A stretch of 30,848 nucleotides of DNA from a virus. Numbering within the stretch: position 1 is the first letter of the stretch; each line of letters opens with the position of its first letter. Below are positions 1 to 30,848 of the stretch, in pieces. The stretch is from positions 1 to 30,848 of IMG/VR virus record IMGVR_UViG_3300033984_000073, one strand, 5' to 3'. The notes beneath the pieces were generated by a model. It was not told the origin of the DNA. It was given only the letters and a program-made list of their open reading frames with translations, and searched no databases. The translations under genes and the position numbers were made by a program.

Positions 1-127
1 CATAATTTGTTTCGCTGTTTCTTCAGATAAAAACTGATATTGTTTGTCCGCGTCCGACAAAGGAAATGATTCGATTTGTGGAGCGCGTGCAGGATCTTCG
101 TTGAACGTCATTAAGAACTTACCCGCG
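1..127. repeat. terminal direct repeat, left copy (circular join)
   Basis: These bases are identical to 30722-30848. The portal gene runs in frame across the join when the two copies are merged. This shows the contig is circular or circularly permuted, with a unique length of 30,721 bp. A repeat of exactly 127 bases equals a common maximum assembler k-mer, so it is more likely an assembly overlap than a real packaged terminal repeat. Confidence 0.95.
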
Positions 128-831
128 TTACTTGCACCGCTCAATCTTGTTTCCCATTCACGACGAATAGCCTCACGTTCTTCTTTCTGTGGTATGCCGT
201 TCAAGAAGTTTATAATGAACGAAGGAAATAAGCCGTTCAAGATATTGTTGACGTGGTACAACCCCATTTGATAAGACAATTCAACGTAGTTTAACGCTCC
301 GAAGTAGTCTGGCTTTGGATAGTAAACACTACCCGCACTCATTCCGTGAGCGTAAATAACTTGTCTTGGTTGTTCTTGCGCAATGGAAGGATTGAACGCA
401 GGGATGAACTCTGGCTTACCACGTTTTGAACGCGTATTCGCCCAATCTTTCGAATAGAAAATTCCTGTGATATCGTCTTCTTCTTTGTCGTAAGCAAGAC
501 GACAATTCTCAAAAGGAAGGTGATTGATTTGTACAACGCGTGTGAAGTCCATTGACCAAATAACTTCAGCAACGAACGCGCCTTGTAGCTTTAAATCGAA
601 GGAAATACCTTGCAACGCATTGTCGAGAATTGTTCCTGTACCTTGTCCCTCAATCATATAAGAGATTGAGTTCACCAATGCGTTGTGAATTGGTGAATTG
701 TGAAAGAGATTCAGAAGGTGCTGTGGGTATAAATTGTTATTTCCATAATCAATCCAACCGCTTCTGTTTTCTTTTTCAACCGCTTCAACAGGTTGGTAAG
801 CTGAAAGATTTATTGCTTGTATATTACTCAT
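1..831 (-). CDS. phage portal protein, N-terminal part (continues at 30721)
   Basis: The gene starts at ATG 829-831 (MSNIQAINLS) and stays open to base 1. It continues in the same frame at 30721 and stops at 29849, giving 567 residues over the join, which is normal for a portal. Portals form the dodecameric ring at the capsid vertex through which DNA enters and leaves and to which the tail attaches. Visible features fit a portal of Bacteroidetes siphophages: an early WIDYGNNNLYP stretch, a fold region with FVAEVIW, and FPSFIMNFLNGIP followed by SNAGKFLM. The identification is by resemblance and context (next to connector, downstream of capsid). It follows the 127-residue structural gene by one base. 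Confidence 0.85.
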   Translation of the reverse strand, partial: MSNIQAINLSAYQPVEAVEKENRSGWIDYGNNNLYPQHLLNLFHNSPIHNALVNSISYMIEGQGTGTILDNALQGISFDLKLQGAFVAEVIWSMDFTRVVQINHLPFENCRLAYDKEEDDITGIFYSKDWANTRSKRGKPEFIPAFNPSIAQEQPRQVIYAHGMSAGSVYYPKPDYFGALNYVELSYQMGLYHVNNILNGLFPSFIINFLNGIPQKEEREAIRREWETRLSGASNAGKFLMTFNEDPARAPQIESFPLSDADKQYQFLSEETAKQIM

Positions 832-832
832 A

Positions 833-1216
833 TTATGAACCTGTATAAATTACATCGACAGGAATTGTCGGTGTTGAAACGTCAAAGTAAATAGTTCCGT
901 CTTGTAAAATCATTAACCCTTTTTCTACCAATCCAACGACGGAAGCATTGGTAGGGTCTATATTGCTGCTGCTGTTTTGTCCGTACACTTCGTAGTGATA
1001 ACGTCCTGCATCGGTCAAACCAACTGTGGTAAGTCTTATTTTAGTGACACGTTCGTTCTCGTTTATTACTTCGACAACTTGCGCTAGTTCTTCACCTGTC
1101 ATTTCGTATGTCATGACAAGAAGATAATGAGTAAAGGCAACGTTGAAGTACGCACGTCCTTCGTCTAACGAAAGATACGCGTATTGATTCGCTGTATTTG
1201 TGTTGAGATAAACCAT
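833..1216 (-). CDS. putative structural protein, 127 aa
   Basis: This 127-residue protein lies between the tail tube gene and the portal gene on the same strand, with its stop one base before the portal start. It is predicted to be mostly beta strand. The central segment (GLTDAGRYHYEVYGQ) resembles Ig-like or beta-sandwich accessory proteins seen next to head and tail genes in Bacteroidetes phages. No catalytic motif, signal peptide or membrane segment is visible. A virion role (head decoration, neck or baseplate) is inferred from position only. Confidence 0.6.
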   Translation of the reverse strand: MVYLNTNTANQYAYLSLDEGRAYFNVAFTHYLLVMTYEMTGEELAQVVEVINENERVTKIRLTTVGLTDAGRYHYEVYGQNSSSNIDPTNASVVGLVEKGLMILQDGTIYFDVSTPTIPVDVIYTGS

Positions 1217-1246
1217 TCTATCTTTTCCCTTTACGTTAAAATTACA

Positions 1247-1275
1247 ACACGTAGGGACGTTTTGTCCCTATGTGT
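1247..1275 (-). terminator. strong hairpin after the tail tube gene
   Basis: A 12-bp stem (1247-1258 with 1264-1275, one G-T wobble) encloses a 5-base loop. It lies directly downstream of the tail tube stop on the minus strand. The downstream minus-strand sequence is only moderately T-rich, so it may be a leaky terminator or an mRNA-stabilising or processing hairpin. It could separate high tail tube expression from the next genes. Confidence 0.55.
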
Positions 1276-1290
1276 GTAAAAGTTTTTTGA

Positions 1291-1803
1291 TTAGTCAAGA
1301 ATTGTCGAAGGCGCACCGCTCAATTTGTAAGCGCGTTTTGCAGCTTCGTGAGTGAACGCGAGTGTGAAACCATTCATGTCACCCAAAACTGTTCCAGTTG
1401 CTGCTGTTGCAGTTGAAAGGTCTGCTCCGTATTCATAACCAACAGCCCACCAATTTCCGTTTGTATCTTCAACGAAAACAATCACACGTGCTTGTGCAAC
1501 TGATTGCAATTCCAAACGCTTTGCGCTTGATAATTTTTGCAACATTACGTTCACAGTTTGCGTGTAGAATACCGTTCCGTTGTCGCGGTTGAAGTTAATT
1601 GTTTCTTCAAACGATCCTGTTTGCGTTGGTAGTTCGTAAGTGTACAAATCACCACTTGCAGGGCCGTTGATTGCAGTTACAATTTCGTTCGCGTCTAAAG
1701 TAAAAGACGTTACTTCTGTTTTGTCAACCAAAACTATTTTTTTGATACCACCGATTCCGTCTTTGCAATCGAGTGTAAATCCTGTACTTAATTCACAAGC
1801 CAT
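1291..1803 (-). CDS. major tail tube-like protein, 170 aa
   Basis: This 170-residue protein begins MACELSTGFTLDCKDGIGGI, a start typical of a structural protein that follows the capsid gene in Bacteroidetes siphophages. The rest is beta-rich. A C-terminal GFTLAFTHEA strand resembles the closing strands of phage tail tube subunits. It lies just after the major capsid gene. Hairpins on both sides (1829-1857 and 1247-1275) suggest an abundant, separately controlled message. Tail tube is the best guess; another abundant head or tail structural protein is possible. Confidence 0.6.
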   Translation of the reverse strand: MACELSTGFTLDCKDGIGGIKKIVLVDKTEVTSFTLDANEIVTAINGPASGDLYTYELPTQTGSFEETINFNRDNGTVFYTQTVNVMLQKLSSAKRLELQSVAQARVIVFVEDTNGNWWAVGYEYGADLSTATAATGTVLGDMNGFTLAFTHEAAKRAYKLSGAPSTILD

Positions 1804-1828
1804 ATTATTATTATTTTATTAGCACAAA

Positions 1829-1857
1829 AGAGGGGTGGTTTTTATGCCACCACCTCT
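1829..1857 (-). terminator. hairpin between capsid and tail tube genes
   Basis: A 10-bp stem with one bulged base (arms 1829-1838 and 1847-1857) lies 28 bases downstream of the capsid stop. On the minus strand it is followed by a short T run. It looks like a weak intrinsic terminator or a stabilising 3' hairpin for the capsid message. An A/T-rich leader to the next start (1803) follows. Confidence 0.55.
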
Positions 1858-1884
1858 ATTATGCAAGGGTTAGAATGGTTGAGA

Positions 1885-2787
1885 TTATGCAGAGTATTGG
1901 TAGAATGCGATTTCGTCACCGAATCCGTACTGAACACCTGCGAAGAATGAACAAGAGAAACGAACGTTGTTTGATAGATCGTACTGATACATATCTAAAA
2001 CAGCAACGGTGTTCCATTGGTCAAGTAAGTTAGTTCCGAACCACAAATTTGACTTCTGATAGAAAGCCATTGTGTCGTCGCTCATACCAGGACACTCGAT
2101 GATGTCGTATTGTCCCTGCCAAGTCATCTTAACAGTTTCTCCTTGGTACAAGTAAGAACCACCGCCAAGACCTAAGATAGCAGTTCTGAACGCTTCTGCA
2201 ACGTTTGAAGAAACCGCGATAACAGGCTTCTCAGTAGCGCGACGAACGCGTGTTGGAAGTGTTAAAACAAGTTTGTTCATTTCGTCGATTACGTTTGCAG
2301 AAGTGATTGCCTCTGGATCAGCAACGTCAAGAACAGCAGCATCAGCCAAGAACAATGTCTCGAATCCTGCGTACTCACCTGCGTTAGCGTTAACACCCTG
2401 CCAAATCAAGATTTCGTTACGTGCTGCAACACCTGCCATAACGTTAGCAATTAAAGCGTCAGTCAATGAAGCGTGAAGTTCTCCGTTTTGCTCTGAGGAC
2501 GATTCCCAATCCGATAAAAACGTATTTTTACACAATTCGCGCTGTACTTGGAATTTCTCTAAAGTCAAGATACGCTCAGTTAAGTTAACTGTTCCTGTTG
2601 GTGTGAAGTCACAAGTAGCGTTTGCAAAAGTTACGTTGTCAACTAAGCGACGAACAACTTGTTTGTACTCGATGTTTTCTTTTACTGTAAGCGCAGAAAG
2701 TGATTCGTTGCTTAAAAACGCAGCGCGGATATATCCTGCTGCTTCTCTACCTGCGTAGGTGGTAGTTAAATTTGTAGTAGTAGCCAT
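1885..2787 (-). CDS. major capsid protein (HK97-fold type), 300 aa
   Basis: This 300-residue protein directly follows a scaffold-like gene and a prohead protease gene. It has the composition of a major head protein: an N-terminal arm rich in Thr/Ala (MATTTNLTTTYAGREAAGYI), a long helix region, and an alternating strand/helix pattern ending YGFGDEIAFYQY. It has no catalytic motif. Its size suits an HK97-fold capsomer for a roughly 30-kb genome. The start is the first ATG, preceded by an almost pure A leader (2788-2806), as expected for a very highly translated Bacteroidetes gene. The fold is inferred from family resemblance and synteny, not from a computed alignment. Confidence 0.82.
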   Translation of the reverse strand: MATTTNLTTTYAGREAAGYIRAAFLSNESLSALTVKENIEYKQVVRRLVDNVTFANATCDFTPTGTVNLTERILTLEKFQVQRELCKNTFLSDWESSSEQNGELHASLTDALIANVMAGVAARNEILIWQGVNANAGEYAGFETLFLADAAVLDVADPEAITSANVIDEMNKLVLTLPTRVRRATEKPVIAVSSNVAEAFRTAILGLGGGSYLYQGETVKMTWQGQYDIIECPGMSDDTMAFYQKSNLWFGTNLLDQWNTVAVLDMYQYDLSNNVRFSCSFFAGVQYGFGDEIAFYQYSA

Positions 2788-2806
2788 TTTTTATTGTTTG
2801 TTTTTT
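2788..2806 (-). promoter_or_regulatory. A-rich translation leader of the capsid gene
   Basis: On the minus strand the 19 bases before the capsid ATG are almost all A (14 to 17 A), with no Shine-Dalgarno motif. In Bacteroidetes, ribosome recruitment relies on A-rich leaders rather than Shine-Dalgarno pairing, and this is the most extreme example in the window. Confidence 0.6.
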
Positions 2807-3376
2807 TTATTTTTTAAGGTGAAATAAGAAACGCTCCTCAGCCGACATTTTAGCGTATGGCTTAGAAGGTGTTTGTTTTGCTTGCTTTACTTCTTTGATT
2901 GAAGTCGCTGCAGGCTGCGCGCTTAATTTTGTTACTTCGCTTGAAAGTGTTTCGTTTGCCTTCTTAATGTCAGCAAGTTCGCTTTCCAACTTAGCAACCA
3001 ACGACAAAAGTCCTTCAACCTCTGCGCTTAGTGATTCGTCAGCAACAACCTCAGTAGATTGTTTTTCTTCTTCTACTTCAACCTCAACTTCTGGTTCTTC
3101 AACCATTGGTTTCAATTCAACAAGTAGTCCGTCTGCAACAACAACTGTGATGCCTTCCGCTGTCTTGTATTCTCCGTCCGCCAAAACAACCTCGTTGCCT
3201 TCTGCGTCTTTACCGAATACACGAACACCTGCTGCCCAAACGTCACTGTCTGAGTAAATGCTTGTACCGTCCTCTAGGATCGCTTCAACCATTTGTTTCA
3301 CCTCAACAACCTCTTCGGCTGATAGGCTAACATTGTGTTTTGCGAATAGAGCGTTTACTTTTTCTCGTAAATTCAT
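2807..3376 (-). CDS. putative scaffold protein, 189 aa
   Basis: The likely start is ATG 3374-3376 (MNLREKVNALFAKHNV). An upstream in-frame ATG at 3448 would add 24 unusual residues, so the shorter form is preferred. The order along the protein is a short N-terminal helical segment, a beta region around residues 35-85, an acidic EVEVEVEEE stretch, a coiled coil around 110-150, and a Lys-rich C-terminus ending in a small helix (KMSAEERFLFHLKK). That layout, just upstream of the capsid gene and downstream of the protease, is typical of scaffolds that guide prohead assembly and are then digested. Confidence 0.65.
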   Translation of the reverse strand: MNLREKVNALFAKHNVSLSAEEVVEVKQMVEAILEDGTSIYSDSDVWAAGVRVFGKDAEGNEVVLADGEYKTAEGITVVVADGLLVELKPMVEEPEVEVEVEEEKQSTEVVADESLSAEVEGLLSLVAKLESELADIKKANETLSSEVTKLSAQPAATSIKEVKQAKQTPSKPYAKMSAEERFLFHLKK

Positions 3377-3390
3377 AATTCTGTTAATTG

Positions 3391-3427
3391 TTTGTTTGAT
3401 TCGTAGATATAAAAAGATGTATATTTG
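3391..3427 (+). promoter_or_regulatory. candidate Bacteroidetes promoter on the plus strand
   Basis: A perfect TATATTTG box (TAnnTTTG) at 3420-3427 is preceded by TTTG at 3395-3398, 21 bases upstream, with another TTTG at 3391. This fits the -7/-33 pattern with a slightly long spacer. No plus-strand gene follows. A terminator-like hairpin lies about 50 bases downstream. The match could be chance in AT-rich DNA. Confidence 0.4.
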
Positions 3428-3432
3428 TTTCG

Positions 3433-3503
3433 TAATTCGCTTTTTCATAGGTTGAATTTGATTTTTAGGTTTGACGGAGGGAGTGATTACCCTCCGTTTT
3501 TTT
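3433..3503 (+). ncRNA. candidate short antisense RNA
   Basis: If the promoter at 3391-3427 is real, a transcript from about 3433 would end at the hairpin plus T run at 3474-3503. That gives a roughly 70-nt RNA antisense to the leader between the 58-residue gene and the scaffold gene. No ORF is needed to explain it. This is inferred only from the paired promoter-like and terminator-like signals. Confidence 0.3.
3474..3503 (+). terminator. rho-independent terminator, plus-strand orientation
   Basis: A perfect 8-bp GC-rich stem (ACGGAGGG at 3474-3481 with CCCTCCGT at 3490-3497), an 8-base loop and a run of seven T (3497-3503) make a textbook intrinsic terminator for plus-strand transcription. 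It sits inside the minus-strand head-gene operon. Read on the minus strand the hairpin lacks a following T run, so it would act there only as a pause or processing structure before the scaffold gene. Confidence 0.6.
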
Positions 3504-3678
3504 ATCCTAAATTGTCGAGAATAGTATTCAATACTTTCAATTCATCTTCACTCAATCCATACGTCTTAAAACCCATTTTACCGCCCTCGTTTGTTATCTT
3601 CGTGAGCGCGTTAAGAAACAGGTTAGCGTCGTCGTTGAACAATTCCAACTTAAAGAAACCACCTGCTTCGATATTCAT
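3502..3678 (-). CDS. small conserved-type protein, 58 aa
   Basis: ATG 3676-3678 to TAA at 3502 encodes 58 residues (MNIEAGGFFKLELFNDDANL at the start). The start overlaps nothing: the protease stop at 3679 abuts it directly. It is a soluble, mildly acidic protein without membrane segments. Its place between protease and scaffold genes suggests a head-assembly accessory role. The function is not recognised. Confidence 0.6.
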   Translation of the reverse strand: MNIEAGGFFKLELFNDDANLFLNALTKITNEGGKMGFKTYGLSEDELKVLNTILDNLG

Positions 3679-4266
3679 TTATTCTTCTTTTAAAAGTTCG
3701 TTTATTTCATCAAGAAGTGCTGCAAATTCTTCGTGCTTACTCAAATACATTTCTTTCTCTGCAATAAAATTTCCTTCAATTGAGAAACCAAGAACCTCTT
3801 TGTTTTGTATTTGCTTCTTTACTTCTTCGTTGTCCACTTTCATACAACCGAACCAAGTACCTTCTGGAAGGTCGAAGCCGAAGTTCTTCGACTTGTCGTT
3901 TTCGCCTTCGATTATCCACGTTTCAACCAAAGAAACTCCGTCAACCACTTTCGCGTGTTCAACTGTTGCGTTGTTTTGGTTTGCTTGTTTCAAATAATTG
4001 TAAGCAATTGCACGAATGGTATCTTTGGAATACTTAACGTAATACTCTTCGTCCGTTTCGTCGTTGCGTCTGTAAATAAGTTGATCGGGAATTAATAGCG
4101 CACCATACAAAAGACCTCTAAAATCTTCTTTGAACTTCACGTTGTGTTGTTCGCTTAGTGCGACAAAGTCAACACCGATTGCAGGTTGTTCTACAACGCT
4201 AATCGCGTACACTCCGAGCAATCCTGCGTCGTCGATTCCGTATTCAATAACTTTAATTTTTTTCAT
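3679..4266 (-). CDS. prohead serine protease, XkdF-like, 195 aa
   Basis: This 195-residue protein resembles the XkdF-type putative prohead protease family. It has a YGALLIPDQLIYR segment at 54-66, a conserved His in TVEHAKV (His104), a LVETWII strand at 113-119, and GFSIEG at 160-165 with the likely nucleophile Ser162. This family cleaves scaffold and capsid N-termini during head maturation. It lies just before the 58-residue gene, scaffold and capsid genes, matching the expected order protease-scaffold-capsid. The start is the first ATG, three bases after the tape-measure stop. Confidence 0.75.
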   Translation of the reverse strand: MKKIKVIEYGIDDAGLLGVYAISVVEQPAIGVDFVALSEQHNVKFKEDFRGLLYGALLIPDQLIYRRNDETDEEYYVKYSKDTIRAIAYNYLKQANQNNATVEHAKVVDGVSLVETWIIEGENDKSKNFGFDLPEGTWFGCMKVDNEEVKKQIQNKEVLGFSIEGNFIAEKEMYLSKHEEFAALLDEINELLKEE

Positions 4267-4269
4267 TGT

Positions 4270-6474
4270 TTATCCTCCTAATCTTGATTGGTTTTGAATT
4301 AATTGTTGTGCCTCTAAATTGCTGCTGACTTGCGTTCCAACTACGTACGCCTGAAGGGGTGGTTGTTGGTTGGGTTGGTTTTGCAAGAAGGCGAAGTTCG
4401 CAGGCGAAGGGGCTGTTGTGCCACCGTCGCCACCACCGCCCGCGCTCATATTCGTTCCCGAAGGTGCGCTTGCGTTTCCGTATTCCGTCTTTGATATTTT
4501 GATAACGTTAGCCAGTCCCATTGCGCCAACGATTGACGCTTGTATTATACGCGCTGTTGTTGAAGGCATTGTCTTGTCGTTCAACGCTCTATTGATACCA
4601 CCGTAAGTATCGACTACAGCCGACGCGAGATTCAACGCTTTTTGAATCTGAAATTGTTTTTTCGATTGTTGTTGTCCCTTCTTTGTGAACGCGTCGTTTA
4701 ACGCTCCAAGTGCTGCGAATGATTCGCCTAATTGCTTCAGTCTAAAGTCTTGCGTTGCTTGTTGTTTAGCTTCGTCTTCTTTGCGGTACTTGTCTTTTAT
4801 TTCATTCTCTTTGCGTCCTTGTTCTTCAATCAATGCTGCGGTGTCTAAGCCTGCCGTTTCCGCTTGTGAAATTAGATTGAAGTAGTAATCTTGCGAAGCC
4901 ATTAAATCGCGTTGCTGTTGCGATAACGTCGCTTGAAAATTACTTTCGTCTGCCGTGTCAATAATGGCTTGCAAGTCTATTAGTTCTTGCTGTTTTTCTT
5001 TTAATCTTTCTTGCGCTGCTTCTTTCTCTTTCGCTAACTTTTCAGCTTCTTTTTCTTGCGCTTCTTTGTCGTACTTATCCGTTAGAATTTTTAATTCGGT
5101 AGCGTGTGAAGTTTTTAGTTTGGCCAAATCTTCCGCGCTCTTTTTTCCTTTCTCGTATGTCTTTAATTCTTGCGCTTGCTTTTCTTGTAATAGTAAAATT
5201 TCACGATCCTTTTCAGCCATCAAAGAACGTTGAACTTCAACCATGTGTTCTTCGACTGCAAGAATGTCGTCGGCTAATTTTTTACTTGCCGCATCTGCTG
5301 CGTTTTTTCTTTCTGCTTGTTTTGCTTTTCGTGCAGCAATAGCAGCTAGTTCTTTCTCCGTTTTAACTTCTTCTTTCGCAGCCATTCCTGCGTTCCATAT
5401 TTCGTCTTTGTTCGATTGAATGGAAACGTTTTGATTGTATAAAGATTGTTTTTCTAACTGAAGCTTTTCTACAAGCGCCTTGTTACCTGCCTGTTGAGCA
5501 GCTGCAATTTCGTTGTTGACTTGTCTTGCTCTTTCGTTGTTTTTTTGCTGCTCTACACCGAGTTCTTCCGTGCGCGCTTTGTACTCACTAAACGCTTGAT
5601 TTTGGAGAAGTTGTTTATTGTATTCATCATCTTTACCCGCGCGTATTTTGTCAAGTAATGATTGCGCGTCTTTGTGTACTTTTATTCGACGCATTTCCAC
5701 GTCGTTAATTGCTGTCAACTGTTGTTGTTGCGCTTCTAAAAACTTCACTTTATCGTCCTCAAGAACCGCTATTTCCATTGCGACTTCCGCTTGCCTTTGT
5801 TTGTTTGCAAGCATATCTAGTTCGGTTCTTAAAATTGCTGCCGCGCCTTCGCCTAACGCTTTTTGCAACGCTAGTTGACGCGTTAACGATTGCTCCTGTG
5901 TTTTTAATGCGTCCGCTTGTTTGTTAAGACTTTCCAACATTCCCTTCTTTCCACTAACTAAGTCGCTTAACTCTTTCCAATAGGCAATGATTCCAACGAT
6001 TGCACCAACTAAAAGAAATATAGGGTTTTGCTTAATGACATTGCCCAATGTTTTGAAACCGGCAACACCCGCTTGTAACATTGCTTTAAGCGAACCTGTT
6101 AATGAAGAAATATTTATACGTCCAAGATTTGCAGTAAAAGTTCCTATCGATTGAGTTAGTCCTTCGAAGTCAAGGTTTCCTAACTGTTGCCCCATGATTC
6201 CAAACGTCGCACTCATTCCTTCAATCGCAGGCCCTGTATTTCCCTTTACCGCTTCCGCTGCATCGTTCATTCGGTCTTTAAGTTCTCCCATTTTTTGGGA
6301 AATCTCATTGAACTTTTGAGTCCCTGGATCGAATTGGTCTTGTTGCTTTTTTAATTCGGCGTATTGCGCCTTCAATGTCTTAATACCTTTCGCCGCGCCG
6401 TCAGCAGCCGTAGCCGTCTGATTGAGAACGGTCATCGCGTTACTGTCTACATTGAAGTCTATTGTATTTGCCAT
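4270..6474 (-). CDS. tail tape measure protein, 734 aa
   Basis: This is a long helical protein with an N-terminal domain, a hydrophobic stretch near residues 150-165 (NPIFLLVGAIVGIIAYW), about 400 residues of Ala/Lys/Glu/Gln coiled coil (roughly 190-590), a further helical segment (ALNLASAVVDTYGGINRALN) and a low-complexity Gly/Pro/Gln tail. This is the usual layout of a siphovirus tape measure, which sets tail length and helps DNA entry. At about 0.15 nm per residue it would give a tail near 110 nm (inference). Unusually, it is transcribed before the head genes rather than after them. Confidence 0.85.
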   Translation of the reverse strand: MANTIDFNVDSNAMTVLNQTATAADGAAKGIKTLKAQYAELKKQQDQFDPGTQKFNEISQKMGELKDRMNDAAEAVKGNTGPAIEGMSATFGIMGQQLGNLDFEGLTQSIGTFTANLGRINISSLTGSLKAMLQAGVAGFKTLGNVIKQNPIFLLVGAIVGIIAYWKELSDLVSGKKGMLESLNKQADALKTQEQSLTRQLALQKALGEGAAAILRTELDMLANKQRQAEVAMEIAVLEDDKVKFLEAQQQQLTAINDVEMRRIKVHKDAQSLLDKIRAGKDDEYNKQLLQNQAFSEYKARTEELGVEQQKNNERARQVNNEIAAAQQAGNKALVEKLQLEKQSLYNQNVSIQSNKDEIWNAGMAAKEEVKTEKELAAIAARKAKQAERKNAADAASKKLADDILAVEEHMVEVQRSLMAEKDREILLLQEKQAQELKTYEKGKKSAEDLAKLKTSHATELKILTDKYDKEAQEKEAEKLAKEKEAAQERLKEKQQELIDLQAIIDTADESNFQATLSQQQRDLMASQDYYFNLISQAETAGLDTAALIEEQGRKENEIKDKYRKEDEAKQQATQDFRLKQLGESFAALGALNDAFTKKGQQQSKKQFQIQKALNLASAVVDTYGGINRALNDKTMPSTTARIIQASIVGAMGLANVIKISKTEYGNASAPSGTNMSAGGGGDGGTTAPSPANFAFLQNQPNQQPPLQAYVVGTQVSSNLEAQQLIQNQSRLGG

Positions 6475-6475
6475 T

Positions 6476-6694
6476 TTAGAAGAAGATTATATAAAATATA
6501 AATATCCAAAACGCGACGTTTACATAAATTGGTGTTAACTTATGCAATCGACACAACCATTTTGATAGTTTGTTTTTGCCGTTCGCGATGCGTCCGTAGT
6601 TGCTTTCGCTTTTTATGTTCAATTTAATGAACTCTAAACAGGCGACCATTGCCCCCGCTTTACTTTGTAGATGTTCCTTTGAAGTCGCTTCCAT
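6476..6694 (-). CDS. small membrane-anchored protein, 72 aa
   Basis: This 72-residue protein starts with ATG 6694, overlapping the end of the tail-tip gene by 35 bases, and stops one base before the tape measure. The first 50 residues are basic and soluble. The C-terminus (VNVAFWIFIFYIIFF) is a hydrophobic anchor running to the last residue. The function is not recognised; its place between tail genes suggests a tail-associated or host-membrane role. Confidence 0.55.
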   Translation of the reverse strand: MEATSKEHLQSKAGAMVACLEFIKLNIKSESNYGRIANGKNKLSKWLCRLHKLTPIYVNVAFWIFIFYIIFF

Positions 6695-9299
6695 TACTTA
6701 TTATTGTTATTGTGTCACCTGCTGCGCTTAGCGTAACGCTTCCGCTACCTTCGACCGTTTCTCCTGTGTATGCTTGTACCGTTAGTGGATTAGCCCCCGA
6801 AACAACGCGTTGTATTATCAATTCACGTCCTGCCGTTGTCGTTGCGGAAGGTAAGTAAATAGTTATGCCGTTGCTCGTTGTATCTGCGAAAATCATTCTG
6901 TCGAAATTCGTTACAACGTAGTCGGTCGTAATTGTTCTAACTGGTTGCGTGATTGAACCGTTGAAGCTCACAGGTGCACCGAAGCGCGTCGGTGCTAACG
7001 AAGGAACTTGTTGCGTAATGAATGAACGCGTTCCGCCGTTAGGCTGCGAGAAACAATCGTTCTTTGCTATGTTCCAATTGTAGCCGAAACGCAAACAACA
7101 TTCTTGCGTTATTGTCGCAGGGTCGCCGTTCGGTGTTTCCCAATTTAAAGACTGGTCTAAGTTAGCGGACACGGGTAAAAGGTCGCAGCCGTTGTCGATG
7201 TCGAGTACGCGAATGAGTTTCACTTTGGTAAGGTCTTGTTCACCTACGACGTAGCCTTGAATTTCAAGAACGCGCCACCAAGAATCTATTATCCATATTT
7301 TATCTGAAAATTGAAACGTGAAAACGTCGTTGAGCGTTAGTGCAAACATTCCTTCTAAGATGCGCGCTTGTCCGTCGAATAGTTCGCGGTAATAGTTACG
7401 CCACCATCTGTTGTAAAGGTTCTCGTATGGGTTTGCTATGATTGTGTGAATAGGTACTTCGGGCGCAAAGTTTAAGTCTTTGTCGGACACCGTTGCGTTC
7501 ATTGTCGAGTAGTTGTTCAAACACTTAACCGCCGTAACAATAACGCTATCTGAAACTTCATCGTACATATTCACGAAGAAGTCGGCGAAATAGTAAAGGA
7601 TGCGTGGTTTCGGTTGTACGAATTGCCCTTCTGCGTTGGTGAAGAATGGAACAACGACGTTTGTATTTTCCACAGGTGCTGAAGGTGTGGACGCGAATGC
7701 TAATTCAACTTTTTCTTCGCCTGTCGCGAACTCGTTGATTACTTCGAAGTCGCTTTCAGTTACTTCGTACCTTCCGTAGATGCGCCCGTTGTCTTTGTAA
7801 ACCGAATTGAAAAAATCTCCGTCTTCGGTATAGGTGAAAGAGAACTTAGACTTTTGCAGGTCGGTCGTTGGCGAGTACATTATGTCTTTCGACAAGTCTA
7901 ATTTCTGCGACCAATTGAGCGTGTTTCCGCTTGCGATGTACTCAACCATTGGTTCAATGCGAAGTGTATTCGGTAGCGTCTTGTCAGCCACGAAAACAAG
8001 GTTGAACATTTTTTGAATCGACGTGATAAAATCAATTTGCTTCATGTCTGGAGCGTTGAATTGCATTACGCAAGTGTCGCCTGTCAACGCCGTTCCAACG
8101 CTTATAAGTTCAACTCCCGTTCCTGTATATCCAACGTTTGCGTTTCCCGTAAAGTCAATTTCAAGGTCTCCGAATTGTTGGTAAATAATCGCGGTAAAAT
8201 AAAACTTTACTTGTTCCCCTGCGGTTAATTGAAGCGTTATGTTTTGGTCGTAAGTCAAGTCATTTGTCAAAGCACTTCCAACACTTATCGCGCTATAAAA
8301 TGCACCGCTGTCAAGATAAAAACCAAATTCAACCGTACCAACCCCAACCGCTCCCAAAGGTCGCGCTTGTCCGTTCATCCAACACTTGAACGTAAATGTT
8401 CCCGTAAATGGTGCGGTGTAAATTCCACTACTCCAATCGTTCCCTGCGTCCTCGTATTCGGTAAAGTTGGTGTACAAATCAAACAAAGAACCCGAACCAT
8501 ACGGAGTGAATGGAACGTTAGTTATTGTAGTCGCAAGACCAACGTTTGAAGCAATGTCATTTAATCCGTTGTTCGCGTTCAAGTATTGCCCGTTCACAAA
8601 TGGAACGTACACGTTATCCAAACAGCCCGCAAGATTGTCGCTCGAATACTGCAAGCCTGCGTCGTTCATTATTTCATCGAACAAGTATTGCGCCTTAACG
8701 GCAGGCGTCATGTGTCCGACGTACAATGGTTTATAAGTCGGTTGCCCTGCAATAACGGTTGAATAAACGGGTTGACCTTCGACGTTACTTGCAGTTAGAT
8801 TCCACTTGTCGCATAGCGTTAGAATCGTGTGTTCGTTAGGTGGTGTTTCAACGTTCGCATGAAGTAAATCGTAGTCAAGGTCACCCGCGACAATCGATTC
8901 AATGTCCTTCAACTTTTTCTCGTTGAGTAGACGTGCGAGGTTTGGAACTTCACCAAAAAACACAACTTCGAATTCGAACAACTTGCCGCTCTGCCAATAA
9001 AGTTTTTTAACCTGAATGTGACCGCTTGCGATTGGTATTGTGTTAACAGTCAACACCGCTTCGACCTTCTTTCGAAAGTCAAACCAACCGTCGAAATTTA
9101 CGTTGAAGATTGCACCGAAGAAGTCTACATTCGTCGCACTTGCAGGAACGCGAAATTCTTGTGAGTAATTGCCTACGGAAGCGAAGTCGGTAATGTCCGT
9201 GAACTTATAGTTCAAGTGCATCTTCTCGTTCTCGTAAAGGTCGAGAATCGCGCTGTTGCCGTTGCTATCCGTTAGCGTTAGAATTACTTGATTCATCAT
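6660..9299 (-). CDS. tail-tip / receptor-binding structural protein, 879 aa
   Basis: This 879-residue virion protein has an N-terminal region (LYENEKMHLNYKFTDITDFA near residues 22-41, then VGNYSQEFRVPAS) recurrent in Bacteroidetes phage tail-tip proteins. A mid domain around 260-390 (GIYTAPFTGTFTFKCWMNGQ) looks like a C1q/TNF- or PA14-like jelly roll that may bind a surface ligand. A baseplate-type region follows, then a C-terminal beta module ending ITIISNGSDFKGTSTK. It probably forms the distal tail hub or receptor-binding tip, comparable in role to Tal/gpJ. The ATG at 9299 overlaps the stop of the preceding gene. Confidence 0.65.
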   Translation of the reverse strand: MMNQVILTLTDSNGNSAILDLYENEKMHLNYKFTDITDFASVGNYSQEFRVPASATNVDFFGAIFNVNFDGWFDFRKKVEAVLTVNTIPIASGHIQVKKLYWQSGKLFEFEVVFFGEVPNLARLLNEKKLKDIESIVAGDLDYDLLHANVETPPNEHTILTLCDKWNLTASNVEGQPVYSTVIAGQPTYKPLYVGHMTPAVKAQYLFDEIMNDAGLQYSSDNLAGCLDNVYVPFVNGQYLNANNGLNDIASNVGLATTITNVPFTPYGSGSLFDLYTNFTEYEDAGNDWSSGIYTAPFTGTFTFKCWMNGQARPLGAVGVGTVEFGFYLDSGAFYSAISVGSALTNDLTYDQNITLQLTAGEQVKFYFTAIIYQQFGDLEIDFTGNANVGYTGTGVELISVGTALTGDTCVMQFNAPDMKQIDFITSIQKMFNLVFVADKTLPNTLRIEPMVEYIASGNTLNWSQKLDLSKDIMYSPTTDLQKSKFSFTYTEDGDFFNSVYKDNGRIYGRYEVTESDFEVINEFATGEEKVELAFASTPSAPVENTNVVVPFFTNAEGQFVQPKPRILYYFADFFVNMYDEVSDSVIVTAVKCLNNYSTMNATVSDKDLNFAPEVPIHTIIANPYENLYNRWWRNYYRELFDGQARILEGMFALTLNDVFTFQFSDKIWIIDSWWRVLEIQGYVVGEQDLTKVKLIRVLDIDNGCDLLPVSANLDQSLNWETPNGDPATITQECCLRFGYNWNIAKNDCFSQPNGGTRSFITQQVPSLAPTRFGAPVSFNGSITQPVRTITTDYVVTNFDRMIFADTTSNGITIYLPSATTTAGRELIIQRVVSGANPLTVQAYTGETVEGSGSVTLSAAGDTITIISNGSDFKGTSTK

Positions 9300-10534
9300 A
9301 AGCCAACAGGTTGAGAATATTTAAGATTCAAAGTAACGTTGTAAAGTTTCGAATATCTTTCGTCCTTGATAACGAAGTTCTGCGTGTCGACTAAAACAGG
9401 TGTCATCGTGCCGTCGTCGTTGATTATGTACACGTCGTTCGAACGACAAAGCGTTTGTAATAAGTTGAATTCACCAACGCTTACCCAGTCGCTGTTTATT
9501 TGCAGTCCTTTCGTTGTTGTGACGTACCGGTCGGTTGCGCCCCTGTCGTAGGTGTTGAAACTGAATGAAGCTGTGTTGTAAGAACCGACTACTTTTTGGT
9601 ATTGTTTACGATCGTAGTTAAACGATAACTCCGACTTCTTTGTGAAGTTAAAGTAATCCACACCGCCAACAGTATTCGTCCAACCCAAACGAACGTTGTC
9701 AAAACGACAATCGTCAGGAACAATATAAAAACAATACACGCGTGAAGAAGGCGTGTAAACGGGGAACGCTGTTTCTTTTCCAAATTGTATTGTGTAGTAT
9801 TTCGCACCTGTTAAATCAACAATAGCGTTCGCGTCGACGTTAGCATAAAAAGCACCCACGACATTAACGATTGAAGGGTCGCTGTCCAACGTCAAGAACT
9901 GCGTGTCAATCAAAACGTCGCTGTCGTCGTACGAAGAAAAAACCACTATGTCGAAATCGTTATCTTGTAGAATCATAGTTGCTGAAGGGGCGTACAAAAG
10001 ACCATAGTCAGCCACGCGAGTAGGAATGTACACGTAGTCGCTTGACAAACCACGCGCTGCCGCTTCGCTCCATTTGTGCGTGTCTACATTTCTTTCACTC
10101 ATTAAATATTTTGTAATGCCGTCGAGCGCGTAGCGTGTGTTCGGGTTTGGTCTGTAACCGTCGCTCACTTGATATTCAGCAAGGAAAGCGGACAGGTCTT
10201 GAATGTCAGCCATTCCGGTACCGCTTACCGTGAACACTCCGTCAACGAGCCAACCTTCTTTTATCGTGCAAGAAATGAACGCGACGCTTTTATCTTCAGC
10301 GTCTAAACTTGTTGTAATTAAAGAAGGTTCGTGAAATAACGATTCGCGGAAGATAGGCGCGAGGTCTAAGATTCCTACACTACTTGCGTTGGGTTGTACG
10401 TTGACCGTGAAACTTCCGAAGTCGAACACGAAACGAAAGCCTGCGTTCGCTACGTTGGTCGAAGATGCAACGAGCATCAATCGTTGCCCGATAGGTGTAT
10501 ACTGATACGGTTGGTCGTCTATTGTAATTGCCAT
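9296..10534 (-). CDS. tail-tip structural protein, 412 aa
   Basis: This 412-residue beta-rich protein has an N-terminal strand domain and a C-terminal half with YDRKQYQKVVGSYNTASFSF followed by GLQINSDWVSVGEFNLLQTL. This composition is typical of distal-tail or baseplate components paired with the larger tail-tip protein immediately downstream, whose start overlaps its stop. No enzyme motif is visible. A Dit-like role is inferred from order: gp10-like protein, this protein, tip protein. Confidence 0.6.
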   Translation of the reverse strand: MAITIDDQPYQYTPIGQRLMLVASSTNVANAGFRFVFDFGSFTVNVQPNASSVGILDLAPIFRESLFHEPSLITTSLDAEDKSVAFISCTIKEGWLVDGVFTVSGTGMADIQDLSAFLAEYQVSDGYRPNPNTRYALDGITKYLMSERNVDTHKWSEAAARGLSSDYVYIPTRVADYGLLYAPSATMILQDNDFDIVVFSSYDDSDVLIDTQFLTLDSDPSIVNVVGAFYANVDANAIVDLTGAKYYTIQFGKETAFPVYTPSSRVYCFYIVPDDCRFDNVRLGWTNTVGGVDYFNFTKKSELSFNYDRKQYQKVVGSYNTASFSFNTYDRGATDRYVTTTKGLQINSDWVSVGEFNLLQTLCRSNDVYIINDDGTMTPVLVDTQNFVIKDERYSKLYNVTLNLKYSQPVGL

Positions 10535-10538
10535 ATTT

Positions 10539-11078
10539 TTAAATGTCTTTTAGTTGATTCTCTATTGTTGCTCCAAAGTCTTTGCCGTATGCGTCAATAA
10601 CTTTCGCCTCATATTCGTCCCAAATGTTTTCGTATGCGTAGTCGAACGCCTTCCAACCTTTGATACCGTCGCGTCCTATCTTGCGAGCAATCATAAAGGC
10701 AACTTGTTTCTTGAGTGTTTCCGTTGGCTTCTTAAATTTACCGCTTTCCTTGTCGCGTAGTTTTATCGGTTTGATTCGCATCCAGTCAAGAATTGCGCTC
10801 ACAGGTGGCGGTGTCGCGTTTGGTCTTCTTCCGTTCTCGCGAGCTAGGAAATACTGCGACGCCTTGCCCTTCGCAAAGACCGAAATGTTTATCGATTGTC
10901 CTTTGATTTGCAACCTATAGGCAAGCGACTTTTCGAGCGTTCCACTTGCAACCGCATTCGTGTAGTTGCGCCCTACTTTTCGCTTCATACGATAGTCGGA
11001 CTGCATCAATTCGACAAAGCGTTTAGCCATGTCGTTGACGACCGCAAAGAAGTTGGGTGCGCTCTGTTCGTTAGCCAT
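10539..11078 (-). CDS. gp10-like head-tail joining / tail completion protein, 179 aa
   Basis: This 179-residue basic protein begins MANEQSAPNFFAVVNDMAKR. Features such as an early helix, RPNATPPPVSAILDWMRIK and a Lys-rich middle match HK97 gp10-like neck or tail-completion proteins, in which the 'AREN GRRP..PPP' region precedes a helix. Such proteins join tail and head. It is unusual for it to be located among tail fibre genes rather than near the portal. The start overlaps the 41-residue gene by 8 bases. Confidence 0.6.
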   Translation of the reverse strand: MANEQSAPNFFAVVNDMAKRFVELMQSDYRMKRKVGRNYTNAVASGTLEKSLAYRLQIKGQSINISVFAKGKASQYFLARENGRRPNATPPPVSAILDWMRIKPIKLRDKESGKFKKPTETLKKQVAFMIARKIGRDGIKGWKAFDYAYENIWDEYEAKVIDAYGKDFGATIENQLKDI

Positions 11079-11196
11079 TGTCGTCGGGAACTTCTTCTGT
11101 TATCATTTCGTAGTTACCCCACTTCGCAGCTTCTTTTTTGTCGAGTGTTTCGATGTAACCGTTCTCGGTTATCATTCTGTATTTTGTAATTATCAT
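11071..11196 (-). CDS. small protein, 41 aa
   Basis: ATG 11194-11196 overlaps the stop of the tail-terminator/fibre gene (ATGA arrangement), and the stop at 11071 overlaps the next start. It encodes 41 residues beginning MIITKYRMITENGYIETLDK. The tight coupling on both sides supports it being a real gene. The function is not recognised. Confidence 0.6.
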   Translation of the reverse strand: MIITKYRMITENGYIETLDKKEAAKWGNYEMITEEVPDDNG

Positions 11197-13289
11197 CGTG
11201 CTGTTGTTAAGATATTTTCGTACCCAATATAGTCGCAATAAAAACCTCTCGTTGTTATGCCTATTGTTTTTGCTACACCCGTTTTCATTAAGACGTATCT
11301 ACTATTTGATGCAAGCGGAATGTTTGTTTGATGCGTTGCGATAGCTGTACCATTAACGTAAAATGTAACCGATGTACCTGCAGCGTTAATCTCTATTCTT
11401 AATTTATTCCAAGCCGATGCCGTTACTGCCGTTGTTGATGTCGTTAGTGTACGAACCGAGTTGTCCACAGTTACGCATTGCCAATTTGCGCTGGCTGTTG
11501 TTCCGTTTGCCGTGCCGCCTTCGTCGTATGTGATAAACACTCCGTTTGTTTCTGAGCTATTTGAAATGACTGAACCAAAGCCGAAAATCATTCTGTACCT
11601 TTCAAGCGCAGTGCTTAAAGTGTTGATGTTAATTAACGCCTCGTAGTTCCATGCACCACCACCAAACCAAAGTTGTGCCGCTCCCGAGCTGCTGCAATAA
11701 TTGATGTAGTTAGTTGCTGCTGTATTCGTTTGAAAAAATGCAACCCCTTGTTGATTTGTTCTGTTAGGAATCTGCGCTCCTACAATTAAACCTAATGATC
11801 CACCTGAAGCGAATGATTGCGCTCCGTCTAATGTTGCGTTAGTTAAAAAGTCCGTAAAGAAAGATACCATTCTCTTTCCCTTGTCAATAAATGACAAAGC
11901 ATTCACAGCGTCAACTGTTGGAAATTTTACTCCTGTTCCGTCTACTGCTAATGAGTTCTGTTTGTTGGCTGTGTTCTCCGCTGTAAATCCTAAGGCGTCT
12001 TGTTTACCGTTGAACGTAGTCCAATCTGTTGCGCTTAGATAGCCGTCAACGCTTGTTGTCGCTTGCGGAATGGATAGCGTTCTATTCGCTGACAAATCAC
12101 CGCCACCGCTTAGAGGTGCTGTTGTGCTTATTGTTCGCGTTGTTGGTACTTTGCTGCTATCTAAATGTTCTAGCGCATCGTCTGCGTTCGTTCCTGTTAC
12201 TGTTGAATCGTTTTGAACTTGCGAAGTTTTTAACTTACTATGTTGCCATTGAAAAGGCTGTGGTCCTAATGGAGTGCTAACGTATATCCAAGTATCGTCA
12301 ACCGCAGGCGCACCACTTTGGAAATCTACTCCATGAACGCGGTGAACCGTTGGGTTCGGGTATGTTCCCTGCAAGTCTCCACCTGCTGCGCCACTTGGTG
12401 GAAGTGATGTAGGTATTGTCGGCTTGTTAAGTATTTCCGCTACTCCACTCGTTGCGTTCCAATCTGAATTTACTTGTGCTGCGGGAATGGTTGGAAGATT
12501 TGAAAGGTCGTTGTAGTCATTCGAGAAACCAACCGCGCTTATGCTTGTAATGTCAGCCTTCAAAAGAATTTCTTCTTCAAGAGCATCAATAGCCGCTTCA
12601 ATGTCGATAATCGTTTGACAGTCGCCTATTGTTTCGCACGTCAACCCACCGCCTGCTTCGAGCAAGTACCAACCGCGCACCCCTTCGTCGTCCGTTCCGT
12701 AGTAGTAGTTCGGTGCTGGTGTTTCTTCATCGTTCACAAGACTAACGTTTCCGTTTGCATCTCGATTGATTGAATCGATGAACGTCAAGATTGAACCCGT
12801 GCCACCGCTTCCGCTTTCGAAGAAGTCGTTCCATTCCGCAGGAATAGAACACGCGTCCCAATAATACGGAACGAGTAAATCTAAACTAATCGTCCAACCG
12901 GTTAACGTGTGTTGAAACTCTTCTAAGAAGGGTTCAAGACTTACGTTTTGTACTGTGATTAAGTCACCAAACAAAACGCGGTGGTTGGTAATTTCCGCAA
13001 CCAAGTCTTCAGCGATCCGTTGAAGGTCGCTTAATACTTCGCGTTGATATTCGGGTTTATCTTCTTTGTCGCGCGGAAGGTCGGCAAGGACAATCTGAAA
13101 ACTAAACGTCTTCGTTCCTTTTGCGTAGCTCACGTTGGAAGGCACGACGTGCATAAATGGATATTCACCAAACTTTTCAAGGTCGGATACTTCAATCTGT
13201 CCGTGTGAAAATCTTTTAAGAATAAAGTGACCAGACGCAAAGGCGTGGAATCTATCTATTAAGGCGTTGTAGCTTTGAATGTTGGACAT
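11193..13289 (-). CDS. fusion of tail-terminator-like domain and tail fibre, 698 aa
   Basis: Three regions are visible. Residues 1-150 form a compact domain (MSNIQSYNALIDRFHAFASG onward) with strands and helices like tail-terminator or tail-completion proteins. Residues about 150-430 are fibre repeats common in Bacteroidetes phages: GVAEILNKPTIPTS, GGDLQGTYPNPTVHRVHGV and PLSGGGDLSANRTLSI followed by VDGYLSATDWTTFNGK. Residues about 470-698 form a beta jelly-roll, concanavalin/LamG-like, with WNKLRIEINAAGTSVTFYVN, likely a sugar-binding receptor tip. The fusion would put an anchoring domain and an adhesin on one chain. The start lies 38 bases upstream of the frameshifted chaperone stop. Confidence 0.65.
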   Translation of the reverse strand: MSNIQSYNALIDRFHAFASGHFILKRFSHGQIEVSDLEKFGEYPFMHVVPSNVSYAKGTKTFSFQIVLADLPRDKEDKPEYQREVLSDLQRIAEDLVAEITNHRVLFGDLITVQNVSLEPFLEEFQHTLTGWTISLDLLVPYYWDACSIPAEWNDFFESGSGGTGSILTFIDSINRDANGNVSLVNDEETPAPNYYYGTDDEGVRGWYLLEAGGGLTCETIGDCQTIIDIEAAIDALEEEILLKADITSISAVGFSNDYNDLSNLPTIPAAQVNSDWNATSGVAEILNKPTIPTSLPPSGAAGGDLQGTYPNPTVHRVHGVDFQSGAPAVDDTWIYVSTPLGPQPFQWQHSKLKTSQVQNDSTVTGTNADDALEHLDSSKVPTTRTISTTAPLSGGGDLSANRTLSIPQATTSVDGYLSATDWTTFNGKQDALGFTAENTANKQNSLAVDGTGVKFPTVDAVNALSFIDKGKRMVSFFTDFLTNATLDGAQSFASGGSLGLIVGAQIPNRTNQQGVAFFQTNTAATNYINYCSSSGAAQLWFGGGAWNYEALININTLSTALERYRMIFGFGSVISNSSETNGVFITYDEGGTANGTTASANWQCVTVDNSVRTLTTSTTAVTASAWNKLRIEINAAGTSVTFYVNGTAIATHQTNIPLASNSRYVLMKTGVAKTIGITTRGFYCDYIGYENILTTAR

Positions 13290-13536
13290 AATTGTAATCG
13301 ATTAAGTAAGTCATAAATGTAAATATTTCCCACGCTGATTTTTCCGTAATTGCGTCCAATTTAGTTATGTCGCGTCCGCACGCTTCCATAAAAAGATGAT
13401 ACCAACCGTAGCGTCCTAAGACTTGGTTGAGTCCTTCTCGGTCTTCAATTGCTCCGTCAATTCCGTCGTCAACTTCTTCACTTCGTTCTCCAAAAAGTCT
13501 AGCGAAGTGTTGCTTAGTTCGTTGAGCAAAGTCGAA
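13252..13536 (-). CDS. tail assembly chaperone frameshift extension (GT-type), 94 aa
   Basis: A -1 slip at the T run (13536-13542) puts ribosomes into a frame open without interruption from 13536 to a TAG at 13252, adding 94 residues (including FARLFGERSEEVDD, LNQVLGRYGWYHLFMEA, and an end at HSKLQRLNR). It has no credible start codon of its own, lies across the stop of the upstream frame, and explains the gap 13290-13415. The fused product would have 159 + 94 = 253 residues. This is the classic tail-chaperone G/GT design of siphophages, in which the extended form recruits tail tube subunits to the tape measure. Confidence 0.82.
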   Translation of the reverse strand, partial: FDFAQRTKQHFARLFGERSEEVDDGIDGAIEDREGLNQVLGRYGWYHLFMEACGRDITKLDAITEKSAWEIFTFMTYLIDYNYVQHSKLQRLNR

Positions 13537-14012
13537 AAAAAAAGCATCGCGCCGTTGAATTGTTCAAGTGTCATTTGTTCAACGTAGCCCTCAACAAGTT
13601 CTCTGTTTTGTTTGTTGTGTGGTACTATCATGTACTTATTTCCGACGCGCTTTTCAATGGGGCGGTAAAGCGTTCCCATTATCTTGACCATGTTCGTTGA
13701 CACGTCGGAAGCCCACGTTGAAATGTCCGCGTATTCACCCATTGAGATTGAGTAAAGGTCGGGAATGAAACCGAAGTCTTTGTCCTTGATTGTTATCGTT
13801 TCGAAGAACTTCGCGCTTTCGTTCTTCAATGTTTCCTCGAACGCTTGTACTAACGTCGGTAGGTGTTGGAAGGGAATTTGTTCCGCTTGTTCCTTCAGTA
13901 GGTTACTGATGCTAACCAACTTGTCGATGTCGTTCTTCGCGCTGTGGTAGTCAACGTATTGCTTGACGCTAATCGAAGAATAGTCAGCAGGTATGCTTAC
14001 TTTGATGCTCAT
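13416..14012 (-). CDS. tail assembly chaperone (G-type), 198 aa
   Basis: This 198-residue mostly helical protein begins MSIKVSIPADYSSISVKQYV. It has no enzyme motif. The identification rests on the internal slippery T run (codons 157-159, CTT TTT TTT) leading to the -1 extension at 13252-13536, which is the hallmark of siphophage tail assembly chaperones. The shorter form made without slipping ends EQLKTEKDSTKS. It is the first gene of the tail block, after the operator-like repeats at 14239-14315 and a 51-residue gene. Confidence 0.78.
   Translation of the reverse strand: MSIKVSIPADYSSISVKQYVDYHSAKNDIDKLVSISNLLKEQAEQIPFQHLPTLVQAFEETLKNESAKFFETITIKDKDFGFIPDLYSISMGEYADISTWASDVSTNMVKIMGTLYRPIEKRVGNKYMIVPHNKQNRELVEGYVEQMTLEQFNGAMLFFSTLLNELSNTSLDFLENEVKKLTTELTEQLKTEKDSTKS
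13535..13543 (-). other. programmed -1 frameshift slippery site
   Basis: On the minus strand there are nine T in a row. In the chaperone frame the codons read CTT TTT TTT TCG, so T TTT TTT is aligned as a canonical X XXY YYZ heptamer (13542-13536). The 0 and -1 frames overlap and the -1 frame is open for 95 codons after it. No downstream stimulator was modelled. Confidence 0.8.
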
Positions 14013-14054
14013 TTGTTTGTTGTTTAATATCTACAATTAAGATTGTTTTGTTGA

Positions 14055-14210
14055 CTACGAACCACAATAAAGACACCCCTCGTCGTCGTCGTCGATAGTG
14101 TTCGCTTCGTTGTAAATGCGTATGGCTTCCATGTGTACTTGTTCTTTGCTCCACTCTGGATGAAACATTGCAATCTGTGACCGCAAGAAGTTTAATTTGT
14201 TTTCACTCAT
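14055..14210 (-). CDS. small acidic protein with CxxC tail, 51 aa
   Basis: ATG 14208-14210 to TAG at 14055 encodes 51 residues (MSENKLNFLRSQIAMFHPEW at the start). It has a DDDDEG run and ends CLYCGS, a possible metal-binding pair. It lies between the operator-like repeats and the tail chaperone gene, so it would be the first gene after that element. The function is not recognised. Confidence 0.55.
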   Translation of the reverse strand: MSENKLNFLRSQIAMFHPEWSKEQVHMEAIRIYNEANTIDDDDEGCLYCGS

Positions 14211-14238
14211 TCCTTATTGTATTGTTATTTCGTTGTTC

Positions 14239-14315
14239 TTTGTCGCAAAAATCTCCTATACTTGCGACAAATCCACATTATAAAGTGTCACAGTTTTTCA
14301 AATTATTGTGACAAA
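14239..14315. promoter_or_regulatory. operator-like array of TTTGTCRCAA half-sites
   Basis: Two inverted repeats lie side by side in a 114-bp non-coding gap. The first is TTTGTCGCAA (14239-14248) with TTGCGACAAA (14262-14271). The second is TGTCACA (14286-14292) with TTGTGACAAA (14306-14315). All four arms share TGTCRCA. Arm centres are spaced about 21-23 bp, or two helical turns, which fits a row of dimeric repressor or activator sites controlling the tail genes. RNA hairpins are an alternative. Confidence 0.55.
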
Positions 14316-14324
14316 CATTTGCCA

Positions 14325-14471
14325 TTAATTGTCTTGTTCTGTCTTTTGTTTGTCGGCGAAACGATTATGTTCTTTTTGCATATCGTGTGCCTTCTTTAAA
14401 ATTGCGTTCCACTCCCACTTGTCCTTCGGAGTGTTCCACAGTTCTTCGAACATCCAGTCGAGCGCGTTCAT
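14325..14471 (-). CDS. small protein, 48 aa
   Basis: ATG 14469-14471 overlaps the stop of the Cys-rich gene (ATGA) and the frame ends at 14325. The 48 residues are Trp-, Lys- and Asp-rich (MNALDWMFEELWNTPKDKWE at the start). Translational coupling supports it. The function is not recognised. Confidence 0.55.
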   Translation of the reverse strand: MNALDWMFEELWNTPKDKWEWNAILKKAHDMQKEHNRFADKQKTEQDN

Positions 14472-14659
14472 TCTTCTCTCACTTGTCCGTTCCATTCCAT
14501 TGCGCCTAATAAACGAACGTATTCGTTACACTTGCCGTCCTTCGACACAGGTGTTTTTTCAAAATAGCTTTGTCGATACGGGTTCGCCTTCGCGAGGTAC
14601 CGGTAACAGGTGTTTGTTTGGTTGCAGTTAATGCCTTTGCACATTGTTATATCCGCCAT
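14468..14659 (-). CDS. Cys-rich small protein, 63 aa
   Basis: This 63-residue protein begins MADITMCKGINCNQTNTCYR, giving a C-x4-C-x5-C cluster, with a fourth Cys in DGKCNEYV. This layout, with an aromatic-rich middle (PYRQSYF), is a small family often found in Bacteroidetes phages, and it probably binds a metal. It sits in a run of overlapping small genes before the tail block. The function is unknown. Confidence 0.6.
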   Translation of the reverse strand: MADITMCKGINCNQTNTCYRYLAKANPYRQSYFEKTPVSKDGKCNEYVRLLGAMEWNGQVREE

Positions 14660-14688
14660 TACTTGTTTTTTTTGCGCGTTTTGGCGCG

Positions 14689-14934
14689 TTATACAATCAA
14701 TTGTTCAATGTAGATTTCGTGGTGACTGAGTAAAGCTCGAAAGTATTCGAATACTTCTTCGATGCCTTCCTGATACGCTGCTTCCTGGCGGTCGTTGTAC
14801 TTAGTGAACTTGCGGTATCCGTTCATGTCGATTTCCCATAACATCATCGCCATATCTTTTGCCTTCATCATGCGCTCGAACTCCATACGATCGTCTGAAT
14901 CGTTAAGGTCAAATGTCAATGTTGCTTTACTCAT
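14689..14934 (-). CDS. conserved-type phage protein, 81 aa
   Basis: This 81-residue protein has an N-terminal TLTFDLNDSDDRMEFERMMK pattern, then AMMLWEIDMNG, similar to a small phage family with a strand followed by helices. It is acidic and soluble. Its start overlaps the stop of the small-terminase candidate by four bases. The function is not recognised. Confidence 0.55.
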   Translation of the reverse strand: MSKATLTFDLNDSDDRMEFERMMKAKDMAMMLWEIDMNGYRKFTKYNDRQEAAYQEGIEEVFEYFRALLSHHEIYIEQLIV

Positions 14935-15200
14935 AACTTATCATTGATGATTATTTGTACTGGTGCTTCGCTGTCGCCTGCGTGAACCGTTCTCGCCTGT
15001 TTAGGTTTGAAGTATTCGAGCATTGCAAGGTAGTGATGAAGATAGTCTTCGTCGTCCATTGAATGAAGAACCGACATAGCGCGTTCTGCTCCTTGTGTCA
15101 CGACGTAGTCGCCTAACTGATTCCACATTTCGACCTTGTGTGAAACAGCTCCTTTTGGTTTTCCTTTCGGGTTTCCCGATTGTCCTTTTTCGAATGGCAT
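14931..15200 (-). CDS. DUF5681-like / small terminase candidate, 89 aa
   Basis: The preferred start is ATG 15198-15200 (MPFEKGQSGNPKGKPKGAVS). The open frame extends further upstream but that part looks non-coding. The FxxGxSGNPxGxPKG opening is the signature of DUF5681-type proteins, often beside terminase genes, with a helical C-terminal region (DYLHHYLAMLEYFKPKQART). It could be a small terminase subunit that recognises packaging DNA. No other candidate is visible near terL, which lies on the other strand. Confidence 0.5.
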   Translation of the reverse strand: MPFEKGQSGNPKGKPKGAVSHKVEMWNQLGDYVVTQGAERAMSVLHSMDDEDYLHHYLAMLEYFKPKQARTVHAGDSEAPVQIIINDKL

Positions 15201-15240
15201 TTGTTGAAAGTAATTGTATCTTACAATGTAAATATAAGAA

Positions 15241-15594
15241 CTAGCCCAATTTACTTTTGTAGTGGTTGATAAGTTGTTCCATTCTGCTATCGTAGTATTT
15301 CGAGAATGTTTTGAATCCGTCGTTGTCTTGTTCGAATAGTCGAAAGAGAACACCACGCAAACGTTGTGAGGGTTTCTTTAACGTATCTTCTAACTCACTC
15401 TTTAATGATTCAACAGCATCCAGTTCTTCGCGTTTGAAGTCTTCGTCTTTGAAGGCAAGATAACCAAATTGATTAGCTATTGTGAATAGTTCTGACGCTT
15501 GCGAAGGTGAAAGTTCATTCGTTCCAAAAGTTAGCTTTAACGTCTTGTCCTTTCGCGTACCTACTGATTCGAGTTGAGCTGGAATGATTATCAT
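15241..15594 (-). CDS. conserved-type phage protein, 117 aa
   Basis: This 117-residue protein begins MIIIPAQLESVGTRKDKTLK, has FGYLAFKDEDF in the middle and ends with a helix (SRMEQLINHYKSKL). The layout matches a family seen in Bacteroidetes phage early/middle regions. It shares a start/stop junction with the upstream 76-residue gene. No function is known. Confidence 0.55.
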   Translation of the reverse strand: MIIIPAQLESVGTRKDKTLKLTFGTNELSPSQASELFTIANQFGYLAFKDEDFKREELDAVESLKSELEDTLKKPSQRLRGVLFRLFEQDNDGFKTFSKYYDSRMEQLINHYKSKLG

Positions 15595-15825
15595 TTATTG
15601 TAAATGTGTTTGAAAGTCTTGTAAAGTTGTAAGGTCGCCACGTAGGTTCTTTTTGATGTCGTGCCAACGTAAACTATTAATGTAGAAATCAATTGTCTTT
15701 TGGGGTGTGAAAACGCGAAAGTGAGCGTTTTGAAAGTTAGTCCACGACATCACATTGTTTTCTTTGTACTTATCTAACATTTGACCGAATAGTTCTCTCT
15801 TTGCCTTGTTACTTACTTTGTTCAT
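15595..15825 (-). CDS. conserved-type phage protein, 76 aa
   Basis: This 76-residue basic protein (MNKVSNKAKRELFGQMLDKY at the start) contains TNFQNAHFRVFTPQKTIDFY. Its ATG at 15825 follows the structured 457-bp gap. It has no membrane segment or catalytic motif. The function is not recognised. Confidence 0.5.
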   Translation of the reverse strand: MNKVSNKAKRELFGQMLDKYKENNVMSWTNFQNAHFRVFTPQKTIDFYINSLRWHDIKKNLRGDLTTLQDFQTHLQ

Positions 15826-15911
15826 CTTGTTACTTCTTAAATTCTTGAATGACTCACTATACTAATTACTCTAGAGAATAGATCTTGAGCTAAAGTGAGA
15901 GATAGAAGTAT

Positions 15912-15940
15912 CCAAGCACACTAATTTCTTAATGTGTTGG
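15912..15940 (-). other. RNA hairpin with GAAA loop
   Basis: On the minus strand CCAACACATTAA pairs with TTAGTGTGCTTGG around a GAAA tetraloop, giving about 12 bp with one G-T wobble and a single bulged C. It sits in the leader upstream of the 76-residue gene, five bases after the stop of the small split gene. It may be an mRNA stability or processing element. Confidence 0.45.
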
Positions 15941-15944
15941 ACGC

Positions 15945-16103
15945 TCACTTTTGCGATGTAATCACTCTGTCGAATGAGTCTTTTCGCTTTCGTGTCCTAA
16001 CGTGAACAGCAATGTCCGTTAGTCTGGAATCTATCTTTCGAAGAAGTGCCTCTCCGTGTGTCGTATGGCTTATTCCTTTGTCATACCATTGGGCTAATAA
16101 CAC
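15945..16103 (-). CDS. possible small gene, second frame, 52 aa
   Basis: A GTG at 16101-16103 opens 52 residues with protein-like composition (LAQWYDKGISHTTHGEALLR, then DIAVHVRTRKRKDSFDRV). No ATG exists in the frame, and the open stretch extends 5' into the overlap with the frame of the 31-residue ORF. It could be the second half of a gene read through a +1 frameshift, the end of a decayed gene, or translated from GTG. It is too short for standard gene calling. Confidence 0.4.
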   Translation of the reverse strand: MLLAQWYDKGISHTTHGEALLRKIDSRLTDIAVHVRTRKRKDSFDRVITSQK

Positions 16104-16176
16104 AATCCCACAGTTGCCCTTGTTCGTCTTTTATCCTGCCGTTTAATACTCCCGACGATAAAAAATATACCCCCAA
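16081..16176 (-). CDS. possible small gene, first frame, 31 aa
   Basis: A TTG at 16174-16176 opens 31 residues (NGRIKDEQGQLWDCVISP is the convincing part). The stop at 16081 falls where the overlapping +1 frame continues with QWYDKGIS. Joining both frames gives one smooth protein of about 78 residues. The TTG lies inside the 3' strand of the candidate pseudoknot, so translation could depend on RNA folding. Real coding is uncertain. Confidence 0.35.
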   Translation of the reverse strand: MGVYFLSSGVLNGRIKDEQGQLWDCVISPMV

Positions 16177-16230
16177 TTGTTCTCAGCCGTCAAGCAAAAA
16201 CAAAAGGGGGCAATAACTAAAATGCTTGAC
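16170..16230 (-). ncRNA. candidate 5'-terminal RNA pseudoknot
   Basis: On the minus strand GTCAAGCA (16230-16223) pairs with TGCTTGAC (16196-16189). The loop carries CCCCC (16210-16206), which can pair with GGGGG (16174-16170) downstream, extended by one G-T and one A-T pair. This is an H-type pseudoknot starting at about the predicted transcript end. It could be a 5' leader switch or a transcript-protecting structure. Folding was done by eye. Confidence 0.45.
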
Positions 16231-16234
16231 TATA

Positions 16235-16242
16235 CAAATATA
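16235..16242 (-). promoter_or_regulatory. -7 promoter box, minus strand
   Basis: A perfect TATATTTG (TAnnTTTG) reads 16242 to 16235 on the minus strand in a non-coding gap. A TTTG lies 25 bases upstream, longer than ideal. The expected start point, a few bases downstream, coincides with the 5' arm of the candidate pseudoknot. It would drive the 15.8-14.1 kb small genes and perhaps the structural block. Confidence 0.5.
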
Positions 16243-16282
16243 CGTTCGTATTCCCAAAGGTTGCCTGCAAAGTTTTCAGTTC

Positions 16283-16723
16283 TTAATTGTTCAAATCAAC
16301 ATCGACGTCTTTCATTGATTCAAGAAACGTATTGATGTCTTTCTTCACGCAAGGCGGACACGTTGAACGCTCATTAAACGCTCCTGTGGCTTTATCCTTG
16401 AACTTATAAAACTTCAGCATATCATTTTGCTCCAAACGTCCTTGCGCCTTCATATCGAGAAGGAAACGTTTGAACTCTATTTGTTCGTCCATTGAAAGAA
16501 CACCGTTCCATTTTGACGCTGGACAAGAAGCGAAGGCAAGCTTTGCTTTTATCGGCATCACACAACCGCAAAGTTTGATTGACTTCTTGCGGAATAGAAC
16601 TTCGGTTTCTACTTCGTCGCCAACAATCAACGATCCGCAAGACTGCGTTGAGGGTTCGAAGAATTTACAGGTGCGACAAATCTCTAGTCGTCGCTTATAC
16701 TCATTTGATTTTGCGAATAACAT
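16283..16723 (-). CDS. Cys-rich zinc-binding-type protein, 146 aa
   Basis: This 146-residue protein has two Cys groups: CRTCKFFEPSTQSCG near residues 16-30 and LCGCVMPIKAKLAFASCPAS near 51-70. They are likely one or two zinc sites. A helical middle is followed by CPPCVKKDINTFL near the C-terminus. This family is frequent in Bacteroidetes phages with no known function. The start overlaps the end of the sigma-like gene by 23 bases. Confidence 0.6.
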   Translation of the reverse strand: MLFAKSNEYKRRLEICRTCKFFEPSTQSCGSLIVGDEVETEVLFRKKSIKLCGCVMPIKAKLAFASCPASKWNGVLSMDEQIEFKRFLLDMKAQGRLEQNDMLKFYKFKDKATGAFNERSTCPPCVKKDINTFLESMKDVDVDLNN

Positions 16724-17204
16724 TTGCTCTTATTTTAGTTTTTATAGAATCTATTGTGCGGTATAAAAATACCGTTGGTATTCCTGTTTGTTTGGAGAAC
16801 TCGCGGTAGGTGAAACCTTCGAATATGTATTCCTGAAAGATTAAGCGTTCAAACTCGGTTAACCTACTTATAAGAATATCCAGTTGCTCGTTTGTCATTC
16901 GTGCGCCTAGCCAAGTCTTGTCGACTTCGTGCGCGTATTCTTTGAAGTCGCGACGGTTTCTGTTCCAGGCGATTGTTTGGCGGTAAAATGGCGACGTTGG
17001 ACTATTTACGGCTAAGTACATAACGCGAATAAGATAAAACTCAAAGTCGCCTGTTTCGATTAGGTTCTCGATATGCTTCGAACCAAACATAGAAAGCAAA
17101 GAATCGTGAAGCAAGTCTTCATAGTAAGGTTCGCCTCGCGAAATGTTCTTCGCAAGTTCTTTGAAACGTTTATAGTTACCTTCTATGTATTTGTCAAGTG
17201 TCAA
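16701..17204 (-). CDS. sigma-70-like (region 2/4) regulator, 167 aa
   Basis: This 167-residue protein resembles short ECF-type sigma factors. YYEDLLHDSLLSMF (27-40) matches the region 2 helix. Residues 113-160 form a region 4-like helix-turn-helix (LTEFERLIFQEYIFEGFTYR, then EFSKQTGIPTVFLYRTIDSI). It may direct host RNA polymerase to phage promoters, or be a terminase- or ArpU-like regulator using the same fold. It is the second gene of the minus unit, ahead of the structural genes, which fits a middle/late regulator. Region 2 looks reduced, so DNA-melting ability is uncertain. Confidence 0.6.
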   Translation of the reverse strand: MTLDKYIEGNYKRFKELAKNISRGEPYYEDLLHDSLLSMFGSKHIENLIETGDFEFYLIRVMYLAVNSPTSPFYRQTIAWNRNRRDFKEYAHEVDKTWLGARMTNEQLDILISRLTEFERLIFQEYIFEGFTYREFSKQTGIPTVFLYRTIDSIKTKIRANVIRKIK

Positions 17205-17605
17205 CTGTTGAAGTATTCATCTATTACTTTGATTGCTTCTTCGCTACCTTTACAAATATACGAAGCGTAGCCCCTGTTTCGTAATTGTTCTTGCCATCGC
17301 TTTTGTTCTGGTGATGCGACACCCCCTTTCTCTTTCTTCATTTCAATTGCAAGACCGAAGAACGCGCCGCGTGGTTCGTAAATGAATAGGTCGGGAAACC
17401 CTTTGACGTAACCAGTACGCTTCATTTTGATCGCTTGCAGGTAACTTGTTCTCATTCCACCTGCGGAAGCGCAATAAAGCGCGTCAGGATATGCTAAACG
17501 TAGGTACTTAATTACAATTTCTTGTTGGTTCGATTCGCTTTCGGGTGCTATTTTACGCTTCGCACTACTTTTTTTATAAGTTTTCTTAAAAGTTTTTACG
17601 TTCAT
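17201..17605 (-). CDS. VRR-NUC domain nuclease, 134 aa
   Basis: The preferred start is ATG 17603-17605. The frame extends two codons to a TTG. A stand-alone VRR-NUC (PD-(D/E)XK-type) nuclease is indicated by ESNQQEIVIKYL (24-35), GFPDLFIYEP (69-78, catalytic Asp72), LAIEMKKEKG (85-94, Glu88 and Lys90) and SPEQKRWQEQLRNRGY (98-113). Stand-alone phage members act on structured DNA such as junctions, or assist recombination and packaging. It is the first gene of the minus unit and overlaps the sigma-like gene by four bases. Confidence 0.85.
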   Translation of the reverse strand: MNVKTFKKTYKKSSAKRKIAPESESNQQEIVIKYLRLAYPDALYCASAGGMRTSYLQAIKMKRTGYVKGFPDLFIYEPRGAFFGLAIEMKKEKGGVASPEQKRWQEQLRNRGYASYICKGSEEAIKVIDEYFNS

Positions 17606-17650
17606 TTTCAATTAGTTAGAAATTATTTTCAATTTATTTTCATTTTTTTG

Positions 17651-17680
17651 TTGCGTATTCAAAAGTTTAGCATATATTTG
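17651..17680 (+). promoter_or_regulatory. early promoter, plus strand
   Basis: TTG at 17651-17653, a 19-base spacer and a perfect TATATTTG at 17673-17680 match the Bacteroidetes -33/-7 consensus. It lies in the divergent region between the nuclease gene and the first plus-strand gene, whose ATG is 36 bases downstream. It is the best-supported promoter of the window and would start the early unit. Confidence 0.75.
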
Positions 17681-17715
17681 TCAAACAATTAACAACAACA
17701 CCAAAGATAAACAAA

Positions 17716-17895
17716 ATGAAAACAACATTTAACATCAACACAAAGATTCAAGTAGAAGTAGAAGTTTCAGAAGGTAACGTATTCATTAGAGTAACAACTG
17801 ACATTGACAAAAGAAGTTATTTTTACGAAACAATAAGCGAAGCAATTCAAAACACTTGTATCGTTCCAGTTCAAAAATATCTTTTATCAATCTAA
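17716..17895 (+). CDS. small early protein, 59 aa
   Basis: This is the first gene after the early promoter, 59 residues (MKTTFNINTKIQVEVEVSEG at the start). It is a beta-rich, Val/Thr-rich soluble protein with an A-rich leader. First-transcribed small proteins often act on the host. The function is not recognised. Confidence 0.6.
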   Translation: MKTTFNINTKIQVEVEVSEGNVFIRVTTDIDKRSYFYETISEAIQNTCIVPVQKYLLSI

Positions 17896-17909
17896 AACCA
17901 AATAACAAA

Positions 17910-18023
17910 ATGAAAAAACAACTACTCTACATTGCGCTTCTTTTCGGAGCAATGTTAATCGCAGGAACGATTGACGAACAAACAAGACAACTAGAACAAC
18001 AACCAAATCACTACACAAAATGA
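17910..18023 (+). CDS. small membrane or exported protein, 37 aa
   Basis: ATG 17910 opens 37 residues: MKKQLLYIALLFGAMLIAGT, then a polar Gln-rich tail. The N-terminus is a signal peptide or a single membrane anchor. The stop overlaps the next ATG (ATGA). The function is unknown. Confidence 0.55.
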   Translation: MKKQLLYIALLFGAMLIAGTIDEQTRQLEQQPNHYTK

Positions 18024-18190
18024 AAGTAGAACTAATTCAAAAGACAACGCTAACCGATATGTACTATAAGATAGTAGTCAACGGAGAATTTCACATGAGC
18101 TACAACGACTACGACGAAGCGGTGCGCGCTTACGACCGCATCAAGACAGCCATACCACGCGAAGAAACAATACTATCAAAAGAAATCTAA
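18020..18190 (+). CDS. small early protein, 56 aa
   Basis: This protein has 56 residues (MKVELIQKTTLTDMYYKIVV at the start) with a strand-strand-helix pattern (NGEFHMSYNDYDEAVRAYDR). Its start is coupled to the previous gene by an ATGA overlap. It is soluble. The function is not recognised. Confidence 0.6.
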   Translation: MKVELIQKTTLTDMYYKIVVNGEFHMSYNDYDEAVRAYDRIKTAIPREETILSKEI

Positions 18191-18204
18191 AACAACCAAA
18201 TCAA

Positions 18205-18435
18205 ATGAACAATGAAAGAGCCAATTTTTACAAATCAATTTTTCTCTTTGAAGAAGAAGTACAAATTCTTATTGACGGAATCATTACCGCACAAAATTAC
18301 TACGGTAATCAAAGGACTGATTCGCCTTCTCGGAATCAATTGTGCGACCAACGAATTGCAGAACTTGAACGAGTATTCCTCAAGGTTACTACTTCGTCTT
18401 GGAAGGAATTACCAACACCCCCACAAGAAATCTAG
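18205..18435 (+). CDS. small early protein, 76 aa
   Basis: This protein has 76 residues (MNNERANFYKSIFLFEEEVQ at the start), Glu-rich helix then a polar tail. It is preferred over a longer overlapping frame at 18212 because its codons are GAA- and ACG-rich like its neighbours. The overlapping frame becomes protein-like only after this stop (see 18436-18571). A +1 slip near the CCCCC at 18418-18422 would join the two. Confidence 0.5.
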   Translation: MNNERANFYKSIFLFEEEVQILIDGIITAQNYYGNQRTDSPSRNQLCDQRIAELERVFLKVTTSSWKELPTPPQEI

Positions 18436-18571
18436 TTTTGTTTGTGTTTCTTCATGCGCTAACGCATACAACCTTAGCCACAACGAAATAGCAGCCAACA
18501 TCGAAAAATGTCAAAAACTTTCAGAAGCGCGTTGGAACGACAACTTAATTGAATACATTTGCAACAACTAA
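18436..18571 (+). other. protein-like open frame without a start
   Basis: In the frame one base ahead of the 76-residue gene the sequence is open to a TAA at 18569-18571 and reads NAYNLSHNEIAANIEKCQKL, then a helix ending LIEYICNN. This looks like a real C-terminus but has no start codon here. It may be a frameshifted end of the preceding gene, a gene broken by a sequencing indel, or chance. Confidence 0.35.
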
Positions 18572-18581
18572 AATTAAAAAT

Positions 18582-18872
18582 ATGTACTGCCCTAAAATCA
18601 CTTACTGCTTCAGCGACGACGATATACGCACGTTGAACGAACGCATCAAAGCCATCGCCAACAACTACAACGACGACCAAACGGGTTGGTTCGAAGTAGA
18701 CCAAGAACAACACCTCGTGTTCATCGACGACCTTGACAATATGTACACAATCAACTTGCGCGGTCGATTCTTTCGCAACGACGATCCTGAATTCGACCTT
18801 GACTTCGTGACGTTAGAAAAGGACGGAATCAGTTTCAGCTTCGATGTGAACATATTCGACGACCATATCTAA
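18582..18872 (+). CDS. acidic small protein, 96 aa
   Basis: The preferred start is ATG 18582 (MYCPKITYCFSDDDIRTLNE), after an A-rich leader; an upstream TTG would extend it needlessly. It has 96 residues, strongly acidic with many Asp and Phe, and a beta-strand-rich C-terminal half (LVFIDDLDNMYTINLRGRFF). Such acidic early proteins can mimic DNA, but no specific evidence supports that here. Confidence 0.55.
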   Translation: MYCPKITYCFSDDDIRTLNERIKAIANNYNDDQTGWFEVDQEQHLVFIDDLDNMYTINLRGRFFRNDDPEFDLDFVTLEKDGISFSFDVNIFDDHI

Positions 18873-18873
18873 A

Positions 18874-19665
18874 ATGGGTTATTTCAAACGAATCAACGAG
18901 CAAAGCGACATTCACGACAGCCAGTTGAGGCATATCCAAAGCGACAACGAACTCGCAGTTAAGTTCGAACAATATCTAAATTCATTTAATCATCAAATAA
19001 ACAACAACAACATGAGCATCATTGCCCAACAATCAAACAACGGCGGGGGTCAAACAGTACCCGCAGGAACACACGTAGCACGCTGCTACCAAATCATTCA
19101 CATCGGAACAGTTCCCGATACCTTTCAAGGCGAAGACAGACTTGTCGACAAAGTTCGCTTAGTGTTCGAATTACCTTTGGAAACGGCTGACTTCGGCAAA
19201 GGTGAACAACCGTTCTCAATCGGTCGCGACTTCACATTGTCGATGCACGAAAAGAGCGCGCTTCGTGCCTTCGTTCAAAACTGGCTAGGCGAAGCGTTAA
19301 GCGATTCAGACGCAGCAAAGTTTAACGTCGGAACAATGATAGGGAAAGAAGCAATGGTGAGCGTAATGCACCGCGCTGCGAATACAGGACGCGTCTATGC
19401 CGACTTAAAAGGAGCTTCACCACTTGTTAAAGGAATGACTTGCCCACCACAGGTTAACGCTTCTTTTGTTCTTGACTTCGACAGCGAAGACTTCGACTTG
19501 CGTTTTAAGATGCTACCGGAATGGTTGCAGAATAAAGTTAGTTCTTCGCAGCAATTCAGCGACCGACTAGACAAAGCTGCGGATCAAATGAACAAAGCGA
19601 AGGCGATGTTGGAACAAAGCGGTCTAACAAGTTCAACGGACGACACGGACGATATGCCGTTCTAA
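18874..19665 (+). CDS. single-stranded DNA-binding-like protein, 263 aa (217 aa from inner start)
   Basis: The core begins at the inner ATG 19012 (MSIIAQQSNNGGGQTVPAGT), preceded by an A-rich leader. It shows an OB-fold-like beta domain (HVARCYQIIHIGTV, then VRLVFELPLE and GRDFTLSMHEKSALRAFVQN) and an acidic C-terminus DDTDDMPF typical of SSB tails that recruit partners. This family is common in Bacteroidetes phages and is taken as SSB-like. Residues 1-46 of the longer form (MGYFKRINEQSDIHDSQLRH onward) look like a separate short helical leader peptide fused in frame. It would coat ssDNA during replication. Confidence 0.65.
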   Translation: MGYFKRINEQSDIHDSQLRHIQSDNELAVKFEQYLNSFNHQINNNNMSIIAQQSNNGGGQTVPAGTHVARCYQIIHIGTVPDTFQGEDRLVDKVRLVFELPLETADFGKGEQPFSIGRDFTLSMHEKSALRAFVQNWLGEALSDSDAAKFNVGTMIGKEAMVSVMHRAANTGRVYADLKGASPLVKGMTCPPQVNASFVLDFDSEDFDLRFKMLPEWLQNKVSSSQQFSDRLDKAADQMNKAKAMLEQSGLTSSTDDTDDMPF

Positions 19666-19679
19666 ATTAATAAGATGTT

Positions 19680-19716
19680 ATAAAAGGCGTTTATATCATA
19701 CATACGCGCCTTTTAT
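19680..19716 (+). terminator. hairpin after the SSB-like gene
   Basis: A perfect 10-bp inverted repeat, ATAAAAGGCG (19680-19689) and CGCCTTTTAT (19707-19716), encloses a 17-base loop. There is no long T run outside the stem, although the stem carries TTTT. It is likely a weak or two-way terminator, or a processing site between the SSB-like gene and the next gene. Confidence 0.45.
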
Positions 19717-19724
19717 GACACTTA

Positions 19725-20216
19725 ATGAATAATAAAACATACAATCAAAAACAAAATAAAATGAAAACAAGAACAACAAAACCATTCGACATTAGCAGAG
19801 TTCGTGAATTTTGCAAGTTAGTAAACGAAGGTAAAACACCAAACGAAGCTTTAATAAAAATGAAAGCTTGCCAAAATTACAGAAACCCATTAGAAAGCGC
19901 GGGTATGTTTTGGAGAGAAAAAGACGGTACATTTAAAGCTGTTGAAAGAATTTATCTGGAGCGTTATGAATTATTTATTGAAGAAAAAAGAAAGTATCTT
20001 AAAAAAAGAAATCAAGTTGCGCAAGAAAATAAAAACCTATTATTGTCAGGAAAAGTAAAATCATTTCAAAAAAGAAACAGCTATAAGGAATACGTAAAAC
20101 AAGCAACGCTTTTTAACCAACCTAAACCAAAGACCAACAACGCGCCAACAATGAAACCGAAGGAACGTCAACTTACCTTCATTCAACGCGTGGTGAAATC
20201 TCTTTTCAAGTTATGA
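19725..20216 (+). CDS. basic helical protein, 163 aa
   Basis: This is a basic protein whose A-rich leader places the likelier start at ATG 19761 (MKTRTTKPFDISRVREFCKL, 151 residues). An upstream ATG at 19725 gives 163. A short helix region (FCKLVNEGKTPNEALIKMKA) resembles small DNA-binding helices. QATLF near residues 127-131 resembles a sliding-clamp-binding pentapeptide. The C-terminus is amphipathic (TFIQRVVKSLFKL). The function is not recognised. Confidence 0.5.
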   Translation: MNNKTYNQKQNKMKTRTTKPFDISRVREFCKLVNEGKTPNEALIKMKACQNYRNPLESAGMFWREKDGTFKAVERIYLERYELFIEEKRKYLKKRNQVAQENKNLLLSGKVKSFQKRNSYKEYVKQATLFNQPKPKTNNAPTMKPKERQLTFIQRVVKSLFKL

Positions 20217-20452
20217 ATAAAGCAATCTACAAAACGCCATTCGGTCGCCTTGTTAAGATTAACTTCAAGACAATGAAGAACTTTAAGACAGCGTTACGCA
20301 TAAGCGATCCGACGGCACGACTTTACGTGACGCACCCCGAACGAATGAGAATCAAAGACTTCAACAACATTTGCCTTCATACCGGTCTTTCACGCGAAGA
20401 AGTTTTTTCAACCTTTACACCAACCAAATTAATAAACGAAGAAAATGATTAG
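20213..20452 (+). CDS. small protein, 79 aa
   Basis: This 79-residue basic protein (MNKAIYKTPFGRLVKINFKT at the start) has a C-terminal helix-turn-helix-like stretch (HTGLSREEVFSTFTPTKL). Its ATG overlaps the previous stop. It may be a small DNA-binding protein, but this is only a resemblance. Confidence 0.5.
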   Translation: MNKAIYKTPFGRLVKINFKTMKNFKTALRISDPTARLYVTHPERMRIKDFNNICLHTGLSREEVFSTFTPTKLINEEND

Positions 20453-20690
20453 AGTAAAAGAAATGATTGAATACTTAAAAACATTCAATGAAGACACGCC
20501 TATTGCAATCGGAATGAAAGTACCAAACGATTATTTAGTAACTGGAATACAAGCGCACACGTGTACTGTAAATGATAACTTTGGTAAAACCTGCGATGTA
20601 CTTGTTTTTTCTTCTGACGAAATACATATTGAAACAAGTGTAAAATTTTTACTAAGAAAAAAAGATAACGTAAACATTCAAGATAACTAA
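20445..20690 (+). CDS. conserved-type small phage protein, 81 aa
   Basis: This 81-residue protein has an N-terminal MIRVKEMIEYLKTFNEDTPI, a pattern (helix, then a short strand) seen in a frequent phage early-gene family, followed by Lys-rich strands. It overlaps the previous gene by 8 bases. The function is unknown. Confidence 0.5.
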   Translation: MIRVKEMIEYLKTFNEDTPIAIGMKVPNDYLVTGIQAHTCTVNDNFGKTCDVLVFSSDEIHIETSVKFLLRKKDNVNIQDN

Positions 20691-20694
20691 CACA

Positions 20695-21228
20695 ATGACT
20701 AACGAACAAATACGACAAGAACTAATTGACATGATTCCCTTCCGTCACATGGAACGCTTCGAAACATTGTGGTTGATGCTAACGCCTCGCTACGAGCGTT
20801 TAACAAGCGAACAAATCAAGATTCAACAAGAACTGGAGAACGAAAGAGAAATGTTTTGGAGTGCGCTCGAAGATATTACTTGTTCTGTTCTCGGTATCGA
20901 ATCGCAAAAGTTGTACATGATAACACGCAAGCGCGAAATCGTCAACGCGCGACAAATCATTTTCTTCATTGTGCGCCCCTGTTACTTACTTAGTCTTGAT
21001 TCAATAGGCAAGCACTACGGCAAGGATCACGCGACGGTAATACACGGTATTCGCCAGGTGGCGGGACATATTAAAACCGACCGAGAGTTTCGCGCAACTG
21101 TTGAACGCATTTGTTTTATACTTGACGAAATGGGTTATGCTAAACCAATGAAATTTTTTACTAAGTTTGTCGAGCATTTAGAACATCAAAAAGAAATCAA
21201 ACTTAAAAAACAACTAAAAAGAAAATGA
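20695..21228 (+). CDS. DnaA domain-IV-like replication protein, 177 aa
   Basis: The C-terminal part (about 56-135) matches the DnaA DNA-binding domain: DSIGKHYGKDHATVIHGIRQ (102-121) carries the G-x-x-x-G-x-DHxTVIH signature of the helix-turn-helix that reads DnaA boxes. The AAA+ ATPase of full DnaA is absent. The N-terminal 55 residues are helical. It probably recognises a phage origin or steers host DnaA or helicase loading. It is one of the few replication genes seen, alongside the SSB-like and clamp-binding proteins. Confidence 0.72.
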   Translation: MTNEQIRQELIDMIPFRHMERFETLWLMLTPRYERLTSEQIKIQQELENEREMFWSALEDITCSVLGIESQKLYMITRKREIVNARQIIFFIVRPCYLLSLDSIGKHYGKDHATVIHGIRQVAGHIKTDREFRATVERICFILDEMGYAKPMKFFTKFVEHLEHQKEIKLKKQLKRK

Positions 21229-21428
21229 AATCAGAATTAATCTTTTGCCCAACCTGCGAAAGCGCGGAACTTGACGAACGCGTGAACGCAGTTCTTCAGG
21301 ATCAAAAACTTAAAACCTACGAAGAAGCTTACGAGCTAATCGACGACGACGGAGAAATAAAAAAATGTTTCGATTGTCAAGAATGGGACGACGCAGACGA
21401 CGACGCGAAAGGCGAAGGTTGGGACTAA
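21225..21428 (+). CDS. zinc-ribbon-like acidic protein, 67 aa
   Basis: This 67-residue protein has CPTC near residue 8 and CFDC near residue 48, a plausible four-Cys zinc site, followed by a very acidic C-terminus (EWDDADDDAKGEGWD). Its start is coupled to the DnaA-like gene by overlap. The function is unknown. Confidence 0.55.
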   Translation: MKSELIFCPTCESAELDERVNAVLQDQKLKTYEEAYELIDDDGEIKKCFDCQEWDDADDDAKGEGWD

Positions 21429-21433
21429 ACTAA

Positions 21434-21574
21434 ATGGAAACAATAGGTAATGTTGTATTATGTATGCTAATGTGCATACCCATATTCTTTTTAATCTACA
21501 TTGGGGTATGGATGCCTAAAGACAAAATGAAAGGTCATGCAGGTAGAGGTAAATGTAAATGTTGTAATAACTAA
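21434..21574 (+). CDS. small membrane protein with Cys tail, 46 aa
   Basis: ATG 21434 opens 46 residues with one membrane segment (VVLCMLMCIPIFFLIYIGVW) and a C-terminal GRGKCKCCNN. It ends just before the first repeat cassette at 21577. The function is unknown. Confidence 0.5.
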   Translation: METIGNVVLCMLMCIPIFFLIYIGVWMPKDKMKGHAGRGKCKCCNN

Positions 21575-21587
21575 AAACTAAATAACT

Positions 21588-21779
21588 ATGACACCAAAAG
21601 AAAAAGCTGAAGATTTATTTATGAAATTTGTATTTAAAGGTGCGGAAACTAAACAAATTGCCATAGAAAGTGCATTAATTGTAGTTGATGAGATATTAAA
21701 AGTAGCGTCATTTTACAATGATTCACAAGCCGAAGTAACTTATTGGGAAGAAGTTAAACAAGAATTAGAAAAAAACTAA
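21588..21779 (+). CDS. tandem small protein, family A copy 1, 63 aa
   Basis: The 63 residues run from KEKAEDLFMKF through AIESALIVVDEIL to YWEEVKQELEK. The 67-residue gene at 22482 shares these blocks, so the two are paralogues. It is a short helical protein starting in the repeat cassette. Its role is unknown. Confidence 0.65.
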   Translation: MTPKEKAEDLFMKFVFKGAETKQIAIESALIVVDEILKVASFYNDSQAEVTYWEEVKQELEKN

Positions 21780-21792
21780 AAACTAAATAACT

Positions 21793-21987
21793 ATGAAAAT
21801 TATCATTGACAGAACAAACGAGGAAAGACAAAGTGCAATTGTAACTATTGACACTAAAGATTGTACTTATATGTACTCACTAAGAAATGCTCTTAAATTA
21901 GCATTAGAATTAGATGGTCATACACAAAGTGTGATAGATGGCGTTTTTGGACAACAAACATATGAATTTAAATCTGAATCTAAATAA
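21793..21987 (+). CDS. small protein in array, 64 aa
   Basis: This 64-residue protein (MKIIIDRTNEERQSAIVTID at the start) has a strand-rich N-terminus and a helix (LRNALKLALELDGH). It is not a member of families A or B, yet it shares the start cassette. The function is unknown. Confidence 0.55.
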   Translation: MKIIIDRTNEERQSAIVTIDTKDCTYMYSLRNALKLALELDGHTQSVIDGVFGQQTYEFKSESK

Positions 21988-21989
21988 CT

Positions 21990-22199
21990 ATGAAAAAGAA
22001 ACAAACTGCGGTTGAATTATTAGAGCAACAATTAAAGGAGAGGTACTCTCTTATGAACTCTGAACCACTATTTGAACAAGCCAAAGCAATGGAGAAGGAG
22101 CATATTACGGATTCTTACATTGAAGGTCATAGCATATATGGTGAGTCTACAAATGCAGAACAATACTACAACGAAACTTACGGAAAAACTAAAAATTAA
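21990..22199 (+). CDS. tandem small protein, family B copy 1, 69 aa
   Basis: The 69 residues have the family B layout: KKQTAVELLEQQL, then EQAKAMEKEH, then a C-terminal YYNETYGKTKN. It starts in the repeat cassette. The function is unknown. Confidence 0.65.
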   Translation: MKKKQTAVELLEQQLKERYSLMNSEPLFEQAKAMEKEHITDSYIEGHSIYGESTNAEQYYNETYGKTKN

Positions 22200-22205
22200 A
22201 TAACT

Positions 22206-22475
22206 ATGAATACAGAAAAAAAACAAACAGCAGTCACATTATTGTTTCAAGAGTTTAAAGCATTATCCGAAGTTATGAGAAAAGCAGGTGATGAGAAAAA
22301 TGCTAACCTAATTGATTGTTTATGTGAAAGAGAGGAGGTAGCCAAGCAAATGGAAAAGGAGCAGATGATTGAGTTTGCTACAGATACCCATAATTTAAAC
22401 TATTATAAAAATAAATCTTTTAGAAAAGAAGCGGAACAATACTACAACGAAACTTACGGAGAAACTAAAAACTAA
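22206..22475 (+). CDS. tandem small protein, family B copy 2, 89 aa
   Basis: These 89 residues are the longest family B member in the window. The N-terminal KKQTAVTLLFQEF, central AKQMEKEQM and C-terminal YYNETYGETKN blocks are conserved. DNA identity to copy 1 is highest at the 3' end. The function is unknown. Confidence 0.65.
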   Translation: MNTEKKQTAVTLLFQEFKALSEVMRKAGDEKNANLIDCLCEREEVAKQMEKEQMIEFATDTHNLNYYKNKSFRKEAEQYYNETYGETKN

Positions 22476-22481
22476 ATAACT

Positions 22482-22685
22482 ATGAAAGTAAATGAAAAAG
22501 CAAAGGAATTATTAAAAAGAATGACGGTACATCATTGGACAGATGTATGTGATTCTGAAGGAGCTAAGCAATGTGCCTTGATAGCAGTAGATGAGATAAT
22601 TAACACAGGACTTTTAGAAGGCACAACAACAGGAGTGTTAAAAAAGTATTGGAAAGAAGTAAAACAAGAAATAGAAAAACTTTAA
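22482..22685 (+). CDS. tandem small protein, family A copy 2, 67 aa
   Basis: The 67 residues carry NEKAKELLKRM, CALIAVDEI and YWKEVKQEIEKL, matching the family A gene at 21588. The interleaving of A and B members suggests block duplication. The function is unknown. Confidence 0.65.
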   Translation: MKVNEKAKELLKRMTVHHWTDVCDSEGAKQCALIAVDEIINTGLLEGTTTGVLKKYWKEVKQEIEKL

Positions 22686-22698
22686 AAACTAAATAACT

Positions 22699-22938
22699 AT
22701 GGAAAAGAAAGAAACTGCGGTTGATTATCTTGTAGAGCAATTATTCAAAATACGTAATAATACTACTGAAGTTAAAGAAATGAATAGTAAAAGTATTATT
22801 GACCAAGCCAAGCAAATGGAGAAGGAGCAGATGAAAGAAGCTGCTTTAGATAATGTTACTACCAATGAAAAATTAAGAAAAATATTTGAAATTCAATTTG
22901 AAGATTTTTACAACGAAACTTATGGAGGAACAAAATGA
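22699..22938 (+). CDS. tandem small protein, family B copy 3, 79 aa
   Basis: The 79 residues carry KKETAVDYLVEQLF, AKQMEKEQM and FYNETYGGTK. The stop overlaps the next family B start (ATGA). The function is unknown. Confidence 0.65.
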   Translation: MEKKETAVDYLVEQLFKIRNNTTEVKEMNSKSIIDQAKQMEKEQMKEAALDNVTTNEKLRKIFEIQFEDFYNETYGGTK

Positions 22939-23195
22939 GTAAACAAACTGCGGTTGAATGGTTCGTTGAACAACTCGATAAACTTGAATATGAGTATGAT
23001 GTTGAAGGAATAAGCATATTAGAGTTCGACAAAAGAAAAATAGAAATTGAAAACCAAGCAAAGCAAATGATGAAGGAGCAACACGAAGAAACTTGGTTTA
23101 GTAGTAGAGTAGAAGATATGGGTGATGAATTTAAGGTGGAGCAAAAGTCATTTGAGGACTACTATAACGAAACTTACGGAGGTACACAATGCTAA
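22935..23195 (+). CDS. tandem small protein, family B copy 4, 86 aa
   Basis: The 86 residues carry KQTAVEWFVEQL, AKQMMKEQH and YYNETYGGTQC. It is the last family B member and has no start cassette of its own, because it is coupled to the previous gene by overlap. The function is unknown. Confidence 0.65.
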   Translation: MSKQTAVEWFVEQLDKLEYEYDVEGISILEFDKRKIEIENQAKQMMKEQHEETWFSSRVEDMGDEFKVEQKSFEDYYNETYGGTQC

Positions 23196-23581
23196 TACTA
23201 CAACTTAAAAAGAGAATCGAGATTCTCGAAGCGCAAGTTCAACAGCTATTGAAAGCGCAACCTGCTCAACTTCCAGCAGCAACAAAAGAAAAGAAGTCGT
23301 CATTTAAGAAACCAACGGTTGTCGATATATACGAATATGCTTGTGAGAAACTTAGCGAAAAAGATGCGCTTGCATTTACCGAAAAATTTCATGCACATTA
23401 CGAAGCAAACGGTTGGAAGGTCGGACGCAATCAAATGAAGGACTGGAAGGCTGCCGTTCGTAAGTGGGACTTATCTACCTTTGTAACTACAAACCAAAAC
23501 ACTAAAATCAAAAATGGAAAATTCGATTCAGACGCTGCGCAGCGCATCTACAACGACGCTCACAACTACACAAAGGGTTGA
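23189..23581 (+). CDS. primosome-like protein, 130 aa
   Basis: This 130-residue protein has an N-terminal coiled coil (LILQLKKRIEILEAQVQQLL), a polar linker, and a C-terminal FHAHYEANGWKVGRNQMKDW followed by KAAVRKW, a motif usual in phage replication initiators and helicase loaders. It probably helps assemble the replication complex. It overlaps the next gene by 68 bases. Confidence 0.5.
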   Translation: MLILQLKKRIEILEAQVQQLLKAQPAQLPAATKEKKSSFKKPTVVDIYEYACEKLSEKDALAFTEKFHAHYEANGWKVGRNQMKDWKAAVRKWDLSTFVTTNQNTKIKNGKFDSDAAQRIYNDAHNYTKG

Positions 23582-24269
23582 TCGTGCGGAACGTGAAAGC
23601 GCGTTCGTTGCCGATTACGAACTACCTGCGTTCGTAAAGTTGTGTTCTAAGGTGTGCGCCATGTATGGCATCGCGTTACCCGAAGCGCAACTACTCCAGA
23701 TGCTTCACGAATTTATAGGGAAACACTTTCGGTGGGTTACGTTCGAACATTTCAATTTAGCGTTTGAATTGAACGCAGCAAATGAACTGTCAAAGAAATG
23801 CGAACACTTCGGAGCATTGAGCGTAGTGTTTATTGGTGACGTTCTAACCCATTACAAACCGCACCGCGACAAAGCGAATCTACAAATACAGCGTGAAATC
23901 GCGGAATCAAAAGAACAAGAATCAAAACAATTAAAAGAAAGCGAAATGGCGGTAAACGATGATAGCTGGCGCAGAATGTTAGCCGAAGATATTGCAAGTT
24001 ATAAGAAGGGAAAATATACGGTAATTGAGATTCGTGCGGTGTCGCTTATGCGTTGGCTCGAAGAAAGCAAACAGATAACTGTTGACACCTTCACGGAAGA
24101 AGAATATCGATTGTGCAAAGCAAACGCGAAGAAGAACATTTACTTCGAACAACAGCTCGTTCAATCAATGGTCGAGCGAATGAGCGACAGGAAAAGAATG
24201 TTGTTGAAAGAATCAATCCACTTCGAAGGTATGCGTGAGCTTTACAAATTATATCTAAGTAAGCAATGA
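23514..24269 (+). CDS. putative replication accessory protein, 251 aa
   Basis: This 251-residue helical protein has a conserved-looking block (FVKLCSKVCAMYGIALPEAQ onward) with FIGKHFRWVTFEHFNLAFEL, a family found near replication genes in Bacteroidetes phages and prophages. A coiled coil (IQREIAESKEQESKQLKESE) follows. No Walker or nuclease motif is visible. The role is inferred from neighbours only. Confidence 0.5.
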   Translation: MENSIQTLRSASTTTLTTTQRVDRAERESAFVADYELPAFVKLCSKVCAMYGIALPEAQLLQMLHEFIGKHFRWVTFEHFNLAFELNAANELSKKCEHFGALSVVFIGDVLTHYKPHRDKANLQIQREIAESKEQESKQLKESEMAVNDDSWRRMLAEDIASYKKGKYTVIEIRAVSLMRWLEESKQITVDTFTEEEYRLCKANAKKNIYFEQQLVQSMVERMSDRKRMLLKESIHFEGMRELYKLYLSKQ

Positions 24270-24616
24270 AAGAATACTACTGGAACGACGAAGGACATTG
24301 CACGAACGACGACACAATGAACTATAAAGCTGACGGTGTTTTAGCTGCGTATAGCGTAGCAAAAAACAAACACGGTTGGAAACATACATACAGCATTGAA
24401 AGTCCGAGCGTGACCATTTGCACGCCTATCGGTTGGAACGATGAAGAAGTAAGCGCGACTAAATCGCAAGCCGTTGAGCTAGCTAAATTCGAATTGATGC
24501 AAGCGCTTTCAACAAGCAATTACAACGGACGTTTTGACGGTGTGTTAATGGCAATGGGACAAGTTCCAGCGCCAAAAATAGAAACATCAAATGAACCTCA
24601 ACTAAGTTTATTTTGA
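24266..24616 (+). CDS. sliding-clamp-binding-motif protein, 116 aa
   Basis: This 116-residue protein ends PQLSLF, an exact match to the bacterial beta-clamp-binding consensus QL(S/D)LF at a C-terminus. This suggests the phage recruits or blocks the host replication clamp. The rest (GWKHTYSIESPSVTICTPIG) is a compact strand/helix protein. The stop overlaps the terL start. Binding itself is unproven. Confidence 0.6.
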   Translation: MKEYYWNDEGHCTNDDTMNYKADGVLAAYSVAKNKHGWKHTYSIESPSVTICTPIGWNDEEVSATKSQAVELAKFELMQALSTSNYNGRFDGVLMAMGQVPAPKIETSNEPQLSLF

Positions 24617-25923
24617 CACCATACAAACCGACATACCTACCGCGTCAAATTGAAGCGTTGAATTACTTGAACACCGATAGTATCGTTGAACAGTTGTTAT
24701 ACGGTGGCGCGGCAGGGGGTGGCAAGACGAAGTTCGGTTGTATGTGGCAAATACAACGACGTTTGAAGTACGCAGGGACACGTTCTTTAATTGGACGTAG
24801 CAAATTAGACACGCTTAAAAAGACGACCTTAAACACGTTCTTTGAAACGGCTGAAGAGTTTGGATTGATAGCGAATAAACACTACACGTTTAACGGTCAA
24901 TCCAACGTGATAAAGTTCTTCAACGGAAGCGAAATTGTTTTGAAAGACTTGTTCGCTTACCCTTCGGACGTAAATTTCAATTCACTTGGATCGTTAGAAA
25001 TCACAGATTACTTTATTGACGAGTGTTCCGAAGTAACTGAAAAGGCGGTCAGCATTGTTCATTCTCGTTGTCGTTTTAAGTTAAACGAGTTCGGATTAAT
25101 TCCAAAAGGTTTCTTGTCTTGCAACCCTGCGAAGGGTTGGTTGTACAATGAGTTCTATATTAAGAACAACCGCAACGAATTGCCTTCACACCGCGCCTTT
25201 GTGCAAGCGTTACCGCAGGACAATCCATTCTTACCGGTTGCCTACATTGAATCTCTTAGACGCCTTCCTGAATACGACCGCAAAAGACTTTTAGAAGGCA
25301 ATTGGGAATTCGACGACGACAGCGACAAGCTATTTCAAACGGAGAACTTACTTCGAATGTTTAGAAATGAAGTAATCAATGAAGGCAAGAAGTACATAAC
25401 AGCCGACATAGCGCGTTTTGGTAAGGACAGGACAATCATTTGCGTTTGGGAAGGGCTAACTATCATCGACATAATTGAAATGAATCGTGCTGCGTTGGAC
25501 GAAGTGGTGAACAAAGTTCGCTTAACCTGTCAACAGCATGCTATTTTATTGCAAGATGTAGTGTGCGACGAAGACGGTGTTGGTGGTGGTGTCGTTGACT
25601 TCTTGAAATGTCGAGGGTTTGTCAACGGATCTAAACCAAAACACTCGCAATACCAAAATCTCAAAAGCGAATGTTACTATAAACTTGCTCAGTACGTCGA
25701 AGAAAACAAGGTAACGATTCTATCCAGTACACGCAAAGAACAAATCGTGCGTGAGTTGGAAATGATTAAACGACACCGCGCTGATGTGGACGGAAAGTTA
25801 ATGGTCACACCGAAGGACGTTATCAAGAACCGCGAAGGTATTTCGCCTGACGTTGCCGACGCTATCATGATGCGAATGTACTTCGAACTCAATCCAAGTT
25901 ATGGACAATACGTTGTCGGTTAG
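24613..25923 (+). CDS. terL: large terminase subunit, 436 aa
   Basis: The two-domain packaging motor is complete. Walker A is GGAAGGGKT (31-39), Walker B is YFIDE (133-137) with catalytic Glu137, and the coupling segment CNPAKGW is at 170-176. The RNase H-fold nuclease has Asp265 (TADIARFGKD), Asp318/Asp320 (CDEDG) and Asp416 (SPDVADAIM). The start is TTG 24613, overlapping the previous stop, because the next Met lies inside the ATPase at residue 44. It is odd that terL is on the plus strand with the early genes, while portal and capsid are on the minus strand. Confidence 0.92.
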   Translation: MTPYKPTYLPRQIEALNYLNTDSIVEQLLYGGAAGGGKTKFGCMWQIQRRLKYAGTRSLIGRSKLDTLKKTTLNTFFETAEEFGLIANKHYTFNGQSNVIKFFNGSEIVLKDLFAYPSDVNFNSLGSLEITDYFIDECSEVTEKAVSIVHSRCRFKLNEFGLIPKGFLSCNPAKGWLYNEFYIKNNRNELPSHRAFVQALPQDNPFLPVAYIESLRRLPEYDRKRLLEGNWEFDDDSDKLFQTENLLRMFRNEVINEGKKYITADIARFGKDRTIICVWEGLTIIDIIEMNRAALDEVVNKVRLTCQQHAILLQDVVCDEDGVGGGVVDFLKCRGFVNGSKPKHSQYQNLKSECYYKLAQYVEENKVTILSSTRKEQIVRELEMIKRHRADVDGKLMVTPKDVIKNREGISPDVADAIMMRMYFELNPSYGQYVVG

Positions 25924-25942
25924 CATAACTTATTTATATTAG
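25913..25942 (+). promoter_or_regulatory. weak promoter candidate after terL
   Basis: TTG 25913-25915, a 19-base spacer and TATATTAG (25935-25942) approximate the -33/-7 pattern, differing in the TTTG half. It would serve the small genes after terL. AT-rich DNA makes chance likely. Confidence 0.3.
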
Positions 25943-25958
25943 CACAAATAAAATAAAT

Positions 25959-26165
25959 ATGAAAAACAGAATAAGTAAATTTTTTAAAGGAGCTGAAATT
26001 GCAATTGTAATTTTTCTTCTTATTGCACTTGGATATTCAGTTGTTACAGGAACTGAAATAGGACAAGTTATCGATGTTGATTTTTGGGTGTTATCGTATC
26101 TAATCTCATTGACATCACCTAACTTTTTTGACGAATCTGAAAATGAAAAAACTGAACAAGAATGA
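25959..26165 (+). CDS. small membrane protein, 68 aa
   Basis: This 68-residue protein has one clear membrane segment (IAIVIFLLIALGYSVVTG) and a possible second (FWVLSYLISLTS), with an acidic tail. It lies between terL and a small soluble gene. A holin- or superinfection-type role is possible but not shown. Confidence 0.5.
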   Translation: MKNRISKFFKGAEIAIVIFLLIALGYSVVTGTEIGQVIDVDFWVLSYLISLTSPNFFDESENEKTEQE

Positions 26166-26386
26166 AACAAACACCACTATACGAAGCGTTAAAAATCACA
26201 CAGGATCGTGAACGCGAAATAATCAATTCAGTAGCTTCATACTTCCAACAAGGAAAAGTTCTTGGCGACGTGCTACTCGAATTGTCAAAACGAAAAGACA
26301 TGAACGCGAAAGAGAAAATATATTGTTCTCTTATGATAGGTTCAATGATGACTAAAAACAACGAAGATGCCAGAGAGCAAAACTAA
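26162..26386 (+). CDS. small helical protein, 74 aa
   Basis: This 74-residue helical protein (MKQTPLYEALKITQDREREI at the start) overlaps the previous stop and the next start. It has no recognised motif. The function is unknown. Confidence 0.5.
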   Translation: MKQTPLYEALKITQDREREIINSVASYFQQGKVLGDVLLELSKRKDMNAKEKIYCSLMIGSMMTKNNEDAREQN

Positions 26387-26552
26387 GAAAGGAATCTGTG
26401 TGTACTTACACAAAGACCTGTGGAACGAGATTGACGAAAAACGAGGTGAAAATAGTCGCAACACTTTTTTAAGTGAAGCAATCCAGTTCTCAATGAAGTT
26501 TTACGTTCCTGAATCTAAAGTAAAATTGACAGAACAAACGTCGACAAAATAG
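26367..26552 (+). CDS. ribbon-helix-helix-like regulator, 61 aa
   Basis: This 61-residue protein has GICVYLHKDLWNEIDEKRGE followed by NSRNTFLSEAIQFSM, the strand-helix-helix layout of small ribbon-helix-helix DNA-binding proteins. It is the last plus-strand gene. It could bind the operator-like array at 14239-14315 or regulate other phage promoters; no direct evidence links them. Confidence 0.6.
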   Translation: MPESKTKKGICVYLHKDLWNEIDEKRGENSRNTFLSEAIQFSMKFYVPESKVKLTEQTSTK

Positions 26553-27096
26553 CGACACTTGAAGTAAACACTAAGGCGTGGTTTCTGCGCTTTTTTTGTT
26601 TCTCCAATTTCTTTTTATCAGCATCTAAAGTGTTAATTTCTTCGCTCAACAAGTTAGTTTTTTGTTCATAAGCACCAACGACTTCTTGCAAGTTGTTCGT
26701 CTTTTCGTCCTTGATGTTTATTTGTTCCTGTAAATTGTCAATTACCAACGAATCGGAAGCAATAACGCTGTCGCAGGAATTGATTAAATAGACAATATCA
26801 GTTTTACGAATAGTATCGAGAACAAGAATAGTATCACGACGAGTGCGATAGGTTTCTTTGGCTGTAAGTTGAGCGTCTTCATAGCGTCGATATGTTCCGT
26901 ATAAATCAATTTCTTCTTGAAGCAAACGGTCGTATTCGCCGCTGTTGTAATAAATAATGCTGTCTTGTTTTTGTATCTGAATTTCCGTCTGAATCTTCGG
27001 GTTGAAGTTCCAAAAAGCTAAACAAACAAGCATCCAAAAAACACTTGTTGCAATTATAACAATAACTGCGTCGGGTTGGTATTCTCTTTTGTCCAT
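26515..27096 (-). CDS. spanin-like coiled-coil membrane protein, 193 aa
   Basis: The preferred start is ATG 27094-27096 (MDKREYQPDAVIVIIATSVF); upstream in-frame codons lie over the next gene. It has an N-terminal membrane segment (about 10-33), a long periplasmic-type coiled coil (IDNLQEQINIKDEKTNNLQE) and a C-terminal hydrophobic segment (VFTSSVAILSTFVLSILL). It resembles spanins, which fuse inner and outer membranes in the last step of lysis. Two terminal membrane anchors differ from both the usual i-spanin/o-spanin pair and the lipoprotein u-spanin. Its stop overlaps the convergent regulator gene by 38 bases. Confidence 0.5.
   Translation of the reverse strand: MDKREYQPDAVIVIIATSVFWMLVCLAFWNFNPKIQTEIQIQKQDSIIYYNSGEYDRLLQEEIDLYGTYRRYEDAQLTAKETYRTRRDTILVLDTIRKTDIVYLINSCDSVIASDSLVIDNLQEQINIKDEKTNNLQEVVGAYEQKTNLLSEEINTLDADKKKLEKQKKRRNHALVFTSSVAILSTFVLSILL
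26573..26598 (+). terminator. intrinsic terminator of the plus-strand unit
   Basis: A short stem (AAGGCG at 26573-26578 with CGCTTT at 26588-26593, one wobble) is followed by a run of seven T (26591-26597). It is 20 bases after the last plus-strand stop, inside the coding sequence of the convergent gene. It is the only terminator-like signal at the convergence. Confidence 0.5.
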
Positions 27097-27103
27097 TGTG
27101 CGT

Positions 27104-27217
27104 TTAGATAAAGTCAGTTCCGTCGTAGTCTGGGTGGTCTTTCGACATTGTGTCAATTCCTCGAACCCATAGCACCGCAACAACTGCGGTAAAGAAAAAA
27201 ATTGTTGTGATTAACAT
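27104..27217 (-). CDS. small membrane protein, 37 aa
   Basis: ATG 27215-27217 opens 37 residues: one membrane segment (MLITTIFFFTAVVAVLWVRG) followed by a polar tail (DTMSKDHPDYDGTDFI). It lies between the metallophosphoesterase and spanin-like genes in the lysis region. It may be an accessory lysis or holin-type protein; its function is unknown. Confidence 0.5.
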   Translation of the reverse strand: MLITTIFFFTAVVAVLWVRGIDTMSKDHPDYDGTDFI

Positions 27218-27234
27218 AGTTGTTTTTTTTAGGT

Positions 27235-28236
27235 TTATAAAATATTACCTTCGTGTATTCGATAGTTGTGAACGCTAAAGTAACCATTTTTTCCTTTACT
27301 CACAATAGCAAAGCCATGATTATATTTCGAATACGGGTTGTAGTCTGGAGACAATTCAGAAAGACAACCCACGCCCCAACACGTTATAAATTTTCCATTC
27401 GCGTCGCGCTCGTTGTGTTCCGCTGTTTGGTGGTGGTGTCCGCACATAGACGAAACCTTTGTCTTCATGAACAACCCACGCGCCACGTTGACAGACGGAA
27501 GGAATTGTTTGCCGAATTCGTGTCCGTGAAAGATTGAAAGTTTTCCGATGTTTAGTTTGCTCTTTCCGTCAATCCATTTGACGTTATGTTTGTCGCAATG
27601 CGTTAACGAAGGAAAGTCGAACGCGTCGATGTCGAATAGTTCGGGTGCTTTGATTCTCATGTATCTCCAATATCTTTCTTCGTGGTTGCCTTCTTTGTAG
27701 TAAATGTTTGCCGTTGGGAACGTGTGTCTAAGCGACGCAAGGAATTGACGGATTGAATAAAGTTCGTCTTTGAATTTACGCTTGCGCGGATCTTTAACAA
27801 AGTCGGAAATCATATGACAGTCTAACGCGTCGCCGTTCAAGATAATTGAATCACAGCCTTGTTTGATGCCTTCATTTATCGCGCATTCAATAGCTTCGTT
27901 GTCTTGATATGGAAAGTGCAAATCACAAAGGATTAAGAACTTGGTACCGGTTAATTCAACGTGTCTTCTTTTTTTCGCGTATGACTTCGGAAGCGCGAAA
28001 GGATTCAATGGTCGTGGCTTTTCTTCAAACAACTTTTTATCTGTTGTTACTTTTCTATTGAAGTCGCCATTCTTTCCACGAATCAAACGAATAACACTTC
28101 GTGCCGCTTCGATGTTTTTATAGACTTCAGGATATTCAGTAAACAATTTTTTCGCTAACGTGAGCGAAGGAGTTTCAGAAAATTTACTGCAAATCTCCGT
28201 TGCTATTGTTCTCGCTGTCGTTAGTTCCCTTGCCAT
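27235..28236 (-). CDS. calcineurin-like metallophosphoesterase, 333 aa
   Basis: The first ATG is 28234-28236 (MARELTTARTIATEICSKFS). A TTG nine codons upstream would add an overlapping extension. The metal-binding motifs are complete: DLH (Asp105, His107), NGD (Asp136), GNHE (184-186), HGH (His237, His239) and GHHH (267-269). It is therefore a two-metal phosphoesterase. Phage members act as nucleases or 2',3'-cyclic phosphodiesterases; here the substrate is unknown. It sits in the lysis block after the holin-like genes. Confidence 0.85.
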   Translation of the reverse strand: MARELTTARTIATEICSKFSETPSLTLAKKLFTEYPEVYKNIEAARSVIRLIRGKNGDFNRKVTTDKKLFEEKPRPLNPFALPKSYAKKRRHVELTGTKFLILCDLHFPYQDNEAIECAINEGIKQGCDSIILNGDALDCHMISDFVKDPRKRKFKDELYSIRQFLASLRHTFPTANIYYKEGNHEERYWRYMRIKAPELFDIDAFDFPSLTHCDKHNVKWIDGKSKLNIGKLSIFHGHEFGKQFLPSVNVARGLFMKTKVSSMCGHHHQTAEHNERDANGKFITCWGVGCLSELSPDYNPYSKYNHGFAIVSKGKNGYFSVHNYRIHEGNIL

Positions 28237-28453
28237 TCTTTGTTTTATTAGTAAACTTTTCAATTACCGTTCCGCCAAACAAACCGCCTGTCAACAATGC
28301 TAATGTATCAAACATTGAAATAGGACAATCGTAAGAACTGAAAACTGCAATGTAACTGATTACAATTAGATTGAGTGAAACAAATATAGCAATAATTCGT
28401 TTTGAAGAAACTTTTGAACAAGATGTTAATAAAGAATTAAACCAGTCTTTCAT
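28184..28453 (-). CDS. holin-like membrane protein, 89 aa
   Basis: This 89-residue protein has a hydrophobic segment (IIAIFVSLNLIVISYIAVFS), a second one (TLALLTGGLFGGTVI) and a charged C-terminal tail rich in Lys/Asn. This two-segment layout, next to lysozyme and another membrane protein, fits a holin. The start overlaps the previous stop (ATGA). Confidence 0.55.
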   Translation of the reverse strand: MKDWFNSLLTSCSKVSSKRIIAIFVSLNLIVISYIAVFSSYDCPISMFDTLALLTGGLFGGTVIEKFTNKTKNGKGTNDSENNSNGDLQ

Positions 28454-28698
28454 ATCATTTTTATTATTAGTTGAACAATTAAACCGCCAACCACACCAGC
28501 AGCGGTTGCAATACCACCCAAACGCGCAACCTGTAAACGTTGGTTGCTTATGTACTTGTCGTGTTTCTGAACCTTACTTACAAGACCTTCAATTTTCATT
28601 TCGTCGTCACCGATTAACACGTTATAAATACGGTCAATCTTCTTGTCCATTTCTTGCAATTGTTCGTGTATCAAAACGATTTCGGTTTCTGTGTTCAT
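28450..28698 (-). CDS. XhlA/holin-like coiled-coil membrane protein, 82 aa
   Basis: This 82-residue protein has a coiled-coil N-terminus (IHEQLQEMDKKIDRIYNVLI) and one C-terminal membrane segment (GGIATAAGVVGGLIVQLIIK), as in XhlA-type proteins that assist holins. It lies between lysozyme and the two-segment holin candidate, with four-base overlaps on both sides. Confidence 0.55.
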   Translation of the reverse strand: MNTETEIVLIHEQLQEMDKKIDRIYNVLIGDDEMKIEGLVSKVQKHDKYISNQRLQVARLGGIATAAGVVGGLIVQLIIKMI

Positions 28699-29141
28699 TT
28701 CTTAAAGTACAATTCGATTTCTGCTTCACGACGACGAACGAGACCTTTCAATACAACACCGCCGCCTTTGTTCCATAAACGAAAAGAATCTGCTATTGTT
28801 GAATCGTTAGGATTAGCGTTTACCTTTCTCAATACAGACGATTTCTTAAACCCACCTGTTCCAATGTTGTAAGCTAACGAAACACACGCGCTAAATTGAT
28901 TCTCGTTGAGCGTTTGCGTTATCAATGCACGAACAGAAACCGCGAATTTATCTACAACGTTTTTCGCCAATTGCTCCGCTCTTGCTTGTGTTATAACGTC
29001 GCCTTCCTTAACCTTCGTTCCGTCTTCGTAGAAGGTGTTTCCGTAACCTATCGTCCATACAGCAGAAGGGCAGAGGTAACTCTTCAAACGACATCCTTCG
29101 AACTTCTTCAATAGCGCGTAACCGTCAGCGTTAACTTTCAT
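28695..29141 (-). CDS. GH24 phage lysozyme (endolysin), 148 aa
   Basis: This is a T4-type lysozyme that cuts the glycan strands of peptidoglycan. The catalytic triad pattern E-8-(D/C)-5-T is seen as Glu15, Cys24 and Thr30 in KKFEGCRLKSYLCPSAVWTI followed by GYG. The second position is Cys rather than the commoner Asp, a known variant. It has no signal peptide, so export needs a holin. The C-terminal RLWNKGGGVVLKGLVRRREA is the usual GH24 ending. Confidence 0.92.
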   Translation of the reverse strand: MKVNADGYALLKKFEGCRLKSYLCPSAVWTIGYGNTFYEDGTKVKEGDVITQARAEQLAKNVVDKFAVSVRALITQTLNENQFSACVSLAYNIGTGGFKKSSVLRKVNANPNDSTIADSFRLWNKGGGVVLKGLVRRREAEIELYFKK

Positions 29142-29247
29142 TCTTCAATTTCTTTATTTGTTTTTCTTTCTTTGCTAAATACTTACGAAACTTTTCTTCG
29201 TAGATTTTGTGCATTGTCAAATTCTTCTTGCGTCCCCTTGTAGCCAT
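29131..29247 (-). CDS. very basic small protein, 38 aa
   Basis: ATG 29245-29247 opens 38 residues, strongly basic and helical (YEEKFRKYLAKKEKQIKKLK). The end overlaps the lysozyme start by 11 bases. It may be a short regulatory or structural peptide, or a chance frame; coupling to lysozyme is the only support. Confidence 0.4.
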   Translation of the reverse strand: MATRGRKKNLTMHKIYEEKFRKYLAKKEKQIKKLKNES

Positions 29248-29263
29248 TCGTTTTTATTTTAGT

Positions 29264-29836
29264 TTATCTCAACCAACCTAAACCTCTGCGTCTGTATTCA
29301 TATGGTAATCTATCACGTCCGTCGCTAATCTCGAAAGCGTTCGACGGATAAACATTTGTTTGTGACCAAATCTGCTGCGTTACGTTTGTTGTGTACTCTG
29401 GAAAGTCTGATTGATTAAAGCACAAATAGTCAACCATTCTTTGCGTGTAAAACATCGCCTGTGAACGCGCTTGATCGCGGTAGTTCTGCAAGTCTGTTTG
29501 TGATATTGGTGTTGTGTCTTCGCTTGTGCGAATTACAAGACTTCCGTTATCAGTTTTAACGTACAAATGAGGCAAGACTTCGTACATAGTCCACCACATA
29601 ACCATTCGACGTAAGTAATTGTCAAGAAGGGTAGCGTATGCACCTGCGATATCGTCGTTTACAACGTCTTCTTTTATCTTATTGTAAAGGTCAGTTCCTA
29701 AATACAACTGCGCGTACTTGTCCTGAGACAAATAGATTGCAGGGTACATAAGCAACGGATCAACTGAACCGTTAATCCAAGTATATTTTTTTATGTAATT
29801 CTCGTCAATGAGTAGAACTTCGGGTTGTAGTGCCAT
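29264..29836 (-). CDS. head-tail connector (gp6/DUF6712-like), 190 aa
   Basis: This 190-residue protein begins MALQPEVLLIDENYIKKYTW, with LYLGTDLYNKIKEDVVN and a helix LLDNYLRRMVMWWTMYEVLP. This matches the DUF6712/gp6-like family of head-completion connectors that stack under the portal. It starts 12 bases after the portal stop and ends in a basic tail (YEYRRRGLGWLR). Its place beside the portal fits. Confidence 0.68.
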   Translation of the reverse strand: MALQPEVLLIDENYIKKYTWINGSVDPLLMYPAIYLSQDKYAQLYLGTDLYNKIKEDVVNDDIAGAYATLLDNYLRRMVMWWTMYEVLPHLYVKTDNGSLVIRTSEDTTPISQTDLQNYRDQARSQAMFYTQRMVDYLCFNQSDFPEYTTNVTQQIWSQTNVYPSNAFEISDGRDRLPYEYRRRGLGWLR

Positions 29837-29848
29837 TGTGTGTTTTTA

Positions 29849-30848
29849 TTAAGGGTATTTTAAAGAACCTCTGTCTGGTCTGTTGATTGGTGCTGTTCCT
29901 TCGATGCCTTTTTGTGGAACGTAAGGGTTATTACCAACACGCTTATCGTTGTTCAATCCATCGTTTGGAAGTATGCGTCCTTTCGAATCGCGTTTGCGAA
30001 TATAAATTAAACGCTTCCAAACATGATGGCAGAAGCACCCCCCGACGAAGCGGAAGAGCGAATAAGTTTGAGACCCCGCAGGAGCAAAATTTCCATTCAC
30101 TCCTTCCTTGCTCATTGCTTCAATATCTTCATAACGAAAGATTGCGCCTAACTGCGACATTTGAACCATTTCTTTGCAGAACTCACGACTATTTTCGCTT
30201 ATGTTTTGTGAATAGGCATAGCGTAATTTATAAAGTCCTCTATCTCCCCACTTAGATTCTTTTTCACCTTGAGCGTCGCTCATTGTCGGCATCTTGTTAC
30301 GCTTTGCAAAGAACTCGCTTGTGTAGTTCATTTCGTTGTCTGGGTCGGTAACATCTTCTTCACTTACCAACTGCCATTCGTCTAAATCGATGTATTCCGC
30401 TTTTTCTTTTAGTACATCAATCCACTCTTTGCCTTGTTCGTCGCTGAAATCATTCTCAGCATCCGCAACTACTTTTTTTTTTAATTCGATTGCTTGTGTC
30501 GTTGGTTCAACAACTAAAACTTCTTCGTCGAATGGCGAGTTCATTTCGATGTTTATCTCTCCCAAAATTGGAGTGAAAACACGTTCAATGATTCTTTGGT
30601 AAGGCTTGATTACTTGATTGTTGAATATCTCCAAACCTACCAACATTTCGTCCTTATTGCTTCCAAATCCTGTTGTGTCTCTAATTCCGTGAATCAAAGG
30701 AGACACAACGCGGTGTCCTACCATAATTTGTTTCGCTGTTTCTTCAGATAAAAACTGATATTGTTTGTCCGCGTCCGACAAAGGAAATGATTCGATTTGT
30801 GGAGCGCGTGCAGGATCTTCGTTGAACGTCATTAAGAACTTACCCGCG
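29849..30848 (-). CDS. phage portal protein, C-terminal part (starts at 831 across the join)
   Basis: This is the remainder of the portal gene that begins at 831. Bases 30722-30848 duplicate 1-127. The unique C-terminal part is 29849-30721 (290 residues plus stop). It includes the helical RRYSFRF-type wing region, VGHRVVSPLIHGIRDTTGFG, an acidic SEEDVTDPDNEMNY linker and a proline-rich end. Anyone annotating the linear sequence would see only a truncated protein here. Confidence 0.82.
   Translation of the reverse strand, partial: AGKFLMTFNEDPARAPQIESFPLSDADKQYQFLSEETAKQIMVGHRVVSPLIHGIRDTTGFGSNKDEMLVGLEIFNNQVIKPYQRIIERVFTPILGEINIEMNSPFDEEVLVVEPTTQAIELKKKVVADAENDFSDEQGKEWIDVLKEKAEYIDLDEWQLVSEEDVTDPDNEMNYTSEFFAKRNKMPTMSDAQGEKESKWGDRGLYKLRYAYSQNISENSREFCKEMVQMSQLGAIFRYEDIEAMSKEGVNGNFAPAGSQTYSLFRFVGGCFCHHVWKRLIYIRKRDSKGRILPNDGLNNDKRVGNNPYVPQKGIEGTAPINRPDRGSLKYP
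30722..30848. repeat. terminal direct repeat, right copy
   Basis: This is an exact copy of 1-127. Removing one copy gives the circular unique sequence of 30,721 bp. Confidence 0.95.

Follow-up and report, generated by a model that had tools for sequence, protein, structure and literature searches.

A gene of the phage genome analysed here appears to encode two proteins through a programmed -1 change of reading frame at a run of nine T; the window, i.e., the whole stretch of DNA that was analysed, comprises the 30,848 nucleotides of IMG/VR virus record IMGVR_UViG_3300033984_000073. Judged from the comparison of sequences, programmed -1 recoding of this gene, by whichever mechanism, is almost certain, and by the same comparison it is anciently conserved. 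Most decoding would read the zero-frame open reading frame, called G, to its end, and a fraction would change to frame -1 on the nine-T run, reading on through a conserved extension of 96 codons, the T part; the predicted products, G with 198 aa and GT with 253 aa, have the sizes given in the initial annotation of this DNA. We propose that, within the ribosome, two tRNA-Phe would slip in tandem by -1 on U_UUU_UUU with no strong RNA stimulator on the 3' side, that G may coat the tape measure and that the T domain of GT may recruit the tail tube protein, the frame slip thereby probably controlling phage tail assembly. The statement as a whole, which unites the two-product gene with a ribosomal slip and a role as a G/GT chaperone pair, is held with moderate confidence, and its parts differ in strength as set out below.

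The slip site and its -1 extension

The features of the locus and of the tail block are collected in Table 1. The run at 13543-13535 of the minus strand consists of exactly nine T, and the G codons at the site are CTT (13544-13542), TTT, TTT and TCG, so that a T_TTT_TTT heptamer is aligned to the zero frame; its coordinates within the nine-T run and its register match those initially described. G ends with its stop at 13416 and is followed by an empty gap of 126 bp (13415-13290), which the T-part ORF covers, as had been claimed; the last 38 nt of this ORF lie within the next gene (start 13289). The -1 frame, expected to stay open past the G stop, indeed does so and is closed by a TAG at 13254-13252 after 96 open codons counted from the slip T.

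Table 1. Positions of the recoded gene, its slip site and the neighbouring tail genes within the window.
Feature	Coordinates	Strand	Remark
Zero-frame ORF, G	13416..14012	minus	198 aa; phrog_32199 family (function not named)
Slip site, nine-T run, CTT TTT TTT TCG	13535..13543	minus	T9/T10 across relatives, same register
T_TTT_TTT heptamer, X_XXY_YYZ register	13536..13542	minus	Read from sequence and relatives
-1 frame extension, T part	13252..13542	minus	96 codons; selection and conserved GWY motif
Doubly coded stretch (G tail and start of T part)	13416..13535	minus	dN/dS, window's cluster
Next gene, 698 aa	11193..13289	minus	N-terminal part similar to P12024L gp42 (BLASTP E 6.5e-4)
P12024L gp43 homologue	10539..11078	minus	Weakly tail completion/Neck1-like
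P12024L gp46 homologue, probable tail-block structural protein	6660..9299	minus	Homology
Weak tape-measure-like protein, 734 aa	4270..6474	minus	phrog_1506, E 4e-4

A first scan of IMG/VR with the 198-aa protein as query yielded 80 loci of 85-98% identity, all of which carry GC-T9-CGAC at the identical codon, and a -1 extension of 95 or 96 codons is present in all 78 that are of sufficient length. Three wider scans added divergent groups and, following removal of duplicates, 172 unique sequences were obtained that form ten protein clusters at 55% identity, with identities between clusters of mostly 20-40%. The T-run stands in the same register in every one of the 172 (nine T in 169, ten T in 3), preceded by a CTT or GTT codon and followed by TCG, TAC, TAT, TGG, TGC or TTG, and the extension measures 83-96 codons wherever it is not interrupted by a contig end; two partial loci stop before the slip site and are uninformative. 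Comparison with related phages thus finds both the heptamer and the -1 ORF, first described from the window, kept in all 172 relatives. All 35 representatives scanned match phrog_32199. Among prophage copies sought in a genome collection, 81 pattern matches contained no confirmed relative.

Beyond the G stop, dN/dS in the -1 frame is 0.086 in the window's cluster (76 sequences; w of 0.9 and 2.6 in the two remaining frames) and 0.035 in the other of the two largest clusters (46 sequences), the frames other than -1 having dN/dS values of at least 0.9 in these two clusters, and in a third cluster pN is 0.165 versus a pS of 0.773. For comparison, G upstream of the slip site has a dN/dS of 0.08-0.14 in the three large clusters. 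These substitution patterns show strong purifying selection on the -1 frame beyond the G stop, and as the slip site and the extension are moreover present in all relatives, they are not a product of chance. In the doubly coded stretch of the window's cluster, w amounts to 0.30 in the zero frame, 0.53 in the -1 frame and 0.87 in the third frame, a constraint in both the zero and the -1 frame which a misread homopolymer would not produce.

A search of viral folds with the G model (mean pLDDT 81) led to gp10 of Flavobacterium phage 6H, and in the Flavobacterium phages 2A, FPSV-D15 and FPSV-F7 (Unahavirus) the homologue is one uninterrupted ORF of 293 aa (phrog_25418). The alignment of the GT profile with this ORF of 2A/FPSV continues across the junction (hhalign E 5e-6), so that the ORF is a remote homologue across both the G and the T part; however, it differs from the gene of the window in being unbroken, with a junction that has no T-run and at which G and T are simply in frame. 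An unbroken ORF spanning the junction speaks strongly for the joined product as a real protein and a functional unit, and by this comparison of sequences the joined frame is a conserved protein. The conserved site, the purifying selection and the in-frame relative together bear out the initially proposed programmed -1 transition that yields a short and a C-terminally extended protein. Phage 6H itself was considered as a frameshifting relative and rejected, since its ORF (gp10, L253:10352-10927) is broken compared with the single ORF in 2A/FPSV; small differences shortly ahead of the junction interrupt it, possibly because of a sequencing error in the 6H record. At about codon 171 the 2A homologue (L254:301-1182) contains an A_AAA_AAA heptamer; from there the -1 frame is open for 55 codons, and the heptamer could in principle give a short form, i.e., the reverse arrangement.

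A G homologue is also carried by the Nonlabens (Persicivirga) phages P12024L and P12024S, which share with the window homologous G and T parts, the nine-T site (ATAC-T9-AT in P12024L, in the same arrangement), its register and similar following genes. They differ in that identity is only about 30% and that the two parts are annotated as two separate hypothetical proteins, gp40 and gp41, in a record that notes no frameshift.

Ribosome or RNA polymerase at the nine-T run

The initial annotation ascribed the frame change to a ribosomal slip on the heptamer. The register required for this is exact, but the nine-T run fits transcriptional slippage too, in which RNA polymerase would add or drop a U on the run and part of the mRNA would carry the GT frame; we regard this alternative as possible, though doubtful. 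The homopolymer has the length (about nine or more A/T) at which such slippage is considered, and it is never shorter than nine T in the 172 sequences. In many bacterial genomes, selection against slippage becomes visible once a run reaches nine A/T (PMC1088944), and transcriptional slippage on 9A/9T is documented (PMC5009743). With the bacterial examples (Thermus dnaX, IS elements, Shigella mxiE) the site shares the nine-base homopolymer as the place of the frame change, but it differs from them by its exact ribosomal heptamer register and in being known from its sequence alone.

Codon usage at the site points in the same direction. Among 159 sequences of three clusters, the Phe codons of the slip site show no change between TTT and TTC and the second is never TTC, whereas other invariant Phe codons in the gene changed between TTT and TTC 1-24 times on the tree; this is the case even though E. 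coli ribosomes slip on UUC as readily as on UUU and U_UU.U_UU.Y belongs to the efficient -1 motifs of this bacterium (PMC4066793). Single-sequence folds for a stimulatory 3' RNA structure gave z values of about 0 in nearly all representatives, the alifold energy just downstream was at or near 0 in clusters 1 and 2 and moderate in cluster 0, and a downstream RNA stimulator shared by the relatives was rejected because folds and alifold had nothing in common. One cluster (L151:4001-4645 and relatives) has an earlier in-register T7, ACT TTT TTT ATT, which represents a natural control for the heptamer; it varies between relatives and its -1 frame stops within 3-6 codons. A run never below T9, a codon that is never TTC, the lack of a shared 3' structure and the unconserved T7 lean, as far as sequences can tell, towards run length.

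Each additional T, however, has another possible reason: the first T occupies the second position of a Val/Leu codon, the ninth occupies the middle position of a Phe/Leu codon of the -1 frame, and a change of T8 to C would turn the -1-frame Phe into Leu. The ninth T was for this reason rejected as proof of run-length selection, the -1 frame needing Phe or Leu there. Slippage of the polymerase moreover does not need the heptamer register, which is exact in every case, and A9/T9 runs occur, at modest frequency, elsewhere in these phages. No published case of transcriptional slippage in a tail chaperone was found in a literature search, and we know of no tail chaperone pair that uses RNA polymerase slippage. 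The known G/GT shifts are described as ribosomal, while early tests in E. coli found U_UUU_UUU to be much less shifty than A_AAA_AAG and frameshift efficiency is higher in P2-like phages (PMC5009743). With the strong prior from known tail chaperones weighed in, the ribosome is ranked above the polymerase, and tandem -1 slippage by the ribosome is the likeliest mechanism and fairly probable; a mixture of ribosomal and polymerase slippage is possible. That the G/GT ratio in P12024L-related phages is set by polymerase slippage on the fixed nine-T run is offered as a tentative proposal.

Role of the two products and the tail gene block

At the sequence level the gene has the trait of lambda-type G/GT genes, a short and an extended product that arise through a -1 shift located late in the first ORF, and this anatomy is typical of G/GT pairs, as are products of such sizes. 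The gene heads a tail block that is syntenic with that of P12024L: the genes after G/T match gp42, gp43 and gp46 of this phage with their order kept, and P12024L gp50 is a tape-measure protein. The start of the 698-aa gene falls inside the -1 ORF, and in P12024L gp42 comes after G/T. Given the G/GT-type anatomy and the position at the tail block, the gene is best read as encoding a siphophage G/GT tail assembly chaperone pair, and we consider this role, deduced from architecture and gene neighbourhood, to be quite probable.

Searches in PHROG, Pfam, PDB sequences and PDB folds gave no named chaperone family or fold for G. Its significant matches in PHROG and in the viral fold search are confined to proteins without a named function, and phrog_32199, phrog_38404 and phrog_25418 all lack one; among the viral folds, the two hits annotated as chaperones were not significant (E 0.6-1.0). 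The T part was modelled poorly (pLDDT 62), and the matches of its profile in PDB, RNA-binding and death-fold proteins with E of at least 0.07, were disregarded. Naming the protein via PDB sequence or fold was therefore rejected for lack of a significant match. Of the initially proposed tail chaperone, the anatomy and the place at the head of a syntenic tail block thus stand, and a family or fold match does not accompany them. Because the similarity test failed and the position is non-classical, the gene is not counted as a proven lambda-type G/GT member.

These same results would suit a real recoding event that yields two lengths of some other tail or connector protein, and so would the single unbroken ORF of the Unahavirus homologue and a tape-measure gene that is not adjacent: about 7 kb with several genes separate the recoded gene from the tape-measure-like gene that follows it. 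We nevertheless judge this alternative to be unlikely in view of the syntenic tail block that the gene heads and of the short-plus-extended anatomy with sizes generally typical of G/GT.

Compared with lambda gpG/gpGT, the chaperone pair proposed here shares a short protein with a rarer C-terminally extended form, the -1 shift and the location in a tail gene block; it differs in that there is no detectable similarity in sequence or solved fold, in that the slip site is a nine-T run and in that the window's gene heads the tail block, whereas the lambda-type gene adjoins the tape measure. In the P2-type tail gene E/E+E' the slip site is a T-run. The likeness to this gene accordingly is that a tail gene is extended in the -1 frame from a slip site of homopolymer T, and the difference lies in the missing family match and in a run of at least nine T in all relatives of the window.

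Further observations concern the surrounding genes. The 698-aa protein seems to be fused from a gp42-like N-terminal part, a tail-fibre-like stretch and a C-terminal SO2946-like domain. A tail tube gene was not identified in the tail block. The ends of the window (1-127 and 30722-30848) form an exact direct repeat of 127 bp, so that the window probably represents a complete genome of 30,721 bp, either circular or circularly permuted. Ten consecutive A on the minus strand (30473-30482, TTA AAA AAA AAA GTA) form a further slip-prone homopolymer within coding sequence; they lie in the portal gene, which spans the junction of the window's ends.

Remaining alternatives and significance for the protein family

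A T part that forms a gene of its own, with an internal start and no frameshift, as annotated for P12024L gp41, is highly improbable. An ATG does precede the conserved GWY motif in P12024L-type phages and in the three cluster-3 loci, and the window has an ATG after GWY, but such an ATG ahead of the motif is absent in 163 of the 169 complete extensions and in the commonest cases the -1 frame is closed 3-27 codons ahead of the run, both of which make a separate start unlikely; the slip site is furthermore invariant and Unahavirus encodes the joined protein, so that this reading is largely refuted. A sequencing or assembly error, with a true run of eight or ten T and one ORF, is refuted for practical purposes, for although homopolymers are error-prone and 6H looks broken while its close relatives have one ORF, 172 different sequences carry the T9/T10 run, as do all independent assemblies and the P12024 isolates, and in the window's cluster selection also acts on the zero-frame tail that follows the run.

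As far as our searches show, recoding is newly recognised for the phrog_32199 family: a recoded two-product gene is now assigned to this widespread and uncharacterised phage protein family, and the only cultured phages close enough to be found annotate G and T of the phrog_32199 type as separate hypothetical proteins. The invariant nine-T run offers a clean natural test of ribosomal versus transcriptional slippage, for which Unahavirus provides an in-frame control. If polymerase slippage were true, this would be, to our knowledge, the first tail chaperone pair made by that route, and it would be so in a large group of phages.

Follow-up and report, generated by a model that had tools for sequence, protein, structure and literature searches.

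A compact element on the minus strand of this viral DNA, placed ahead of the phage late genes, combines a promoter box, two crossing RNA helices (S1 and S2) and a U-tract. With moderate confidence, we read it from its sequence as a promoter-proximal attenuator of the late operon, in which read-through would feed the virion genes. The box, both helices, the U-tract, their position and a competing apical pair are established at the level of sequence and comparison with relatives. A promoter-proximal terminator before phage late genes is already known; what differs here is that the loop of the putative terminator pairs with the expected 5' end of the transcript. The first-pass annotation had proposed a promoter box directly followed by an RNA pseudoknot, and covariation in relatives supports this proposal. 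It missed the full length of S2, a helix that continues beyond CCCCC/GGGGG and runs into the U-tract, and with it the likely intrinsic terminator. Nor did it see that S1 coincides with the expected +1, that late genes follow, or that the sequence downstream comes as one of two alternative modules.

The element and its genomic setting

The window, by which we mean the whole virus record of 30,848 bases, carries on its minus strand genes for a VRR-nuclease, a sigma-like protein and a Cys-rich protein, and then a 457-base gap that holds the element. On the 3' side of the gap lies a long run of minus-strand genes with family matches to tape measure, tail fibre, head protease, endolysin and portal proteins. 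The portal and endolysin genes sit at the other end of the record, and if the record is circular, all these minus-strand genes would form one late operon. The element thus stands after the conserved Cys-rich gene and faces the late (virion) genes. The features are listed below, with columns referring to alignment A1 of 38 distinct elements.

17673-17680, plus strand: early promoter box TATATTTG
17611-17201, minus strand: VRR-nuclease gene, by Pfam search
16701-17204, minus strand: gene for the sigma-factor-like protein (phrog_1740, E 2.2e-9)
16283-16723, minus strand: gene for the conserved Cys-rich protein, just upstream of the element; zinc-finger-like by eye
16235-16242, minus strand: -7 box TATATTTG of the late promoter; a box stands at this spacing (4-5 nt) ahead of S1 in all 77 homologous elements
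16223-16230, minus strand: S1 5' arm GUCAAGCA (GTCAAGCA in DNA), columns 1-8
16206-16210, minus strand: S2 lower 5' strand CCCCC, columns 23-27; CG/UG/UA at 26-61, CCCCU/AGGGG in L069
16198-16203, minus strand: S2 upper 5' strand UUGUUU, columns 30-35; at 32-55, GC in 31 and AU in 7
16189-16196, minus strand: S1 3' arm UGCUUGAC (TGCTTGAC in DNA), inside the apical loop of the terminator hairpin, columns 38-45
16186-16195, minus strand: alternative apical mini-stem (16195/16194 with 16186/16187), which excludes S1 pairs 6-40 and 7-39
16177-16182, minus strand: S2 upper 3' strand GAACAA, columns 52-57
16170-16174, minus strand: S2 lower 3' strand GGGGG, columns 60-64
16160-16169, minus strand: U-tract UAUAUUUUUU of the likely intrinsic terminator; its first 1-3 bases extend the stem in relatives
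16081-16176, minus strand: 31-codon TTG frame with TTG at 16176-16174; length not conserved, probably no gene
15826-16159, minus strand: module A, a leader segment with a frameshifted open-frame remnant, by comparison with relatives

The sigma-like protein (17204-16701) is a candidate late sigma factor. It is short, its AlphaFold model has a mean pLDDT of 78, and its Foldseek neighbours are mainly sigma factors, mostly of the ECF type, the best at E 0.02 and none at E 0.001. The Cys-rich protein matches no Pfam family at E 0.001, its AlphaFold model is poor (mean pLDDT 58.6), and a search of the genome collection returned four weak hits (Lachnospiraceae, Butyrivibrio and a Clostridia bin). The element pattern itself had zero exact matches in that collection. 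By terminase alone, the nearest named phages are Flavobacterium phage 11b (50% identity) and Cellulophaga phage phi10:1 (47% identity), and the phage group with the element probably infects Bacteroidota.

Divergent early genes begin on the plus strand at 17716, with their box at 17673. The leader GTCAAACAATTAACAAC that follows this box (17673-17680) recurs in many relatives, and the early transcript likewise starts near GUCAA. The early leaders show no such structure as that of the element by eye.

Promoter box, pseudoknot and likely terminator hairpin

The perfect box claimed earlier at 16242-16235 on the minus strand is present and is kept in the elements of relatives. While TANNTTTG occurs in the window at chance frequency (34 seen vs 33.3 expected), it is found at this place in 75 of the 77 collected elements, the full box being TATATTTG in 60, TATTTTTG in 8, TATCTTTG in 7 and TATATTCG in 2. 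The box lies 4 nt before S1 in 63/77 elements and 5 nt before it in 14/77. In F. johnsoniae, many such boxes end 4 or 5 nt ahead of the transcription start, according to PMC6847099, and since the two spacings are equal, S1 would open at +1 or adjoining it. Position 16230 should be the +1 nucleotide, with the pseudoknot opening at the predicted 5' end. Box and spacing fit a Bacteroidota sigma-A promoter, with +1 as a predicted position. A -33 TTG element is absent in the window, and TTG stands 18-23 nt before the box in 29 of the 77 elements; the -33 motif is weak in F. johnsoniae too (PMC6847099). We also considered and rejected a sigma70-type promoter within the element (TTGACG-18-TATATT): S1, S2 and the U-tract account for its bases, and the sequence of the tract is variable.

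The pairings proposed for the pseudoknot are both present. Exactly as first described, GTCAAGCA (16230-16223) can form a full helix with TGCTTGAC (16196-16189) across a gap of 26 bases, and CCCCC (16210-16206) in the loop can pair with GGGGG (16174-16170), a pairing that is kept across relatives. In S2, a UU/UU internal loop, invariant in A1, precedes the upper 5' strand UUGUUU, which is replaced by UUAUUU in some relatives. With 0-1 unpaired nt between the S2 and S1 strands, 11-14 nt in L1 and 5-6 nt in L3, the loop lengths appear to suit an H-type pseudoknot, and the two crossing helices show the covariation expected of one, the per-pair test being not significant. Folded by itself, the 71-nt stretch that begins at the expected start and includes the U-tract gives a nested MFE of -23.8 kcal/mol with a z score of -4.06, and 1 of 200 dinucleotide shuffles folded as well. 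The view of the whole 404-nt leader as a single structured RNA (z -3.99) was discarded: module A alone gives z -1.81, with 7/100 shuffles as good, so that much of the leader's folding signal comes from the pseudoknot element. In Rfam 15, no hit reached the gathering score for the window and ten relatives; sub-threshold scores were 26.6 of 65 bits for mir-96, 28.2 of 49.4 for Betaproteobacteria-1 and 19.8 of 56 for sau-5949.

S2 leads straight into TATATTTTTT, TTATTTTTTT or TATTTTTTT in relatives (one T more or less in some). The 1-3 extra pairs at the base of the stem vary jointly with the first bases of the tract, being UAA/UUA in 11/38 distinct elements and UA in the other types. RNAalifold, which is unable to draw pseudoknots, recovers the S2 hairpin alone and unaided. 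This hairpin also ranks first of 16 terminator-like hairpins in a scan of the window that permitted one 2x2 internal loop, a setting chosen with the S2 hairpin already in view. A GC-rich stem directly before a U-tract is thus found in the sequence, and the element likely contains an intrinsic terminator about 70 nt after the start. Hairpins with GGGGG and a U-tract occur in other virus contigs too.

The apical loop of this hairpin can be used in two ways. In the mini-stem, pair 40-47 is CG in 25 and UA in 13 and is paired in 38/38, and 39-48 is paired in 35/38. Column 40 pairs either with 6 in S1 or with 47 in the apical stem, and in L030 the 40-47 pair is kept and 6-40 is lost. Triple covariation of 6, 40 and 47 suggests two exclusive states, and a few evolutionary events may explain it. 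The energies are close, the nested hairpin with the full apical stem (-23.8 kcal/mol) being about equal to the sum of S1 and S2 (-10.6 and -14.9, before loop cost).

In the attenuator reading, host RNA polymerase would initiate at 16230, and the first eight nucleotides would pair with the apical loop of the terminator hairpin, giving the H-type pseudoknot. The hairpin, with 11 pairs plus 1-3 at its base and ending in the U-tract, would stop much transcription at about +70 and release a short RNA whose 5' nucleotide and 3' end lie close to or inside helices. The late genes would be reached by polymerases that read through, under a presumed regulation and perhaps with the help of some factor. 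Given that the pseudoknot and the 2-pair apical stem would be mutually exclusive, the 5' end could tune termination.

Covariation of the two helices among relatives

The Cys-rich protein as query returned 126 related stretches, of which 80 were kept, and the downstream 76-aa protein returned 16. Among these 80, the pattern detects the element in 64 loci; L069 has a variant form of it, the sequence of L014 breaks off inside it, and 14 loci are without the element there. In total, 77 elements were collected, 38 of them distinct (the window's own copy is counted and the truncated L089 excluded; L014, L089 and L093 are truncated). They are not equal to 77 phages, because loci overlap and several come from one contig. 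The collecting pattern demanded an intact GRGGG, so that L069 and L083 escaped it; blastn showed both. An element-wide pattern scan of IMG/VR contigs gave 79 stretches, and such patterns fix several paired bases and are thus unable to show the loss of those pairs. Wherever the pattern and the Cys-rich protein match share a stretch, the pattern starts 68-83 nt past the match, and stretches lacking the gene begin near the element; the one exception, L202, has the look of a chance match. Within the reach of the pattern, the element thus belongs to this phage group.

Across A1, 721 of 722 base-pair cells are paired. The sole broken cell is that of L030, whose two arms look drawn from two element types. 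Both sides have changed in S1 at pairs 2-44 (UA/CG), 6-40 (GC/AU), 7-39 (CG/UG/UA) and 8-38 (AU/GC/CG), and in S2 at 26-61 (CG/UG/UA) and 32-55 (GC/AU). The covariation score of 0.262 compares with a shuffled mean of 0.144 (0/500 as high) and reaches at most 0.108 when the structure is slid. Of the five measures computed, three exceed every one of the 500 shuffles. The other two do not: the count of pairs changed on both sides was equalled in 61/500 and that of pair types in 402/500.

We further compared A1 with a null simulation of 500 runs, in which the consensus served as root and the columns evolved independently along the inferred tree; the simulated paired columns varied somewhat more than the real ones (18.0 vs 15). 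For S1, the simulated unpaired cells had a median of 43 and a minimum of 11, against 1 observed, and the observed 49 double-change cells were reached in 0/500 simulations. For S2, all 500 simulations contained at least one unpaired cell against none observed, and the double-change count was reached in 30/500, so that the support for S2 rests more on its intactness. The S1 5' arm exists in ten distinct forms, and 11 of the 12 arm combinations are fully matched (permutation mean 4.8, maximum 9 in 10,000 permutations), which shows that selection acts on S1 itself. Five sequences outside A1, found with a pattern that left the outer S1 bases and two S2 pairs free and scored on S1 and the lower five S2 pairs, keep S1 at 8/8 and the lower S2 at 5/5. 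L069 and L083 contribute a new compensatory double change, CCCCT/AGGGG, in the lower S2.

Substitutions that break both stems without compensation had been named by the first-pass annotation as evidence that would count against the structure; the relatives show the opposite, with pairing kept through both-side changes. It had also suggested a covariance search. Aggregate pairing beats the nulls, whereas in an R-scape-like test no structure pair reached E < 0.05: pairs 40-47, 8-38, 2-44, 6-40 and 32-55 scored from 0.11 to 1.8 in this short, shallow alignment, and 7-39 and 26-61 gave no signal. The six top-scoring non-neighbour column pairs in that test are nonetheless structure pairs or members of the 6-40-47 triple.

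These data bear on two other explanations. The element could be an ordinary terminator whose task is to insulate the late genes against transcription from the nuclease/sigma/Cys-rich operon, with S1 doing no more than protecting the 5' end of whatever starts here. In stretches that contain both, its S2 strand starts 68-83 nt past the Cys-rich protein match, where an operon terminator belongs. We nevertheless consider this reading improbable, since the box stands 4-5 nt before S1 in 77/77 collected elements (as TANNTTTG in 75) and a kept box between gene and terminator defeats a mere insulator; the ten 5' arms and 11/12 matched combinations, indicative of selection on S1, also speak against it. 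Alternatively, the inverted repeat could act in the DNA as an operator for a dimeric repressor beside the promoter. It has 8-bp arms with centres 34 bp apart and begins at the expected +1, as an operator might, yet U-G occurs at 7-39 in 12/38 and at 26-61 in 11/38, which makes good RNA pairs and broken palindromes. With the second helix and the U-tract left unexplained as well, we rejected this reading as very improbable.

Downstream sequence, proposed read-through and known systems

After the U-tract, the 76 forward elements continue into module B (46) or module A (29, the window's type), and in one case the contig ends. The two modules are also informative about the TTG that overlaps GGGGG, which the first-pass annotation took as a start codon buried in the structure and opening a small reading frame. 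The frame exists in the window with 31 codons, and in L075 it is shared with the module A remnant and has 70 codons, so a translated leader encoding a regulatory small protein could be envisaged. Its length over the 77 elements, however, ranges from 5 to 70 codons: among the 46 elements with module B, 38 have a frame of 7 or 8 codons and the others one of 5 to 31, and in the 29 module A elements it has 11, 18, 31 or 70 codons (18 in 17, 31 in 8). TTA replaces TTG in L069 and L083, and the start would be placed at a stable helix. With its length not conserved and TTG lost in L069, we rejected TTG as a start codon; the buried start finds no support, and a translated leader is the least credible of the explanations weighed here.

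Module B combines long invariant stretches with a covarying hairpin (GCCCTTTTAAGGGC, GCTCTTTTAAGAGC, GCTTCTTATGAAGC), which, placed before a U-rich tract, is perhaps a second terminator. It forms a leader RNA of about 100 nt (L006:6601-6705 and 38 other distinct sequences, alignment A5), in which CCTTCGTAAGTCANAGCGAAGTAA is invariant in 39/39; searches of named phages and, at gathering score, of Rfam gave no match to it. Module A seems to hold a broken gene, the frame ..DEQGQLWDCVKAQWYDKGISHTTHGEA.. (L075:4206-4397; in the window at 16103-15945 and upstream). It is interrupted by shifts of 1-2 bases at differing places in 19 aligned alleles and resembles helix-turn-helix phage proteins by eye only; the module A frames searched match no Pfam or PHROG family at E 1. 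Module A relatives are 62-98% identical in 33 loci.

In 14 of the 80 loci the Cys-rich gene is kept and the element is missing there, with an antisense gene instead (order checked in 6/14). The element is thus not essential to this phage type, nor is the Cys-rich protein its dedicated partner, and for the same reason we discarded this protein as a dedicated antiterminator. Twelve of the 14 loci (L034:7031-7101 and 11 similar) have another crossing helix pair by eye before gene 15241, UUGCCCC/GGGGCAA and ACUCGUUAA/UUAACGAGU, with no U-tract and an apparent compensatory change in L057/L079. In L045 / L161 (contig 3300020044_005470), two blocks of sigma, Cys-rich gene and element face each other across gene 15241, the result of a chimeric assembly or an inversion.

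The next sense-strand TANNTTTG in the window lies 14.4 kb past the element, and 26 of 51 distinct 3-kb downstream stretches contain none, so that read-through looks needed for the late genes. Together with the likely terminator about 70 nt after the box, these missing boxes make read-through control the best reading. Against it, 25/51 downstream stretches do have a box, and weak or non-consensus promoters could bypass read-through. A further point against it is that S1 and the full terminator can coexist, unlike the antiterminator in a classical attenuator. The confidence that we assign to each competing explanation is a matter of judgement.

The main rival, ranked after the attenuator and followed by the insulator, is an autonomous small RNA: a stable pseudoknotted RNA of about 70 nt that acts in trans, possibly on host polymerase, a nuclease or another RNA, with the late genes using other promoters. 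We regard it as possible, if unlikely. Box and terminator enclose the pseudoknot alone, and downstream consensus boxes are available in those 25/51 stretches (TTG plus box in 8/51). The predicted 5'-terminal base takes part in the first base pair. In E. coli, RppH acts preferentially on 5' termini that are single-stranded, and a 5'-terminal helix hinders 5'-end-dependent decay (PMC3997798); with its expected 5' base paired, the RNA should therefore be stable. As in E. coli 5'-terminal stem protection, the predicted 5' end sits in a helix, but the partner strand here is the loop of a terminator hairpin. On the other hand, no conserved unpaired seed is seen: L1 differs among elements in both length and sequence, and apart from the U-tract the invariant columns are confined to helices or the UU/UU loop. 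The 14.4 kb without TANNTTTG downstream in the window and the lack of covariation by eye between early leaders and S1 also argue against it. Pairing of the S1 3' arm in trans with the 5' end of the early mRNA (GUCAAACAAUU) was rejected, as it shows no covariation with S1 type by eye.

Returning to the attenuator, several known systems offer comparison. The put RNA of phage HK022, a structured RNA that acts in cis close to where a phage operon starts, renders polymerase terminator-resistant; the element is likewise structured and close to an operon start, but itself looks like a terminator. In the lambdoid late leader, Q lets polymerase read through a terminator cassette (PMC6266700). Like lambdoid pR'/tR'/Q, our element would place a late promoter and then an intrinsic terminator ahead of the late genes, with regulatory genes just upstream, an arrangement found here in sequence only. 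In contrast, its terminator is pseudoknotted with the 5' end and lies about 70 nt from the start, and its promoter is of the Bacteroidota type. Pfam and PHROGs gave no Q-family match for any of the Cys-rich, sigma-like and nuclease proteins. The lambdoid late leader is the nearest functional precedent found (PMC6266700 and PMC4604602). The nearest architectural precedent found is the HMP-PP (thiS) riboswitch, described in PMC6478431 as a compact intrinsic terminator whose loop is conserved to an unusual degree and may form a pseudoknot; on ligand, the pseudoknot state breaks up the terminator stem close to the U run. A compact terminator and a pseudoknot would be common to both, whereas in our element the pseudoknot leaves room for the terminator stem, since it joins the loop to the expected 5' end, and no ligand is suspected. 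The element gives no Rfam gathering-score match, and phage late genes lie downstream of it, not a thiamin context.

The +1 end of the nascent RNA might even regulate its own terminator, loop pairing versus apical stem setting both read-through and the life of the short RNA, a proposal that we make tentatively and with low confidence. Among related phages the two arms have diverged together as matching pairs, possibly to keep each RNA responsive to itself alone. Among the papers listed by searches of the open-access literature, none dealt with pseudoknotted phage late leaders or with Bacteroidota phage late control, which is weak evidence of absence; judged by titles and the opening lines of abstracts, late-gene timing in Bacteroidota phages seems little described. 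The element offers a model of promoter-proximal termination that can be tested directly, with the first nucleotide of the transcript belonging to the terminator fold. It is also a small, well-delimited RNA suited to structural studies, has no Rfam 15 match and comes from a phage group seen in many metagenomes.
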